NCBI GenBank assembly: GCA_035606695.1
Contig: DATNEW010000008.1
Coordinates: forward strand, 62,001-126,000
Reading direction: 5' to 3'
DNA length: 64,000 bases
From: Gemmatimonadaceae bacterium
GTDB lineage: Bacteria; Gemmatimonadota; Gemmatimonadetes; Gemmatimonadales; Gemmatimonadaceae
The notes beneath the pieces are model-generated. The model was not told the DNA's origin and did not search any database. It saw only the letters and a program-made list of their open reading frames with translations. A program made the position numbers and the translations under genes. This document shows positions 1-64,000 of the stretch, piece after piece (the stretch's first letter is position 1; each line of letters opens with the position of its first letter).

Positions 1-278
1 CGGTCGATCCGCGCGCGCCGAAGGTTGGCGGCTTCGCGATCGGCCTCACCGTCGCCGCCGACATTCTGGCGATCGGCCCGCTGACGGGCGGCTCGATGAA
101 CCCGGCGCGGTCCTTCGGCCCCGCCGTCGTGACCCGCATTTTCGAAGGCCAGAGCGCCTATTGGATCGGTCCAATCCTCGGCGGCATCGCGGCGGCGCTG
201 ATCTACGACCGCTTGTTCCTGCCGCGCGAGCCCGAGCCGGTGGATCACGGCGCCGTTCGGCCAGAGCAAAACGCGTAG
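1..278 (+). CDS. Aquaporin / MIP-family channel, C-terminal fragment
   Basis: The reading frame is open from the window edge (first full codon at position 3) to the TAG at 276-278, so only about the last 91 residues are seen. They include the second NPA box in the context GGSMNPARSFGPAVV, which is diagnostic of major intrinsic proteins that pass water or glycerol across the inner membrane. A final hydrophobic helix (YWIGPILGGIAAALIY) and a short charged tail follow. The first NPA box and selectivity-filter residues lie outside the window, so aquaporin and glycerol facilitator cannot be told apart. An internal ATG at 96 is the Met of NPA-box context, not a start. Confidence 0.9.
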   Translation, partial: VDPRAPKVGGFAIGLTVAADILAIGPLTGGSMNPARSFGPAVVTRIFEGQSAYWIGPILGGIAAALIYDRLFLPREPEPVDHGAVRPEQNA

Positions 279-303
279 GGGCATTCGTCCGTATGATGTA
301 GTC

Positions 304-972
304 GTGCCCGAACCGTTACCGCCGCCGTCGCTGTCGCGTGCTCGCGAACAGAAGATCAGCGAGCTGTCGCAGCATTTCGCGAATGACGATCTGTCGCTCG
401 AGGATCTCGAGCGGCGGATCGAGCGCGTCTACAAAGCGATCTCGGTCGCCGAGCTGGACGCGATCACGGCGGACTTGACGTCGGTCGCCGGCGTGCCGAA
501 CGGCGGAGCGGCGCTCGCGCCGGCGGACCGAATCGCGCACGTTGCTCGTGATGCGAATTTGATCGTGGCGCCGTCCCCGGCGATCGAGGCGCCGCGCGGG
601 CGATTGCTGTCGATCATGAGCTCGCATCGCCGCGTCGGCCGTTGGACGGTGCCACGCGATCTCCACGTCTTTGCGTTGTGGAGCGATTCGCGCCTCGATC
701 TCACGACGGCGGTGCTGCCCGTCGGCGGCGTGGTAAACATCGAGATCACGTCGATCATGGCGTCATTTCGCGTGATCGTGTCACCGGACATGCACGTCAT
801 CAACGACATGCACGCCTTCATGTCCGACATGCGGAACAGCGCGGACGCAATGGTGCCCGGCACGGTTGCGTCCGCGCGCACGCCAGTCATTCGACTGACC
901 GGCACGGCGTTCATGTCCGACTTCAAGGTGAAGGTGCGGCGGCGCGAAGAGCCGCTGCCCGACGACGATTGA
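304..972 (+). CDS. DUF1707-domain protein with LiaF-like C-terminal region
   Basis: The 222-residue protein starts at a GTG 25 bases after the aquaporin gene. Residues about 8-60 (LSRAREQKISELSQHFANDD, then a LERRIERVYKA segment) match the short DUF1707 domain found at the start of many bacterial proteins of unknown function. The C-terminal half is beta-rich with repeated MSDxK/MSDM phrases and resembles the LiaF/DUF2154-like region often paired with DUF1707. There is no signal peptide or clear membrane helix. No enzyme function can be assigned. The family label comes from pattern recognition of the N-terminus; the C-terminal assignment is weaker. Confidence 0.75.
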   Translation: MPEPLPPPSLSRAREQKISELSQHFANDDLSLEDLERRIERVYKAISVAELDAITADLTSVAGVPNGGAALAPADRIAHVARDANLIVAPSPAIEAPRGRLLSIMSSHRRVGRWTVPRDLHVFALWSDSRLDLTTAVLPVGGVVNIEITSIMASFRVIVSPDMHVINDMHAFMSDMRNSADAMVPGTVASARTPVIRLTGTAFMSDFKVKVRRREEPLPDDD

Positions 973-983
973 TTGGATTGTCG

Positions 984-1526
984 TTACGGCCCGACGCGCA
1001 TGTACTCGGCGTCGTAGCGTTCGATCGATTCGTTGATGACGCGCATCGCGAACTCGCTCTTCTCCCATCCCAGGATCTGCACGCGCTTGCCTTCGAGATC
1101 CTTGTAGGTGGAAAAGAAGTACTCGACTTCCTTCAGCAGATGCTGTGGAATGTCGGCGATGTCGAAGAATTCCTCGTAGTACGGATCCCTGAGCGCCACG
1201 GCGAGAATCTTGTCGTCGGGCTCACCGCGATCGAGCATGCGCAGCACGCCGAGCGGACGGACGTCGATCAGACATCCTGAAAACGTCTGCTCTTTCACGA
1301 GGACGAGCACGTCGAGCGGATCGCCGTCTTCGTGCAGCGTGCGCGGAATGAGTCCGTAGTCGCCCGGATAGTGGACCGCCGAGTACAGCACTCGGTCCAG
1401 CTTCATGATGCCGGTTTTCTTGTCGAGCTCGTACTTGTTGCGGCTGCCGAAGGGAATCTCGATGACGGCCGTGATCTCCTCCGGCGGATGGGGACCTGGA
1501 GGGAGGTCGTGCCAGTAGTGGATCAT
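984..1526 (-). CDS. ppa: Inorganic pyrophosphatase (family I)
   Basis: This 180-residue soluble enzyme hydrolyses pyrophosphate to two phosphates and pulls biosynthetic reactions forward. It carries the family signature DGDPLDVLV at residues 67-75 with the metal-binding aspartates D67, D69 and D72, and the upstream EIPFGSRNKYE and YPGDYG segments of the active site. Its length is normal for bacterial family I enzymes. The ATG at 1524-1526 overlaps the TGA of the upstream aldo/keto reductase gene as ATGA, so the two are probably translationally coupled in a hemB-AKR-ppa operon. Confidence 0.96.
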   Translation of the reverse strand: MIHYWHDLPPGPHPPEEITAVIEIPFGSRNKYELDKKTGIMKLDRVLYSAVHYPGDYGLIPRTLHEDGDPLDVLVLVKEQTFSGCLIDVRPLGVLRMLDRGEPDDKILAVALRDPYYEEFFDIADIPQHLLKEVEYFFSTYKDLEGKRVQILGWEKSEFAMRVINESIERYDAEYMRVGP

Positions 1527-2587
1527 GCGCGATGGGCGATGGGCGCTGGGCGCTGGGCGTCATCGCGCGACATCGTGCCCTTGTACGACATCGGCTCTTC
1601 GCCGATGCCAAAGTTCGTCTCGTTCAATTCGTCGACGCGCTCCATCTGCTCGCGCGTGAGGTCGGGCTTGTCGCTCACCCCGGCGAACTCCGCGAGCTGC
1701 TCGTCGTCGTACACGTTCGGCAGCGCCGTCACCACGCGCGGCTCGGCGAGCAGCCACTTGAGCGCCGCCTGGCCGAGCGTCATGTCGCGCGTCAAGAAGT
1801 CGAGCGTCTTGACTTTGCGCACGCCGTTGATCAACCACGAGCGTGGCCGATGCCGGCGATGATCGTTCTCGGGGAAGACCGTGTCTTCGGTGTATTTCCC
1901 TTCCAGCATGCCCGATGCATGGGTCACGCGAATGTTGAAGCAGCAATTTGGCGCGTGCTCTTTGGCGGCGTTCAACATGCCGGTGCCTGGATGCTGTTCG
2001 AGCACGTTCCAGATCATCTGGATGGTGTTGATGTCGCGCTCGCGCTCGACCAGTTCCACGGCTTCGTACAGCCACCCGATCGCGGGGCCGAACGCGGCGC
2101 CCCATGCGCGAATCTTTCCCTCGCGCTGGAGCTCGCGCATGGTGCCCCACAGCTCGGCGTCGCGCACGTGCTCCATCTTGGCGTTGTGGAGCTGGAGGAC
2201 GTCGATGTAATCCGTCTCCAAACGCTCCAGGCAGCGATCGACCGCGTAGCGAATGAACGCCGGATCGGTGCGCATGGGAAGCTCGCTCTGTCCGCGCCGG
2301 GACTTTTGAGCTTCCTCATTATAAATATCATAACCAACCTTCGTGCCGATGACGACCTCGTCACGGCGGCCGCGGAACGCCTCGGCGATCTGCCGCTCCG
2401 CGCGGCCGTTGCCGTACGCGTCGGCCGCGTCGAAGAACGTCACGCCGTGATCGTCGAGCGCGCGGCGCAGCATGGCCACCGCTTCGGCGTCCGTCTTGTC
2501 GCCCCACCAGCCGGTGGAGATGGTCCACGTGCCGAAGCCGACTTCGCTCACGCGCACGTCGGTGCCGGGAAAATTACGGTACTTCAT
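1523..2587 (-). CDS. Aldo/keto reductase
   Basis: A 354-residue TIM-barrel oxidoreductase expected to use NADPH to reduce carbonyl compounds; the substrate is unknown. The N-terminus MKYRNFPGTDVRVSEVGFGT is typical of the family, followed by FDAADAYGNGRAE (Asp and catalytic Tyr region), IGTKVGYD (Lys), and YIDVLQLHN (His region). I place the start at the ATG at 2587, two bases after the hemB stop; a longer version from 2626 would overlap hemB. The last residues (about RPAPIAHRA) are encoded by a four-unit tandem heptamer at 1531-1558, so the C-terminus appears to have been built by a repeat. Stop overlaps the ppa start. Confidence 0.93.
   Translation of the reverse strand: MKYRNFPGTDVRVSEVGFGTWTISTGWWGDKTDAEAVAMLRRALDDHGVTFFDAADAYGNGRAERQIAEAFRGRRDEVVIGTKVGYDIYNEEAQKSRRGQSELPMRTDPAFIRYAVDRCLERLETDYIDVLQLHNAKMEHVRDAELWGTMRELQREGKIRAWGAAFGPAIGWLYEAVELVERERDINTIQMIWNVLEQHPGTGMLNAAKEHAPNCCFNIRVTHASGMLEGKYTEDTVFPENDHRRHRPRSWLINGVRKVKTLDFLTRDMTLGQAALKWLLAEPRVVTALPNVYDDEQLAEFAGVSDKPDLTREQMERVDELNETNFGIGEEPMSYKGTMSRDDAQRPAPIAHRA
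1531..1558. repeat. Tandem heptamer array (GATGGGC/GCTGGGC, 4 units)
   Basis: Two GATGGGC units are followed by two GCTGGGC units. The array lies inside the 3' end of the aldo/keto reductase gene, six bases from the ppa start. The unit is not a multiple of three, so copy-number change would alter the reductase C-terminus and its coupling to ppa. It shares the GGGC(G) core with arrays at 18477, 38328, 42384 and 42510. Confidence 0.8.
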
Positions 2588-2589
2588 GA

Positions 2590-3573
2590 TCAGCGTTGTG
2601 AAGTAAGCAGCTTCGCCGCGTCGCACGCGAAGTATGTGATGATGACGTCGGCCCCGGCCCGCCGGATGCCCAGCAACGAATCCATCATGACCCGCTCGCC
2701 GTCGATCCAGCCGCGCTCCGCGGCTGCCTGAATCATAGCGTATTCCCCGCTCACCTGGTACGCGGCGAGCGGATAGCCCGTTTCCGTTTTCACGCGCCGG
2801 ATGACGTCGAGAAACGGCCCGGCCGGCTTCACCATCACCATGTCCGCGCCCTCCTCGATGTCGAGCCGCACCTCGCGCAGCGCTTCATCCGAATTACCGG
2901 AGTCCATCTGGTAGCTCCGGCGATCGCCGAACTTCGGCGTCGATTCGGCCGCATCGCGGAACGGACCGTAGAACGGCCCGGCAAACTTCGCCGCGTAGCT
3001 CAGGATCGGCGTGGTCGAGTACCCTTCCGCGTCCAGCGCCGCGCGAATCCGCCCCACCCGGCCGTCCATCATGTCGCTCGGCGCCACGATGTCGGCCCCG
3101 GCGCGCGCGTGCGAGACCGCTTCGCGCGCCAGCGCTTCGAGCGTTTCGTCGTTGTCCACGTCGCCGTCGTGGATGACGCCGCAGTGCCCGTGATCGGTAT
3201 ACTCGCAGAGACAGACGTCGGTGATCACGACGAGCTCCGGCAGCTCACGCTTGAGCGCGCGCACCGCCTGCTGCACGGGCGCGTCGTCGTTCCAGGCCTG
3301 CGACCCGTTCGCGTCCTTGGATTCAGGAATGCCAAACAGGATCACGCCGCCGACGCCAAGGTCGGACGCCTGCCGGGCGTCCCGCAGCATTTCGTCGACC
3401 GTCGTCTGAAATACGCCCGGCATCGCCTCCACCGGCTGGCGGATTCCGGATCCCGGACGTACGAATAGCGGTAGTATGAGCTGCGACGGCAGGAGCGACG
3501 TTTCGCGAATCAGCCGCCGCAGCGGCTCCGTGCGTCGCAAGCGGCGCGGGCGATAGGACGGAAATGACGGCAC
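2590..3573 (-). CDS. hemB: Porphobilinogen synthase (delta-aminolevulinate dehydratase)
   Basis: This 327-residue cytosolic enzyme condenses two 5-aminolevulinate molecules to porphobilinogen, an early step of haem and other tetrapyrroles. Both active-site lysine motifs are visible: K196 in [17 protein letters not shown] and K249 in [12 protein letters not shown]. The metal site [14 protein letters not shown] (C121, C123, C131) is the zinc-cysteine type. The start is a GTG at 3571-3573. It is transcribed divergently from the ECF sigma gene across only 33 bases and is followed two bases later by the aldo/keto reductase. Haem genes hemC and cobA/hemD lie about 8 kb away. Confidence 0.97.
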
Positions 3574-3606
3574 GCGTCAAAGTTAACCGGGAACTTACGG
3601 CTCCGC

Positions 3607-4200
3607 ATGGCGACGCTTTCGAACGCCGACATCGAGATGCTCGTGCGCCGTGTGCGCACGCACGACGCGGTCGCGTTCGAGCGGCTCTTTCGCGCGCTGC
3701 ACGCACCGCTGTGCGAAGTCGTCGATTCGCTCGTTCGGTCGCAGGACATCGCCGAGGAGATCGTTCAGGAGCTTTTCTTCACAGTGTGGATCAACGCGAA
3801 GCAACTCGACATCGAATCGTCGGCGCGGGCCTACCTGTTCACGGCGGCGCGGAACCGTGCGCTCGCGCATCTTCGGCATCGCTCGGTCATTCGCCGTTGG
3901 ACCGAGCGCGCCATGCGCGACGAAAGCGTCAATCGCACCGTGAGCGGGCCGACGCCGATCGACGATTCGCTCGAGATCGATGAACGCACGCGCCTGTTGC
4001 GCGGCGCCATCGACCGCCTGCCGGTCCGGTGTCGTACCGCCTTGATCCTTCGGCTCGACCATGAAATGTCCCAGGCCGACATCGCGCAGGCGATGGGTGT
4101 CACGATCAAGGCCGTCGAAAAACTGCTCGCGTCCGCGAAAGTCCGTTTGCGCGAGCTCGTCGGATCTGCCGCGGACGACGCCGCCGACACCCGAGGGTAG
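3607..4200 (+). CDS. ECF RNA polymerase sigma factor, FecI type
   Basis: A 197-residue extracytoplasmic-function sigma factor. Region 2 is recognisable at about residues 20-95 (FERLFRALHAPLCEVV ... DIAEEIVQELFFTVW ... ARAYLFTAARNRAL), and region 4 at about 138-190 (LPVRCRTALILRLDHEMSQ ... GVTIKAVEKLLASAKVRLRE). It is followed 30 bases later by a FecR-type anti-sigma and then a TonB receptor with a signalling domain, the standard order for cell-surface signalling. Its likely target is its own operon. A GGGAACTT sequence at 3589-3596 resembles an ECF -35 box but is too close to the ATG at 3607 to be convincing. Confidence 0.94.
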   Translation: MATLSNADIEMLVRRVRTHDAVAFERLFRALHAPLCEVVDSLVRSQDIAEEIVQELFFTVWINAKQLDIESSARAYLFTAARNRALAHLRHRSVIRRWTERAMRDESVNRTVSGPTPIDDSLEIDERTRLLRGAIDRLPVRCRTALILRLDHEMSQADIAQAMGVTIKAVEKLLASAKVRLRELVGSAADDAADTRG

Positions 4201-4230
4201 GGTTTTTCACAACCAACGCGTCGTACTCGC

Positions 4231-5088
4231 ATGACGGACGACGAACTCGACGCACGCCCCGGACCGCGCCGCGCGTGGCGCACCGACGAACAATGGACAC
4301 GGCTCTCCGAGCGCATCACAGGTGCCGGCAGCCATGCGCCGGCGAAGCGTGCTAGCGTACACTGGTATGCGGTTGCCGCCGCCGTGCTGATCGCGGCCGC
4401 CGCGACGCTGCTCGTTACCAGGCATGTCGACAATGCATCCCGCGGACGCACGTATGCGACCGCCGCGGGGAAGCGACTCGTCATTCATCTGGACGACGGA
4501 TCCATCGCCACGCTCGGGCCGGCAAGTTCGCTGCGCATCTCCTCATCGCGCCGCGGCCGCGACATGTCGCTCACCGGACTCGGCGCCTTCCGCGTCGTCC
4601 ACGACGATGCGCGGCCATTCATCGTCCGCGCCGGCGCCGCGACGGCGCGGGACGTCGGGACGGAATTCACCGTGCGAGCCTATCCGGAAGATTCGCTCGT
4701 GAGCGTCGCCGTCACGTCGGGAGCAGTCGCGCTCTCGGACACGTTGCATCCTGCGGTGTTGACGACGATCACCGCCGGACATCTCGGCGTCGTCGCGCCA
4801 GGTGGCGCGCCCGTGCAGGTGCATTCCGCGGACGCGTCGACGTACGCAAGCTGGACGTCGGGCGCGTTGAGCTTCGACAACGCATCGCTCGCCCGAGTCG
4901 CGGCGGAGCTCGAGCGCTGGTTCGGCGTCGTCATCACGATCCCGGATACGCGGCTCGCGCAGCGACACGTCACCGCGATCTACAGCGCGCCCACGCTCGC
5001 GGGCGTGCTCGATGGACTCGCCGCCGCGGCCAGCTTCAATCACGCGCAGCACGGAGACACCATCACGTTCACGCCGAGGACGCGTTGA
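4231..5088 (+). CDS. FecR-family anti-sigma factor / sigma regulator
   Basis: A 285-residue inner-membrane protein. It has a short cytoplasmic N-terminus, one membrane helix at about residues 45-65 (WYAVAAAVLIAAAATLLVTR), then the periplasmic FecR domain (LDDGSIATLGPASSLRI, DVGTEFTVRAYPE, VSVAVTSGAVALS). The C-terminal section (SLARVAAELERWFGVVITIP) looks like the STN-like DUF4974 domain that contacts partner receptors. By family precedent it holds the adjacent sigma factor inactive until the TonB receptor signals. Its TGA overlaps the receptor ATG as TGATG. Confidence 0.93.
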   Translation: MTDDELDARPGPRRAWRTDEQWTRLSERITGAGSHAPAKRASVHWYAVAAAVLIAAAATLLVTRHVDNASRGRTYATAAGKRLVIHLDDGSIATLGPASSLRISSSRRGRDMSLTGLGAFRVVHDDARPFIVRAGAATARDVGTEFTVRAYPEDSLVSVAVTSGAVALSDTLHPAVLTTITAGHLGVVAPGGAPVQVHSADASTYASWTSGALSFDNASLARVAAELERWFGVVITIPDTRLAQRHVTAIYSAPTLAGVLDGLAAAASFNHAQHGDTITFTPRTR

Positions 5089-7481
5089 TGAACGCGCGTC
5101 ATCACGTTCTCTCCGGCGTTACGGCAATCGCGCTCGCGCACGCTGGCCTCGCGCAGACGCCGCGCGTCGTCGATTCGTCGTTCAGCGACTTGCGCGCCGA
5201 GGGCAACGGTGTCGCGGCACTGCGCACAATAGTCATGATGGGGTTCGCCAACGAGCCCGCCGACGCCGCGTTGCGCGCGGTGGTCCTTGCCGCACGCCTC
5301 AACATCACCTTCGATCCCCAGCTGTCCGGTCTCGCCACGCACGTGACGATTCCATCTCACTCGCGAACCGCGTCGGTCGCGCTGCTCGAGATCGCGCAGG
5401 CGGCGCGTCTCCGCGTGCGTGTGTCGGCCGCGGGACAAATCGTCGTCGTCAACGCGTCGCCGGAGATTCCCGCGCGCCGTGCGTCGACCGCCGACAGCAC
5501 GACCCGCCCTGTCACGCTGCCCGTCGTCGTGTCGGAAGCCGATCGCGTGGAACGCCGCGCATTCGCGACGACGGCGACGATCGGAGCTGTCTCGTTCACT
5601 CGCAGTGAGCTGCAATCCGCGCCGCTGTTCGTCGAGCCCGACGTGTTGCGCGCGGTGCAAACGATGCCTGGCGTTGCCGCGCGCAGCGATTATTCCGCCG
5701 GCTTCAACGTGCGCGGCGGCGAAGCGGATCAGAATCTCGTGCTGCTCGACGGATATCCGATCTATAATCCATACCACCTGGGCGGCCTGTTCAGCACGTT
5801 CATCGACCCCATGGTCGGCCGCGTCGACATGCGTCGCGGGGGACTTCCCGCGGAGTTTGGCGGACGTTTGTCCGGCGTGCTCGACGTGCAGTCGGCCGAC
5901 GCGACGAGCACATCGCTCGGCGGCCGTGCCGAGGTCTCTCTCATGTCCGCCACGGCGTCGCTCGGCCGCGCGTTCGGCGACGGATCGGGATCGTGGATGA
6001 TTGGCGCGCGCCGCACCTACGCTGACGCCATCGTCGATCTCTTCAAGCCCGGTGCGTTCCCCTATCACTTCGAGGACGGGCAAGCGCATCTCGCACGCAC
6101 CTTCGGCTCGGGCATGCGGCTGTCCGTCACCGGATACATCGGCGCTGACGTCAGTGAAGATGACAAAAGCAACGACTCGAACGTGCATTGGGGCAACGGC
6201 GTGCTCGGTGCGACGCTCTCCAGGAACTTCGACGCGCGGCCCACGTTATTCGGCATGTCGCTTGGCGACAGCGTCGTCGTTGCTCAACGCGTGTCGCTCA
6301 CGCGATTCGGTTCCAATGTCGACGTTCTCAACAGCTTTTATCACGCCGCCGATCAAGTCACCGATCAGCGCGCCGGCGGATCGATCACGACCTACCGCCC
6401 GACGTTGTCTCATACGATCGGGTACGAAGTGTCCGCCGTGCGCCTCGAGTATCAGGCGAATTCGGCGCTGCCAGGAATCGCCGATCTCTTCCCATTCGAT
6501 TCACTCAGGCAGCGGTCGGGCGTGGCCTCGCTGTTCGCCGATCAGACGTGGCGCCCAACACCGTCGCTGCTCATCGAGACCGGCGCGCGGTTCGATGCGG
6601 TTGAAGCAGCGCGGTGGAGCGGACTGTCCCCGCGCCTGTCGATCAAATACTTCGTCACGCCGGACGCCGCGCTCACCTTCGCCGCCGGCACGTATGCGCA
6701 GTGGATGCATTCGCTTGGTCGCGAGGAGGAGCCGCTCGAGCCGCTGCAGTTCTGGGTCGCCAGCGATTCGCTGCTCGCCGTCTCACATTCACGCGACGCG
6801 GTCGTCGGCTTCGAGCATTGGCTGTCGTCGCGGCGCCTGTTGCACATTGAGACTTTTTATAAGCGCTACGACCACCTGCTCGTGCCCAACCCATACAGCG
6901 ACCCGGGCGTACACGGCGACGAGTTCACGACCGCGAGAGGGACGTCCTACGGTGCCGACGTGTTGCTGCGGCAACTCGAGGGTGGACCGTTCAGCGGCTG
7001 GCTCGCGTACTCGTATGCCGTGTCATCGCGCATCGGCGCGGATGGCGTGCATTACTTCCCCGGGCAAGATCGTCGTCACAATCTGAATCTCGTGGGCCGC
7101 TGGCAGGCCGCCGCCTACACGCTGTCGGCGCGAATGAACGTCGCCAGCGGCCTCCCGACGACGCCAATTCTCGGCAAGTTCGTCCGCGAGCGTTATGACC
7201 CCGTGAACCAGCGATGGCTTCCCGAGCCGGGCGACATCGAGCAAAACATCTCCGCGCCGCTGAGCTCCGCACGCTTGCCGTGGTACGGGCGTGTCGATGT
7301 CGGCGTGACGCGCGTCGGACACATTCGCGGCTCGACGGTTTCACCGTATCTCAGTGTGGTGAACCTGCTCAACGCGAAGAATCCGGCGGCGTATCTGTAC
7401 GACTTCAAGGGCCACCCAACGCGCACCACGTTCCCCAACCTTCCATTCGTTCCGACGTTCGGGGTGACCGTTGCGTATTGA
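5088..7481 (+). CDS. TonB-dependent outer-membrane receptor with STN domain
   Basis: A 797-residue outer-membrane receptor beginning with a signal peptide (ends near GLAQ). Residues about 60-125 form a secretin/TonB N-terminal (STN) signalling domain (NITFDPQLSGLATHVTIPSH). The plug follows at about 185-275, with VLRAVQTMPGVAAR, FNVRGGEADQNLVLLDGYPI and FGGRLSGVLDV. The remainder is a beta barrel ending in the aromatic residue Y expected for outer-membrane insertion. I chose the ATG at 5088 rather than TTG at 5085 because it makes a TGATG overlap with fecR. No SusD-like partner follows; instead two lipoproteins do. The ligand is unknown: siderophore, sugar or peptide are all possible. Confidence 0.94.
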   Translation: MNARHHVLSGVTAIALAHAGLAQTPRVVDSSFSDLRAEGNGVAALRTIVMMGFANEPADAALRAVVLAARLNITFDPQLSGLATHVTIPSHSRTASVALLEIAQAARLRVRVSAAGQIVVVNASPEIPARRASTADSTTRPVTLPVVVSEADRVERRAFATTATIGAVSFTRSELQSAPLFVEPDVLRAVQTMPGVAARSDYSAGFNVRGGEADQNLVLLDGYPIYNPYHLGGLFSTFIDPMVGRVDMRRGGLPAEFGGRLSGVLDVQSADATSTSLGGRAEVSLMSATASLGRAFGDGSGSWMIGARRTYADAIVDLFKPGAFPYHFEDGQAHLARTFGSGMRLSVTGYIGADVSEDDKSNDSNVHWGNGVLGATLSRNFDARPTLFGMSLGDSVVVAQRVSLTRFGSNVDVLNSFYHAADQVTDQRAGGSITTYRPTLSHTIGYEVSAVRLEYQANSALPGIADLFPFDSLRQRSGVASLFADQTWRPTPSLLIETGARFDAVEAARWSGLSPRLSIKYFVTPDAALTFAAGTYAQWMHSLGREEEPLEPLQFWVASDSLLAVSHSRDAVVGFEHWLSSRRLLHIETFYKRYDHLLVPNPYSDPGVHGDEFTTARGTSYGADVLLRQLEGGPFSGWLAYSYAVSSRIGADGVHYFPGQDRRHNLNLVGRWQAAAYTLSARMNVASGLPTTPILGKFVRERYDPVNQRWLPEPGDIEQNISAPLSSARLPWYGRVDVGVTRVGHIRGSTVSPYLSVVNLLNAKNPAAYLYDFKGHPTRTTFPNLPFVPTFGVTVAY

Positions 7482-8280
7482 ACGCGCGGCAATCGCGTTG
7501 GTTGCCGCGTCGAGCCTTGCGGCATGCGTCGAGAAATCTCCGACTGAACCCGCCGCGCACGCGCTGGTCGTGCACGCGGTGCTCGACGCGTCCGCGCGCG
7601 ACCAATACGTCGTCGTCCAATCGACGAATGGCGCAACGGCGTCGGCGACCGGTGTGACCGGCGCCGTCGTGACGCTGTCGCTGCCCGACGGGCGGAACGT
7701 GCGCGCCGCGGAGGAACGCGACAGCGTGCACGCGATCGCCTCGTTCGACGCGCCACGCCTCACGACGATCTACCACTTCTCGCTCGATCAGCTTGGCTTC
7801 ACCGTCGTACCCGGCGCAACCTACCAGCTTCGCGTGGCCGTGCCGGATGGACGCGTCGTGACCGGCCAAACGACGGTTCCATCGACGACACCGGTCACCA
7901 CGCCCGAGTCGTCGCAACCCTTTACGCTCCTTCGCGACACGCTGCGATTGTCCTGGTCGCGCGTGTCCGGCGCGCGATCGTACGAGGTCTCCGTGGTCTC
8001 GGTGCGGGGACCGACCGCGATCTTCGCCGACACCTCGATTGCCCTGACCGGACAATCGAGCAATATGTTCGGTGACGACTTGTTTCCCTTTGTCGGGACA
8101 CCTGGCCAGGGAACGCCCTATCGCGTCATCGTTAGCGCCGTGGACGGCAACTACTATGACTACTATCGCCGCAGCAGCGACTTCTTCAGCGGCGCTGGCG
8201 TGATCGAGCACCTCGATGGCGCCCTGGGAGTTTTCGGCTCGCTCGTGCCAATCGTATCCAAGCAACTCGCGGTGAAGTGA
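7471..8280 (+). CDS. DUF4249-like lipoprotein
   Basis: This 269-residue protein starts at a TTG 11 bases inside the receptor gene. Its N-terminus ends in a lipobox (SSLAAC, lipidated C19), predicting a lipoprotein. The body is beta-rich: AHALVVHAVLDASARDQYVVVQ, GAVVTLSLPDGRNV and PGATYQLRVAVPDGRVVTGQT, the pattern of DUF4249 proteins that usually sit directly downstream of TonB receptors with STN or carboxypeptidase-like domains. A surface-exposed partner of the receptor is a reasonable inference. A fibronectin-like segment (LSWSRVSGARSYEVSV) occurs at about residues 155-170. The stop overlaps the next start as GTGA. Confidence 0.85.
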   Translation: MRIERAAIALVAASSLAACVEKSPTEPAAHALVVHAVLDASARDQYVVVQSTNGATASATGVTGAVVTLSLPDGRNVRAAEERDSVHAIASFDAPRLTTIYHFSLDQLGFTVVPGATYQLRVAVPDGRVVTGQTTVPSTTPVTTPESSQPFTLLRDTLRLSWSRVSGARSYEVSVVSVRGPTAIFADTSIALTGQSSNMFGDDLFPFVGTPGQGTPYRVIVSAVDGNYYDYYRRSSDFFSGAGVIEHLDGALGVFGSLVPIVSKQLAVK

Positions 8281-9599
8281 GACTCGCGCGATCGATCGTG
8301 CTCACGACCGCTGCCGTGAGTATCGCCGCATGCGCCGAACGACGCGCGCGCAACACGCCGCCGGCCAGTCTGCGAGCGTTGCTCACAGTCGACACGTCGG
8401 TGTCGCCCGACGCGTGGATGCGTTCGCATCCCGCTGACTCCCTCCGTTCGGATGCACCGTCCTGGGACGTTGACGCCGAGTGCCTCGTCGCCATCGGCAA
8501 CGACACGATCGAAGGGCTCGTCGTTCGCCACGCCGCGGTTTTCGATCCGCCGATGCCGCCTCGCGACTTCACGCTCGACGCGGATACGACGCGCTTCGCC
8601 GAGCGACACTGTCGGCTGCGCGCGGTCGTCATCCGGGTCGTGGGAAGTGACTCGACCAGGTCGATCATCGCCCTCGACTCGCTGCAGCGCGTATTCGGCG
8701 CGGTGGATCCCGATTATCATGTGCTGATTGGCCGCGTCCTTCGCGTCCGGAATACCCTGCGCGTTTACGGCGCTGACGATCCCCACGGCATGATCGGCAC
8801 GGTGTTCCCGTCGGCGGACCGACCTGGCGCGCTGCTCGACTCGATGCTTCATATCGCCGGAGATGATTCGTTGCGAGAGGCGGCGGTCGTCGCCGAGCGA
8901 ATCTCGCACGACTCAGTCGTGACGGCCGACAGTGATTCCGTCGTAGTGCGCGCGATACGCATCCTGAGCACCGATACCGCGCATCGCACCGCCGAGCAGC
9001 GAGCGGCCGCGCTGCGCTCGGCGGATCTCATGATGAGTCTCGCGGCGTCGCAGTTCTTCGCGGCCCGGGACAGCGTCGGCCGCGCGCGCTCCGCCGCACG
9101 ACGCGCCACATACGAGCATTTGGGCGCCGTGTACTGGAACGACGAGCCGGACGCGATGATGGAATACTCACACAACGTTCGGCGCGCGGCGTACGCGGCG
9201 GCTCCGAGGAGTCGGGCGGGACAAAGCGCGTTGCTTGCCGCGCTGTTCGACGGAGTGACGGTCGACTCCACGGGCGACACGCGGAAGCCGCGCTTCGTCA
9301 TCGACGCCGGCGAGCGCGCGCTCGCGACGCACGCCGCCGATACGGCGATGGTGCATCTCGCGCTCGCACAGGCGTACGCCGACGTCTACGCGATCGCGCA
9401 CGGAGGCTACGGCGAGCTCGTTGATTCGACCGAGTACGCGCGTGACTATCCCGATGCGCACCAACGCGCCATCGCGCACGGCCGCGCCGCCATCGCCAGC
9501 CTCACCGATCCGGCGCGCCGCGCGCAGGCGTGGATGGTCACGTTCGACGCGATCCTCGGGCGCCGAGATCGGCTCTACTATCCGTTCATCAACGATTAG
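8277..9599 (+). CDS. Lipoprotein of unknown function, last gene of the fec-like operon
   Basis: A 440-residue protein starting at GTG 8277, overlapping the previous stop. The N-terminus ends in a lipobox (SIAAC, C19). No enzyme motif was recognised. The central part (about residues 225-440) is helical and alanine-rich and could contain tetratricopeptide-like pairs (RTAEQRAAALRSADLMMSLA, HLALAQAYADVYAIA). Position at the end of the sigma/anti-sigma/receptor operon suggests an envelope role linked to the receptor. It ends convergently with the Cdd1-like gene (four-base overlap). Confidence 0.8.
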   Translation: MRLARSIVLTTAAVSIAACAERRARNTPPASLRALLTVDTSVSPDAWMRSHPADSLRSDAPSWDVDAECLVAIGNDTIEGLVVRHAAVFDPPMPPRDFTLDADTTRFAERHCRLRAVVIRVVGSDSTRSIIALDSLQRVFGAVDPDYHVLIGRVLRVRNTLRVYGADDPHGMIGTVFPSADRPGALLDSMLHIAGDDSLREAAVVAERISHDSVVTADSDSVVVRAIRILSTDTAHRTAEQRAAALRSADLMMSLAASQFFAARDSVGRARSAARRATYEHLGAVYWNDEPDAMMEYSHNVRRAAYAAAPRSRAGQSALLAALFDGVTVDSTGDTRKPRFVIDAGERALATHAADTAMVHLALAQAYADVYAIAHGGYGELVDSTEYARDYPDAHQRAIAHGRAAIASLTDPARRAQAWMVTFDAILGRRDRLYYPFIND

Positions 9600-9898
9600 C
9601 CGCCCGCGACCGCCGCCAACGTTCGCTTCCGCTCCGCGGTGTAGTGCCACCACGCTCGCTTGGGCGAGCCTTCCATGTACCGAATCGCGGCAATGAACGT
9701 ATCGAGCACACAGGGATCGTGTCGCACGCCGGTGAGCGCGTTGAGCCGATCGTAGAGCGCGTACGCATTCGCGCCGGCGAGCGAGTGCGGATGATCGAGC
9801 CCGAGCTTCCGAAAGTCGGCCGCGATGCGCGGACCGACGTTCGGGATCTGCTCGAGATCGAAGACGTTCTCGCGCGATTTGGCGAGTCGCTTGGGCAT
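9596..9898 (-). CDS. Helix-hairpin-helix protein (Cdd1-like)
   Basis: A 100-residue protein matching the short Cdd1 helix-hairpin-helix family. The hairpin is IPNVGPRIAADFRKLGLDHP at residues 18-37, followed by ALYDRLNALTG and the conserved CVLDTFIAAIRYMEG segment. Such proteins are thought to bind DNA non-specifically, but no role is established. It lies 23 bases downstream of the VOC gene on the same strand. Confidence 0.88.
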   Translation of the reverse strand: MPKRLAKSRENVFDLEQIPNVGPRIAADFRKLGLDHPHSLAGANAYALYDRLNALTGVRHDPCVLDTFIAAIRYMEGSPKRAWWHYTAERKRTLAAVAGG

Positions 9899-9921
9899 GA
9901 GCGTGTCCTCGCGTAGAAGGG

Positions 9922-10320
9922 TCAGAATGCCGCGAAGCCGACGACGTTCCCGCCCGGCTCGCGTACATAGAACTCCGTCGATCCGTAGAAGGTCGTGTGG
10001 CGCGGTTTCACGACGGGCACGCCGGCGAGCGCGTGCTCGATCGCGTCGAGATCGTCCATGCTCGGCACGGTGATGAAGAGCGCCGTGCTGTGGCCGACCA
10101 GGTCCGCTTCCTGACTGGGGGCGTCCGCGATGACGCTCGCCTTCGTCTGATACATGATCTCGACGCCGTCCTTCTGCAGAATGCAGAAGACGAGCGTTCC
10201 GTCGTCACCCGGTACTTCGCTGGACTTCGTGAAGCCCAGCCGATCGACCCAGAACGCCGCACACGGCTCGACGTGGTCGACGATGAGAACCGGCGTGAGC
10301 GCCTTGAGTGTTGCCGCCAT
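9922..10320 (-). CDS. VOC-family (glyoxalase/bleomycin-resistance fold) protein
   Basis: A 132-residue single-domain VOC protein: MAATLKALTPVLIVDHVEPC, FWVDRLGFTKSSEVP and YVREPGGNVVGF are hallmarks of the beta-alpha-beta-beta-beta fold, which binds a metal or small ligand. Substrate unknown. I use the ATG at 10320 because GGAGG lies five bases upstream; a longer form from 10344 is possible. It is divergent from the PadR regulator, and both share a control region with two palindromes, so it may be a PadR target. Confidence 0.88.
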   Translation of the reverse strand: MAATLKALTPVLIVDHVEPCAAFWVDRLGFTKSSEVPGDDGTLVFCILQKDGVEIMYQTKASVIADAPSQEADLVGHSTALFITVPSMDDLDAIEHALAGVPVVKPRHTTFYGSTEFYVREPGGNVVGFAAF

Positions 10321-10367
10321 CGTTGCCTCCGGAATGCCCGTCATATGATCCGTCCCTCGCGGTAGCG

Positions 10368-10419
10368 ACTAGTATAATTAATACTAGTCTCGGTTGACGG
10401 CTAGTATAATTAAGACTAG
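10368..10419. promoter_or_regulatory. Two near-identical palindromes between VOC and padR genes (candidate PadR operators)
   Basis: CTAGTATAATTAATACTAG at 10369-10387 (extended by one base each side, 10368-10388) is a perfect palindrome. CTAGTATAATTAAGACTAG at 10401-10419 differs at one base. The copies are 32 bases apart, about three helical turns, so a regulator would bind both on the same face. Each contains TATAAT, so binding should block a promoter. This is the typical layout for autoregulation by a PadR dimer. Confidence 0.75.
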
Positions 10420-10430
10420 ATTGCCCGTCA

Positions 10431-10982
10431 ATGCCCCGCCCCGCTGGTGTCACCCTCGCCGATCTCGTCGTCCTCTCCATGCTCGCCGAACGGCCGATGC
10501 ACGGCTACGAGCTGTGGGCCGAGTTGGAGCGGCGGCAAGTGGAGAAGTGGGCGAGTATCACGAAAGCGCAAGTCTACTATTCGTTACGCAAGCTGGATGC
10601 GGCAGGCCATATCCAGGCGATCGAGAACGACGAATCACTCGGTCCCGAGCGCCGCGTCTACAAGCCGGGCGACGACGGACGGCGTTTGCTCGCGAGCTCG
10701 CTGGCTCACGCACGCTGGGCGACAGAGCGTCCCCCCGACCCGTTCCTCACATGGATGGTGTTGTCATGGCAGGCGCGCCCGCGTGATTTCCAGGCTCAGA
10801 TCGCGCGCCGCCGAAAGTTCATCGAGCGGCAGATCGAGGAAGACACGGCGGCGCTCGACGCCGTGATCGAGGAGACGTCGCCGACCTCGGACGCGGCGAT
10901 GGTGGTACGGCTCTCGATCAGGCAGTTCGTCACGGAGCTGGAGTGGCTCGCGGAGGTCGAGGCGCGCCAGCGACCCGGATAG
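10431..10982 (+). CDS. PadR-family transcriptional regulator
   Basis: A 183-residue regulator. The winged-helix domain spans about residues 8-85 (LADLVVLSMLAERPMHGYEL, KAQVYYSLRKLDAAGHI, ERRVYKPGDDGRRLLA), with the PadR-typical HGYEL and YxxLRKL motifs. The C-terminal helices (about 110-180) match the longer PadR class with a dimerisation arm. It probably represses itself and the divergent VOC gene through the palindromes at 10368-10419. No good ribosome-binding site precedes the ATG at 10431. Confidence 0.92.
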   Translation: MPRPAGVTLADLVVLSMLAERPMHGYELWAELERRQVEKWASITKAQVYYSLRKLDAAGHIQAIENDESLGPERRVYKPGDDGRRLLASSLAHARWATERPPDPFLTWMVLSWQARPRDFQAQIARRRKFIERQIEEDTAALDAVIEETSPTSDAAMVVRLSIRQFVTELEWLAEVEARQRPG

Positions 10983-11010
10983 CTCGAGCTGTTAGAGAAG
11001 GAGCGTACCC

Positions 11011-11028
11011 GGGGACGAAGGTGTCCCC
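11011..11028. terminator. Short hairpin between convergent padR and hemC
   Basis: GGGGAC (11011-11016) and GTCCCC (11023-11028) form a six-base-pair stem with a six-base loop where the two convergent genes meet, touching the hemC stop. There is no T run, so it is a weak terminator candidate at best. A similar GTCCC/GGGAC pair lies after the cNMP-binding gene at 24248-24261. Confidence 0.4.
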
Positions 11029-11978
11029 TACTCCGGCTGCGGAGACGGCAAATGCTCCGCGCGCCGAAGCGATTCCAGAATATCAGACGCCCCTCGGTGC
11101 CGAAGCTCGTTCGCCAAGCGGACGCCGCTCAACTCCGGCTGCGACTCATCGAGCGGGATCGATCCGCGCAACACCCGCGTTCCCTTCACATCGGCGATGA
11201 ATCCATGGAGCTCCGTCCGCTCGTCGTCTCGCACGACGAGCGCCCCGATCGGCACCTGGCATCCGCCCTCGAGCGCGCCCAGGAACGCCCGCTCCGCGCG
11301 CGTATCCGCCATCGTCGGCTCATCCGCGAGCGGCGCGAGGACCTTTCGAGAATCCTCATCGTCGGTGCGAATCTGAACGGCGATCGCACCTTGCCCCGCC
11401 GCCGGTAGCCAGGCAGGAGCATCGAGGTACGCGGTGATACGCTGCGAGACGCCGAGCCGATGCAACCCCGCCGCCGCGAGAATCGCGGCGTGCACATGGC
11501 CCTCGTCCACCTTCTTCACGCGCGTCGGCACGTTGCCACGTAAATCGACGACCTCGAGATCGGGCCGTACGGCGTGCAGCTGCGCGCGGCGCCTCAAGCT
11601 CGATGTCCCGACCCGGCTTCCCGGCGCCAGCTCATCCAGCGAGCTCGCGCCCGTGATGCTGTTCGCAATGAGCACGTCGCGCGGATCTTCGCGCGGCAAG
11701 AGCGCCACGATCTCCAGTCCGTGCGGCATCTCCGTCGGCAGGTCCTTTAGAGAATGCACACAGCATTGCACCTTGCCGTTCGCGAGATCCGCCTCGAGCT
11801 CCTTCGTGAACAATCCCTTCGCGCCGATCGCGCTCAGGGGCTCGTCGAGTCGCTTGTCGCCCACGGTCTTGTACGTCTTGAGCTCGGCCTCGATACCCGC
11901 CAGCGCCAGCGCGTGCTGCACCATCCGCGCCTGGCGCAGCGCCAGCTCGGATGCCCGCGTGGCGATGAGAAACGTCAC
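11028..11978 (-). CDS. hemC: Hydroxymethylbilane synthase (porphobilinogen deaminase)
   Basis: A 316-residue enzyme that polymerises four porphobilinogen units into hydroxymethylbilane. The cofactor-attachment cysteine is C240 in LEGGCQVPIGA. Other family blocks are IATRASELALRQA, FTKELEADLANGKVQCCVHSLKDLP, GTSSLRRRAQL and LPAAGQGAIAVQ. Its start overlaps the cobA/hemD stop as ATGA, so it is the last gene of the ccmABCD-cobA/hemD-hemC operon. Product feeds directly into the upstream HemD domain. Confidence 0.97.
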   Translation of the reverse strand: MTFLIATRASELALRQARMVQHALALAGIEAELKTYKTVGDKRLDEPLSAIGAKGLFTKELEADLANGKVQCCVHSLKDLPTEMPHGLEIVALLPREDPRDVLIANSITGASSLDELAPGSRVGTSSLRRRAQLHAVRPDLEVVDLRGNVPTRVKKVDEGHVHAAILAAAGLHRLGVSQRITAYLDAPAWLPAAGQGAIAVQIRTDDEDSRKVLAPLADEPTMADTRAERAFLGALEGGCQVPIGALVVRDDERTELHGFIADVKGTRVLRGSIPLDESQPELSGVRLANELRHRGASDILESLRRAEHLPSPQPE

Positions 11979-13510
11979 GCCGGCACCGCCGCATAGTGCC
12001 GCTCGATCGCATCCACGAGCCCGGCGATCGTCGACTGGTCCGCCTCGACGATCACGTCGATGCCGGCGTTGCGCGCGGCGGCCGTCGTGATCGGTCCGAT
12101 CGACGCCGCCGGCGCCCGGCGCGCGATTGCTTCACCGGCCGCCGCGACGAACGCATTCACCGACGACGCCGAGGTGAACGTGATGAGATCGACGGCGCTC
12201 GATTCCAGCTCGTCGCGCAGCGCCGCGGCGCCCTCTTCATCAATCGTCGAACGATAGGTCTCGACGCGTTCGACTATACCGCCAAGTTCGGTCAAGCCAT
12301 CCTCGAGCGTCTCGCGCGCACCTTGCGCCGCGGCATACAGCACGCGAACGCCGCGCACGTCGCGCCGATCGCGCAGGGCATCGAGCAGCGCCTCCGCGAC
12401 AAAGCGATCGGGTGCGACGTCCACCGCGAGTCCGCGCGCCAGCAGCGCGTCTGCCGTCGCCGGCCCAACGGCGGCGATCTTCATGCCGGCGAACGCACGC
12501 GCGTCGCGGCCCGTATCACGCAGCGCGTCCCAGAAAATCTTCACCGCATTCTGGCTCGTGAAGATCGCCCAGCCGAATTCACTCATGCGCGCGAGCGCGC
12601 CGCGCAATGGCGCATCGTCGAGCGGCTCGATGCGCGTCGCGGGCATTTCGAGCACGTCCGCGCCGCGCGCGATCAACGCACCCGTCAGCGAACCCGCCTG
12701 CGACCGCGCGCGCGTCACCACGATGCGTTTTCCGAACAGCGGCCGGCGATCGAACCACGCGATCTCTTCGCGCAGCGCGGCCACGGGCCCGATCACCGTG
12801 ATGACGGGCGCCGTGAGCTCGTGCCGCGTGATCTCGTCCGCGAGCGTGGCGAGCGTCGCATCGACGGTGCGCTGCTTGGGATACGTGCCCCACTGAATCG
12901 CCGCCGCGGGCGTGTCCGCCGACAGGCCGCCCTCGATCAGCGCCTGCACGATGTTCGGCAGCGTCTTCACCGCCATGTACAGCACGATGGTACCACCGGC
13001 CTTCGCGAGCGCGGACCACGACACCGCCGCGGCGCTGTCCTTGAGAGGATCCTCATGGCCGGTCGCGAACGTGACCGTCGTCGACAGGCCGCGATGCGTC
13101 ACCGGAATACCGGCATACGCGGGCGCGGCGATTCCCGCCGTCACGCCGGGAACGAGCTCGAATGGAATGCCTTCGGCCGCGAGCGCTTGCGCTTCTTCGC
13201 TGCCGCGTCCGAACACCAGCGGGTCGCCGCCCTTGAGGCGCACGACTCGCTTGCCGTCGCGTCCGAGCTGCACGAGCAGGGCGTTGATCTCGTCCTGCCG
13301 CGCGGAATCAGACGCGCCGCCGCGCTTGCCGACGTCGTACAACTCGAGCGGCGTCTCGCGCTCCTGCACCTGCGCGAGGCCGATCAATGCCGGATTTGCC
13401 AACGCGTCGTAGACGATCGCGTCGCAGCTGATGAGCAACTCGCCGCCGCGCAGTGTCAGCAATCCGGGATCGCCCGGACCGGCGCCGACGAGATACACGA
13501 TGCCGGTCAT
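11975..13510 (-). CDS. Fused uroporphyrinogen-III C-methyltransferase / uroporphyrinogen-III synthase
   Basis: A 511-residue bifunctional protein. Residues about 1-245 are a CobA/SUMT methyltransferase (VYLVGAGPGDPGLLTLRG, VVRLKGGDPLVFGRGSEE, GVTAGIAAPAYAGIPVTHRG), which makes precorrin-2 for sirohaem or cobalamin. Residues about 255-511 are a HemD uroporphyrinogen-III synthase (RIVVTRARSQAGSLTGALIA). The fusion, known in several phyla, places the branch-point enzymes together. I start at the ATG at 13510, which overlaps the ccmD stop; a 19-residue extension from 13567 would run into ccmD. Confidence 0.95.
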   Translation of the reverse strand: MTGIVYLVGAGPGDPGLLTLRGGELLISCDAIVYDALANPALIGLAQVQERETPLELYDVGKRGGASDSARQDEINALLVQLGRDGKRVVRLKGGDPLVFGRGSEEAQALAAEGIPFELVPGVTAGIAAPAYAGIPVTHRGLSTTVTFATGHEDPLKDSAAAVSWSALAKAGGTIVLYMAVKTLPNIVQALIEGGLSADTPAAAIQWGTYPKQRTVDATLATLADEITRHELTAPVITVIGPVAALREEIAWFDRRPLFGKRIVVTRARSQAGSLTGALIARGADVLEMPATRIEPLDDAPLRGALARMSEFGWAIFTSQNAVKIFWDALRDTGRDARAFAGMKIAAVGPATADALLARGLAVDVAPDRFVAEALLDALRDRRDVRGVRVLYAAAQGARETLEDGLTELGGIVERVETYRSTIDEEGAAALRDELESSAVDLITFTSASSVNAFVAAAGEAIARRAPAASIGPITTAAARNAGIDVIVEADQSTIAGLVDAIERHYAAVPA

Positions 13511-13641
13511 TCCGAGCCCGAACGGAAGGCGCGCGCAGAACGACGAAGCCGCCTGGCACGCACCCACAAGCTGAACGCGTAGCCGCCGTACAGCACGGCG
13601 ATCACGGTGTACGCGATGTGATACGGAGTCGAGGTATCCAT
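13507..13641 (-). CDS. ccmD: CcmD-like small membrane protein
   Basis: A 44-residue protein with one membrane helix (YHIAYTVIAVLYGGYAFSLW) followed by an arginine-rich tail (RARRLRRSARAFR), the size and topology of CcmD, which helps release haem-loaded CcmE from CcmABC. It overlaps both the ccmC stop and the cobA/hemD start by ATGA junctions, which strongly supports its reality despite its size. The N-terminal aromatic and Tyr pattern fits CcmD. Confidence 0.85.
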   Translation of the reverse strand: MDTSTPYHIAYTVIAVLYGGYAFSLWVRARRLRRSARAFRSGSE

Positions 13642-14339
13642 CACGCGCCTCCGGTGAGCTCGAGTCTCGCCGCGTCGCGCACGATGCCGAACCGATAGCG
13701 CGCGCCGATCAGGACCACACAGAGGAACGCCATCGACGCCATGCTGAACAACAACGTCACGAGCATCTCGTGCGGCAACGACGGCGCGCTTGGCTTGAGC
13801 ACGATCGGCATGGGGTGCAGCGTGCGGAACATGTAGACGCTGAGATGGATGAATGGAATCAGAATCGCCGCCAGCACGGCGAGCACCGCGGAGTAGCGGG
13901 CGCGCATGGCGTCCTCTTCGATCGCGCCGCGCATCACGAGATAGGCCGCGACGAGAAACCACAGAAAGAGCGTCAGCGTCAACCGGGCGTCCCACGTCCA
14001 CCACGTCCCCCAGATCCACCGTCCCCACAGCGGTCCGGTGATCAGCACGCCCGATAGAAATACCAAGCCAACTTCCGCGGACGCCTCGGCGAGACGATCG
14101 GCCCGCTCCTCGTGCAGCCAGAGGTACACGATCGACATCAGCGCCGTGATGCTCACCGCGAGATACGCGCTGATCGCCGACGGCACGTGGATGTAATAGA
14201 TCTTCTGCGCCAATCCCTGCGTCGCTTCCGCGGGCGTGAAGAAGATGGCGCGAATGTAGACGCCGATCATGAGAATCGCCGCGACCGCGAACCACGGTCC
14301 CAAGATCGGACGCCGTTCTGGAACTTGAATGGAGCTCAT
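13641..14339 (-). CDS. ccmC: Haem exporter/handling protein CcmC
   Basis: A 232-residue inner-membrane protein with about six helices. It contains the tryptophan-rich WWD motif (WGTWWTWDARLT) that presents haem to CcmE, flanked by the conserved histidines of HVPSA and HLSVYMFRTLHP. It works with CcmA and CcmB in system-I cytochrome c maturation. The ATG at 14339 overlaps the ccmB stop. No ccmE, ccmF or ccmH is present within this window. Confidence 0.95.
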   Translation of the reverse strand: MSSIQVPERRPILGPWFAVAAILMIGVYIRAIFFTPAEATQGLAQKIYYIHVPSAISAYLAVSITALMSIVYLWLHEERADRLAEASAEVGLVFLSGVLITGPLWGRWIWGTWWTWDARLTLTLFLWFLVAAYLVMRGAIEEDAMRARYSAVLAVLAAILIPFIHLSVYMFRTLHPMPIVLKPSAPSLPHEMLVTLLFSMASMAFLCVVLIGARYRFGIVRDAARLELTGGA

Positions 14340-15025
14340 TCTTCGAGCGTGAAGGGAAACGCCAACGTGCAGGCGACGAGGAACACGATGTCGAACGCGA
14401 CCAGGATCTTCAACCACGGCCACGCTTCGGCGAGCGGCCGGCCGGCAAGGACCCGCGCCGTCGCCTGCGCCGCCGACATCACAATTGGAACAAAAAACGG
14501 CAGGCTGAGCATCGGCAACAACAGCTCGGCGAGCCGTGTGTTGACCGCCATCGCGGCGAAGAGGGTCCCGACGGCGACCAGCCCCACGATCGCCAGGACG
14601 GCGATCGCGGCGACGACGAGCAGCGGTTTTCCGAACGGCAGATTGTAGAACAGCGCGAGCGCCGGGATCGTGATGCACTGCACCGCGCCGACGAACAGCA
14701 GATTCCCGATCGCCTTGCCAAGGTACACCGCTTCGCGGCTGACCGGAGAAACCAGCAATCCGTCGATCGCGCGATCCGTTTCCTCGACGCTGAACGAGCG
14801 CTGAAGACCGAGCAGCCCCGAGAAGGTGAGAATCACCCACAACACACCGGGCGCGAGATCGAGCGACGACACGACGGTCGAATCCCACGCGAAGAAAAAG
14901 ATCGTGAGCCCGAGCACCGCGAACACGACCGCGGAGAAGAACGCCGTGCGCGTGCGAAACTCGATCGAGAGATCCTTGCGCGCGATCAACCACGCGGCGG
15001 CGAGCGTGCCCGGAGCAGCGGTCAC
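14336..15025 (-). CDS. ccmB: Haem exporter membrane subunit CcmB
   Basis: A 229-residue integral membrane protein with six predicted helices, partner of the CcmA ATPase. The N-terminal block (WLIARKDLSIEFRTRTAFFS) and the FSVEETDRAIDGLLVSPVSR loop are typical of CcmB. GTG start at 15025 overlaps the ccmA stop as GTGA. It lies between ccmA and ccmC in the canonical order. Confidence 0.95.
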   Translation of the reverse strand: MTAAPGTLAAAWLIARKDLSIEFRTRTAFFSAVVFAVLGLTIFFFAWDSTVVSSLDLAPGVLWVILTFSGLLGLQRSFSVEETDRAIDGLLVSPVSREAVYLGKAIGNLLFVGAVQCITIPALALFYNLPFGKPLLVVAAIAVLAIVGLVAVGTLFAAMAVNTRLAELLLPMLSLPFFVPIVMSAAQATARVLAGRPLAEAWPWLKILVAFDIVFLVACTLAFPFTLEE

Positions 15026-15771
15026 GTCAACACGTCCACCGCGGACCGCGCTCCCGCGCCGCCAAGCACGAGCGCGCGATATTCGTTGAAGTAGCGGCGC
15101 GCGTCGATCTGCGATGCGTCGTCGACGCGAACGATGCGGCCGTCGAGCATCACCGCGGCGTGCGAGGCAACGGCCAATCCTTCGTCGACGTTATGCGTGA
15201 CGAGGAGCAGCGCCGCCCCCGACGCGCGCAGCACATGGAGCATGTCGGTGAGCGCCGCGCCACCCGCCGCATCGAGGCCGGTGTACGGTTCATCGAGCAA
15301 CACGACGGACGGTTCGTGCACGATCGCCCGCGCGATCGAGACGCGCTGCTGCAGGCCTCGGCTCAATGCACGCACCGGCGCGTCGGCACGATCGGCGATG
15401 CGCATGCGCTCCAGGGCGCGCAGCGCGGCGTCCATTGGCTTTGGCACACCGTACAGCTTCGCGGCGAACGCCACGTTCTCCCGTGCGGTGAGTGCGCGGT
15501 AGAGCATGCTCTGATGCGAGATCAGGCCGATCATCGCGCGCGCCGGCGCGTTGTCGCGCAACGCCTGCCCGCTCACGAGCACCGTTCCCGCGTTCGGCTT
15601 GAGCAACCCGGCGATTACACGCAGCAGCGTCGTTTTTCCCGCACCGTTCGGCCCGAACAGCGCGAGACATTCACCGGAGATGAGGGAAAGGTCCACGCCG
15701 TTGACGGCGCGGCGGCGGCCGAAGGTCCGGACGACGCCGGACAGCTCGACCGCCACGGGGGAATCGGGCAT
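15022..15771 (-). CDS. ccmA: Cytochrome c maturation ABC transporter ATP-binding protein CcmA
   Basis: A 249-residue ABC ATPase. Walker A is GPNGAGKTTLL, the signature is LSRGLQQR, and Walker B is SVVLLDEPYTGLD, followed by the H-loop LLVTHNVDEG. Immediate linkage to ccmB and ccmC identifies it as CcmA, which powers release of haem-CcmE. First gene of the operon; a small palindrome lies just upstream at 15781-15800. Confidence 0.94.
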   Translation of the reverse strand: MPDSPVAVELSGVVRTFGRRRAVNGVDLSLISGECLALFGPNGAGKTTLLRVIAGLLKPNAGTVLVSGQALRDNAPARAMIGLISHQSMLYRALTARENVAFAAKLYGVPKPMDAALRALERMRIADRADAPVRALSRGLQQRVSIARAIVHEPSVVLLDEPYTGLDAAGGAALTDMLHVLRASGAALLLVTHNVDEGLAVASHAAVMLDGRIVRVDDASQIDARRYFNEYRALVLGGAGARSAVDVLT

Positions 15772-15780
15772 GCCACAAGA

Positions 15781-15800
15781 TAAGCGATTACAAACGCTTA
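15781..15800. promoter_or_regulatory. Palindrome upstream of ccmA
   Basis: TAAGCG (15781-15786) and CGCTTA (15795-15800) form an inverted repeat with an eight-base spacer, ten bases upstream of the ccmA start. It is the only symmetric element in the short space before the ccm/haem operon and could be an operator or part of the promoter. No recognised regulator consensus was matched. Confidence 0.35.
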
Positions 15801-15822
15801 CACCGCGACCTCATAGAACAGC

Positions 15823-16266
15823 TTAGAACAGCGGCGACCGCGTATCCGGCAGCGCCTCGATGCAGACGGCAACGTGTTTCAGGTCGCCGTCGAAGACCGG
15901 CACGATGATGCGAAGGTCTGGCAGCGCGGCCGGCAGCGCGGGGACGTGGTGAATCATCGCCGGTGTGATCGGAATCAGACCTTCCGGCACGTCGCCGACG
16001 TCGTCGAGAAGACTCGCGGCGACGCGGTCGTATCGCTCGACGCCGTCGAGCTCCGTGTCCAGCGCCCAGAGATAGAACAGGCGATCCGGCTGCCCGGCGG
16101 CGCGATAGCGGATGGGCGCACCGGAGCTATCTCCGCGGGCGTGCAATCCGCGAATGTGCTCTGGAGCGTCGAATCGATTGCCGCCGAACGCATACGAGTT
16201 GGGCTCGAGCTGCACCGTGGTGCACGCTGCGGCGAGCGACAGCAGGACGACGATGAGGATGTTCAC
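15823..16266 (-). CDS. Small lipoprotein of unknown function
   Basis: A 147-residue protein beginning at GTG 16266 with a compact signal ending in the lipobox LAAAC (C15). The mature part has no recognised motif (SYAFGGNRFDAPEHIRGLHA, PDLRIIVPVFDGDLKH). An open frame continues upstream to 16986 but would run antisense to acetyl-CoA synthetase, so the lipoprotein start is preferred. It is 51 bases upstream of ccmA on the same strand. Confidence 0.65.
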   Translation of the reverse strand: MNILIVVLLSLAAACTTVQLEPNSYAFGGNRFDAPEHIRGLHARGDSSGAPIRYRAAGQPDRLFYLWALDTELDGVERYDRVAASLLDDVGDVPEGLIPITPAMIHHVPALPAALPDLRIIVPVFDGDLKHVAVCIEALPDTRSPLF

Positions 16267-16482
16267 GGGCGTTCTCCGGGTTGAGAGCTGGCGGCGGCGA
16301 CGGAGTGCCCGAAAACGAAACAGAGCGGAATCCCGGGCACGTGTGCGGCCAGGGAACCGCTCTTTCAGCGTCCAGAACGCACCTTCGAGTGAAGGCCCCT
16401 GTCCCGGAATCGCGGTCGGATGAATTGTGAATGAACGATTGCGCCGCCAAGCTGAAGAGTCAACGAGCTCGGCGTAAGAGAA

Positions 16483-16511
16483 TTGTTCGAGCGGGCAGCG
16501 CCCCGTATTAT
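16483..16511 (+). promoter_or_regulatory. Sigma-70-type promoter of acetyl-CoA synthetase gene
   Basis: TTGTTC (16483-16488) and TATTAT (16506-16511) are separated by exactly 17 bases. The -10 box ends only seven bases before the acs ATG at 16519, so transcription should begin at or next to the start codon, predicting a leaderless message. No ribosome-binding site precedes the ATG, which agrees with this. Confidence 0.6.
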
Positions 16512-16518
16512 CACCATT

Positions 16519-18474
<1,956 letters not shown>

Positions 18475-18476
18475 GC

Positions 18477-18504
18477 GCTGGGCATTGAGTGTTGGGCGTT
18501 GGGT
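18477..18504. repeat. Degenerate tandem heptamers after acs
   Basis: GCTGGGC, ATTGAGT, GTTGGGC and GTTGGGT follow each other directly after the acs stop. They resemble the heptamer array at 1531-1558 and the GGGCG octamer arrays elsewhere, but are more decayed. Confidence 0.55.
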
Positions 18505-18552
18505 GGTACGAGTCGTGCCCCGTAGGCGAGTGTCTCTCAACCGTGATGCCCC

Positions 18553-18948
18553 ATGTTTGGATTCTTCCGCCGTTTCTTTCCCGAACGCATCTTCCGCCGC
18601 AAGCTCGAGCCCGCCGCGGAACGCCGTCTTCGTCTCGCGCAGGCGCGTGCCGAGGAGGCGATCATTCGGGCGCATGTCGATAACGCGCTGATGTTCGTGG
18701 ATACGCTGGCCGAGGACCTAACCTTCGACCGCGCGATAGACAGTTACATCAGGGAGATGGCGATCCCTGAGCCCCTCGCGAGCGTCGTCGCGACGCGGAC
18801 GCTGGTGGTGCTGGGTCAGGATCTGGTGCCGTATCGCCGCCGGGCGGTGGATAGCGGAGCGACAGAGGGTCCGGCGGAGGACAAGCCCAAGCTCCGGCTG
18901 AATGATGCATCTCAAGGGCGCGGACAGCGTACGGTAAAGAGAGCGTAG
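18553..18948 (+). CDS. Hypothetical protein
   Basis: A 131-residue protein, strongly basic at the N-terminus (MFGFFRRFFPERIFRRKLEP) with a long helix (AAERRLRLAQARAEEAIIRA) and a disordered tail. It might bind membranes or nucleic acid through the basic N-terminus, but no family was recognised. It stands 78 bases after acs and converges with the VKOR gene. Confidence 0.6.
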   Translation: MFGFFRRFFPERIFRRKLEPAAERRLRLAQARAEEAIIRAHVDNALMFVDTLAEDLTFDRAIDSYIREMAIPEPLASVVATRTLVVLGQDLVPYRRRAVDSGATEGPAEDKPKLRLNDASQGRGQRTVKRA

Positions 18949-18967
18949 ACGGCCTCACCGCCGCCCG

Positions 18968-19402
18968 CTACTCCTCTCCGACCTCGCGCAACTCCCTAAA
19001 GTCGAGCACCGAAAGCACGAACAACAGCAACACCATGGCGGCACTCCCAAGGCACCATTCACACCACGCATGAATGACGAAGCCTTCGAGATAGTTCAGC
19101 CACGCGGTGAACAGGACGCCCCAACCCGTCAGCACCATCATCGCCAGCGCGAGTCCGCGCGAGTCCACGTACCGCTCCTGCAGACCCGCGATCGTCAGAA
19201 TCAGCATGGTGGCGTAGAAGCCCGCGCCCCACGTCGCCACGGGAAGGCCGAGGAAGACCGACCAGCGGCTCGTCTGGACCGTCTCACACGACGTCACACC
19301 GCACGCGAGCGTCCCGATGAACCCGAACTTGTACAGCGTGAGATAGATGCCCAGCAGCAGCCCCGCCACGCTGATGAGCGCCATCCACATGCGCTTGGTC
19401 AT
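18968..19402 (-). CDS. Vitamin K epoxide reductase (VKOR) family protein
   Basis: A 144-residue inner-membrane protein with about four helices. It has both VKOR cysteine pairs: C34/C39 in the loop CGVTSCETVQ and the quinone-side CXXC, C114/C117 in WCEWC. Bacterial VKOR replaces DsbB, reoxidising a DsbA-like partner with quinone. The immediately upstream gene encodes such a partner and the two overlap by ATGA, so the pair very likely forms disulfides in the periplasm. Confidence 0.94.
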   Translation of the reverse strand: MTKRMWMALISVAGLLLGIYLTLYKFGFIGTLACGVTSCETVQTSRWSVFLGLPVATWGAGFYATMLILTIAGLQERYVDSRGLALAMMVLTGWGVLFTAWLNYLEGFVIHAWCEWCLGSAAMVLLLFVLSVLDFRELREVGEE

Positions 19403-20151
19403 GTGCCGGGCTTCTTGAGCGGCGCCGACTTGGTCGAGTCGCCGCCGACGTTGCCGGCGCCCGGAGCGGTCTTGGCCAGCTCTTCCTCGACGTGGCGCTT
19501 GAACTCGTCGTACGGCAGAAAGCCCTCGAACTTCTGCGTGCCGATGAAGAACGTCGGCGTCGCCGCGATCTTTCGCGCCATCGACAGCTGATAGTGCGCC
19601 TGCACCTTGGGCTGTGTTTGCTTGGTGTCGAGGCACACGTTGAACGAATCCGTGTTGATGCCCGGAATCCGCGCGGCAACCTGCTTCAGCACCTTGTTGG
19701 GATTGTCGGTCGCTTCGCCGTCCCACTGATCCTGCGACGCGAAGATCGCGTCGTGCATCTCCCAGAACTTGCCCTGCTTGTCCGCGCACGCGGCGGCGAT
19801 CGAGGCGTTCCAGGTATTCCGGTGCATGTCCAGCGGAAAGTCGATGTACCGGTAGCGAATCTCGCCCGTGTTCACCAATCGCTGCCGGACGTCCGATTCC
19901 GTGAGCGTCGCGAAGCGGCCGCACTGCGGGCACTCGTAGTCGCCGAACTCGGTGACCTCGAGCTTCGCGTTCGGGCTGCCCATCACGTAGCCCTGCGATT
20001 CCACTTTCGGGAGCGAGGGGTCGAACCCGATCGTGGTGCCGGCCTTCGGCCGCGTGCTCAGATAGGTCAACGCGGCGATCCCAACGATGGCGATCACCGC
20101 GATGATCACGAAAAACGCTCGATTTGCCGCCGGCTTTTTGGCCGACTTCAC
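19399..20151 (-). CDS. DsbA-like thioredoxin-fold oxidoreductase, membrane-anchored
   Basis: A 250-residue protein with an N-terminal membrane anchor (AFFVIIAVIAIVGIAALTYL) and a thioredoxin/DsbA domain with active site CPQC (C74/C77) in FGDYECPQCGRF. The DsbA helical insert and cis-Pro loop (IAATPTFFIG) are present. I prefer the GTG at 20151, overlapping the upstream stop as GTGA; the ATG at 20199 would add 16 residues but overlap the upstream gene by 52 bases. Partner of the VKOR encoded next. Confidence 0.9.
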   Translation of the reverse strand: MKSAKKPAANRAFFVIIAVIAIVGIAALTYLSTRPKAGTTIGFDPSLPKVESQGYVMGSPNAKLEVTEFGDYECPQCGRFATLTESDVRQRLVNTGEIRYRYIDFPLDMHRNTWNASIAAACADKQGKFWEMHDAIFASQDQWDGEATDNPNKVLKQVAARIPGINTDSFNVCLDTKQTQPKVQAHYQLSMARKIAATPTFFIGTQKFEGFLPYDEFKRHVEEELAKTAPGAGNVGGDSTKSAPLKKPGT

Positions 20152-20456
20152 CACTCCGGGCTTTCGTCCTCGTCCGGGTTCCACTCGCCTTTTTGCCATT
20201 TGGATTCGTCGATGTTTTCGGAATCGCTCACGATGCGCCGGTGGTCCGCGATCTCAGGCGTGTCGTATGTGACCCGTACTTCGTAGTGAAAGAGCTCGCT
20301 CCGCACGTCGCCGATCAGCCGCATGAGCTCACCAGCCTGCTCCAGCAGCCGGCCCTGCCCGTCGAGCTCCTGAATGCGCTCCGCCAACGCACGAAGGAGC
20401 GCTTCGAGGTTCCTGGCGCGTCCCTCGTCGTACGTCTGTTCCTGCTCGTCGGGCAT
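20148..20456 (-). CDS. Small acidic protein of unknown function
   Basis: A 102-residue protein, acidic, with a coiled-coil-like segment (ARNLEALLRALAERIQELDG) and a highly acidic, tryptophan-ended tail (GEWNPDEDESPEW). It is first in the dsbA-like/VKOR operon and its stop overlaps the preferred DsbA start. No family recognised; the position suggests a link to disulfide formation, but nothing in the protein shows it (no cysteine). Confidence 0.65.
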   Translation of the reverse strand: MPDEQEQTYDEGRARNLEALLRALAERIQELDGQGRLLEQAGELMRLIGDVRSELFHYEVRVTYDTPEIADHRRIVSDSENIDESKWQKGEWNPDEDESPEW

Positions 20457-20561
20457 GCGAGAAAGCTACTAACGGTTTGGAGTTTTCGCCGCTGCGCACG
20501 ATTCTTCCTAACCGAAGTGAACCAGCGACGACCGCCTACCGATTACTGATTACCGATCCAC

Positions 20562-21416
20562 ATGGATGCAGACCTTCTGAGAATCCCCGTCGGCCCGGGC
20601 TCGATGCACGTCGAGCGCTACGGGCACGGCGGGGCACCCATTCTCCTCGTACACGGCTTCGGCACGTGCAGTTTCCTGTGGCGAGAGATCGGACCGGTGC
20701 TCGCGACAGCGAGCCGCACCGCATTCTCCGTCGACCTCTTCGGCTACGGCGAATCTGACCGTCCCTTCGACGCACAGTTCGGAATCGCCGCACAATCCGA
20801 CTACCTCGACCGCGCGCTCACCGCGTTGCGCCTCTCGCGCGCGACGGTCGTCGGCATCGACCTGGGCGCGGCCGTCGCAATGCACCTCGCCTACAATCGG
20901 CCCGAGCGCGTCGAACGGCTGGTCCTGATCAATCCGATCGCGTTCGACGACGTGCCGGCCGAAGACATCAAGACGATGCAGCGGAACACGGCGCGCTTCG
21001 CCTTTCGCATCTCGCGCGGCACACTCGGCGCCGCTCCTCTCATGCGCGAGCTGCTCGAGAAGAGTGTTGCGAACCCCGAGCACATGCCCGATCCGTTACT
21101 CGCGCGATACCTGGCGCCCTATGTCGGTCAGGATGGCGTAAATCACCTGCTCGCGCTCGGCCGCGCGGTCGACGAGGACGACATGGCCGACGTCGACCTC
21201 ACGCAGCTCGACTGTCCGACATTGATCGTTTGGGGAGATCAGGATCCGTTCGTGACGCCGAAACTTGGCGACCGATTGGCGGATACCATCCCAGGCAGCC
21301 GGCTCGTGCGTCTGCCCGGTACGGGCCGGCTCGTACCCGAGGAAGCGCCGGACACTCTGACCAACATGATCCTGGAGTTCGTCGGCGCGGCCGGAATGGT
21401 GGCGCGCACGGAGTGA
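20562..21416 (+). CDS. Alpha/beta hydrolase with Asp nucleophile and altered catalytic His
   Basis: A 284-residue alpha/beta-hydrolase-fold protein. The oxyanion region is LLVHGFG (residues 28-34). The nucleophile elbow reads GIDLG, with Asp100 in place of Ser, as in haloalkane dehalogenases and epoxide hydrolases. The acid loop WGDQDPFVTP is present. Where the family has a catalytic His (PGxGHxxPEEAP), this protein has PGTGRLVPEEAP: Arg256, codon CGG. It may be inactive or have different chemistry. It is divergent from the acidic protein gene, with 105 bases between. Confidence 0.88.
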   Translation: MDADLLRIPVGPGSMHVERYGHGGAPILLVHGFGTCSFLWREIGPVLATASRTAFSVDLFGYGESDRPFDAQFGIAAQSDYLDRALTALRLSRATVVGIDLGAAVAMHLAYNRPERVERLVLINPIAFDDVPAEDIKTMQRNTARFAFRISRGTLGAAPLMRELLEKSVANPEHMPDPLLARYLAPYVGQDGVNHLLALGRAVDEDDMADVDLTQLDCPTLIVWGDQDPFVTPKLGDRLADTIPGSRLVRLPGTGRLVPEEAPDTLTNMILEFVGAAGMVARTE

Positions 21417-21507
21417 CGGAGTGAAAGCGGTGTGTTGGCACATAATGAGCTATCACAGGATCGTACGGCGCGTTAGATTTGTGTGTCTCTCACCCTAACC
21501 TGCATAC

Positions 21508-21774
21508 ATGGCCAAACAGCAGAAACGCACGACGAAAGCGCCGGCGACGCCCTCGCCTTTTGAGGAAGCGCGCGACGAATTGTTCCAGCATATCATGCGG
21601 TGCGGCGTGGTTGGATCCGCGCCTGAAGATCAAGCGGACTGGTTCAACGAGACGATGGCGTACATGACCGAGCGCTATCCCGAGTTGCCCGCCGAGCAGA
21701 TCCAGGAGCTCCGCAAGTTGGGCGAACGCTTTTCCCAACCGCCGAAGAAGCGCGACGACACCGCTGCGGCCTGA
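21508..21774 (+). CDS. Hypothetical small protein
   Basis: An 88-residue protein with a lysine-rich N-terminus (MAKQQKRTTKAP) and helical, acidic middle (FEEARDELFQHIMRCGVVG; PELPAEQIQELRKLGERF). No family recognised. It is followed within 20 bases by a clear rho-independent terminator, which supports it being a real transcribed gene. Confidence 0.65.
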   Translation: MAKQQKRTTKAPATPSPFEEARDELFQHIMRCGVVGSAPEDQADWFNETMAYMTERYPELPAEQIQELRKLGERFSQPPKKRDDTAAA

Positions 21775-21789
21775 AGTAGCTCGTCAAGA

Positions 21790-21813
21790 AAACGCCTCCC
21801 ATCGGAGGCGTTT
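21790..21813. terminator. Rho-independent terminator, probably bidirectional
   Basis: AAACGCCTCC (21790-21799) and GGAGGCGTTT (21804-21813) form a perfect ten-base-pair stem with a CATC loop, followed by a T-rich stretch on the plus strand and preceded by A residues that serve the minus strand. It separates two convergent genes. Confidence 0.9.
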
Positions 21814-21826
21814 CTGTTTGTCGCCG

Positions 21827-22585
21827 CTATTTCGTCCAGATCAGCGTCGCGCACCCCGCCGCACCGCCTCGCATCGACGCCGCGAACTCGACCGGCATGT
21901 CCGACGTGCGATAGAACTCGATGGCGAGCACCTGATCGGGCATCACGAGCTGATCGACGGGATTGCTGTTGAGCTGATTCGGCGTGCGTCCCTTGCCGAA
22001 CGCCTGGCGAACGACCGAGCCCATATCCATGACGCGCACGCCGTTCAAATAGAGGTTCGACGTGCAAAACGGTCGTCCGCTCAATCGCGCGACGTCCGAG
22101 ACCAGCGTCATGCGCGCGATCTTGTCCGCCGTCACGAACGACGACGTCGGCGCGCCGGTCGTCAGCCGCCGGTCGTAGAATCCGTTCAGCTCGAGCTTGC
22201 GAACGGTATCCGCCGGTCCTCGGAGATTGTTGTGCGCTTTGCTGACGACGGCGGGTAGGCTCACCGCGCTCGGGTGCAGCATCAGCGTGATCGGTGTCGT
22301 GTCGGCGCGGGCGGTACCGATCGTCAGCAACTGCACGTCGTAGCCGAGCTTGCGGACGCGCAGCATCGTTCCTGTCGTATCCGACAGAAACAGCGCGAGC
22401 GATCCGGTCTTGGTCGTCTGCGACTTGAGACCGGTGCCGAGATCGGTGATCTCCACGCCGTCCAGCGCCTCGCCGGTGACTTCGTCGTAGACACCGACGA
22501 TGCGCGTTCGGATCTTCGACTGCGCATGGAGGGGCGCAACCGCCAACACGCCTAGAGCGAACGGGATGAACGAGATTCGGCGCAT
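21827..22585 (-). CDS. Secreted protein: carboxypeptidase-like regulatory domain plus TonB-plug-like domain
   Basis: A 252-residue protein with a signal peptide ending at APLHAQ. Residues about 25-110 form a carboxypeptidase-like regulatory domain (RIVGVYDEVTGEALDGVEIT). Residues about 130-252 resemble a TonB-receptor plug (SSFVTADKIARM, NLYLNGVRV, VLAIEFYRTSDMPVEF) but there is no beta barrel. Two cysteines (RPFC and AAGC) are shared with the related protein at 44988-46367, suggesting a disulfide. The function is unknown; it could be a decoy, regulator or partner of a receptor. Confidence 0.82.
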   Translation of the reverse strand: MRRISFIPFALGVLAVAPLHAQSKIRTRIVGVYDEVTGEALDGVEITDLGTGLKSQTTKTGSLALFLSDTTGTMLRVRKLGYDVQLLTIGTARADTTPITLMLHPSAVSLPAVVSKAHNNLRGPADTVRKLELNGFYDRRLTTGAPTSSFVTADKIARMTLVSDVARLSGRPFCTSNLYLNGVRVMDMGSVVRQAFGKGRTPNQLNSNPVDQLVMPDQVLAIEFYRTSDMPVEFAASMRGGAAGCATLIWTK

Positions 22586-22602
22586 GAGGTCCTCTCGCGA
22601 CT

Positions 22603-22693
22603 GTCATCCTGAGCCTAGCGAACGACCCCTGTGCGCCGAGGAGAGCGCACCGCAGCGAGAGGGGTCCTTCGCGCCTTCGGGGCTCAGGATGAC
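22603..22693. repeat. Dispersed palindromic repeat (GTCATCC...GGATGAC), copy 1
   Basis: The element begins GTCATCCTGAGC and ends GCTCAGGATGAC, with inner arms around ACCCC/GGGGTCCTTCG. It lies between two minus-strand genes. Copies occur at 29204-29298, 39265-39300 and, as a half, 43689-43743. It has the look of a REP-like non-autonomous element. Confidence 0.85.
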
Positions 22694-22706
22694 ACCGGAA
22701 TACCCA

Positions 22707-23180
22707 TCAGCGCCAATGGGGATCCGAGCCGCGAATCACGACCCCGACCCGCGCCCCGCCGCCGAGCCCAATCTGTACCGCCGGAGTCCAGTTCCCGCGG
22801 CGGCGCCCTTCGATGTCCATCACGACCGTCGCGTAGGGCCGCACCCGTTCTCCATCGATGACCGGCACCGAGAGGCCGCCGCCGAGTGAGAATCCGATCG
22901 GCGACTCGCGCAGCGGGTCGAGGGTGAATCGGGCGATTCCGTCGACGCGGCCACTCGCGTGCGCGACGCCATCACGCCACGTGGTACCCGCCGCCCCGTC
23001 GAGCGCCATCCGCACATAGATGCCGACCGGCATCGACCAGCCGGCGCCGCCCTGCAGCGTGTTGCCGCGGCCATTGATGTAGTCGATCCGGTATTCGGCG
23101 TGCGGTTGCGGCAAGTTCTGCGCGCGCACCGTCGCCGTTCCCGTAACGGCCAGGGCGGCAGCCCATATGAGTTCTCTCAT
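22707..23180 (-). CDS. Secreted/outer-membrane protein of unknown function
   Basis: A 157-residue protein with a signal peptide (MRELIWAAALAVTGTATVRA). The mature part has alternating hydrophobic strands (AEYRIDYINGRGNTLQGGAG, VGIYVRMALDGAAG, PYATVVMDIEGRRRGNW), suggesting a small beta barrel, but it ends in WR rather than an aromatic. Its start overlaps the stop of the CDP-alcohol phosphatidyltransferase gene as ATGA. Confidence 0.7.
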   Translation of the reverse strand: MRELIWAAALAVTGTATVRAQNLPQPHAEYRIDYINGRGNTLQGGAGWSMPVGIYVRMALDGAAGTTWRDGVAHASGRVDGIARFTLDPLRESPIGFSLGGGLSVPVIDGERVRPYATVVMDIEGRRRGNWTPAVQIGLGGGARVGVVIRGSDPHWR

Positions 23181-23698
23181 TGCGCGCGCTCGCGCCACAG
23201 CGCGTAGGTGTAGTCCACGATCGAATACAGCGACGACAGGCCGACGAGCCAGAGACATGCGGTGATCCACCCCGGAAAGCGCAGCAGCGCGATGAACGCG
23301 ATCATCTGGAGCGCCGTGACGACCTTGCCCGAAAAGCGCGCCCGAAACTGTACCGGCTTGAGCCACCTCACCACGCGTGCGACGAGAAATCCGACGGCCG
23401 TCATCAGGTCGCGCGAGATCATGACGAAGTAGCCGATGGTCGACAGCTCGCCCTCGAACAGGAACGTCGAAACGGCGACGAGCGCGAAGACGCGGTCGGC
23501 GAATGGATCGATCAACGCGCCCCAGCGCGACGTCACTCGCGCACGGCGCGCGATGAACCCGTCAAGGAAGTCGGTCGCCGCGGCGACGGCCACGAGCGTG
23601 AGACGCGCATCGGTTCCGTGGACCAGCACGAACGCCACAGCCAGGACGACTCGCGAGAACGAGATGGCGTTCGGCAGCGCGCGCAGGGCGGAGACCAT
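23177..23698 (-). CDS. CDP-alcohol phosphatidyltransferase
   Basis: A 173-residue membrane enzyme with the complete family signature DGxxARx8GxxxDxxxD, seen from DGFIARR to DPFADR. It transfers a phosphatidyl group from CDP-diacylglycerol to an alcohol. PgsA-type (glycerol phosphate) is the closest guess, but the alcohol cannot be fixed from sequence. I chose ATG 23698 (MVSALRALPNAISFSR), since a longer frame would run antisense through the next gene. Confidence 0.9.
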   Translation of the reverse strand: MVSALRALPNAISFSRVVLAVAFVLVHGTDARLTLVAVAAATDFLDGFIARRARVTSRWGALIDPFADRVFALVAVSTFLFEGELSTIGYFVMISRDLMTAVGFLVARVVRWLKPVQFRARFSGKVVTALQMIAFIALLRFPGWITACLWLVGLSSLYSIVDYTYALWRERAQ

Positions 23699-23777
23699 CT
23701 CCAATCCTAACGGAGCGCCGCGAACGCTTGCCAGCGCGCACGGGCGGGCACTAGCTTCGGCATTCCCAGGAGACACC

Positions 23778-24242
23778 ATGGCAGAAGTCGCCGAGTTGCT
23801 GAAAAAGGTGGCGATTTTCAAAGATCTGGATGACGAGGAGCTCGCCCAGGTCGCCGAAGTGTGCAAAGAAGAGAAGTTCGTCTCGGGGGAATTCATCTTT
23901 CGTGAAGGGGAGCACGGCAACCGGCTCTACCTCATCGTCGAAGGGGACGTGCGCATCAGTCGCGACGTGCCCGGCAGCGGCGAAGAAGCGCTCGCGGTGC
24001 TCAAGCCGGGCGCGCTCTTCGGCGAGATGGCCGTGTTCGACCGCAGCGAACGTTCGACGCACGCGATCTCCAACGGCGGCACGACGTGCCTGACGATCAC
24101 GCGCGCGGATTTCGAGATGCTGCTCGACTTCAATCGCGAGATGGCCCACAAGGTTCTGTGGGCCTGCGTGCGGCTGCTCTCCTCGCGCCTGCGCTCGACG
24201 AACGACTCGCTGCGATCGTTCCTGGCGATGTCGATGTTCTGA
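23778..24242 (+). CDS. Cyclic nucleotide-binding domain protein, no DNA-binding domain
   Basis: A 154-residue protein made of a single cNMP-binding beta-roll (VSGEFIFREGEHGNRLYLIV, GALFGEMAVFDRSERSTHAI) plus one C-terminal helix. The phosphate-binding cassette is GEMAVFDRSERSTHA. Unlike Crp/Fnr proteins it lacks a helix-turn-helix, so it must act through a partner. Strong ribosome-binding site (AGGAGA) precedes ATG 23778. A weak hairpin (24248-24261) follows. Confidence 0.9.
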   Translation: MAEVAELLKKVAIFKDLDDEELAQVAEVCKEEKFVSGEFIFREGEHGNRLYLIVEGDVRISRDVPGSGEEALAVLKPGALFGEMAVFDRSERSTHAISNGGTTCLTITRADFEMLLDFNREMAHKVLWACVRLLSSRLRSTNDSLRSFLAMSMF

Positions 24243-24281
24243 ACCGCGTCCCGAAGGGGACAAAGGGGAGCTCACACTACG

Positions 24282-25778
24282 ATGCTCAGATCAACTCATG
24301 CCCAGGTATTGATCGCCGGGGCGCTTTTGGCGGCCTGCGGCGCGCGGGCGACGGTTGCGACACCGATTGCCTCGGGGCCGCCGCCGGTCGTCGAGACGGT
24401 CACCTTCGCGCGCGGATTGGACGAAACTGCGGGCCTCACGCGCGACTCGGCGCTTGCCGCCGCGCTCGCCGACGTCAGTCCGGCCCGCATCCGCAACACC
24501 GACTCGATGCTCGTGTCGTTCGGCACGCGCAACACGTTCTCCGATACGATGTCGACGACCCGCGGCATCGGCGCGGCGCGGCGGTGGATCTACTCCGAGC
24601 TCTCACAGTATTCGCGCGCCTGCAACGGCTGCCTCAAAGTGGAATACTTCGGCCAGGTGCAGCAGGTGCGACGCGTCGCGGGACGCGATACGACATTCAT
24701 CCCCGCCAACATCGTGGACGTGCTCGCGTGGCTGCCCGGCCGCGACACCTCGCGCGTGATCGTGATGAGCGGCCACTACGACTCGTGCGTGTGCGCGCAA
24801 CCCGGCGGCTCGTTCGACTCCACGTCGACGGCGCCGGGCGCTGATGATGACGGCTCGGGATCGTCGGCCGTGATCGAGCTGGCGCGAGTATTCTCGAAAC
24901 ACTTTCCGCGCGGGCTCGACGCTTCGATCGTCCTCGTCACCGTCGCCGCGGAGGAACAAGGGCTTCTTGGCGCGCAGCAGCTCGAGCGGCGGCTGCACGA
25001 ACAGGGCTACAAGATCGTCGCGGGGATGACCGACGACATCGTCGGCAACGTGACGACGGAAGACGGCACCACCGATTCGACGTCGATGCGCATTTTTGCC
25101 GCCGACCCCGACAACTCGCCGAGCCGGGAGCTGGGGCGCTATGCGTGGGCGCTCGACCGGGTGTACATGCCGAGTTTCGAGGTGGTGCCGGTGTGGCGGC
25201 TCGACCGCATTCAGCGCGGCGGCGATCACGAACCGTACGTCATGGCCGGCGACGCCGGGCTGCGCTTCACCGAACGATTAGAGAACTATAATCGCCAGCA
25301 TCTTCCCACCGACGTCTTTTCGCACGTGAATTTCGGCTATGTGGCGAACCTCGCGCGGGTGAACGCGGCGACGGTGGGATCGCTCGCCGCGGCGCCGGCG
25401 ACCCCGGCGAATGCGCGGGCCGTTCGGCAGGGTCGCGCGGGCCCGGACCCGGCAGGCACCACGAGCGCGGCCTCGGCCACCGGCGGGCAGGCGTGGACGA
25501 TCAGCTGGGACCCGTCACCCGGCGCGGTGAATTACGAGCTTCTCGTGCGGCGCACCACCTGGCCGCAGTGGCAGGACGTCGTTCCGCTCGGCAACATCAC
25601 CCGCTGCACGCTGCGCCGTCAGCTCGACGACGAATGGGCCGGTGTGCGGGCCGTAAGTGCGACCGGCGCGCGGTCGATGGCGGCGTCGATGCCCGCGCCA
25701 AATCCGCCGCGCGGAACACCGCGTCCGCCAACACCGCGGGCGCCCGCTGGTCCGCCGCCGCCGGTCTGCGGCGGATGA
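24282..25778 (+). CDS. M28-family zinc aminopeptidase, lipoprotein
   Basis: A 498-residue secreted peptidase. The N-terminus has a lipobox (LLAAC, C19). Zinc ligands of family M28 are visible: H165 in SGHYDS, D188 in GADDDGSG, Glu in VAAEEQG, and the later GDHEPY and SHVNFGY segments. Between residues 395 and 470 there is a fibronectin-like segment (WTISWDPSPGAVNYELLV), and the tail is proline-rich. It most likely trims peptides in the periplasm or at the surface. Confidence 0.92.
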   Translation: MLRSTHAQVLIAGALLAACGARATVATPIASGPPPVVETVTFARGLDETAGLTRDSALAAALADVSPARIRNTDSMLVSFGTRNTFSDTMSTTRGIGAARRWIYSELSQYSRACNGCLKVEYFGQVQQVRRVAGRDTTFIPANIVDVLAWLPGRDTSRVIVMSGHYDSCVCAQPGGSFDSTSTAPGADDDGSGSSAVIELARVFSKHFPRGLDASIVLVTVAAEEQGLLGAQQLERRLHEQGYKIVAGMTDDIVGNVTTEDGTTDSTSMRIFAADPDNSPSRELGRYAWALDRVYMPSFEVVPVWRLDRIQRGGDHEPYVMAGDAGLRFTERLENYNRQHLPTDVFSHVNFGYVANLARVNAATVGSLAAAPATPANARAVRQGRAGPDPAGTTSAASATGGQAWTISWDPSPGAVNYELLVRRTTWPQWQDVVPLGNITRCTLRRQLDDEWAGVRAVSATGARSMAASMPAPNPPRGTPRPPTPRAPAGPPPPVCGG

Positions 25779-25791
25779 GCGACGGAGAAAT

Positions 25792-26130
25792 GTGAATTCG
25801 CATTCACATTTGACCGCCGAGTTCATCGGCGTTCCGGTCGAGCAGCTGCGCGACAGCGCACTGCTCGGCGGATTGCTCATCGCCGCGGCCAGCGCCGCGG
25901 GGTTCAGCCTGAGCGGCGTGCCGACCGTCCGGGAGCATAATACAGGCGGTGTCTCGGCGATGGTGCTGCTCGATCACGGCCATCTCGCGGTGCACGCGCT
26001 TCCGGAACGGCAGACTCTGCTGTTCGACGCGGTCGCGCCAGCTTCGCACGACTTTCGCAAAGCCCTTGAAGTCCTGTCGCGCCGGCTCACGGCGCGCGAC
26101 GTCAAGACGGATACCCGCGGACGCGGATGA
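25792..26130 (+). CDS. SpeD (S-adenosylmethionine decarboxylase)-like protein lacking the pyruvoyl serine
   Basis: A 112-residue protein with the SpeD fold pattern: HLTAEFIGVPVEQL, LLIAAASAAGFSLSGVP, TGGVSAMVLLDHGHLAVHALPE. True SpeD proenzymes have ESH where Ser becomes the pyruvoyl cofactor; here the aligned residues are H62-G63-H64. The catalytic Cys region is also replaced (FDAVAP). Ser55 and His68, processing residues in the Thermotoga enzyme as I recall, are kept. It should be unable to self-process. GTG start at 25792 has GGAG upstream. Overlaps the next gene by ATGA. Confidence 0.75.
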   Translation: MNSHSHLTAEFIGVPVEQLRDSALLGGLLIAAASAAGFSLSGVPTVREHNTGGVSAMVLLDHGHLAVHALPERQTLLFDAVAPASHDFRKALEVLSRRLTARDVKTDTRGRG

Positions 26131-27647
26131 AAAATTTGTTCGCCCCGGCGCACCTCGCGCTGATGGTCATCATACTGATCTGGGACATCGTGCTGGCGGG
26201 GCGCATCGCTCAAAAAGCCCAAGCGCCCCGGTTTCTCCAATCCGTTTCGGGAATGGCGGCGTTGATGCTGCTTCCCGGCCTGTTTCTGACGCTTGCGACG
26301 TCCACGATCATCACGGGACGAGCGGTGGTGGAAATGGACTGGGTGTGGCCCGCCGTCCTCGTGCTGTTCGCGATTCAGGCGACATACGCCTTGGTGCGCG
26401 GGCTCGTGAACGTCGCGTGGGGCGTGTTCATCGCGATTTACGACATCCTGATCGCGACGGTCGGCGTCGTGCGGTACCTCGTGGCGCACGGACATTCGCC
26501 AATCGAGCCGCTGGTGGCGCTGCTCGCGGCGCAGAGTCTCGCGATGGTCTTCGCGACGGGCACGTCGAGTGTGCTCGCGTCGCCATTTTTTCTGAACATG
26601 CCGATGGTGTCGCCGGCGTTCCCGGCGCTTCGAAAGCTCACGGCAACGTTCCGATTGATCATGACGGCGTACGCGCTGATGTGGACGGGCTTCATCATCT
26701 TCGTCGGCATGCCGCGCGCGGTGGTGCAGTTGCGCAACTACGAGCTGCATCGGCACGATCAGCTCCGCGAGCGTCCCGACGCCGACTTCGCGGTCGGCCT
26801 CAAGATTCTTCCCGACGCGAAGGGGCCGCCCCCACCGCCGGCGATTCACAGCGACTCCGCGCTCGTCGATACGCTCGACGTGGACGCAATCGCCGTCGTC
26901 GTGGTACCGGGCGCAACCAAGCTCGCGCTCGATTCGCTCGCGAAGGTCATCGATCCGGCGCGGCGCGACAGCAGTCCGCTCATCGTCGCGATCGGCTATC
27001 GCGGCACGCTCTTGCCGGAGCTCGGGAAGACCAAGTTGAACACCGCGGAACGCATCGCGACGATGCGTCGCGCGATCGCGCAGTTGCATCCGGACATCAT
27101 TCTTCCCGCGGAAGACCCGTACGGCTCCGGCGAACGCGCCGTCGGCACGCTCACGCCGGAACAGTGGGAGTCGTATCTCACGGATGCGGCGCGCGTCGCG
27201 AAGAGTATGGATCGCAAGATTCGCGTGGGTGTCGCGGCCTCGAAGTATTCGTCGGCCGACAGCGCGCTCTATGCGTGGGCCGCGTCGCCGTCATCGCCGA
27301 TCGACATCGTCGGCTTCTCGCTCTTCCCAACGCCGTATGTCGGCGGCGGCGTGCAAGCCGACACGCGCACGGCGGATCGCTGGATGCGTGCCATGCCGCC
27401 AAAGAAAGAACACTGGGTGTTCGCGACGGGCGGCTATCCACTCGCCTACGGCGAGCGAAGCCAGACGAACGCGGTGTGGGAAGTCATGTCGTGGGCCACC
27501 GACCATCCGGCGATCAAGGGGTTGATCGTGTACGAAGCGGGCGACTACGGCCAGGCGCGTGGACTGCGCGCACCGAACGGCAGACTGCGGCCCGTCGCCG
27601 GTTTCGTCATGCGTGCGATACGTGCGCTGAGAGAGTCGGCGCGGTAG
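26127..27647 (+). CDS. Membrane protein with C-terminal TIM-barrel/glycosidase-like domain
   Basis: A 506-residue protein. Residues 1-215 hold about six membrane helices. Residues about 250-506 form a soluble domain with a beta/alpha-barrel rhythm (SPLIVAIGYRG, HPDIILPAEDPYG, KIRVGVAASKY, IDIVGFSLFPTPY, WVFATGGYPL, IKGLIVYEAGDYG), resembling GH53-like glycosidases; EDP and YEAGD are candidate acidic catalytic positions. A proline-rich linker (KGPPPPPAIH) joins them. Function unknown. It is coupled to the SpeD-like gene by overlap. Confidence 0.75.
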   Translation: MKNLFAPAHLALMVIILIWDIVLAGRIAQKAQAPRFLQSVSGMAALMLLPGLFLTLATSTIITGRAVVEMDWVWPAVLVLFAIQATYALVRGLVNVAWGVFIAIYDILIATVGVVRYLVAHGHSPIEPLVALLAAQSLAMVFATGTSSVLASPFFLNMPMVSPAFPALRKLTATFRLIMTAYALMWTGFIIFVGMPRAVVQLRNYELHRHDQLRERPDADFAVGLKILPDAKGPPPPPAIHSDSALVDTLDVDAIAVVVVPGATKLALDSLAKVIDPARRDSSPLIVAIGYRGTLLPELGKTKLNTAERIATMRRAIAQLHPDIILPAEDPYGSGERAVGTLTPEQWESYLTDAARVAKSMDRKIRVGVAASKYSSADSALYAWAASPSSPIDIVGFSLFPTPYVGGGVQADTRTADRWMRAMPPKKEHWVFATGGYPLAYGERSQTNAVWEVMSWATDHPAIKGLIVYEAGDYGQARGLRAPNGRLRPVAGFVMRAIRALRESAR

Positions 27648-27658
27648 CTTTTCGCGCC

Positions 27659-29197
27659 ATGCAACGGCGCGATTTTCTCATCGATCTCACTCGCATCGCC
27701 GCGCTCGCGGCGATCGTTCCGAACGACTGGCGCGTGGTGCATCGCCCGCGCTTCGCCGACGATCCATTCGCGCTTGGGCTCGCGTCGGGCGATCCCTCGC
27801 CCGCCGGCGCGATGCTCTGGACGCGCCTCGCGCCCCGTCCGCTCGACCCGCACGGCGGAATGAACGGCTCCCGAGCGGCGGTGACGTGGGAAGTCGCGGA
27901 CGACGAGGGTTTCACGAAGATCGTTCAGCAAGGGCGCGCGACGGCTGTGCCGGAGCTCGCGTACAGCGTGCACGTGGACGTGAAGGGACTCGCGCCCGAT
28001 CGGTGGTACTACTATCGCTTTCATTCGGGACAAGCGACGAGCGGCGTCGGACGGGTCCGCACCGCGCCGGCCGAGGGCGCGCAAACACCGCTGAGACTCG
28101 CGTTCGCATCGTGCCAGCATTACGAGCAAGGCTTCTACACTGCGCAGCAACATCTCGCGAACGAAGAGATCGACGCCGTCGCGTTCCTTGGCGACTATAT
28201 CTATGAGTACGGGCCAAACACCGCGAATCCGCGACTGCATGCAACCGCGGAGGTCATGGACCTGGAGGGGTATCGCGGGCGGTACGCGCAGTACAAATCC
28301 GATCCGGCGCTGCAGGCGGCGCATGCGGCGTTTCCGTGGCTGCTGATCACCGACGATCACGAAGTCGACAACAACTACGCAGGTCTCGTGAGCGAGAACG
28401 AGATGGAATCCACGGAGTGGATGCACGCGCGCCGCGCCGCCGCATATCAAGCGTGGTGGGAGCATCAACCCGTGCGCGTACCGCACTCCAACTCGTGGGC
28501 CGATCTCGTACAGATGCGTCGTCTCGACTGGGGCGCGCTGGCGCGGATTCATCTGCTCGACGGCCGGCAGTATCGCAGCGATCAGCCCTGCGGTGACGGC
28601 GATCAAGCAGTTCCGTGCGGCGACTGGGCTGACCCCAAGCACACGATGTTCGGTCCCGATCAGGAGAAGTGGTTGAGCAGCGGACTGGCGAGCTCGCGCG
28701 CGCACTGGCAGATCCTCGCCAACCAGGTGATGTTCGCGCCCTTCGACCTCACCGCCGGGCCGACGCGCACGTATCACATGGATTCGTGGGGCGGCTATCC
28801 CGCGGCGGCCGATCGTCTACTCGATTCGATCGGCAAATACGCGCGCAATCGCACGGTGCTGATCAGCGGCGACATTCACTCCAACTGGGTGAATGAGATT
28901 CACGCGCGCTTCACGCGCGATGAGACGCCGATCGTCGCGGCGGAGTTCGTGGGCACGAGCTTTACGTCAGGCGGCGACGGGAGCGATCGCAACGCCGCCG
29001 TCGGCGCGCTCGCCGCGGAGAACCCGCATCTCAAGTGGCAGAACAATCGCCGCGGCTACGTCGTCTGCCGGTTCGACGGCGACGTGTGCGAAGCGGATTA
29101 CCGCATCGTGCCGTACGTGAGCAAACCCGGCGCCCCGATTCAGACCGCGACGCGATGGAAAACGGAGCATGGAAAGGCGGGGATTACACAACTTTGA
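27659..29197 (+). CDS. Alkaline phosphatase D (PhoD-like) phosphodiesterase
   Basis: A 512-residue secreted enzyme. The N-terminus MQRRDFLIDLTRIAALAAIV is a Tat-type signal (RRDFL). A PhoD N-terminal Ig-like domain (FALGLASGDPSPAGAMLWTR) precedes the metallophosphatase core: FASCQHYEQGFY, LGDYIYEYG, TDDHEVDNNY and ISGDIHSNW carry the metal ligands. It should release phosphate from phosphodiesters outside the inner membrane. ATG 27659 is 11 bases after the preceding gene. Confidence 0.93.
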   Translation: MQRRDFLIDLTRIAALAAIVPNDWRVVHRPRFADDPFALGLASGDPSPAGAMLWTRLAPRPLDPHGGMNGSRAAVTWEVADDEGFTKIVQQGRATAVPELAYSVHVDVKGLAPDRWYYYRFHSGQATSGVGRVRTAPAEGAQTPLRLAFASCQHYEQGFYTAQQHLANEEIDAVAFLGDYIYEYGPNTANPRLHATAEVMDLEGYRGRYAQYKSDPALQAAHAAFPWLLITDDHEVDNNYAGLVSENEMESTEWMHARRAAAYQAWWEHQPVRVPHSNSWADLVQMRRLDWGALARIHLLDGRQYRSDQPCGDGDQAVPCGDWADPKHTMFGPDQEKWLSSGLASSRAHWQILANQVMFAPFDLTAGPTRTYHMDSWGGYPAAADRLLDSIGKYARNRTVLISGDIHSNWVNEIHARFTRDETPIVAAEFVGTSFTSGGDGSDRNAAVGALAAENPHLKWQNNRRGYVVCRFDGDVCEADYRIVPYVSKPGAPIQTATRWKTEHGKAGITQL

Positions 29198-29203
29198 AGT
29201 CAT

Positions 29204-29298
29204 GTCGTCCTGAGCGGAGCGAAGGACCCCTATCACAACAGAGCGCTCTCCTCGGAGTCAAGGGATCCTTCGCTACGCTGTGCTTCGCTCAGGATGAC
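29204..29298. repeat. Dispersed palindromic repeat, copy 2
   Basis: Begins GTCGTCCTGAGCGGAGCGAA and ends CGCTCAGGATGAC, with inner arms AAGGACCCC and GGATCCTTCGC. It sits between the convergent PhoD-like and M16 genes, where its hairpin could stop transcription from either side. Related to copies at 22603, 39265 and 43689. Confidence 0.85.
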
Positions 29299-29307
29299 AG
29301 CCGGGGC

Positions 29308-31944
29308 TTACACCGCCTTTCCCGTCCCCCGCACCACGCCTTCAACGCGCCGCGACTGATCGAAGCAGTGCTCGGCCATGGCGCGTATCGATTCCGCCGT
29401 CACGGCGCGAACGTTCGCGTCGAACGTGGTGAGCTCGCTCAGCGAACCGAACAAAAACGCATCCACCATGTCCGCCAGCACAGCACCGCCGCTCTGCTGC
29501 CGAATTGCGTGCGAACCGATCGCGTACGTCTTTGCGCGATTCAACTCGTCGGCTGTCACGGGTTCTTCGCGCAACCGGCGGAACTCGGTGAGCAGCCCCT
29601 GGCGCGCGGCATCCTCCTGCTCGGGGTTCGTGGCGATGTATGCCCCGAAGGTGCCGGCGAGTCTCCGCTCCATCGCGAACGCATGCACGGTGTAGCACAG
29701 CGAGCGTTTGTCGCGCAGCTCATCGAAGAAACGGCCGCCGAGTCCACTGGCGACGCTCGCGATCATGCCCGCCGCGAAGCGCGAGTCATCGTTGCGCGCC
29801 GGACCGGGAAAGAGCATCGCGAGCGCGGTCTGCGCGCGGTCGCGCGGCTCGACGATGCTCGTGAGCGTGTTTGGCCAGCGAGGGGCGGCCAACGTGCGGG
29901 GCGGCGTGTAGCGAATGTCGGCGAACGCGCGCGCGGCGATCTGCGCGAGCTCGTCCGGATCGCCGTCGGCGACGAGGGCGATCGCCGACGCCGACTCGAG
30001 CGCGTGCGATGCGTGCCAGTCGCGCACCGCATCGACGGTGATCCGACGCAGCGTGTCTTCGGTGCCACTCGCCGGAGTGCCGTAGGGATGTCCGGCAAAC
30101 GCCGCCTGCGTCGCGAGCCGCATGGGATAGCGGAACATGTCGTCGCGCATGGCGATGACGTCGGCGATGGCGATCGCGCGCTCGGTCTCGAGTGCATCGT
30201 CCTTGAACGTGGGATGCTGCACGACGTCCGCGAGGAGCTCGACGGCCGCAGCCGCCGAGTGCGTCGGAACCGAGATCGCCCATCCGAAACTCTCGGCGCC
30301 CGACGCGGCGCTCACGCTGCCGCCAAGCATCTCCGCTTCTTCCGCGATCTGAAGCGCATTGCGCGACGTCGTGCCTTTGGTCGCGGTACGAGCCATGAGA
30401 CCCGTGAGGCCCGCGAGCTTCGCTGGTTCATCGCTCGCCCCGCCGATTGCATAGATGCCGACGTGCAGCAGCGGCGCGCCAGGCTTGCGACGGACGAGGA
30501 TCGGCATGCCGTTTACTGTGCGATACACGCGGACGCCGGCTTCCTCACGCTCGAAGGCGGGACGCTGCGCCGCCGGCAGAATGTGCGGCTGATACGGCTT
30601 TGGCGGAGTCAGCTCGGGAGGGCGCGGCTCGCGATCGAGCAATTCTCTCATCTCATGCGCGCCGGTGCTGACCGGCGCCGAGCCGTTCGGGCGATAGACC
30701 ACCACGCCCGCGTTGTCAGGATTGAGATACCGGTCGGCGGCGGCGATCAGATCGTCGCGCGTCGTGGTCATGAGCCGCTCGAAATAGCGATCGCCCATGC
30801 GCCAGTCGCCCAGTGCTTCCCACTCGGCGAGATAGTTGGCCTGTCCTTCCATGTCCTCGAAGCGCCGCACCCACTGCGATTCGTAGATCCGCTTTGCACG
30901 CTCGACCTCGAGCTCGCCCAGGTCGCCGTCGCGTACCGCGCGAAGCTGATCCCATGCGGCGCGGCCGGCGTCAGCCGCGGTCTCTGGCGGCGTTTCCGCG
31001 TGCACGACGAAGACGCCGATCTGCGTCGGCGTGTAGTTGTACGCCGTGATGGACGAGGCCAGACGACGCTCGCGCACGGCGCGGTAGAGGCGCGACGCGC
31101 GTCCGCTGCCGATGACGGCCGCCAGCAGATCGAGGGCGGGCGTATCGGGACGCGTCGTACCGGGCGTGCGCCAACCGAAGGCCAACTGGGTCTGCGTGAT
31201 GTCGCCGGTCCACTCGCGGTAGCGAAATCCGCCGACGCCTTCTTCAGTCGGTCCCGGCTGCCGCTGCGGCTCGCCGGACGGCAGCGATCCGTATTTGTCG
31301 TACACCGCGGCGAGCGCATCGTCGACGTCGACGTCGCCGACGATTGAGAGAACTGTATTTCCAGGATGATAAAAATTGCGATAAAAACCGACGAGCGCCT
31401 CGCGCGTGAGCGCGCGCAGCCCCGGCTCGCGGCCGATGCGCCACCGGCGAATGCGGTGGCGGTCGTGAATCAGCTCGTAGAGCGTTTCGGTGGACACCGC
31501 GCCGGGGCTGTCCGCCTTGCGCTTGGCCTCCTGGATGATCACCTCGAGCTCGCGGGCCAGCTCGCCGGCGTCGATCAGCGAGCGTGCATAGGCGTCGGCC
31601 TGGACGTCGAGCCCCTGCGCGAAGCCCGACGAGGGCAGGACGGTGTAATAGCTCGTGTGATCGTAGATCGTCGCCGCGTTGAGATAGCCGCCGACGGCCT
31701 TGGTCTGCTTGGCGATCTCGCCGACGCCGCGCGTTGGCGTGCCCTTGAAGTACATGTGCTCGAGCACGTGCGCGATGCCGATGATGTCGTCGGTCTCGTC
31801 GAAGTAGCCGGCGTTGACGTACGTCACGATCGCGACGACGGGCGCCGACCGGTCGCGCCGAATGAGCACGGTCAGGCCGTTGGGAAGCCGCGTCCGGACG
31901 ACCGATGCGGGATCGATCGTCGTCGTGAGTGCTGAGGTTGTCAC
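29308..31944 (-). CDS. M16-family zinc peptidase (two-domain, PqqL/pitrilysin-like)
   Basis: An 878-residue peptidase made of two M16 halves. The first has the inverted zinc motif HVLEH (H59, E62, H63) and the third ligand E139 in VIIQEAKRK, exactly 76 residues after H63. The second half (from about residue 465, GVRVYRTVNGMPILVRRKPG) lacks the motif and serves to close the chamber, as in other single-chain M16 enzymes. There is no obvious signal peptide. GTG start, 17 bases after the ABC permease gene, so it is probably co-transcribed with the transporter. Confidence 0.92.
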   Translation of the reverse strand: MTTSALTTTIDPASVVRTRLPNGLTVLIRRDRSAPVVAIVTYVNAGYFDETDDIIGIAHVLEHMYFKGTPTRGVGEIAKQTKAVGGYLNAATIYDHTSYYTVLPSSGFAQGLDVQADAYARSLIDAGELARELEVIIQEAKRKADSPGAVSTETLYELIHDRHRIRRWRIGREPGLRALTREALVGFYRNFYHPGNTVLSIVGDVDVDDALAAVYDKYGSLPSGEPQRQPGPTEEGVGGFRYREWTGDITQTQLAFGWRTPGTTRPDTPALDLLAAVIGSGRASRLYRAVRERRLASSITAYNYTPTQIGVFVVHAETPPETAADAGRAAWDQLRAVRDGDLGELEVERAKRIYESQWVRRFEDMEGQANYLAEWEALGDWRMGDRYFERLMTTTRDDLIAAADRYLNPDNAGVVVYRPNGSAPVSTGAHEMRELLDREPRPPELTPPKPYQPHILPAAQRPAFEREEAGVRVYRTVNGMPILVRRKPGAPLLHVGIYAIGGASDEPAKLAGLTGLMARTATKGTTSRNALQIAEEAEMLGGSVSAASGAESFGWAISVPTHSAAAAVELLADVVQHPTFKDDALETERAIAIADVIAMRDDMFRYPMRLATQAAFAGHPYGTPASGTEDTLRRITVDAVRDWHASHALESASAIALVADGDPDELAQIAARAFADIRYTPPRTLAAPRWPNTLTSIVEPRDRAQTALAMLFPGPARNDDSRFAAGMIASVASGLGGRFFDELRDKRSLCYTVHAFAMERRLAGTFGAYIATNPEQEDAARQGLLTEFRRLREEPVTADELNRAKTYAIGSHAIRQQSGGAVLADMVDAFLFGSLSELTTFDANVRAVTAESIRAMAEHCFDQSRRVEGVVRGTGKAV

Positions 31945-31961
31945 GTGCGATGGGAAATGGT

Positions 31962-32762
31962 TCAGGCTTTCGTCACTGGGACCTTACGAAGCATAACCAA
32001 TCCCAACAGAACGCATGCCACTCCATACGCGACGTTCCACATCGCCCACTTCGTCGGAAACGGCAAGTCGACGAGGTTGCCCATCGCGTTCAGCCCGAGC
32101 GCCCAATCGTGCAGCTCCGTGAGCTTGCTTGTTGGCGGCGCGATCCACGTGAGCCAATGCTTGAACCCGGTCACGTGTTCCCACTTGTCCCACACGACCG
32201 CGCCGACGAGCAGCACCACGATGCCGATCAAGCCGTCGAAGCGCGTCAACACCGACGTCAGGAACACGATGCCGCCCACGACAACGAATCCGATGGCGGC
32301 AGCGGCGAGAATTTTCCAGTCGAACGCCGGCGGATGGAGCCGGCTCCAGACGAACAACAACACCGCTGAAACGACGAGGAAGCCGGCGAACTTCACGATC
32401 AGGCTCTGCGCATAAAACCGCGGCGGCGAGACAGGTTTCGCGAAGAGAAAGCGCGTGTATCCGCTGCTGCGGTCCACCGAGAAAATGCCGCTGACCGCGA
32501 TGATCGGCGCCACGTACGTGAACATGGCGAACAGCTCGCGGAACAACCCGAGCCTCATCGGCGTGGTCATGGTCATGTGGCGCGCGCGCATCATCTCTTC
32601 GTTCGCGTCCATGTTGAGATGGATGAGCCAGCCGAGCATGCCGAACAGGAGCAGCGTGATGATTGCGATGTTGATCACGAAGTCGCGCGCCTGCCATTCG
32701 GCGTAGCGGCCGAGCCGGGCGTGCCGGCGCGGCAGCGGTGTGGAGAGAGCGGGAGCGCTCAT
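31962..32762 (-). CDS. ABC-2-type transporter permease
   Basis: A 266-residue membrane protein with six predicted helices (FVINIAIITLLLFGMLGWLI, FAGFLVVSAVLLFVWS, ILAAAAIGFVVVGGIVFL, LIGIVVLLVGAVVW, WAMWNVAYGVACVLLGLVML). The FLFAKPVSPPRFY loop is typical of ABC-2 exporters. ATG 32762 overlaps the ATPase stop as ATGA. The substrate is unknown; coupling to an M16 peptidase suggests peptide processing or export, as inference. Confidence 0.88.
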   Translation of the reverse strand: MSAPALSTPLPRRHARLGRYAEWQARDFVINIAIITLLLFGMLGWLIHLNMDANEEMMRARHMTMTTPMRLGLFRELFAMFTYVAPIIAVSGIFSVDRSSGYTRFLFAKPVSPPRFYAQSLIVKFAGFLVVSAVLLFVWSRLHPPAFDWKILAAAAIGFVVVGGIVFLTSVLTRFDGLIGIVVLLVGAVVWDKWEHVTGFKHWLTWIAPPTSKLTELHDWALGLNAMGNLVDLPFPTKWAMWNVAYGVACVLLGLVMLRKVPVTKA

Positions 32763-33664
32763 TGGGCGACGGCCTCGCGGAATTGTTGTTCGAGCGCGGT
32801 GTGGACCGGAGAGACCGATACGACGAGGGTGCCGCGCGACAGCAGCTCGGCGAGCTCGCGGTTGAGCGTCTCGAGCGACCGGTCGGGGATGTCGAACTCG
32901 CCGGGACCGGCGGCGACGGCGTCGGTGAACACGGCCGTGACATGCTCGGCGCCCGCGGCGACGGCGATTCGATACGGCGTGTGCGCATCCGCCGTCGGGG
33001 CCGTCTTCAGATCCACGACGCGCTGCAGCCGGCCCCGGTCGATGATCACGACACGATCGGAAATGCGCTGCAGCTCGTCCAGATTGTGCGACGCGATGAA
33101 GATCACGCGATCGGGCCGGCGCATGTCGCCCACGAGATCGCGGAAGCGTTGCGTCCACATGGGATCGAGCCCGTGCGTCGGTTCGTCGAGGATGAGGATT
33201 CGCTCGTCGTGCAGCATGGCCTGCGCCAATCCGACGCGCTGCAGGTTGCCTTTTGATAGTTGTTTAATGAGTTTTTTTCGATGTTCGTCGAGACCCAGCT
33301 GCCCGACGACCGCGTCGACGCGCTCCTGCACGCGCGCGGGCTCGATCCCGGCGAGCAGCGCGTAGCGCCGCAGCGCGTTCTCGGTGCGCCAGCTGGGCGG
33401 AATGGCCACGAGCTCCGACAGATAGCCGATGCCGTGCCGCTCGATGAACGTGCGCGGCGACACGCCGTGAATCGTGACGCTCCCCGCGGTCGGACGCATG
33501 TATCCGAGCAGCAAGCCGATCAACGTGCTCTTGCCGGCGCCGTTCGGACCGGCCAGGCCCAGGACTTCGCCTTCGTTGATCGTGAGCGAGAAATCCGTCA
33601 CCGCGTTGACCGTTCGTCCCAGCCAGCTGCGGTACGTCTTGGACACACCGGAGAATTGAATCAC
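32759..33664 (-). CDS. ABC transporter ATP-binding protein
   Basis: A 301-residue ABC ATPase with Walker A GPNGAGKSTLI, signature LSKGNLQRV, Walker B RILILDEPTHGLD and H-loop FIASHNLDEL. The extra 80 residues after the core match the C-terminal domain of ABC-2 exporter ATPases. I chose GTG 33664 just before the conserved IQFSGVSKTY; a TTG at 33757 would add a 31-residue tail without family features. Partner of the downstream permease. Confidence 0.9.
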   Translation of the reverse strand: MIQFSGVSKTYRSWLGRTVNAVTDFSLTINEGEVLGLAGPNGAGKSTLIGLLLGYMRPTAGSVTIHGVSPRTFIERHGIGYLSELVAIPPSWRTENALRRYALLAGIEPARVQERVDAVVGQLGLDEHRKKLIKQLSKGNLQRVGLAQAMLHDERILILDEPTHGLDPMWTQRFRDLVGDMRRPDRVIFIASHNLDELQRISDRVVIIDRGRLQRVVDLKTAPTADAHTPYRIAVAAGAEHVTAVFTDAVAAGPGEFDIPDRSLETLNRELAELLSRGTLVVSVSPVHTALEQQFREAVAQ

Positions 33665-33891
33665 GAGCCGTCGGGGTGGGAGGAGGCCATCGGACGGAAC
33701 CGGCCCAAGGTAGGCCTGGGATGTCGGGGCGGAAAGCCCTTTCCGCGTCAATCCCAAAAAGAACCACGGACCACGCCGGAATACACGGATCGGCCGGAGA
33801 CTGCGTCACAAAAGAAGTAAACTGGCGTTACCAGTCTCTAACGCAGTTTCCCGACTTTCCGTGTCACTTCCGATGTTGTCCGTGTTTTCTT
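33665..33891. other. Intergenic region with inverted CACGGA-type repeats
   Basis: This 227-base gap holds no gene. CACGGACCACGCCGG and ACACGGATCGG (33773-33797) on one side face TTCCGTGTCACTTCCG and TTGTCCGTGTTTTC (33857-33890) in opposite orientation. The phrases are short degenerate repeats of CACGGA. They could form a long hairpin between the TPR gene end and the ABC ATPase start. Confidence 0.5.
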
Positions 33892-34962
33892 CTAGTGCGG
33901 AATCGGCGGCGGCTGCGTGGTCGATTGTCCCACCGCACCCGCCGGCGCCGCACAATTCGACCACGGTCCGGGGCCCGCGCGAGTGATGAACGTCGTGCCT
34001 TCCGACACCCGATTGAGGCGCATCAACGCGCAGCCCAGATAACCCTGTGACATCTTGTCCGTGGGATCGGCCTGCACGGCGCGCACGTAGAACCGCCGCG
34101 CCAACTCGGCGTTGCCCTGCTGCAACAGGCTCGCGCCCATCTCGCGCAGCGCGAGCGCGTTGTTCGGATCGAGCTGCAGCGCGTTGTTGAGCTCCTGGCC
34201 GGCGAGCGTGAAGTTGCCGACGTCGCGCGCCATGCGCGCAAGCCAGATGTGCGGCAGGGGCGCCTTCGGGTCGTCACGCGACGCTTTCGTGAACGCCGAC
34301 ACCGCGACTTCGCGCTGACCGGCGCGATATGCCGTGATGCCCTGATCCATATCCGAATTGCCGCGCGGCGCGAAGCTGAAGTACGCGGCGATCCCAATGA
34401 CGATCACGCCGAGAACGACGGCGGGAACGAGCCAGCGCGGAAACCGCCGGCTGGTCGACGTGCTCACGACGACCGGTTCGGTCGGTGCAACCGCAGCTGC
34501 GGCAGCCGCAGCTGCGGCTGCCGCAGCTGCGGCTGCCGCCGGTGCGGCGGCGTAGCCGGAGCCGATCGGCGCGCTACGCTCGGGCTCGATGTCGCCCATC
34601 AACGCCGCGTCGAGCTTGAGGTACGCATTTCGCGCCGAGTTGACGTCGCTCTCCGTCGCGCGATACGCGGTGTCCTGCAATCGCGTGTGCACCGCCTCGA
34701 ACTCGGCGAGCGAGTTCGCCTGATCGAAGTTGAGCATTTGACGCTGTCGTGCTTCGCGAATCAATGCCTGGCCCGTAAGCGCGCTCGCCGCGCTTGCTCC
34801 CACGAGCGAACGAAGCGCGGCTTCCACCGCGCTCCACGTCTCGATCAAATCGGCTGCGAGATCTTCAGTCCCGCGCGTCGCGTCCAGGCGGGCGACGGCG
34901 GGGCGCGCCGCATCGAGTGCGGCGCGTGCGCTTCGCTGCGTGGGAGTGGTGCCTGGGCTCAC
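33892..34962 (-). CDS. TPR-repeat membrane protein with poly-alanine linker
   Basis: A 356-residue protein. The N-terminal 130 residues are helical; then comes an alanine-only linker of about 17 residues encoded by a palindromic 15-base repeat. One membrane helix (LVPAVVLGVIVIGIAAYFSF) follows, then TPR repeats (DMDQGITAYRAGQREVAVSA; HIWLARMARDVGNFTLAGQE; ALREMGASLLQQGNAELARR). A scaffold for protein complexes is likely. GTG start overlaps the upstream TPR gene stop. Confidence 0.82.
   Translation of the reverse strand: MSPGTTPTQRSARAALDAARPAVARLDATRGTEDLAADLIETWSAVEAALRSLVGASAASALTGQALIREARQRQMLNFDQANSLAEFEAVHTRLQDTAYRATESDVNSARNAYLKLDAALMGDIEPERSAPIGSGYAAAPAAAAAAAAAAAAAAAAVAPTEPVVVSTSTSRRFPRWLVPAVVLGVIVIGIAAYFSFAPRGNSDMDQGITAYRAGQREVAVSAFTKASRDDPKAPLPHIWLARMARDVGNFTLAGQELNNALQLDPNNALALREMGASLLQQGNAELARRFYVRAVQADPTDKMSQGYLGCALMRLNRVSEGTTFITRAGPGPWSNCAAPAGAVGQSTTQPPPIPH
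34491..34540. repeat. Palindromic 15-base tandem repeat encoding poly-Ala
   Basis: Units of CCGCAGCTGCGGCTG (about three and a half, with one variant) lie in tandem. Each contains GCCGCAGCTGCGGC, a perfect palindrome, so single strands fold into hairpins. The unit length keeps the frame and encodes alanine only. Confidence 0.8.
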
Positions 34963-36122
34963 CGAACGATCTGGATGAGCCCGGCCTTCGCGCTGCCGCG
35001 GAGAAAGCTCTCCGCGTCGTGTGTCGGGATGCGAACTCCCGTCTGGCGGAAGCCGTGTTGCGACACTCCGCTCATGTATTCCTGCACCGAATGCGCAGGA
35101 TTGCCCTTCTCGTCACGCATACGACGCACGATGTCCTCCCAGGACCCATGGAACGGGGTCCCGTCTGACGCGATGATCTGGTGCTCCGGCACAGCGAGGG
35201 CACTTCCCTCCCCCGTTTCGTCCTGCTTGTGCTCCGCGAGAGAGCTCAGCAAGCTGCCGAAGAGCTCGAGCTGGCCTCGAGCTTCAGCCGCCGGTGCAGT
35301 ATCCGCGCCTGAGCGCGGTTCCAGCTCCATCAACATCGTATCGACGTCGTCCAGATCACCGGCGAGCTCCGCGAGACGCTCGTCCCACGGCTTGATCTCG
35401 GGATCGCTCTCCTCGAGGCGATAGAGCGAGCGCTTGAGCTCGATCAACCGCCAGATGCCCAACTCGTCCCAATGATCCTCGGGATTCGTGCGCTCGAAAT
35501 GATAGAGCGCCGCCTCGTACTCACCCTGATCGTACAGGATGTTGGCGAGGTAGATCCGCGCTTCCGCATGATCGCTATCCAGCTGCAGCGAGCGGCGGAG
35601 CGAGCCAATGGCCGCGTCGTCGTCGCCCAGCCGATGCTGCGCGTAACCAACACACGCAATCGCCTCCGCCGAGTCGGGCACTTGCTGCGACGCGGTCTCG
35701 AAGAACTCCTTCGCGGTCTCGAAGAAGCCCTGATTCTCTCGAAGTGACCCCTCGCGGAAGAGCGACCGTCCGATCTGCAGCATGAGATCGACGTCATCCG
35801 CGTAACCAAGCTCGAGCGTCCGACGGAAACACCGCTGGGCGGCGACATCCTGACCGAGCTTCAGCAGGGTTTCGCCGAGACCGGCAAGCCCATCTTCATG
35901 TTCGGGTTCAAGGACGAGCGCCTGCTCGAAGGAGTGGCGGGCCCAAGCGTATTCCTCGCGCGCGAGCTGGGCGTATCCGACCCCTACATGCAGCTCCACC
36001 GAATTCGGATAGAGCGTGAGTCCTTCACGAAGTACGGTGAGCGCCTCGTCATACTGCCCTTCGTTATAGAGCTGATGCGCGCGTTCGTCGTACTCCTCAG
36101 AACTCAGGAACGGGGTGGCCAT
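34959..36122 (-). CDS. TPR-repeat protein
   Basis: A 387-residue cytosolic protein with about six tetratricopeptide repeats in residues 1-230 (HQLYNEGQYDEALTVLREGL, YAQLAREEYAWARHSFEQAL, LGETLLKLGQDVAAQRCFRR, YAQHRLGDDDAAIGSLRRSL). The C-terminal 150 residues are not TPR (DGTPFHGSWEDIVRRMRDEK ... GVRIPTHDAESFLRGSAKAG) and might be a binding domain. ATG 36122 is preferred over TTG 36131. Its promoter is at 36157-36186. Confidence 0.88.
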   Translation of the reverse strand: MATPFLSSEEYDERAHQLYNEGQYDEALTVLREGLTLYPNSVELHVGVGYAQLAREEYAWARHSFEQALVLEPEHEDGLAGLGETLLKLGQDVAAQRCFRRTLELGYADDVDLMLQIGRSLFREGSLRENQGFFETAKEFFETASQQVPDSAEAIACVGYAQHRLGDDDAAIGSLRRSLQLDSDHAEARIYLANILYDQGEYEAALYHFERTNPEDHWDELGIWRLIELKRSLYRLEESDPEIKPWDERLAELAGDLDDVDTMLMELEPRSGADTAPAAEARGQLELFGSLLSSLAEHKQDETGEGSALAVPEHQIIASDGTPFHGSWEDIVRRMRDEKGNPAHSVQEYMSGVSQHGFRQTGVRIPTHDAESFLRGSAKAGLIQIVR

Positions 36123-36156
36123 CGTCAGCAAGCCTCCAGCTCATGAGGGTACTGCT

Positions 36157-36186
36157 ATAGTACCATCAGGGAGCCGCGAAGTTCAA
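36157..36186 (-). promoter_or_regulatory. Sigma-70-type promoter for the TPR gene pair
   Basis: On the minus strand TTGAAC (36186-36181) and TACTAT (36162-36157) are 18 bases apart. The predicted start near 36150 leaves a leader of about 28 bases including GGAGG ten bases before the ATG at 36122. Confidence 0.55.
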
Positions 36187-36207
36187 TGGCAAATCAAAGC
36201 AAAGCGC

Positions 36208-36277
36208 GAAGTGTGGAGCGGAGAGCGCTTGGACCGATGAAGGGAGGAACACCGTTGCGGTGCACGCTCCACACTTC
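36208..36277. repeat. Perfect 13-base inverted repeat with 44-base loop
   Basis: GAAGTGTGGAGCG (36208-36220) and CGCTCCACACTTC (36265-36277) are exact reverse complements. The pair lies in the non-coding space between psuG and the TPR gene. It could be a structured RNA end, a terminator for neither side (no T run), or a decayed mobile element. Confidence 0.6.
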
Positions 36278-36316
36278 AGCTGCTTCAGGCCCAATTATCG
36301 AGACTCTCTGAACCCC

Positions 36317-37225
36317 TCACGCTGACTCGGCACACATCGTTGCAATGCGTCCGGCGAGCGACGCATTCTGTTCGAGGAGGGCCAGATTGGCGTCGAGCGA
36401 AGTGCCTTTCGTCAAACGAGTTACGGCACTCAGTAGATAGGGGGTTACTTTCGCGCCCACGACGCCCTCACGCCGCGCTAAAGTTTGCGCCTCAGCGACC
36501 GCATTCTCCACGGCCCGCGCATCGAGCGCGTACGCCGCCGGCGGCGGCTGAACGACCAACAACGCCTGCGTTCTGCCAAGCGCACGATGGGCTCGCCAAA
36601 TTTTCACGATGCGCTCCGCGTCGTCGGCGCGCGTGTCGAGCGGAATGCCTGTTTGCGCCGTGAAAAACCCCGGCAGCTCGCTCGTGCGATAGCCGACGAC
36701 CGGCACGCCGTGGCTCTCCAGTCGTTCCCACGTTGCGCCGAGATCGAGAATGGATTTCGCGCCCGCGCACACGACGATCATCGGTGTTCGCGAGAGCTCC
36801 GCGAGATCGGCCGACTCATCGTACGGCGAGTCGCGATGCACACCACCGATTCCGCCGGTGGCAAACACTTCGATTCCAGCCTGACTCGCCAGCGACAACG
36901 TTGCAGCCACCGTCGTCGCACCGTCGTCGCCGTTCGCGATCGCGGGGGCCAAATCGCGCGCAGACACTTTGCGAACACCATCACGCCCGAGAAAGCGCTC
37001 CAGCTGCGGCGGAGTCAAACCGATCGTGGGCGTGCCGTTCACGACCGCGGTGATAGCCGCGACGGCACCACCCCCCTCCACGGCGCGCACCATTTGCTCG
37101 GCAGCAGCGCGGTTCTGCGGAATCGGCAGCCCCTGGGCGAGCACCGAGCTCTCGAGCGCGACGACCGGCCGTCCGTGCGCGAGCGCGTCGGCGATCGCCG
37201 GCAGGACGCGAATGAGTTCGTTCAT
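36317..37225 (-). CDS. psuG: Pseudouridine-5'-phosphate glycosidase
   Basis: A 302-residue cytosolic enzyme that splits pseudouridine 5'-phosphate into uracil and ribose 5-phosphate in pseudouridine salvage. Characteristic blocks: VVALESSVLAQGLPIPQN, TPTIGLTPPQLERFL, VFATGGIGGVHRDSPYDESA, VVCAGAKSILDLGAT and LESHGVPVVGYRTSELPGFF. Length is normal. No pseudouridine kinase (psuK) is adjacent. Confidence 0.96.
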   Translation of the reverse strand: MNELIRVLPAIADALAHGRPVVALESSVLAQGLPIPQNRAAAEQMVRAVEGGGAVAAITAVVNGTPTIGLTPPQLERFLGRDGVRKVSARDLAPAIANGDDGATTVAATLSLASQAGIEVFATGGIGGVHRDSPYDESADLAELSRTPMIVVCAGAKSILDLGATWERLESHGVPVVGYRTSELPGFFTAQTGIPLDTRADDAERIVKIWRAHRALGRTQALLVVQPPPAAYALDARAVENAVAEAQTLARREGVVGAKVTPYLLSAVTRLTKGTSLDANLALLEQNASLAGRIATMCAESA

Positions 37226-37259
37226 GCGGGGAAAGTACTGCGCCCCCTCGCTCGGCGGC

Positions 37260-37859
37260 TCAGCTCTGAGGCTGCGACCGATGCAAAGGTTTGGCGGTGA
37301 GAATCAATCGCTCGGGCGCCGGGCCGAAGTATCGAATCGGCCAGCACGTCGTGAGCGTCAGCGTCGCGTCCGGCGTGCGAAACAGCGCGGGATCGTTCTT
37401 GTCGATCACGCGTCTCGCGACGATCCGCCAGGTCGTCACGCGCGAATCGGACTCCGTGACCACGGTGTCGCCAATGGCGAGCGCATCGAGATGATTGAAG
37501 TGTCGATCGCGATGCGCCGAAATCACGGCGTTGCCGGGCTCGCCGGGGTATGCGCTGCCGGGCAGGTGGCCTGGTCCGGCGTTCAACTCGTCGTCGCTCA
37601 CACCTTCGAGCACGATCGCATCGAGCCCGATGCGCGGAATGATGATGTGCGCCATGGGCGCGCCCGCGACGAGCATTTCGCGCGGGCCGCGATTCAACGC
37701 AGCCGAACGCGCCGACGCCACCGCGCTGTGCGCCTGCGACTCATCCCAGGCGGTGCGCGCCTGGTCGGCCCGATACGCTCCGAACGCGTAGCGTCCACCG
37801 GTGGCCGAGAGAATCAGGCCGCCGGAGACGCAGAGCGCGAGGCCCAGCTGTCTACGCAC
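37260..37859 (-). CDS. Class D sortase
   Basis: A 199-residue transpeptidase with an N-terminal signal anchor. The catalytic triad is H116 (SAHRD), C172 (TLTTCWP) and R184 (PERLIL). The pattern IPRIGLDAIVLEG and HLPGSAYPGEPGNAVISAHR matches class D enzymes. Sortases are rare in Gram-negative bacteria; here the enzyme overlaps by eight bases a gene for a protein with a sorting-like tail, its probable sole substrate. GTG start at 37859. Confidence 0.92.
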   Translation of the reverse strand: MRRQLGLALCVSGGLILSATGGRYAFGAYRADQARTAWDESQAHSAVASARSAALNRGPREMLVAGAPMAHIIIPRIGLDAIVLEGVSDDELNAGPGHLPGSAYPGEPGNAVISAHRDRHFNHLDALAIGDTVVTESDSRVTTWRIVARRVIDKNDPALFRTPDATLTLTTCWPIRYFGPAPERLILTAKPLHRSQPQS

Positions 37860-38277
37860 GATCGCGCGCCGGCGTGCCGCCGCGCAGCAGGATCGTGCCG
37901 AGCAGAAGTGCGCCGGTGCCGATGAGCGCGAAGAGCGGCAGATCGCTCGCTGTTGCCGGCGCGCGCGTGCCGTTGCGGAACGTCGTCGTTTCGGCGGCGG
38001 CGGACGTCGTCGCGGCGCCGTTGGAGAGCGAATCGGCGGCGGTAACCGGCGCCGGCGTGACGCCCGCGGCCGAGTCGACCCACGTGCGCATGTTGGCGAT
38101 CTGCGCGTGTGAGATGCTGTCGGACTGCATCTGCTGCTGGACGGCGACCGCGGCTTTGACCGAGTCGGCGGCCTTGTTCTTCGGCGGAATGAACGTCGTG
38201 AATTGCGCGCTGGCGATTCCGGGGATTCCGACGAACGCGGCGGCGACGAGGATGCGGCGAAGTGACTTCAGTGACAT
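37852..38277 (-). CDS. Candidate sortase substrate with APATA sorting signal
   Basis: A 141-residue protein with a signal peptide (MSLKSLRRILVAAAFVGIPG, cleaved near ASAQ) and a C-terminal tripartite signal: APATA at 106-110, a hydrophobic helix LPLFALIGTGALLLGTILL (113-131), then a basic tail ending RDRA. APATA resembles the LPxTA motif used by class D sortases. The middle is low-complexity (Ala/Thr/Ser). It is directly upstream of, and overlaps, the sortase gene. Confidence 0.8.
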   Translation of the reverse strand: MSLKSLRRILVAAAFVGIPGIASAQFTTFIPPKNKAADSVKAAVAVQQQMQSDSISHAQIANMRTWVDSAAGVTPAPVTAADSLSNGAATTSAAAETTTFRNGTRAPATASDLPLFALIGTGALLLGTILLRGGTPARDRA

Positions 38278-38327
38278 CAGTTACCCTCCTGTGGTCGAGA
38301 AGGGCATACTGTGGGCCATTGGACGAC

Positions 38328-38391
38328 GGGCGTATGGGCGTATGGGCGTATGGGCGTATGGGCGTCGGGGCGTCGGGGCGTCGGGGCGGCG
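38328..38391. repeat. Tandem octamer array (GGGCGTAT x4, GGGCGTCG x3, GGGCGGCG)
   Basis: Eight octamers follow one another between the beta-lactamase stop and the sortase-substrate start. Regular GGG(G) runs spaced by four or five bases could form G-quadruplexes on the plus strand. Same family as arrays at 42384 and 42510. Confidence 0.9.
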
Positions 38392-38393
38392 GC

Positions 38394-39335
38394 TTACGGC
38401 TTTTTGGGCCAGGCGGATACTATCGCGGCGCCGAGCTTTCCGAGCGTCAGGTGCGCCTCGTTGTCCGGCAAGTAGCGCGTGTCCGCATTCTGCTTCGTGA
38501 GGCCGCACGCGACGACGCGCGATTGCAGGCGGAACAGGGCGCATTCGGTGCGGACCGAATCAGTCGAGCCCGTCTTGTGCGGCGCGCTCACACCCTCGAC
38601 GTACCGCTGCATCTGTTCGCCGTCGGCGTTATTGGCGAGCAGATCGAGCATCGCCGAATCCGCGGCCGGACTGACCGCGCGTCCCTGCGCGAGCAATTCA
38701 AAGAGGTGCGCCATCTCGTTCGGCGTCGTGACGCCGAGGCCGTACTTCACCGAGCTGTCCATCGCGACGCTGGTGAATCGCTGGAACGTCTTGGAATGCA
38801 CCTTCGTGTGCGGAAGGCCAAGCGATTCCATCTTCGTCCAGACGCGGCGAATGGCGACCTTGTCGAGAATGAGATTCGTTGCCGTGTTGTCGCTCAAGAC
38901 GATCATCAGCGCGGCGGCGTCGTGCACGCTCAGACTCATGCCCGAATGCATGAACTGCAACACGCCGCTTCCGGGCACTTGATCGATCTTCAGGACCGTG
39001 ATCGGATCGTCGAGCGACAGCTCGTGCTTCTCGGCGAGATCGTACAGCGTGACGAGAATTGGAACCTTGATCAGACTCGCGGTGGGAAACGTTTCATCGC
39101 CGCGGAGCGACAGGCGTTCGCCGGTATCGAGGTTGAGCACCGAGTAGCCAAGCACGCCATGGTGTGCGCTGGCGATGCCGTCGAGCGTGCGATGCAACGC
39201 GGCGGTGTCGGCATGGGTGAATTGGGCTGAGACGGTGGATGAGAAGACGGCAAGTAACGCGGCTGTCATCCCGAGCGAGCGAAGCGGGTCGAGGGATGAC
39301 GACCGGGTTCGCGTTTCGGGCCCTTTGACATTCAT
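38394..39335 (-). CDS. Class A beta-lactamase-like serine hydrolase
   Basis: A 313-residue secreted enzyme (291 if started at ATG 39269). The three class A motifs are present: SLIK (SxxK) in FPTASLIKVPIL, SDN in IVLSDNTATN, and KTG in APHKTGSTD. I use ATG 39335, which makes TGATG with the upstream stop and supplies the basic region before the hydrophobic core (MTAALLAVFSSTVSAQ). That basic region is encoded by a palindromic repeat (39265-39300). It could act on beta-lactams or on peptidoglycan fragments; sequence alone does not decide. Confidence 0.88.
   Translation of the reverse strand: MNVKGPETRTRSSSLDPLRSLGMTAALLAVFSSTVSAQFTHADTAALHRTLDGIASAHHGVLGYSVLNLDTGERLSLRGDETFPTASLIKVPILVTLYDLAEKHELSLDDPITVLKIDQVPGSGVLQFMHSGMSLSVHDAAALMIVLSDNTATNLILDKVAIRRVWTKMESLGLPHTKVHSKTFQRFTSVAMDSSVKYGLGVTTPNEMAHLFELLAQGRAVSPAADSAMLDLLANNADGEQMQRYVEGVSAPHKTGSTDSVRTECALFRLQSRVVACGLTKQNADTRYLPDNEAHLTLGKLGAAIVSAWPKKP
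39265..39300. repeat. Dispersed palindromic repeat, short copy inside a gene
   Basis: GTCATCCCGAGC at one end and GAGGGATGAC at the other bound a 36-base element in the 5' part of the beta-lactamase gene. Read on the minus strand it encodes SSLDPLRSLGMT and contains one of the two possible start codons in GGGATGAC. It is a shorter relative of copies at 22603 and 29204. Confidence 0.75.
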
Positions 39336-40525
39336 CACGTCACCACCGCCCGCTTGTCCTCGTACTTCTTCCACGTCTCCTCCTTCAAGATCTCATCGAT
39401 CATCTCCACCGCGCGCTCCAGCTCATCATCGCTCGTGTAGAAGTGCGGCGCCACACGAATGCCCGCGCCAGGCCGATAGTCGACGATGACGTCGCTTGCC
39501 AGCAGCGCCTGCGCGACGCCGTACGCGTGCGGTACGTCGAACGCCACGGTGCCGCCGCGCCGCGCGGGATCGCGCGGCGCGGTCACGCGATAGCCGCGCG
39601 CATCCGCGAGCTCGATGAGGCGCGACGTCTGCCGCACACTCTTCTCGCGCACGCGCTCGATCCCTGCCCGCCGCACGATGCGCGGCCCTTCGATCGCGGC
39701 GAACAATGCCGGAATGGGCGGCGTGCCATTGAGCCAACGCCACGCGTGATCGGCATACTGCATCTCGGCATCGAACGCGAACGGCTTCGCGTGCGCCTGC
39801 CATCCGGTGAACGCCGGCGACAACCCACTCGTCGTCTCTGGCGATGCGTAGAGGAACGCGCCGCCTGGTCCGCCGCACAACCATTTCAGCACGCCGCCGC
39901 TCAGGAAATCGGCGCCGATCGCCTTGACGTCGACCGGAATCACGCCGACGGAATGAAACGCGTCGAGCGACACGAGCGCGCCAACGTCATGCGCGCGGCG
40001 GCAGATCGCCGCGGCGTCCATGATGAAGGCCGAGCGAAACAGCACGTGCGAGATCGCGACGAGGCGCGTGCGTTCATCGATCGCGTCGATGACCCGCTGC
40101 GTGTCGATGCCGACGCCGTCGTCGCTCGGGACGACCACGATGCGCGCACCGAGCCGTCGTGCCAAGCCATCGTAGACGTAGCGCACCGACGGGAAATCGA
40201 GCTCGGTCATCACGATCGTGTCGCGGCCATTGCCGTAGTCGAGCGACGACAGCACCGACGCCTGCGCGATGGTGACGTTGGGAATCATCGCCACTTCGCC
40301 GTTGCCGGCGCCGATCAGCGGCGCGATCTCGTCGCCCACCGACACGGGCATTTCCCACCAGCCTTTCGCCCACGCGCGCACACCCAGCTCGGCCCATTGA
40401 TCCACGTACTCGGCGAGTCGCTCGGGAACTGCACGCGGCATGGCGCCGAGCGAGTTCGAGACGAGATACGTCGTACGTTCGAGAATTGGAAACTCGGCGC
40501 GAAACTGCAGCAGCGGATCGGTCAC
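39335..40525 (-). CDS. Kynureninase-like PLP-dependent class V aminotransferase
   Basis: A 396-residue PLP enzyme. The fold-type I landmarks are NSLGAMP, DFPSVRYVYDGLA, SLDAFHSVGVIPVDV (Asp binds PLP N1) and the Schiff-base lysine in GGVLKWLCGGPGG. The start block FPILERTTYLVSNSLGA resembles kynureninase. GTG 40525 overlaps the permease stop as GTGA, so amino-acid uptake and breakdown are probably linked. The true substrate is not proven. Confidence 0.9.
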   Translation of the reverse strand: MTDPLLQFRAEFPILERTTYLVSNSLGAMPRAVPERLAEYVDQWAELGVRAWAKGWWEMPVSVGDEIAPLIGAGNGEVAMIPNVTIAQASVLSSLDYGNGRDTIVMTELDFPSVRYVYDGLARRLGARIVVVPSDDGVGIDTQRVIDAIDERTRLVAISHVLFRSAFIMDAAAICRRAHDVGALVSLDAFHSVGVIPVDVKAIGADFLSGGVLKWLCGGPGGAFLYASPETTSGLSPAFTGWQAHAKPFAFDAEMQYADHAWRWLNGTPPIPALFAAIEGPRIVRRAGIERVREKSVRQTSRLIELADARGYRVTAPRDPARRGGTVAFDVPHAYGVAQALLASDVIVDYRPGAGIRVAPHFYTSDDELERAVEMIDEILKEETWKKYEDKRAVVT

Positions 40526-41835
40526 GCGGCGCCCTCGGCGTGTACCGCGCGGCGGTTCGCCATGCTCGCGGCGAACAACACCACCGCGACGCCGACGATG
40601 ACGAGCAGCGCTTTCCATTCGTCGGCCGAGAGCGTGGAGAGAATCCACGCGATGACGATGAAGGCGAGCACCGGTATGATGGCCGAAAAGGGAACGCGGA
40701 ACGGCACGCCGTCCGAGTGTACATCCATGCGACGCAGCTTCAACACCGCGATGCAGCAGGCCGCGTAGACGAGGAGAATCGATCCGTTGGCGATGATCGC
40801 GAGACGCTCGAAGCTGCCGCTGACCGCGAGGATGATGACGATCACGGTCTGCAACATGATCGCAATGTGCGGCGTGTGAAAGCGCGCATGCACGGCGCCG
40901 ATCGGCGCGGGGAGAAATCCATCGCGCGCGAATGCGTAAAGCGTGCGCGGGACCGCGAGCGTCATCCCGCTGATGTAGCCGAACATCGACACCGCCATGC
41001 CGACGAGTATGAGCGTGCGTCCCCAGGCGCCGAACGCGACCGCCGCGGCTTCGGCGAGCGGTGTCTTTTGTCCAACGAGCGCGGGGCCAAGAATGCCCTG
41101 CGTGACGATCTGGACGACGAGATAAAAAATTGTCACCGCCGCCATGGCGATGAAGATCGCGCGCGGTACCGTGCGCGCGGGATCATGCACTTCGCCGCCC
41201 GGCACGAGCGCGGTCTCGACACCGAGGAAGGCGAAGATCAGCACCGCCGAGGCGCGGGCGACGCTGCCTGCGGCCGGAGCGCTCGCGACGACGAGATTCT
41301 CGTGCTTCACGGCGCCGATGCCGGCGACGATCAACAGCAGCAGCGGCAGCAGCTTCGCGACCGTCATGGTTGCATTGAAGCGATTCGCGCCGCGCACGCC
41401 GGCGACGTTGAGCGCCGCGAGCGCGACGAGAATGATCGTGATGGCGATTCCGCGCACATTCGCGAGCGACGGAATGAGCGCCACCAGCGCGTCGGCGAAG
41501 AAGGACGACACCGCGGCCGTCGCCGCCGTGATGCCGGCCCACATCAGCACGCCGGTGACGAAGCCGATGAGCGGTCCGAACGCGACTTCGACATAGGCAT
41601 ACACGCCGCCGGTGAGTGAGACGCGGCTACCCGCCTCGGCGAAGCACAGCACGATGAGGCCCATGGCGACGGCGCAGACGACATAGGCGATCGGAGCCGC
41701 GGCGCCGAGCGCGCCGGCGGCGGCGGCCGGCAAGCGGAAGATGCCTCCGCCGATGGTGATGTTGACGATGCTGGCTGCCAATCCCCACACGCCGACGGCG
41801 CGGAGCAGCGAGGCTTCGTTGTTTTGTCGGGGCAC
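40522..41835 (-). CDS. APC-family amino acid permease
   Basis: A 437-residue inner-membrane transporter with about twelve helices. The first helix carries the APC substrate motif (NITIGGGIFRLPAAAAG), and FAFLGVETALVPGGEVHDPA is the typical helix-6/7 region with the glutamate. GTG 41835 (MPRQNNEASLLRAVG) is used; a 36-residue extension has no family support. Coupled to the kynureninase-like gene. Confidence 0.92.
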   Translation of the reverse strand: MPRQNNEASLLRAVGVWGLAASIVNITIGGGIFRLPAAAAGALGAAAPIAYVVCAVAMGLIVLCFAEAGSRVSLTGGVYAYVEVAFGPLIGFVTGVLMWAGITAATAAVSSFFADALVALIPSLANVRGIAITIILVALAALNVAGVRGANRFNATMTVAKLLPLLLLIVAGIGAVKHENLVVASAPAAGSVARASAVLIFAFLGVETALVPGGEVHDPARTVPRAIFIAMAAVTIFYLVVQIVTQGILGPALVGQKTPLAEAAAVAFGAWGRTLILVGMAVSMFGYISGMTLAVPRTLYAFARDGFLPAPIGAVHARFHTPHIAIMLQTVIVIILAVSGSFERLAIIANGSILLVYAACCIAVLKLRRMDVHSDGVPFRVPFSAIIPVLAFIVIAWILSTLSADEWKALLVIVGVAVVLFAASMANRRAVHAEGAA

Positions 41836-41963
41836 GCGGTAAGAGTAGAGGCGGCCCCGTGTGTCCGCCACCGTTGAACCATTGACCGAGGGCTGTTGGG
41901 GGTGGGTAACGTACTGGCGCGGTTCTTCCGCAGTCACCGGCAACTCGCACGAGGAGAAATACC

Positions 41964-42383
41964 ATGCGTCGCTCGATTCATCTCGCGGTGGTGTGCCTGA
42001 TCGCCGCCGCCGTCACGCCGTTACGCGCGCAATCCGGCGCGTTCACTCTCATGTCCGATACGTCGTCCGCGCGCGCTGATTCCGTGAACGTGGCACTGGC
42101 GCCGCGGGTGCCACAGGTTGTGACGCCGCGCACAGCTGAGGATCGCGTCGCGGGAGGGTCGCTCACCGGAATGCGCGCGGGCGTGCATCGGCAGGAAACC
42201 GTGCGGCCGCTCATCCCGAACGCGGCGGCGACCAATCCGCACCTCGGCCAATCGCGTGCGATGATGGTGGTTGGCGCGGCGGCGCTGATCGCGGGCGCGA
42301 TCATCGGCGGCGATCCCGGCACGATCATCATGGTCGGGGGAGCGGTGATCGGGCTATACGGGTTGTATCAGTATCTGCAATGA
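41964..42383 (+). CDS. Small secreted protein with glycine-rich hydrophobic tail
   Basis: A 139-residue protein with a signal peptide (MRRSIHLAVVCLIAAAVTPLRAQ). The middle is polar and probably disordered. The C-terminus (AMMVVGAAALIAGAIIGGDPG, then IIMVGGAVIGLYGLYQY) has two short glycine-rich hydrophobic stretches able to form a membrane hairpin. GGAGA ribosome-binding site precedes the ATG. An octamer array begins at the base after its stop. Confidence 0.75.
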   Translation: MRRSIHLAVVCLIAAAVTPLRAQSGAFTLMSDTSSARADSVNVALAPRVPQVVTPRTAEDRVAGGSLTGMRAGVHRQETVRPLIPNAAATNPHLGQSRAMMVVGAAALIAGAIIGGDPGTIIMVGGAVIGLYGLYQYLQ

Positions 42384-42439
42384 GGGGCGTCGGGGCGTCG
42401 GGGCGTCGGGGCGTCGGGGCGTCGGGGCGTCGGGGCGTA
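42384..42439. repeat. Tandem octamer array (GGGGCGTC x6, GGGGCGTA)
   Basis: Seven octamers begin directly after the stop of the small secreted protein gene. Four-G runs every eight bases satisfy the canonical G-quadruplex pattern on the plus strand. With the opposite-oriented array at 42510 it can also pair as an imperfect inverted repeat. Confidence 0.92.
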
Positions 42440-42509
42440 TGAACGACGTTTTAGATGGCTCGTGACGGTTGCTTCCTCACGAGTGTAAATGTCTGTAGTA
42501 GGTCATCAT

Positions 42510-42581
42510 ACGCCCATACGCCCATACGCCCATACGCCCATACGCCCATTCGCCCATTCGCCCATTCGCCCATTCGCCCAG
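42510..42581. repeat. Tandem octamer array (ACGCCCAT x5, TCGCCCAT x3, TCGCCCAG) abutting the patatin gene
   Basis: Nine octamers end three bases before the patatin ATG at 42585. The patatin frame is open through the whole array back to an ATG at 42489, which would add 32 residues in HTPIRPYA/HSPIRPFA repeats. Because the unit is eight bases, any change in number would shift that longer frame. Confidence 0.92.
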
Positions 42582-42584
42582 CCT

Positions 42585-43688
42585 ATGACCCGTACTTCGT
42601 CCTCTCACAAACCGCGTCGCGTCGCCCTCGTCCTTGGCGGGGGCGGCATGAAGGGCTTCGCGCACATTGGCGTCATGCATGCGATGGAAGAGCGCGGGAT
42701 CGTTCCGTCGCTCTACGCCGGCACGAGCATCGGTGCGATGCTCGCCGCGGCGCGCGTGGGCGGCATGCCGATCGACGAGCTGAACAAGCGCGCTGCATCG
42801 CTTCGGCGGCGCGATCTCTTTCGGTTGAATCATTTCGGCATGCTGCTCGAGCGCATGCGCTCTCCGTCGATCTACCTCGAGGACCCGCTGCGCGACTTGA
42901 CGCGTGCGGTCGTACCGGCGGGCACGTTCAATGATCTGCCACAGCCGCTGCTGGTGAACACGGTGGATCTCGAGCGCGGCGCGCCGATCATCTGGGGCGC
43001 GCCCGGGCTGCGCGATGTGAACGTGCAGGACGCGGTGTACGCGTCGTGCGCGCTGCCAGGCTACTTCCCGCCCGGCTACGTCGGCGAGCGGCTGTGCGTG
43101 GACGGCGGCGTCGTGGATAATCTGCCGGTGGGTATGGCCGCGCTGAATGCGGATTTGATCATCGCGGTGGACGTGGGCAGCACCGACTTGCGTCCGATTC
43201 ACGACGGCCTCTCGCTCGGCTTCGCGAACATCTACATGCGCGCGGCGACGACGATGATGCACGCGCTGCAGCAGTTTCCGCTCACGCACTGGAACGGTCC
43301 GCCGATGGTGCTCATTCGTCCGCGCTGCGGCGAGGACTGGTTGAGCTTCACGAACATCGCCGCGACGATCGAAGAAGGACATCGCGCGGCGCTCAAGGCG
43401 TTCGAGGACATCGACGCGTTCTACGATCAGCCGGGCGGTGTGTATCCGCGACGGCGGTTCGAGCTCGAGGTGGATCGCGAGAAGTGTGTCGGCTGCGGAC
43501 TCTGCGTATCGCTCGCGCCGAACCTCATGGGATTGGACGCGCAGGGGAAGGCGTATCCGCGCACGAAGACGGTCGATTGGTCTCCGGCCGACGGCGACTT
43601 CGTGGCGTACTGTCCGACGAACGCGATCATCGCGAGGAAGACGGAGCGAATCGTGCCGCTCAAGGCGGGCGAGCGCGGGGCGGCGTAA
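42585..43688 (+). CDS. Patatin-like phospholipase fused to a 4Fe-4S ferredoxin domain
   Basis: A 367-residue protein. Residues 12-275 are a patatin lipase: oxyanion loop GGGGMKG, nucleophile S48 in GTSIG, catalytic D173 in DGG. Residues 293-367 form a mono-cluster ferredoxin: C301, C304, C307 in CVGCGLC, and C343 in AYCPTNAI. It should hydrolyse acyl esters, with an iron-sulfur cluster as a redox sensor or structural element. The minimal start is ATG 42585; an ATG at 42489 is in frame through the octamer array. No ribosome-binding site precedes 42585. Confidence 0.9.
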   Translation: MTRTSSSHKPRRVALVLGGGGMKGFAHIGVMHAMEERGIVPSLYAGTSIGAMLAAARVGGMPIDELNKRAASLRRRDLFRLNHFGMLLERMRSPSIYLEDPLRDLTRAVVPAGTFNDLPQPLLVNTVDLERGAPIIWGAPGLRDVNVQDAVYASCALPGYFPPGYVGERLCVDGGVVDNLPVGMAALNADLIIAVDVGSTDLRPIHDGLSLGFANIYMRAATTMMHALQQFPLTHWNGPPMVLIRPRCGEDWLSFTNIAATIEEGHRAALKAFEDIDAFYDQPGGVYPRRRFELEVDREKCVGCGLCVSLAPNLMGLDAQGKAYPRTKTVDWSPADGDFVAYCPTNAIIARKTERIVPLKAGERGAA

Positions 43689-43743
43689 CAGCGCTCCGCC
43701 GCGAAAGGGGTCCTTCGCTGCGCCGCGCTTCGCTCAGGATGAC
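43689..43743. repeat. Dispersed palindromic repeat, half copy
   Basis: AGCGCTCCGCCGCGAAAGGGG followed by TCCTTCGC and a terminal GCTTCGCTCAGGATGAC matches the right half of the 22603 copy; the left GTCATCC end is missing. It lies between convergent patatin and RES genes. Confidence 0.75.
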
Positions 43744-43745
43744 GC

Positions 43746-44489
43746 TTAGTCCCCGAGCCGCTTGATCTCCAGCACGTCCGAGATCTTCGCGCCGTCCCAG
43801 ATGTAGCGGAGATGCTTCTGCTCCTTGCAGTGCGACAGCACGCGCGGACGGAACACCGCCACGCATCGCCCGCTGTCCTGGCGAACGGAGTCGTACACGA
43901 TCCCGTTCGAGCCGCCCGCGCGCAACGCGCCGCCGACGAGCTGCGACGACGTGTAGTCGTCGAGACGGTAGACCTCGGGTAATACCCGCTTCATACCGCG
44001 CAGGTCGTGCAGCGACGCCTTCACCGTCATCGTGAGCACGCGCATGTCGAGCTCGCAGCGCGCCTGTTTCGTCGCGCGCATGAACCGCTCGCGATGATAC
44101 CGCGTCTCGGCGATCGCCGTCGATTCGCGCTGCGCCGCGTAGAACACGCCGTAGGTGCCGCTGCTGAAGCGGCTGCCTTCCGGTGAGAGATGCGTGAACG
44201 CCGCCATGATGTAGCCCGCGCCCGGGCCGACGACGCGCTCGTCGCGCGGCACGAGCGAAAGATCACCGGCGGCATCGCGCAGGCGCGGATTGAACGCCGA
44301 CTCGATGGCGAGCACCGCGTCGAGATCGGCGGGCCTGGCGACGCGCTCGAACAGCGAGATCGGCGGAAAGATGCTCGGGATGATCCGCACCGCGTTGCGC
44401 CAGTGCACTCGACGCACCGGGATGGGCCGGTCGGGCGACGGGGTGAGCGGAACGATACCCACGCCAGTCGGCGTCGCAACGTCAGGCAA
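43746..44489 (-). CDS. RES-domain toxin
   Basis: A 247-residue protein with the RES domain pattern: HLSPEGSRFSSGTYGVFYAA and TAIAETRYH carry the conserved Arg, Tyr and Glu, and SNGIVYDSVR the Ser. RES toxins of the ParT/MbcT type degrade or modify NAD-linked targets. It overlaps by eight bases the upstream Xre-like antitoxin gene, the standard order for this toxin-antitoxin type. It is somewhat longer than minimal RES toxins owing to an N-terminal extension of about 40 residues. Confidence 0.88.
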   Translation of the reverse strand: MPDVATPTGVGIVPLTPSPDRPIPVRRVHWRNAVRIIPSIFPPISLFERVARPADLDAVLAIESAFNPRLRDAAGDLSLVPRDERVVGPGAGYIMAAFTHLSPEGSRFSSGTYGVFYAAQRESTAIAETRYHRERFMRATKQARCELDMRVLTMTVKASLHDLRGMKRVLPEVYRLDDYTSSQLVGGALRAGGSNGIVYDSVRQDSGRCVAVFRPRVLSHCKEQKHLRYIWDGAKISDVLEIKRLGD

Positions 44490-44901
44490 AGTCGCCGCCC
44501 CGCTCGCCGTCGAGGTAGGCGCGGACGAGAAACAATCCGGCGACGCCGCTCAGCATGAGATCGAGCGCGCGGCGTCCCTCGAACAGCGGCGCGTCGTTCG
44601 GCCGATGAATCCACACGGCCGCGGCCGCGTCGGGCAGCAGTATTCGCAAACTCTTATAAATGCCGAACACGTGGGACAACCGCTCCAGCGTGTCGGGCGG
44701 CAGGGCGCCGGGCGCCGATTTCTTCCAGCGGAAGAACGTCGTGCGCGAGGTGAGGCCCAGGAGCGCCATCTGTTGCGGGGCGTCGAGGCCCCATTCGTCG
44801 CAGATGCGATAGAAGGTGGAGAGCCCGGCCCGGGCCACGGCCGCGGGGTCGAGCGAGCCCAGCTCGGGAGCGAGTGCGGTATTGGGTGCGCGAATGACCA
44901 T
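44482..44901 (-). CDS. Xre/MbcA/ParS-type antitoxin
   Basis: A 139-residue antitoxin. The N-terminal helix-turn-helix (YRICDEWGLDAPQQMALLGL ... RTTFFRWKK) is followed by the DUF2384-like toxin-binding region (LPPDTLERLSHVFGIYKSLR, WIHRPNDAPLFEGRRALDLM). ATG 44901 is preferred over TTG 44928. It should bind the palindrome just upstream (44931-44948) and repress its own operon. Confidence 0.88.
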   Translation of the reverse strand: MVIRAPNTALAPELGSLDPAAVARAGLSTFYRICDEWGLDAPQQMALLGLTSRTTFFRWKKSAPGALPPDTLERLSHVFGIYKSLRILLPDAAAAVWIHRPNDAPLFEGRRALDLMLSGVAGLFLVRAYLDGERGGDFA

Positions 44902-44930
44902 GTCGCCTGCCGTCGTCGGTAGCGGCAAGA

Positions 44931-44948
44931 TAGTACCATTTGGTACTA
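44931..44948. promoter_or_regulatory. Palindromic operator of the RES/Xre operon
   Basis: TAGTACCATTTGGTACTA is a perfect 8-2-8 palindrome 30 bases upstream of the antitoxin ATG. On the minus strand it contains TACTAT, a plausible -10 box, so binding would block the promoter. A related half site (TTGGTCTA, 44960-44967) follows. Confidence 0.75.
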
Positions 44949-44987
44949 AAACACAAGTATTGGTCTAAACGGTATGGCCCGCGAAGG

Positions 44988-46367
44988 TCAGTGGCGCGTC
45001 CAGACGACGATGACCGCGCACTGGTTGCGGCGCTCGAATTCGCGCGGCGCTTCGGCCGGCGTGTAGATCTCCATCGACTTGATGTCCTCGAGGTCCACGA
45101 GATGATTCAGCTCGTCGATGTCCTCGAGCACCGGCAGGCCCATACCGTTCAGGTACAGCACCGGCAAGCACGGCTCGCCGCGAATGCGCACGCCCAGCTT
45201 GCCGTTCGCCATGCGTACCATGGGCGTCCGCGCCGAGTGTTCGAGAATCTCGGTCACGCTTCTGATCGACATCGCCGTCAGGTCGCTCGCCGTAAAGAAG
45301 CTGCCGATTCCGGCCGAGCGCCGTGCCTCGAAGCCATTGTCCATGTCGCGAATGCGCTTGCCGTTGATCTTCACCGTATCGAGCACCGACATGATCGTCG
45401 GCAGCGTGATCTCGACCCACTGCACGCTGTCGGGAATGACGTTGACGGGCCGTTCGTCGGGGAAGAACCCGATCGCGCGCGTGACGAGCGTTTGCGTGCC
45501 GGCGCGCCCGGCGACCACTGTGAACACCCCGTTGTCGTCGGCGGCGAGGTCGTCGCCACCGTCGATCGACACGTGCGCGTGCGGAATGGGACCGCCGTTG
45601 CTGCCGACGACGTTGCCGCGAATGGCGACGCGCACCGGGCCGCCGATGAACAGATCGTGCTGCGCGACGCCGTTGGGGGGCACACGTACCGCGACGGCCC
45701 CCGTGCGGTCGTCGCGCCGCGCCGCCAGCAGCGTGACTTCGACGTTGGGCGGGACGCCGCACAGCACGAACCAGCCTTCGTCAGTCGTATGAGCGGCGGT
45801 GCTCACCGGGCGCGCCGTGACTCCGCGTCCCCGCGTGAAGTCGATCTCCGACCAGCGCGCGCTGACGTCGGCGTCGGGAGCGACGGTGTGCGACGTCGCA
45901 TCGAACACGCGGCCAACCATGACGCCGGCTGAATCCGTGATGGCCTTGGCACCGCACTCGATCGTTCGCAGGTGCTCCGCGGACGGAATCGACAGCGGCA
46001 GCCACGCCCCGCCGCGCGTGACGTCGACCATCGTCGCGTTCGCGCGCAGGCCGAGCGAGTCGAGCGCGTGATGATAGAAGGTCGCCAGATAGCGGCCGGG
46101 CGGCAGATTCTCCGCGGCATACTCGCCACGTTCGTTGGTCTGGAGCGAGACTGGCCGAGCCTGCGGATGCTCGGCGTCGACGAATTGAACCGTGGCGCCT
46201 TTGAGGGCGGTGTGCGCGAGGCTGTCGTACACGATACCCGCGACGCCGCGCGAAATCACCGGCGTGGACACGACGTGTGCCGCGATGCAGCCGGAAACCG
46301 CGGCGCTCGCGAGCAGCGAACCGTTACGCCAGCTCCTTCTCCAACACCGCGCGAACGATTCGTTCAT
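44988..46367 (-). CDS. Secreted protein: repeated carboxypeptidase-like domains plus TonB-plug-like domain
   Basis: A 459-residue protein with an N-terminal export signal containing a lipobox-like AVSGC (MNESFARCWRRSWRNGSLLA...). Three carboxypeptidase-like regulatory units follow (GVAGIVYDSLAHTALKGATV; GVMVGRVFDATSHTVAPDAD; RGNVVGSNGGPIPHAHVSID). The last 130 residues are plug-like (GSFFTASDLTAMSIRSVTEI, LYLNGMGLPVL, IKSMEIYTPAEAPREF) and align with the protein at 21827-22585, sharing two Cys (GEPC, RNQC). ATG 46367 overlaps the M20 gene by 44 bases. Confidence 0.78.
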   Translation of the reverse strand: MNESFARCWRRSWRNGSLLASAAVSGCIAAHVVSTPVISRGVAGIVYDSLAHTALKGATVQFVDAEHPQARPVSLQTNERGEYAAENLPPGRYLATFYHHALDSLGLRANATMVDVTRGGAWLPLSIPSAEHLRTIECGAKAITDSAGVMVGRVFDATSHTVAPDADVSARWSEIDFTRGRGVTARPVSTAAHTTDEGWFVLCGVPPNVEVTLLAARRDDRTGAVAVRVPPNGVAQHDLFIGGPVRVAIRGNVVGSNGGPIPHAHVSIDGGDDLAADDNGVFTVVAGRAGTQTLVTRAIGFFPDERPVNVIPDSVQWVEITLPTIMSVLDTVKINGKRIRDMDNGFEARRSAGIGSFFTASDLTAMSIRSVTEILEHSARTPMVRMANGKLGVRIRGEPCLPVLYLNGMGLPVLEDIDELNHLVDLEDIKSMEIYTPAEAPREFERRNQCAVIVVWTRH

Positions 46368-47355
46368 ACGCGTCCACCGCCGCCTGCAGCTCTGTGACGT
46401 CCACGAACTCATCATCGCGATGCGCCACGTGAATGGAACCCGGTCCGAACAACAACGGCTGTCCCCAGTTGGTCAGCGCGGGAATGTCCGTGGCATATGC
46501 TGCAACCGAGGACTTGAATCCGTCAACGACCCCGAGCCGTACCGGTGGGACCATCGGACCCCACTCCAGGGTTGCCCGACCGTCCGCCCAGCGTTCGATG
46601 ATGTCCACCACCGTCTGCGGCGGCGTCACGAGGCGGATCATCAACCGTGCCTCGGCGGACGGCGCCACGACGTTGTCGGCCACCCCACCGGACAATCCGC
46701 CGATGTTGACGGTGGTTTCCCCGAGGAGAGTATCGGACGGGAATTCGAGCTCGTCGAGCTCGGCGAGCAGGTGTACCAAGTCCCGCGTGGCGGACTGGCC
46801 AAGGTGCGGATACGCGGAATGTGCCGCCTGCCCCGCCGTGCGCGCGATGACGCGAATCGCGCCCTTGGTACCAACGGCGAGCGTGCTTTCGGTGGGCTCG
46901 CCGTTGATGAGATAGCGATTCGACGGCGGAACGAGCCCCGCGGCGAACGCATCGTTCGCGGCGTGCGCGCCGTCGTGGGTGACTTCTTCGCCAACGACAA
47001 AGAGGAGCGCGACCGGCGCGTTGGTGGCGCGCAATCGCTCGGCGGCGACGATCATGGCGGCGGCGATGCCTTTCGCGTCGCACGCACCGCGGCCGTAAAT
47101 GCGCGAGCCGTCCACGGTCGGCGGAATGAACGGCGGTACCGTGTCGAGATGCGTGGACAGCGTCACCAGGGGCGCCGGATGCGCGGTCGCGTAGAGATCA
47201 TCGCGCCCCGGTGTGACCGCGATGCGCTGTGTGCGCCAACCCTGGCTGGCGAGGTATCCGTCCAGCCAATCGATCACCGCGCTTTCACGGCCGCTCGTGG
47301 AATCGATTGACATTAGCTGCGCCGTCAACTGAATTGGATCGCTGGCCGTAGTCAT
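46324..47355 (-). CDS. M20-family amidohydrolase (ArgE/DapE/LysK-like)
   Basis: A 343-residue di-zinc hydrolase. Metal-binding motifs: LSTHLDTVPP, GRGACDAKGIAA, VVGEEVTHDGAHA, LINGEPTES. The small size and sequence character best fit the LysK/ArgE branch that releases lysine or ornithine from a carrier or removes an acetyl group. It is transcribed with the plug-like gene. ATG 47355 chosen over TTG 47379. The upstream 53 bases separate it from the divergent S9 peptidase gene. Confidence 0.88.
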   Translation of the reverse strand: MTTASDPIQLTAQLMSIDSTSGRESAVIDWLDGYLASQGWRTQRIAVTPGRDDLYATAHPAPLVTLSTHLDTVPPFIPPTVDGSRIYGRGACDAKGIAAAMIVAAERLRATNAPVALLFVVGEEVTHDGAHAANDAFAAGLVPPSNRYLINGEPTESTLAVGTKGAIRVIARTAGQAAHSAYPHLGQSATRDLVHLLAELDELEFPSDTLLGETTVNIGGLSGGVADNVVAPSAEARLMIRLVTPPQTVVDIIERWADGRATLEWGPMVPPVRLGVVDGFKSSVAAYATDIPALTNWGQPLLFGPGSIHVAHRDDEFVDVTELQAAVDAYERIVRAVLEKELA

Positions 47356-47408
47356 CAAGGCAAGATCGACCCGCCCCACACCCCGCGCAACGCCTGGAGA
47401 ATTCCGTC

Positions 47409-50400
47409 ATGCGCTCCCCGTTTTTCCGCACGATCGTCCCGCTGACCGCGATCTCCACCGCGCTGTCGATGGCGGCGACGATTCTTCCCGCGCAAGGCAA
47501 TCGCAACGGCGTTTCACAGGCGGGCAAGGCGACGCCCAATCCGCGGCGCGACGACACGAAGCGCGGCATGACCGTGGCCGACTACGCGAAGTGGCGCTCC
47601 ATTCGCGACGTGTCGCTGAGCGACGACGGGGCGTGGGCCACGTTCGCGTATCAGCAGCGGAGTGTCGACGACACATTGTACGTGAAGAGTCTCGCGACGA
47701 GCGGCGAAACGAAGATCGCGCGCGGAAATCGCCCGCAATTCTCCGACGACTCTCGCTGGGTGGCGTACTTCGTCTCCGCGGCGACGGCGTCGCGCCGCGG
47801 TGCAGCGGAGCCGAGCGATGCGCCGGAAGGCGGCGGCCGCGGTGGCGCGCCGCAAGGACCGTCGCGTGTCGAGCTGCGGAATCTCACCACCGGCGCAACG
47901 GTTGGATGGGACAACGTCGCGTCATTCGCGTTCTCTAAAGGTTCGGCGGCGTTGATGGTGCGCAAGGCGCGCGCCGGTCAAGCCCCCGACGCGCCAGCGG
48001 GCCGAGGCGCGGCGGGCGGCGGCGGGCGTGGGGGCCGGGGCGCGGGCGCACCGCCGGCGCGCGTCGACGGAACGGACATGATCCTTCGCCACCTGCACGA
48101 CGGCGTGGACGAGCTGGTCGGCAGCGTGAACGCGGCCGAGTTCAGCCACAACGGGCAGCTGCTGGCGTTCACGGTGTCGGCGGCCGATCGCGAGGGCAAC
48201 GGCATTTACCTCGAGTCGACGGGAACGTGGCAGCGGCGCACGCTCGACAACACGCGCGCCGATTACAGCCGGCTCACGTGGGATGATTCGGGAAGCGCGC
48301 TCGCCGCGCTCCGCGGCGTCGATCGTCGCGGCTTCACGGAGCGCGAGAATGCGCTCGTGGCGATCGCGCGCGTCGACGGTGAACCGCAGGTGGCGGTGCT
48401 CGATCGCGCGGCGCTTAAGGGGCTTGCCGACAGCATGGTGATCAGCGACAAGGGCACGCTCTCGTGGAGCCCGGATCACTCGAAGATTTTCGTGGGATTG
48501 AAGGAACAGGAAGCCGCGCCGCGTCGCGATACGACGGCGGCGGCGGAGCCGGTGGGCAACGTCGACGTGTGGCACTGGAAGGATCCGTACATCCAGCCCG
48601 TGCAGATGGTACGCGCGCAGCAGGATCGCAACCGCACGTACGCCGCGACGGTGGTGCTCGCGCAGAAGCGAGTGGTGCCGCTGGCTGACGCGAAGATGGA
48701 TCGCGTGCAGGTTGGGAAGGACGGCAACTGGGCCGTCGGCCAGGACGACAAGGCATACATCGACGATTCGGCGCCGCAGATGTCGGACGTCTATCGCGTC
48801 AGCACCACGACCGGCGAGCGCACGCCGCTGCTCAAGGCACAGCAGCGCACGTTCGGTCTCTCGCCCGACGGGAAGTACTTCCTGTACTGGAAGGACAAGC
48901 AGGTGTGGTCGTACGATCTCGCGGCGAACCGGCATGTGAACATCACCGCCAAGGCACCTGTGAGCTTCGTCGACGCCGAAGACGATCATCCAGGCGAGAA
49001 GCCGGCATACGGTGTCGCGGGGTTCACGAAGGACGGCAAGTCGGTGGTGCTCGATCACCGCGACGATCTGTGGGTGGTGTCGCTCGACGGGTCGGGCACA
49101 CCGCGCAATCTGACGAACGGCGCCGGCACGAGGAACGAGATTCGCTTCCGCTATCAGGCGATGGACAACGAGGACGGTGCGGGGGCGGGCGGGTTCGGCG
49201 GCGGTCGTGGTGGCCGCGGGGCCGCGGCAGCGACGATCGATCTCTCGAAGCCCATCCTGCTCACGGCGTTCGGCACGCACAGCAAGAAAGCCGGCTTCTA
49301 TCAGCTCGACGGCGACACGCTGACGCCGCTCGTGTACGAGGACCGGTACTTCGGGCGGCCGATCAAGGCGAAGAACGCCGACCGCGTGCTCGTGACGCGC
49401 GAGACGTTCGTGGACTTCCCGGACTACTGGGTAACGAATTCAAAGTTTGCTAATCCCGAACGGCTGACCGACGCGAACCCGCAGCAGTCGGAGTTCCGCT
49501 GGGGCCACCGCGTGTTGATCGACTACAAGGACAAGGACGGTCATCCGCTGCAGGGCACGCTGGCGATTCCGGATGATTATCAGCCGGGCCAGAAGCTGCC
49601 GATGCTCGTGTACTACTACGAGAAGCTGTCGGACCAGCAGAACCGCTACGAGGTGCCGCGCTATGCGTCCGCGCCGCAGTACGTCGACTATGTGAGCAAC
49701 GGCTATCTCGTGCTGCTGCCGGATGTGTATCTGCATACGGGCCACACGCACACCGACCATCTCAATTCGGTGGAGGCAGCCGTGAGACGGGTGGAAGAGC
49801 TGGGGTACGCCGACCCGAAGCGCGTCGGCCTGCACGGCGGCAGCTTCAGCGGCCAGGGCGGCGCGTACATCTCGACGACGTCGAAGATGTTCGCGGCGAT
49901 CGCGATTCGCGCGGCGGCGGTGGATCTCATCGCCGACTTCAACCAGCTGTGGAAGACGACGGGCACCAACCAGCACAACTACGACATCAACGGGCAGGGA
50001 CGCTTTGGAACGAATCCGTACGACAATCTCCAGTTGTTCATGGATCAGTCGGCGGTGTTCCACGCGAAGGACATGAACACGCCGCTGCTCATTCTCCAGG
50101 GCACGAACGATGGATCGACGGAGTGGTTGCAGGGCGTGGAGTTCTACAACGCACTGCGCTTCCTCAAGAAGCCGGTGATCTTTCTGTCGTACGAGGGCGA
50201 GGGCCACGGGTTCTCGCGCTACGACAATCAGTACGACGTCGAAGTGCGGATGCATCAGTTCTACGATCACTATCTGAAAGATGCGCCGGCGGCGGACTGG
50301 ATCGCCAACGGGGTGCCGTTCCTGAAGAAGAAGACGCCGACGGGCGAAGCGGCGCGTCCGGTGCAGCTGATCGGACCGGGCGGCGGGATCGGGACGCCGA

Positions 50401-50441
50401 TGACGGGCGGCAGCGGCGCCGGCGGCCCGCCGAATCCGTGA
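47409..50441 (+). CDS. S9 (prolyl oligopeptidase) family serine peptidase
   Basis: A 1010-residue secreted peptidase with a signal peptide ending near ILPAQ. The N-terminal 680 residues are a beta-propeller (WATFAYQQRSVDDTLYVKSL, FAFSKGSAALMVRKA, LSPDGKYFLYWKDKQVWSYD) with a Gly/Arg-rich insert (GGGRGGRGAGAPP). The catalytic alpha/beta domain has nucleophile S812 in HGGSFSGQGG, acid in GTNDGSTEW and His in GEGHGFSRYDN. It trims oligopeptides, probably in the periplasm. Confidence 0.93.
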   Translation: MRSPFFRTIVPLTAISTALSMAATILPAQGNRNGVSQAGKATPNPRRDDTKRGMTVADYAKWRSIRDVSLSDDGAWATFAYQQRSVDDTLYVKSLATSGETKIARGNRPQFSDDSRWVAYFVSAATASRRGAAEPSDAPEGGGRGGAPQGPSRVELRNLTTGATVGWDNVASFAFSKGSAALMVRKARAGQAPDAPAGRGAAGGGGRGGRGAGAPPARVDGTDMILRHLHDGVDELVGSVNAAEFSHNGQLLAFTVSAADREGNGIYLESTGTWQRRTLDNTRADYSRLTWDDSGSALAALRGVDRRGFTERENALVAIARVDGEPQVAVLDRAALKGLADSMVISDKGTLSWSPDHSKIFVGLKEQEAAPRRDTTAAAEPVGNVDVWHWKDPYIQPVQMVRAQQDRNRTYAATVVLAQKRVVPLADAKMDRVQVGKDGNWAVGQDDKAYIDDSAPQMSDVYRVSTTTGERTPLLKAQQRTFGLSPDGKYFLYWKDKQVWSYDLAANRHVNITAKAPVSFVDAEDDHPGEKPAYGVAGFTKDGKSVVLDHRDDLWVVSLDGSGTPRNLTNGAGTRNEIRFRYQAMDNEDGAGAGGFGGGRGGRGAAAATIDLSKPILLTAFGTHSKKAGFYQLDGDTLTPLVYEDRYFGRPIKAKNADRVLVTRETFVDFPDYWVTNSKFANPERLTDANPQQSEFRWGHRVLIDYKDKDGHPLQGTLAIPDDYQPGQKLPMLVYYYEKLSDQQNRYEVPRYASAPQYVDYVSNGYLVLLPDVYLHTGHTHTDHLNSVEAAVRRVEELGYADPKRVGLHGGSFSGQGGAYISTTSKMFAAIAIRAAAVDLIADFNQLWKTTGTNQHNYDINGQGRFGTNPYDNLQLFMDQSAVFHAKDMNTPLLILQGTNDGSTEWLQGVEFYNALRFLKKPVIFLSYEGEGHGFSRYDNQYDVEVRMHQFYDHYLKDAPAADWIANGVPFLKKKTPTGEAARPVQLIGPGGGIGTPMTGGSGAGGPPNP

Positions 50442-50468
50442 TACTAATTCTTTAATTATAAAAAACGA

Positions 50469-50765
50469 ATGTCCGGCGACTTGACCATCGAAGCCTTTCG
50501 ACCGCACGTGGGCAGCACGTTCCACGTGCGGTTTCCGGACGGCCAATCGTTGCCGCTGACGCTCGAGGAAGTTTCGGGCGCGCCGGGCGACCACGACGCT
50601 CGGCGCACGCGCGCGCCGTTCAGCCTGATCTTCCGGCCGCCCGCCGGCGTCATGCTCGGCCAGGCGAACTACTGTCTGGAGGGCGCCCTCGGCTCGCTCG
50701 AGATTTTCCTCGTGCCCATCCTGCCGGACGCCAGGGGCGGCCGGCTCCAGGCGGTATTCGGCTAA
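50469..50765 (+). CDS. DUF6916-like small protein
   Basis: A 98-residue beta-rich protein (FRPHVGSTFHVRFPDGQSLP, APFSLIFRPPAGVML, QANYCLEGALGSLEIFLVPI). This matches my recollection of DUF6916, small proteins encoded next to tail-collar (MdpB-like) genes. Its stop overlaps that of the convergent GNAT gene. It lies 27 bases after the S9 peptidase gene, which may transcribe into it. A role with the neighbouring collar proteins is inference. Confidence 0.75.
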   Translation: MSGDLTIEAFRPHVGSTFHVRFPDGQSLPLTLEEVSGAPGDHDARRTRAPFSLIFRPPAGVMLGQANYCLEGALGSLEIFLVPILPDARGGRLQAVFG

Positions 50766-51265
50766 CTGAGCGTCGCCGTCGCCGGCGGTGCAGCCGGCGG
50801 GCGATCCATGCGAATGTAGACCGGGTGTTCCTCGCCGTCCTCGACGGCGACGAACCCCAACCGATCATACAAGCGTCGCGCGGGATTCTGGTGCTCGACG
50901 TGAATGCTCACGATCTTGCCGGCGCGGTCTGCCTCGGCGAAGAGATCGCGCAGCATCCGTTCGCCGAGACCGCGCCCGCGGAATTCCGGGAGCAGCGCGA
51001 TGTCGACGATGCGAATCTCGCGCGTCGTGCGATAGACGTAGAGGCGGCCCGCTGGTTCGTCGTCAACGAGCACCACGTCGAACGAGCCTTCGCGGTAATG
51101 CTCGGCGTAATAGCGATGCTGCGCCTGAAACTGCATGCGCAGAAACGCTTCCTTCTCTTCGGCCGTCCACGGGGCGACGGCGAGCTCCTCGGCACGCGTG
51201 CTGGCGTAAATCCGATAGAGGAGCTCGAGGTCGCCGTCGTGAACGGGCCGGAGAGTGTGCGGCAT
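50762..51265 (-). CDS. GNAT-family N-acetyltransferase
   Basis: A 167-residue acetyl-CoA-dependent acetyltransferase. Motif A is LPEFRGRGLGERMLRDLF and motif B NPARRLYDRLGFVAVED. It is one base after the third tail-collar gene, so it is the last member of the giant-protein/collar operon. Acetylation of surface sugars or of the neighbouring proteins is possible; the sequence does not tell. Confidence 0.92.
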   Translation of the reverse strand: MPHTLRPVHDGDLELLYRIYASTRAEELAVAPWTAEEKEAFLRMQFQAQHRYYAEHYREGSFDVVLVDDEPAGRLYVYRTTREIRIVDIALLPEFRGRGLGERMLRDLFAEADRAGKIVSIHVEHQNPARRLYDRLGFVAVEDGEEHPVYIRMDRPPAAPPATATLS

Positions 51266-51266
51266 G

Positions 51267-51821
51267 CTACTGCCGCGGCGGGAAGATGCCGTTGATACAG
51301 ATGCAGAAGTTGATCACGAGCGTCGGCATCGTGTTGGTATGTGCGAGGGGCGAGGCGGAGCCGAACGGCGTGAGCGCGGTCGGCAGCATCGGGACCATCG
51401 TCGGCGCGGGGGTCGCATTCGCCGGGATGTAGGGCGTGCATTTCGAGTCCGCCACGTTCCCATACACGACCTTCGGGCCCGGCGTGTTCGAATCGCCATT
51501 GTTGCGAAAGCTGCCGCCGTTGAAGCTGTGCGTGTGGGGCGGCATGTTCAGCGTCGTGATCGTGACGGCGTTTTCGCCTGTCTGCTCGCCGACCACGTAG
51601 GGGGAGAGGCCCGGTCCGTCGCCCGCGCCGACGATCACGTTGTTGCTGACGTCGGGTAATCCAAAGGTGCGGACGCCGTCGCCGCCGAAATTCGTGCCGA
51701 GCAGCGAGAACAGCGCCGTATTCTGCTGGATCGCCATGATCGCGCCGTTGGCTAGCGCCCAATTCATCGGCGCGAAGTTGAAGCCGAACAGCCGCATCTC
51801 TCCAAGAAACGCTTCAGACAT
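51267..51821 (-). CDS. Tail-collar (MdpB-like) protein 3
   Basis: A 184-residue protein with a phage tail-collar domain at residues 3-60 (FLGEMRLFGFNFAPMNWALA, LLGTNFGGDGVRTFGLPDV), the PPHTHSF motif and a C-terminal NFCICINGIFPPRQ. No signal peptide. It is the third of three tandem paralogues, 12 bases after the second, with AGGAGA seven bases before its ATG. Homologues include microcystin-dependent protein MdpB; the cellular role is not known. Confidence 0.92.
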   Translation of the reverse strand: MSEAFLGEMRLFGFNFAPMNWALANGAIMAIQQNTALFSLLGTNFGGDGVRTFGLPDVSNNVIVGAGDGPGLSPYVVGEQTGENAVTITTLNMPPHTHSFNGGSFRNNGDSNTPGPKVVYGNVADSKCTPYIPANATPAPTMVPMLPTALTPFGSASPLAHTNTMPTLVINFCICINGIFPPRQ

Positions 51822-51833
51822 GTGGTGGTTCTC

Positions 51834-52358
51834 CTAGGACTGAGACGGGAAGATGCCGGCCATGGCGATGATGTAGTTGATGGCGACGAGCGGCTGTCTG
51901 TTGTCGTGCGGCTGGCCCCCGCCGTTCGACGGTGAGATGTGCTGCTGGTTGTATGCGGTATTCGCGCCCCGTTCAATGAAGATCTTGCAGTCGTCGGGTG
52001 CCTTCGCGATGAGAATACCGGTCGGGTCGGGCGTCGTACCGGTGTCCTTGGATGCAGCCAAGGTGTGCGTGTGCGCCGGAATGTTCTGCGCGGTGAGCGT
52101 CACCTGTTCGGTGCCGCCAGTCTGGCCGATGACGTACGGGCTCAGACCGCCTTGCCCGCGTCCTTGGTGAATGGGCACGCGTCCCCGCAAATCGGGAAGC
52201 GCGAAGGTGGTTTGCCCGTCGCCGCCGAACGCCGTTCCGATGAGGGCGTACAGTGCGTCGTTGGTTGAAATCGCGACGAGCGTGCCGTCGCAAAAGTTCC
52301 AGCCGAGCGGAGCGAAGGTACCGGCAAATAACCGGATTTCGCCGAGATATGGATCCAT
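51834..52358 (-). CDS. Tail-collar (MdpB-like) protein 2
   Basis: A 174-residue paralogue: YLGEIRLFAGTFAPLGWNFC, ALIGTAFGGDGQTTFALPDL, PAHTHTL, and C-terminal INYIIAMAGIFPSQS. It is 12 bases after collar 1 and has AGGAG eight bases before its ATG. The shared N-terminal domain, HTH motif and GIFP ending mark all three as one family. Confidence 0.93.
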   Translation of the reverse strand: MDPYLGEIRLFAGTFAPLGWNFCDGTLVAISTNDALYALIGTAFGGDGQTTFALPDLRGRVPIHQGRGQGGLSPYVIGQTGGTEQVTLTAQNIPAHTHTLAASKDTGTTPDPTGILIAKAPDDCKIFIERGANTAYNQQHISPSNGGGQPHDNRQPLVAINYIIAMAGIFPSQS

Positions 52359-52370
52359 GGTGAGCGCTCC

Positions 52371-52892
52371 TTAGTTTCGCGAAGGGAACACGCCGGACAG
52401 CGCGATGACGTACGGGATGCACAGGAATGGCTGCCGGTTCTCATGCGCGACGTTGCCGCCCGCCGACCCGATGGTACTCGGCTCCATCGTCGTCTGATTG
52501 TCCAGTTTCGTCGGCGCCGCTCCAAAGCCGGTGGGATATGCTCCCACCCAGCCGTTTGCCACCGGTTGATTGCTCGTCCCGTTCGTCTTCGTTCCGTTGA
52601 AGATGTGGGTGTGCACGGGAATCTCCTGGACAGAGAGCGTGTGCGACTCGGTTCCAGCGACCTGGCCGAGAGTGTTGGGGCTCACTCTCGTGCTCCAGCC
52701 CATGGGCGTGCGGCTGCGCAGATCGGGGAGTTGGAAGGTGGCCACGCCGTTTCCACCGTACGTCGTACCGAGCAAAGCGAACAGCGCCTGATTCTGGTTG
52801 ATCGCCATGGTTTGACCGTCACAGAACGCCCAGTACTTGGGTGCGAAGTTCCACGAGATCATCCTGATTTCGCCGAGGAATTGATCGGACAT
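52371..52892 (-). CDS. Tail-collar (MdpB-like) protein 1
   Basis: A 173-residue paralogue: FLGEIRMISWNFAPKYWAFC, ALLGTTYGGNGVATFQLPDL, PVHTHIF and C-terminal IPYVIALSGVFPSRN. ATG 52892 is preceded by GGAG; a longer frame from 53069 has no family support. It is the first of the three collar genes, 161 bases after the giant protein gene. Confidence 0.93.
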   Translation of the reverse strand: MSDQFLGEIRMISWNFAPKYWAFCDGQTMAINQNQALFALLGTTYGGNGVATFQLPDLRSRTPMGWSTRVSPNTLGQVAGTESHTLSVQEIPVHTHIFNGTKTNGTSNQPVANGWVGAYPTGFGAAPTKLDNQTTMEPSTIGSAGGNVAHENRQPFLCIPYVIALSGVFPSRN

Positions 52893-53053
52893 GCAGGCTC
52901 CGGTGAGTGAAGGAGTGGATGGACCGCAACGCGAAGAACACCCTGCGCCAGCGGTGGCACGGGTGGTACTGCGACTGCCGAAATTGATTCGACCTGCGGT
53001 GCTACGGTGGGAAACACGCGCGGCGCAACGGGCCGCCGCGGGCTGGAGTTGTA
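52893..53053. other. Space between giant-protein and first collar gene
   Basis: This 161-base stretch has no clear gene, terminator or promoter. It holds the GGAG ribosome-binding site for collar 1. Absence of a terminator is compatible with read-through from the giant gene. Confidence 0.5.
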
Positions 53054-56000
53054 CTACGGGAAGGTGCAACCACTACCGCTCGCGATCGTGACGCTCTGCA
53101 TGTCGGCGAAGCCGTCCAACACGCCATTGTCTGCGTTGCCGAGGTTCTGGATGCCGGTGTTGGTGAGGTCCGTCAGCCCCAACATCTTGAACGTTCCGCC
53201 GGCACCCGTACCTGACGGCCCGAAGTCGAACGATGCGCCCGAGCCCCGAGCACTGCCGGTGAGGACGTTGGCCCCTCCCGTGGTGTGACCGAAGTTCACG
53301 CACATCGAGTGGGTTGCGTTGGCGTTGTTCGGATCGAGGCGGATGCCTTCGACATTTATGTTGACCGTGTTCGGCGCGTGGATCGTATTCCTGGTGATCG
53401 TGAACGTCATGGTGCCGGTGTTGCCGGCCGTCGCTCCGTTCGACGGAGCCGCGAAGAGGGCGGTGATTCCGTCGCTGGTGTAGTGAGAGATGTCGTTGCC
53501 GTCGATCTTCACGCTGTGCGATCCGCCCGCCGCGTGCTGGACGAGGATGCCGGCGCCCAGCGACGAGCCATCGTTGGTGCCCGCGCTGCCGATCGTGTTG
53601 CCGCTGATCGTTCCGTTGATCGTTATCGAGCCGAGGTCCTTCTCGAGATTGATCGCGGATGCTTTCGAGCCGGTCAGCGTGTTGCCGGAAATCGTGTACG
53701 TGAGGCTCCCGGTCGCGTCGGAACCGTCGGCACCGGCCGCCAAGTTGATGTTAGAGAACGTGGCTGAGCCGCTCGTTTGGTTGTTCAAGAACGAGCTGTT
53801 CTGGAGCGAGAACGTCAGCGTGCCGCTGCCGTTCGCACGGACGTCGACGTTGTTGGTGTGTCCGCCGAGGAACGAGCTGCTGTTGTTCACCGTGACGGTG
53901 CTCGTGCCCAAGTCGGATTGGATGTAGAGCCCGGCGTCCGCGCCCGTTTGGGTCACGCCGAACGTCGTGCCGCTGAACGTGAGGCCGTTGAGCGTCACCA
54001 AGCCGGAGTTGGTTTGTACGCGAACGTTGTTCTCTTTTCCGTTCGCGTAGTAGCCCGAGGTGACGGTGCCCGTGCCGGCGAGATTGAGCAGCGACACGGT
54101 GCCCTCGTCGTCGGCCGCGTTGGTGCCATAGGTGCCGTCCATGACGACGTTGTCGAGCGTGATGCCACTGACGCTGGTGCCGAACAGACCGAAGTTCTGA
54201 TGCGTGCCGTCGATGTGCATGCGCGTGAACGACGGGCTCTTGGTGCTGCTCAGATACACACCGATACCGTCAGTCGTACCATCACTGCCGTTCGTGCCGT
54301 TGATGTGCCCGCCGTCGCACGTCGGAACGCTTTGCGTGCACGTTTGAGGACTCGTCGTATTGCCGGTCACCGCGAAGCTGCCGTTGCCGGCCGCCGTGCC
54401 CGTGCTGCTCAGGAAAATGCCGTTCGTGGCCGTGCTGGTGACATTGACGCTCTGGAACGACACGCCGCTCGAGCCGATGTCGGTGCTCGAGATATAGACC
54501 GCCGTGCCGCTCGACGACGTAACGGTGTTTCCGCTGCCGGTCACGGTCACGGTGCCGCCACTCTCGGCGTCGAGCCCCTTGTTCGTGCCCGACGAGAGGG
54601 CGAGCGTGCCGCCACTGAACGCGATCGTCGCGCCAGTGTTGGACGTGAGCTCGATGGCGGGATTGCTGCCGCCGGCGGTGATCGAGCTGCCCCCGCCGCT
54701 GAACGTTGTCGTGCCACCGGTGTTGCCGTTGACCTTGACGCCGGTGCAGCTCGAGCTGCACGTCAGCGCACCGCTGAGCGTCGCGTTCGCGCTGCGATTG
54801 CCGACGAACGCGACGAGGCCAGTCGTGGACTTCGAGACCGTTGCTCCGATCGAGATCGGAGCGGTGCCCTGATTGATCACGACGGCGGAGTCTGTGGCGC
54901 TGGAACCCGAAAGCGCGCCCCCGGCGATCGACACGGTACTGCCGCTCGTGTTCGCAACGTTGACGAACCGCAGGTTCTTGCCGCCGCTCGAGTTGACCGT
55001 GCCGAACGAAACGCCGCTCGAGCCGACAGTCACGCCGCTCAGCACCATGGCGGCGGCGGCGCCCGCGTTGATCGTGTTCGTCGTCCCATGCACGGCGATC
55101 GTCCCGGCAACGGTATCGGCGAACGTCCCGTTCACCGTGAGCCCCGTCCCGCTGAAATCGACTGTCGCGCCGGAGTTGCTGCCGATCTTCACCGCGGTCA
55201 CCGTCTGCGCGCCGCTGTAGGCAGTGGTCCCAGCCGAGTTTCCGCCAACGGCAATGCCCGTGCAGGACGACGAGCAGGAAAGCGTGCCCGAGAACGTGGT
55301 ATTGCCGGAACGATTCGTGACCGACGTGATCAACCCGGCGGAAGTCTTCGTGATGTCTGATGCAATCGAGATCGCGGCGGCGCCCTGATCGACGGCGACC
55401 GAGCTCCCACTCGCACCACTCAGTGTGCCGCCGCTGATTGCCACCGTGCCGCCGCCGGTCGACGCCACGTTTGTGAACGAGAGATTGTTCGTGCCGCCGC
55501 TCGAGCTCACCGACGAGAAGTTCAATCCGGACGAGCCGATCGTGACACCACTCAGCGTCATCGCGGACCCGGTCGCGCTGATCGTGTTCGTGCCCGTTGC
55601 GGTCAGCGTGCCGCCGCCCGTCGCATTCACGCCCAAGCCAGTCGTCGTCGTGATCGCGAGACCACCGCTCGACGCAAAGGCGAACGTTCCGCTGTTGGTC
55701 GCGAGCTTGATCGCATCGTTGGTCGACGTGGTGAGCGTATTCGCACCGCTCAGCGTGAGCGTGCCGGCGGAGTTCGAACTGGCCGTGATACCAGTGCAGC
55801 TACTCGTGCAGCTGACGGCGCCTGACACGGTCAGCGAGCCGCCGGTGTGACTGTCGTATTGCACGGCGGCGCCGGCGCCCGTCGTCGTAATCGAACCCGC
55901 GTACGTCACCGCCGCGGTGCCGCTGGTGAACACGAGGGGCGACGTGCCGCCGAGCGACCCGCCCTGCATGTTTAGAGTTCCGGTAATCGTGTTCAGCTTG

Positions 56001-59000
56001 ATCGCGTTGGTGCCGCCTGAGCCGCTGACGCTCAGCAGCGCGCCGCTCACGGCACCGCCGGTGAGATCGATTGCCGTGCCGTTCGTCTGCGTAATCGTCA
56101 CGTCGGCCGCGGCGGTCGAGCCGTCCGCGAACGTGAGCGTGCCAAACGAATTGTTCGACAGCGGATTGGCGGTCGCCGTACCGGCGATCGTCAGACCGCG
56201 AATCGTGCCGCTCTTCGTCGACGTCAATCGCACGCCACCGACGATTTGCGTGACGGTCGCGTTCGCCGAATTCATCGTCGGGAACGCCGTGCTGCCGGCA
56301 GGCGGCGTCGTTCCGTAGATCGTCGCGAGCGTGCTCGATGCGTCCTGGCCAACGAGAACCTGATTGTCGAGCAGCGTGAAGGTCCCCAAGGTGGGGGTGT
56401 AGTCCGTGCTGCTCTCGTACAGGAAGATGACCTGCCCCGCCGCCGGATGATTGGTACCGCCGTCATTGACCGTGGCGAAGTTGTCGAGCGACTGGAATGG
56501 ATGCGACAATCGTCCGTCGCAGCTCGAGCTGCATGCGCCGGCGTTGTTGTTCACGAACCACACCGGCGTGTCCACGGTCAGCGTGACGGTTGCCGTGCCC
56601 GTGACGTTGGCGCTCGTCGTCACTGTATACGTGAACGTATCGCTGCCGTGGAAGCCGGCCGGCGGGTCGTACGTGAACTGGCCGCGAGTCGTGCCGGTCG
56701 TCTGCATGACGATCGTGCCACCGTGCGCCGAGACGTGGTCGTTCAAGGTTCCGCTGCTGCCGTACGCGGTGATGTTGTCCCCCGCGCCGATCACGTCGTT
56801 CGACGTGACGCTGAACGGCGTGGATGCGTTCGCCGTATTGACCGAGACGTTTCCGATCACGTGCGGCGTGTACGTATCGGCGTTCAACGAAAGCTCGGTG
56901 GCGAAGTTCACCGTCACGTCCGCACCGAGATGGAAGTGCGAGTTGTCGGTGATCTGCGCCGCCACGATCGTCCACACGCAGTTTTGCCCGGCGGCCAGCC
57001 CGCCCGTTGGCGTGAGCGTGATCGTCGTGCCGGGCGAGCCGCTGACGCTGAAGGTTTGAGGCGTTCCCGACGGGCACGCGATGGAGAACGAGCTCGTCGT
57101 CGCGGTGACGGTGCGATTGAACGTGACGGTCAGGTTCGCGCTCGGATCGATGCCCGTGGTGCTGTTCGCCGGCGTGGTGGCCGTGACCGCGAGCGGCGCC
57201 AGCACGGTGACGCTGGTGCTGCCGGCCTCGGTACTCCCCGTCTTCGTCGCCGTCAACGTGAACGAGCCGTTCGCCCCGTACGTAAGCGAGTAATTGTTGA
57301 GCAGACCGCCCGAGAACGACGATGTGGTCGTGCCGCCGCCGCTCGATAGCGTGCCCGTCGACGTGATGTCGACGGTGCCGCTGAACGACGTTTGAAGATT
57401 ACTAAACTGGTCCTGCGCCCGAATGCGAACGGCGAAGGGCGTGCCCTGCTGCAACGTGCCGATCGTTCCGCCGCCGGCGGTGTCGATCGCGAATTTGGCC
57501 AGTGCCCCCGGGCTCACCACGAAGGCGTTGCTCGCGCCTGTCTCCGATCCGCCCGTATGAGTCGCCGTGATCGTCTGCGCCGCCGACGCGACAGTCAGCG
57601 TGACGCTGCGTCCCGTCAACACACCGGAGGTGAACGCGGCGGTCGGGCCGCCGAGTCCCGTGGCCGCACCATCCGCGACCGAGGTCGCGAGCGACACCGT
57701 GCCGCTGAATCCCGTCACCACATTGCTGTGGGCGTCGAGTGCAGTCACCTGAATGCTGAACGCAGTGCCGGCGGTTTGGGTCGGAATCGTGCCGCCGCCG
57801 TCCTTCTCGACCTTGAACGACGCGAGCGCGCCCGGCGAAACAACGAACGTGTTGCTCGTGCCCGTGATGCCGCTGCCATTGTCGGCGACGATCGTCGCCG
57901 ACGCATTCGCCAGGTTGAGCGTCACGCTCAGCCCACTCAACACGCCGGACGAAAACGCGGACGTCGTGCCGAGTCCGACCGCGCCGGTTCCCGCGGCGTT
58001 CGAGGACAGCGACACCGTGCTGCCAAAGTCGGTCTTCGTGTTTCCATTCGCGTCGAGCGCGGTGACCTTGATGAGGAACGCGGTGCCGGCCGTCTGGCCC
58101 GGAATGTTGCCCGTGGCATTCGACTCGACGCGGAAGCTCGCCAGCGCGCCCGGCGAAACCGTAAACGTGTTGCTCGAGCCGGTTTTTCCACCACCCGTCG
58201 CCGTGATCTGGAAGCTTCCCGTGTTCGTGATCGTCACAGCCTGCGTTGCAAGCACGCCCGCAGTGAATGCCGCCGTTGTCGTGGATCCGGAGAACGTGGC
58301 ACCCGTCGCGCTCAACGCTACGGTGCTCGTGTACGTGGGATCAGTATTGCCGAATTGATCCTGCGCCACGATGCGCAGGTCGAAGCTCGTTCCCGCGGTC
58401 TGCGTGGGGATCGTTCCGGCAGCCGGCGGAATGCCGACCGCGAACTGCGCGAGCGGGCCCGCGCTCACCGCGAAACTGTTGCTCGCACCTGTCTCGCTAC
58501 CGCCATGCGTGGTCGCGACGATCGTCGTGCTGGTGGTCGCGAACGTGAGCGTCACCGCCTGACTCGCGAACACACCGGCGGTGAACGCCGTCGTCGTCGG
58601 CAATCCGCCCGGAGCGCCGGTCGAAGACAAATCAACCGTGCCGGTGAAGCTGGTCGCCGTGTTTCCGTTGGCGTCGAGCGCCGTGATCTTGACATTGAAG
58701 GCGACGCCCGCCGTCTGCCCGCCGATGTTCCCGCTCGGAGCCGCCTCCACCTTGTAGTGATTCACCGTGCCCGGATTCACCGTGAACGCGGCGGCCGATC
58801 CCGTTTCGGCGGACGGCGCGGTGTTCGTGGCGGTGAGCCCGAAGCTGCCGACGTTGGTGAACGTCACGGCTTGTGACGCGAGCACGCCCGCGCTGAATGC
58901 CGCTGACGGAGTCGTCGTGGTGATCGTTCCACCATTCGTCGCGGTGATGTTCACCGTGCCGGTGAAGCCGGTCTGCGTGTTTCCGTTCGCGTCGAGCGCG

Positions 59001-62000
59001 GTGATCTTCACGTTGAACGGCGTACCCGCCGTCTGCGTGCCGATGGTCCCGCCTGTCGCGAGCTCGACTCTGAAGTGCGTCAGCGCGCCCGGATTGAGCA
59101 CGAACGCCGTGCTCGTTCCCGTTTCCGCCGAACCGGTCTTCGTCGCCGTGATGGTCGCGGCGGCGTTGGTGCCGTTCAGTGTGACGCTGTGATTGTCGAG
59201 CACGCCGCTCGTGAAGCCGCCGAGGTTCGTGCTCAGGCCAAGCGGGGACGTGCCGCCCGCGTTCGACGTGATGTCGACGTTGCCGGTGAACGACGTGACC
59301 GTGTTGCCGTTCGCGTCCTGCGCGGTAATGCGAATGTTGAACGCCGTGCCCGAGACCTCCGACGGAATGACGCCGCCGCCGGCTTTCTCGACCGCGAACT
59401 TCGCCAACACGCCAGCATTCACGACGAACCCGTTGCTCGTGCCCGTCTCAGTGCCGCCGTGCCGCGTCGCCACGATCGTCGCGGTCGGTGTCGCCGACGC
59501 TTGCGTGAGTGTCACCGACTGCGACGCGAGCACGCCGGCAACGAACGCCGCCGACGCCGGCAAGCCGCCCGGCGCGGCAGTCGAGCTCAGGTCCGCCGTC
59601 CCGGTAAATCCGGTAACGGTGTTGTTGTTGAGATCCTGCGCCGTGAGCTTGATGGTGAACGGCGTCCCCGCGGTTTGTGTCCCAATGTTCCCGCCGCCCG
59701 ACGCTTCAACTTTGAAGTGATGCAGCGCGCCCGGGCTCACGGTGATCGTGTTGCTCGAGCCGGTCTCCGCGGACGGCGCGGTGTTCGTGGCGGTGAGCGC
59801 GAAGCTGCCGACGTTCGTGAACGTCACTGACTGCGACGCGAGCACACCGGCCACGAATGCCGGTGTCGGCGTCGTCGTCGTGATCGTGCCGCCGTTCGTC
59901 GCCGTGACATTCACCGTGCCGGTAAAGCTCGTCGCGGTGTTGCTGTTCACGTCCTGCGCGGTGATCTGAATCGTGAACGCGCTGCCGGCGTTCTGCGCGC
60001 CGACGTTGCCGCCGCCCACCGCCTCGACCTTGAACTGGTGCACCGCGCCCGGATTCAGAACGAACGCCGCGCTCGTACCGGTTTCCGTCGAGCCGGTCTT
60101 CGTTGCCGTAATGGTCGCCGCCGCGTTCGCGCCGTTCAGCGTCACGTTGTGGTTGTCAACCACACCGCTGGCGAAGCCGCTCACGGTACCGAGACCGACT
60201 GGCGCCGTGCCGCCCGCGTTCGAGGTCAGCGTTGCGGTGCCGCTGAAGGTCGGCGTCGTGTTGCCGAACGCATCCTGCGCCGTAACACGAATGCCGAACG
60301 CCGTGCCGGACGTTTGCGCCGCGATCGCGCCGCCGCCCGCTTTTTCGACAGCGAACTTGGCGAAGGCTGCCGGATTCAGCGTGAACGCGGCGCTCGTGCC
60401 CGCCGACGTGGCACCAGTGGTCGTCGCCGTGATCGTGACGCCGGCCGACGCCTGTGTCAGTGTGACGGGCGTACTCGCGAGAACGCCATTGACAAACGCG
60501 GCCGTCGTTCCCAGCCCCGTCGCGCTCGTGGCGTGATTCGACGATAGATCGACGGTGCCCGTGAAGCCGAGCGCCGTGTTGTTGCTCGCGTCCTGTGCGG
60601 TGATCTTGACGTTGAAGGCGACGCCGGCCGTTTGCGCGCCGAGGGCTCCGCCACTGGCTGCTTCAACGAGGAAGTGGTCCGCCGCACCCGGCGAGACGAT
60701 GAACGCCGCGCTCGTGCCATGCTCGGTGCCGCCGTGGTTCGTGGCGGTGATCGTCGCCGCGGGCCCTGGCTGGATGAGCGTGACACTATGGCTGGCCAAC
60801 ACGCCGGCGACGAACGCGGCGCTCTGCACGAGGCCCACGCTGCCGGTCTGCGTGGAGCTGATGTCGGCCGTACCGGTATAGGATGTTGCAATATTGTTAT
60901 TAACGTCTTGTGCAGTCACCTTGATGGCGAACGGGATGCCCGCGGTCTGCGCGGGAATCGGACCGCCCGCGGCCGCCTCGACGACGAAATGATGGACCGC
61001 GCCAGGTGTCCCCGTGGCCGTGAAGGTCACTGACGCCGAACCCAGGCTCGCCACGAGCGTATTGCTGCCGGCAATCGGACCGAGCGTCCACGTACCGACG
61101 GAAGCGACACCACTCGCGTTCGTCACGGAACTGCCGCCGGTCACGCTGCCACCGCCCGACCGAACACCAAACACCACGGTCACGCCGCTAACGGGATTTC
61201 CCGCGGCATCGGTGACGCGCACCGACGGCGACGGCGACACGGCGGTGCCGACGACCGCGGTCCCATTGTCGCCGAAGTTTTTCGCAAGATTGGTCGAACC
61301 GCCGCCCGACCCACCCGTCGCTACGGTAGCCGTCGCTGTGAACGTGGCTGTCAGCGCGCCCGCTACGGCACTGAGCGTTTGCGTGCCCGCGCCGCTGCCG
61401 AGTGTCCACGAACCGGCCGAAGCGACGCCGCTGGCGTTCGTTACCTGCGTTGGGCCGGTAACCGATCCACCATTGTTCGCAGTGAACGTGACCGTGACGC
61501 CAGGCACCGGATGACCACTTGCATCGTCGATCCGAACCGACGGAGCGACTGCCACGGCGCTGCTGACCGTCGCGGCCTGCCCATCTCCCGCAACGACGAC
61601 CATGCGGCCGGCGGCCACCGGTGCACCCGTCGCGGAGAACGTCGCCGACAGTGAGCCGGCCGTCGCGGTCAGCGTATTTGCTCCCGCGGTCGCGCCGAGC
61701 ATCCAGCTGCCCGCGGTCGCGATGCCGTTCGCGTCGGTCGTCTGTGTGCTGCCCGCGATGCTGCCGCCACCCGACGCGATGGCAAACGTGACGGCCACAC
61801 CTGACACGGCGTTGCCGTTCGCATCGGTGACCGTGACAGACGGAGCATTCGCCACCGACGTGCCGACGGTCGCGGTTTGTCCGTCGCCCGCAAGCTTCGT
61901 CATGGTCGCCGGCGGGCCGGCGATCGCAGTCGCGGTAAATGTCACCGACAACGATCTTGACGTCGCCACGAGCGAGTTGGCGCCCGTCGCTCGGCCAAGC

Positions 62001-64000
62001 GTCCAGCTTCCAACCGTTGCGATGCCGCTGGCATTGGTGGTTTGCGATGCGCCCGTAACGCTGCCTTCACCCGAGGCGACCGCAAATGTCACGGTGGCTC
62101 CAACAGACGGAGCGCCGGTGGAGTCGACGACGCGGACCGAGGGCGCCGGAGTAACCGCGGTGCCCGCCGCCGCCGTCAGCAGATCGCCCGCGCTCTTCGA
62201 CATGCTGCCCGCCGACGCGGGTGTCGCGGTGGCGCTGAACGTGGCAAGGAGCGATGACGTCGACGCACTCAGCGTGTTGGTCCCTGAGCTCGCGCCCAGG
62301 GTCCACGCACCGACGGTGGCAACGCCGCTGCCGTTCGTGGTTTGCGTGGCGCCGGTGACTGATCCGCCACCGCCGGTGACTGTGAATGTCATGCTCACAT
62401 TCGCCACCGGGTTCCCATTCGCGTCGGTGACTCGCACACTCGGCGACGTTGCGACGGTGGTGTTCACAGGCGCGGACTGTCCGTCGCCGGCGACCTTCAC
62501 GATGTTCGCCGCGACGCCGGCGGCGCCGAACGCCGAGAACGTCGTCGAGAGCGGGCCGGCGGTAACGGTCAATACGTTCGGACCGGCCACGGTGGACAAC
62601 GTCCAGCCGCCGATGGTCGCGACGCCGTCCGAATTCGTGGTTTGCACCGCGTTCGTGACAGCACCGCCGTTCGACGCGACGAACGTCACGGTCACACCCG
62701 CAACGGGCGCACCGGCGGTCGTCACAATACGCACCGCGGGCGCCGTGCTCACGGCGGTGCCAACGGTCGTCGTCTGGGCGTCACCGGCGGTTTTCTGAAT
62801 GACGTTGAGCGAGGAATCAGTCGCCGTCGCGGTGAACGTGGTGCTCAACGCGCCCGAGCGCGCGATCACCGAGTTGGCACCGCTCGTCGATCCAAGCGTC
62901 CACGCACCCGCGGTGGCGATGCCGCTCGCATCCGTGGTTTGCGCTCCGCCCGCAATGCTCCCACCGCCCGACGCTACCGAGAAACTGACACTCGCACCCG
63001 CGACCGGCCCGCCTCGATCGTCGGTGATACGCACGCTGAGCGGCGTCGGCACGGAGGTGGAGACGGGCGTCGTCTGCGCATCGCCGGCCGCTTTGGTGAT
63101 GACGGAGGGCAGCGAGCCGACGAAGGTCACCGTCGCCGTCTGCGACATTGCCGCGCCGTCGATCGAGCCGGTGACGTGCACGGTGCGCGGCGATGCGCTC
63201 GTGAGCGATGCCGTATAGCTGCCATCGCCGCGATCGGTGACCGGGCCGAGCGTCCCGCCGTCGACGCTGAGGACGACGGCATCACCGCCGACGGTGATGT
63301 TTGTGCCCGCCGCCGTCTTTGCTTGCACGACGATCGTCGACGATCCTCCGGGCGTGAGCGTGGTCGGTGCCGCGAGCATCGTGCTCTGCGACGCCGACGG
63401 CGACACGACCGTGACCGTCGCCGTTCCGCTGCGCGTCGCCGTTCCGCTCGTGCTCGACGCCGTGATAGTCGCGCTGCCGTCGCCGAGAGCAACGACGGTT
63501 CCAGACGCCGAGCCGACAGTGGCAACCGATGCGGCGCTGCTCGTCCACGTGACGGCCGCGCCCGAAACCGCGGCGCCGACGATATCGCGCACGATCGCGG
63601 AGAACGTGCTCGTCTGCCCCGCGTGCAGTCGCATGGTCGCGGGTGACAAGTCGATCCAGCCGTTTGGATTCGCGACCGCGGCGTTGATCTCGACGCTGAA
63701 GGTGAACGACGTCACCGTCGATGGTACGTGAATCCGCCAGCGCTTCACGCCCGATGTGGCCGAGGGCGCGAGAATTCCCGAATATCTATAGAATGCCTGA
63801 TTCGCCGCGGTGATGGTGGCGAACCCGTCGACGAGCGATCCACTGGTTGCGGGATCGACGAAGTCGACGGTGCCGCTTCCCGAAACAACGACGGGAGCCG
63901 AGGCAAAGAAGGCGCGAATCCCGTCGGGCGACGGCGTCACGCCATCGGTCGTGCCGAGGGCCTGACCGATGTGATTGGTGATCGTCGCGTCGAAAGAGAA
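53054..64000 (-). CDS. Giant Ig-like/filamin-like/beta-helix surface protein, N-terminus beyond the window
   Basis: At least 3648 residues; the frame is open to the window edge (FSFDATITNHIGQALG...), so the N-terminus is missing. In order: an edge domain, a Big_2-like Ig domain (near 63700-63400), a Big_1-like unit, seven Big_1/invasin-like repeats of about 100 residues (63112-61000, each with an AGDxQT-like start), twelve filamin-like repeats of 100-106 residues (60990-57215, each with HFxVEAxGG), a Big_5-like domain, a cadherin-like domain (to 56560), and a beta-helix rich in Gly/Ser/Thr with CSSSC motifs. It ends SGSGCTFP with no membrane or sorting anchor. Probably an adhesin or matrix fibre. 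Confidence 0.93.
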   Translation of the reverse strand, partial: FSFDATITNHIGQALGTTDGVTPSPDGIRAFFASAPVVVSGSGTVDFVDPATSGSLVDGFATITAANQAFYRYSGILAPSATSGVKRWRIHVPSTVTSFTFSVEINAAVANPNGWIDLSPATMRLHAGQTSTFSAIVRDIVGAAVSGAAVTWTSSAASVATVGSASGTVVALGDGSATITASSTSGTATRSGTATVTVVSPSASQSTMLAAPTTLTPGGSSTIVVQAKTAAGTNITVGGDAVVLSVDGGTLGPVTDRGDGSYTASLTSASPRTVHVTGSIDGAAMSQTATVTFVGSLPSVITKAAGDAQTTPVSTSVPTPLSVRITDDRGGPVAGASVSFSVASGGGSIAGGAQTTDASGIATAGAWTLGSTSGANSVIARSGALSTTFTATATDSSLNVIQKTAGDAQTTTVGTAVSTAPAVRIVTTAGAPVAGVTVTFVASNGGAVTNAVQTTNSDGVATIGGWTLSTVAGPNVLTVTAGPLSTTFSAFGAAGVAANIVKVAGDGQSAPVNTTVATSPSVRVTDANGNPVANVSMTFTVTGGGGSVTGATQTTNGSGVATVGAWTLGASSGTNTLSASTSSLLATFSATATPASAGSMSKSAGDLLTAAAGTAVTPAPSVRVVDSTGAPSVGATVTFAVASGEGSVTGASQTTNASGIATVGSWTLGRATGANSLVATSRSLSVTFTATAIAGPPATMTKLAGDGQTATVGTSVANAPSVTVTDANGNAVSGVAVTFAIASGGGSIAGSTQTTDANGIATAGSWMLGATAGANTLTATAGSLSATFSATGAPVAAGRMVVVAGDGQAATVSSAVAVAPSVRIDDASGHPVPGVTVTFTANNGGSVTGPTQVTNASGVASAGSWTLGSGAGTQTLSAVAGALTATFTATATVATGGSGGGSTNLAKNFGDNGTAVVGTAVSPSPSVRVTDAAGNPVSGVTVVFGVRSGGGSVTGGSSVTNASGVASVGTWTLGPIAGSNTLVASLGSASVTFTATGTPGAVHHFVVEAAAGGPIPAQTAGIPFAIKVTAQDVNNNIATSYTGTADISSTQTGSVGLVQSAAFVAGVLASHSVTLIQPGPAATITATNHGGTEHGTSAAFIVSPGAADHFLVEAASGGALGAQTAGVAFNVKITAQDASNNTALGFTGTVDLSSNHATSATGLGTTAAFVNGVLASTPVTLTQASAGVTITATTTGATSAGTSAAFTLNPAAFAKFAVEKAGGGAIAAQTSGTAFGIRVTAQDAFGNTTPTFSGTATLTSNAGGTAPVGLGTVSGFASGVVDNHNVTLNGANAAATITATKTGSTETGTSAAFVLNPGAVHQFKVEAVGGGNVGAQNAGSAFTIQITAQDVNSNTATSFTGTVNVTATNGGTITTTTPTPAFVAGVLASQSVTFTNVGSFALTATNTAPSAETGSSNTITVSPGALHHFKVEASGGGNIGTQTAGTPFTIKLTAQDLNNNTVTGFTGTADLSSTAAPGGLPASAAFVAGVLASQSVTLTQASATPTATIVATRHGGTETGTSNGFVVNAGVLAKFAVEKAGGGVIPSEVSGTAFNIRITAQDANGNTVTSFTGNVDITSNAGGTSPLGLSTNLGGFTSGVLDNHSVTLNGTNAAATITATKTGSAETGTSTAFVLNPGALTHFRVELATGGTIGTQTAGTPFNVKITALDANGNTQTGFTGTVNITATNGGTITTTTPSAAFSAGVLASQAVTFTNVGSFGLTATNTAPSAETGSAAAFTVNPGTVNHYKVEAAPSGNIGGQTAGVAFNVKITALDANGNTATSFTGTVDLSSTGAPGGLPTTTAFTAGVFASQAVTLTFATTSTTIVATTHGGSETGASNSFAVSAGPLAQFAVGIPPAAGTIPTQTAGTSFDLRIVAQDQFGNTDPTYTSTVALSATGATFSGSTTTAAFTAGVLATQAVTITNTGSFQITATGGGKTGSSNTFTVSPGALASFRVESNATGNIPGQTAGTAFLIKVTALDANGNTKTDFGSTVSLSSNAAGTGAVGLGTTSAFSSGVLSGLSVTLNLANASATIVADNGSGITGTSNTFVVSPGALASFKVEKDGGGTIPTQTAGTAFSIQVTALDAHSNVVTGFSGTVSLATSVADGAATGLGGPTAAFTSGVLTGRSVTLTVASAAQTITATHTGGSETGASNAFVVSPGALAKFAIDTAGGGTIGTLQQGTPFAVRIRAQDQFSNLQTSFSGTVDITSTGTLSSGGGTTTSSFSGGLLNNYSLTYGANGSFTLTATKTGSTEAGSTSVTVLAPLAVTATTPANSTTGIDPSANLTVTFNRTVTATTSSFSIACPSGTPQTFSVSGSPGTTITLTPTGGLAAGQNCVWTIVAAQITDNSHFHLGADVTVNFATELSLNADTYTPHVIGNVSVNTANASTPFSVTSNDVIGAGDNITAYGSSGTLNDHVSAHGGTIVMQTTGTTRGQFTYDPPAGFHGSDTFTYTVTTSANVTGTATVTLTVDTPVWFVNNNAGACSSSCDGRLSHPFQSLDNFATVNDGGTNHPAAGQVIFLYESSTDYTPTLGTFTLLDNQVLVGQDASSTLATIYGTTPPAGSTAFPTMNSANATVTQIVGGVRLTSTKSGTIRGLTIAGTATANPLSNNSFGTLTFADGSTAAADVTITQTNGTAIDLTGGAVSGALLSVSGSGGTNAIKLNTITGTLNMQGGSLGGTSPLVFTSGTAAVTYAGSITTTGAGAAVQYDSHTGGSLTVSGAVSCTSSCTGITASSNSAGTLTLSGANTLTTSTNDAIKLATNSGTFAFASSGGLAITTTTGLGVNATGGGTLTATGTNTISATGSAMTLSGVTIGSSGLNFSSVSSSGGTNNLSFTNVASTGGGTVAISGGTLSGASGSSVAVDQGAAAISIASDITKTSAGLITSVTNRSGNTTFSGTLSCSSSCTGIAVGGNSAGTTAYSGAQTVTAVKIGSNSGATVDFSGTGLTVNGTFADTVAGTIAVHGTTNTINAGAAAAMVLSGVTVGSSGVSFGTVNSSGGKNLRFVNVANTSGSTVSIAGGALSGSSATDSAVVINQGTAPISIGATVSKSTTGLVAFVGNRSANATLSGALTCSSSCTGVKVNGNTGGTTTFSGGGSSITAGGSNPAIELTSNTGATIAFSGGTLALSSGTNKGLDAESGGTVTVTGSGNTVTSSSGTAVYISSTDIGSSGVSFQSVNVTSTATNGIFLSSTGTAAGNGSFAVTGNTTSPQTCTQSVPTCDGGHINGTNGSDGTTDGIGVYLSSTKSPSFTRMHIDGTHQNFGLFGTSVSGITLDNVVMDGTYGTNAADDEGTVSLLNLAGTGTVTSGYYANGKENNVRVQTNSGLVTLNGLTFSGTTFGVTQTGADAGLYIQSDLGTSTVTVNNSSSFLGGHTNNVDVRANGSGTLTFSLQNSSFLNNQTSGSATFSNINLAAGADGSDATGSLTYTISGNTLTGSKASAINLEKDLGSITINGTISGNTIGSAGTNDGSSLGAGILVQHAAGGSHSVKIDGNDISHYTSDGITALFAAPSNGATAGNTGTMTFTITRNTIHAPNTVNINVEGIRLDPNNANATHSMCVNFGHTTGGANVLTGSARGSGASFDFGPSGTGAGGTFKMLGLTDLTNTGIQNLGNADNGVLDGFADMQSVTIASGSGCTFP

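Follow-up and report, generated by a model that had tools for sequence, protein, structure and literature searches.

A patatin-like protein fused to a mono-cluster ferredoxin in Gemmatimonadaceae, with a second fusion group in Planctomycetota: a possible iron- or redox-sensing lipid hydrolase

The window, meaning the whole 64,000-nucleotide stretch of Gemmatimonadaceae DNA that was analysed, contains a gene in which a patatin-like phospholipase domain is followed by a ferredoxin domain (Table 1). The sequence-only reading had placed both domains in one 367-residue chain, and this was confirmed: the frame is open throughout, both domains score above the Pfam gathering score, and the residues it had named were at the positions given (GGGGMKG at 18-24, S48 in GTSIG, D173 in DGG, and C301, C304, C307 and C343). 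A longer alternative frame from 42489 adds 32 residues, mostly encoded by an 8-bp tandem repeat, and orthologues from the same genus likewise start with MTR immediately ahead of the patatin domain, which supports the start at 42585. A frame artefact or an assembly fusion was ruled out by 122 distinct fused sequences, from all loci fetched, across many assemblies. The gene is flanked by that for a small putative membrane protein (41964-42383, plus strand) and, on the minus strand, by a RES-Xre toxin-antitoxin pair. Three intergenic 8-bp tandem repeats, perfect or near-perfect, were also found: GGGGCGTC in seven copies at 42384-42438 and CATACGCC in nine copies at 42507-42580, both just upstream of the fusion gene, and GGGCGTAT/G in seven copies at 38328-38388 (38.3 kb of the window).

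Table 1. Fusion gene and its parts (window coordinates)
Feature	Position	Strand	Basis
Patatin-ferredoxin fusion gene	42585..43688	+	Open frame of 367 aa, Pfam, alignment, AlphaFold
Full patatin fold, aa 11-279, PlpD-like	42615..43421	+	VIA-align Z 31.6 to 5fya_A
Patatin core, aa 15-185	42627..43139	+	Pfam PF01734
Short linker, aa 280-290, conserved Pro288	43422..43454	+	Alignment and fold boundaries
Mono-cluster ferredoxin domain, aa 291-353; CxxCxxC at C301/C304/C307, CP at C343	43455..43643	+	Pfam, conservation, model fold
C-terminal tail, aa 354-367	43644..43685	+	Model pLDDT under 50 from residue 356

The N-terminal part matched the Pfam Patatin profile (PF01734, residues 15-185) with an E-value of 2.6e-34 and 119.5 bits against a gathering score of 27.7. 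A glycine-rich oxyanion loop lies at residues 18-24, the nucleophile S48 is encoded at 42726-42728 and the catalytic D173 at 43101-43103. The profile score, the Ser-Asp dyad (GxSxG, DGG/A), the glycine-rich loop and the fold in the AlphaFold model all place this domain in the patatin family. The model, made with a 30-row alignment, had a pLDDT of 89.3 overall (about 87-95 in the ferredoxin part) and a pTM of 0.87. Its residues 11-279 superposed on PlpD with Z 31.6 and rmsd 2.4. The patatin fold, glycine-rich loop, GxSxG and DGG are common to the PlpD/RssA-type patatin-like phospholipases (PF01734; 5fya, 5fqu), which, unlike the fusion, have no ferredoxin domain; full-length PlpD bears a secretion barrel. 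The cut-off of the RssA equivalog NF007623 was not reached (79.8 bits vs 272). The CBASS phospholipases CapV and CapE share the patatin effector fold (Z 22-26) and are signal-regulated, but they are controlled by cyclic nucleotides and carry no ferredoxin, and the fusion scored far under the NCBIfam CBASS_lipase cut-off (equivalog NF041079, 62.6 bits vs 200).

Patatins take part in phage defence and virulence as well as in lipid turnover, and acyl-hydrolase chemistry is established for the family. By homology, with all catalytic elements in place, the acyl-hydrolase part of the function is a well supported prediction. It is highly improbable that the patatin domain instead acts as a transferase under cluster control, passing acyl groups from one lipid or thioester to another: a weak fold likeness to FabD-type acyltransferases (Z 7.2) and the acyl-CoA/acetyl-CoA use suggested by the fadI/fadJ and aconitase neighbours described below would suit this, but the closest structures are patatin lipases (Z 20-31) and the patatin motifs are complete. 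We also observed a Cys at position 171, two residues ahead of D173, that was invariant in 82/82 close Gemmatimonadaceae fusions; this position is Tyr, Leu or Phe in unfused relatives and mostly non-Cys in more distant fusions. Two tandem patatin genes are located elsewhere in the window's genome (another contig; L195 3551-5696), the first of them without a DGG match in a pattern scan.

In the C-terminal part, the single-cluster ferredoxin profiles of Pfam matched residues 295-348, all above gathering score: Fer4_15 (E 1.6e-07, 32.3 bits vs 22.4), Fer4 (2.6e-05) and Fer4_13 (2.9e-05, 25.1 bits vs 24.5). Model residues 291-353 superposed on Pyrococcus furiosus ferredoxin (2z8q) with Z 11.3, and the rmsd to Thermotoga maritima ferredoxin (1VJW) was 1.0 over 56 residues. 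Together with 1siz, these [4Fe-4S] ferredoxins (PF13370/PF13459) share the whole fold and the CxxCxxC...CP pattern with our domain over 56-63 residues at rmsd 1.0-1.7. The sequence-only reading had required the four Cys to form one site in a model, and this held by superposition, the Cys-bearing domain lying on true [4Fe-4S] ferredoxins. The profile score, the four Cys ligands with the distal CP and the predicted fold are those of a mono-cluster [4Fe-4S] ferredoxin (Fer4_13/Fer4_15), so that sequence and predicted fold assign the protein to the patatin and the ferredoxin families alike. The Pyrococcus and Thermotoga proteins are free-standing carriers, whereas here the ferredoxin is fused to a hydrolase and near-neutral, with median net charges of -1, +2 and -2. 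Soluble electron-carrier ferredoxins are acidic, and the near-neutral charge makes the fused domain unlike them. The CYP51-ferredoxin fusion (6mcw) likewise has a ferredoxin of this type C-terminal to an enzyme, but its partner domain is an electron-requiring P450, whereas a patatin hydrolase needs no electrons.

A patatin match was found in 56/59 related genomes, mostly at full length. In a 150-genome sample of the phylum, the full-length fusion was present in three families of a single order, namely that of the window and two sister families, the latter usually carrying both fused and unfused forms; the other orders had only a patatin ending near residue 272. In the alignment, S48, D173, C301, C304, C307 and C343 were invariant in 110/110 distinct Gemmatimonadota fusions (82 close and 28 distant), which argues that patatin and ferredoxin are under joint selection; all key residues were also kept in the 30 aligned orthologues. 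The 26 unfused relatives aligned kept S48 and D173 and had none of the ferredoxin Cys, and no free-standing ferredoxin was located next to unfused relatives in 22 loci. One protein inside the fusion clade (L122) kept the patatin and lost the ferredoxin, with no downstream CxxCxxC in any frame. Mobile or viral spread was rejected: viral contigs gave just two weak partial matches, and no plasmid place covered 80% of the protein. In one sister-family genome (L215) the fusion is split over two frames, as a frameshift or a pseudogene would explain.

When species genomes of bacteria and archaea were scanned and domains assigned by Pfam, a second patatin-ferredoxin group was found in Planctomycetota, with a full-length match in 8/199 sampled genomes. 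Fusions were absent from 745 sampled genomes of Myxococcota (195), Pseudomonadota (349) and Chloroflexota (201) at E 1e-45, a threshold that divergent fusions could escape. The catalytic S and D of patatin were kept in all twelve Planctomycetota fusions. Their ferredoxin differs: the pattern, CxxCxxCxxxC and then CxxDxxCxxxCP, is of the two-cluster type, and one site bears an Asp that is invariant (12/12). Asp-type sites, as in P. furiosus Fd and Desulfovibrio africanus FdIII, hold labile, iron-exchangeable clusters. The Planctomycetota fusion was also modelled, from five sequences, but with a pLDDT of only 46.5 this poor model was left out of comparisons. In a maximum-likelihood tree built from the patatin region only, the Planctomycetota and Gemmatimonadota fusions formed two well supported clades with unfused patatins between them. 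Forcing them into a single clade cost 30 log-likelihood units, with a borderline AU p of 0.047, and a PR..V.V.VD-like linker pattern is common to both groups. From the tree we favour, at this borderline level, two separate fusion events; the alternative is a single ancient fusion with later losses. That such a fusion recurs speaks for a genuine coupling of patatin and ferredoxin.

The sequence-only reading knew of no characterised example and would have yielded to a common, already described architecture. The first half applies, as the fusion is common within a single bacterial order, is also present in another phylum and therefore is no singleton; of the second half we found no evidence. Full-text searches of 5.39 million open-access papers gave no description of a patatin-ferredoxin protein, no patatin known to carry a metal cluster was found either, and no matched PDB chain had both domains. 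What is new is the combination, each family being already known.

The surroundings of the gene were compared among loci. In 34 of the 37 Gemmatimonadaceae loci with enough flank, the fusion is followed by a same-strand aconitase gene (Pfam), often with a gap of 15-210 bp; no aconitase gene adjoins the fusion in 27 sister-family loci. The window's own genome has two aconitase genes: one on the same strand 22 kb downstream, truncated by the contig end, and one elsewhere. In Planctomycetota, fadI (thiolase) and fadJ (enoyl-CoA hydratase/3-hydroxyacyl-CoA dehydrogenase) lie divergently beside the fusion in 7/12 loci, one of these seven having fadJ alone. Both contexts may indicate fatty acid and acetyl-CoA use, which is suggestive only, because the neighbours differ between the groups and the aconitase gene is 22 kb off in the window's genome.

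Considering these results, we propose, with a probability of about 0.4, that the protein is a cytosolic acyl-hydrolase feeding beta-oxidation and the TCA cycle, and that its [4Fe-4S] domain senses the iron, oxygen or redox state and stabilises the enzyme. The Ser48-Asp173 dyad would free fatty acids, presumably from membrane or storage lipids, and these would enter beta-oxidation and the TCA cycle; no signal peptide was seen by eye, and the enzyme is probably cytosolic. The C-terminal ferredoxin domain, probably carrying its [4Fe-4S] cluster, would pack on the enzyme. With iron present and the cluster intact the enzyme would be competent, and when the cluster is lost or oxidised, through low iron or an oxidant, activity or stability could be altered. 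Gating by iron or oxygen had been proposed in the sequence-only reading, and we infer the same as the favoured reading. Sensing or stabilising is preferred because hydrolysis involves no electron transfer, the ferredoxin has almost no net charge, P450s are missing in most hosts and the Planctomycetota version has a labile Asp-type site. Bacillus subtilis PurF, with its oxygen-labile cluster, offers an analogy for a sensing and stabilising role. Some results count against sensing: the complete ferredoxin signature and the two-cluster ligands in Planctomycetota would equally suit electron transfer, and the patatin was kept in L122 without the ferredoxin.

A tethered electron carrier, in which the ferredoxin exchanges electrons with a partner oxidoreductase (desaturase, acyl-CoA dehydrogenase or P450) acting on the acyl chain that patatin supplies, seems unlikely; electron transfer to a lipid product had been the other suggestion of the sequence-only reading. 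P450s are the usual partners of the mono-cluster ferredoxin type, and the full ligand set, a fold near that of electron-transfer ferredoxins including the P450 partners 4id8 and 8amq, and the P450-ferredoxin fusion 6mcw among the sequence matches are all consistent with a carrier, as are the ligands for two clusters and the adjoining beta-oxidation genes in Planctomycetota. However, no redox enzyme was conserved beside the Gemmatimonadota gene in the loci examined, and the domain is not acidic. P450 genes were detected in just 16/59 relatives; the five same-genus genomes sampled all carry the fusion but lack a P450 gene. Electron donation to a P450 as a general function is unsupported by these P450 counts.

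A structural or docking role, in which the rigid ferredoxin fold would stabilise the protein or bind protein or membrane, with neither sensing nor electron transfer, is likewise rather improbable. The cluster of endonuclease III was long held to be structural, and confident domain packing in the AlphaFold model, the near-neutral charge and the unfused relatives that keep their catalytic residues without a ferredoxin would all agree with such a role. Against it, the four Cys are invariant in 110/110 fusions over wide divergence, although some members might be expected to have replaced a cluster of purely structural value, and the fusion recurs in two phyla whose ferredoxins differ in cluster content.

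Returning to the iron- or redox-sensing hydrolase, we might speculate, with some doubt, that a built-in [4Fe-4S] switch on a patatin hydrolase evolved twice, as a mono-cluster form in Gemmatimonadota and a labile two-cluster form in Planctomycetota, tying lipid turnover to iron and oxygen status. A conserved lipase-ferredoxin beside aconitase or beta-oxidation genes would give a direct route to test bacterial coupling of lipid breakdown to iron and redox state, and offers a simple one-protein system for that question.

Several other genes were observed near the fusion. The RES-domain toxin and Xre/MbcA/ParS antitoxin (PF08808, PF09722; 43746-44928, minus strand) also adjoin the fusion in two same-genus relatives (L004 and L006); since the pair was seen only in these two among the loci checked, it is probably unrelated to the fusion. 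A kynureninase-like class V aminotransferase gene (39335-40648, minus strand) with a KYNU_C domain scored 160.7 bits against the curated kynureninase cut-off of 246.4; it adjoins an amino acid permease gene and is conserved beside the fusion in many Gemmatimonadaceae. The sister-family neighbour is a different class V enzyme with a best match of SufS type, far below cut-off. A link to Fe-S assembly through these aminotransferases is not claimed, since the enzyme is kynureninase-like in the window's family and the SufS-type match in the sister families is sub-cut-off. M20 (DapE-like) and DapD-like genes are located near the fusion in several Planctomycetota loci (e.g. L164 3415-5314), and an M20 gene is also found downstream of the fusion in many Gemmatimonadaceae.
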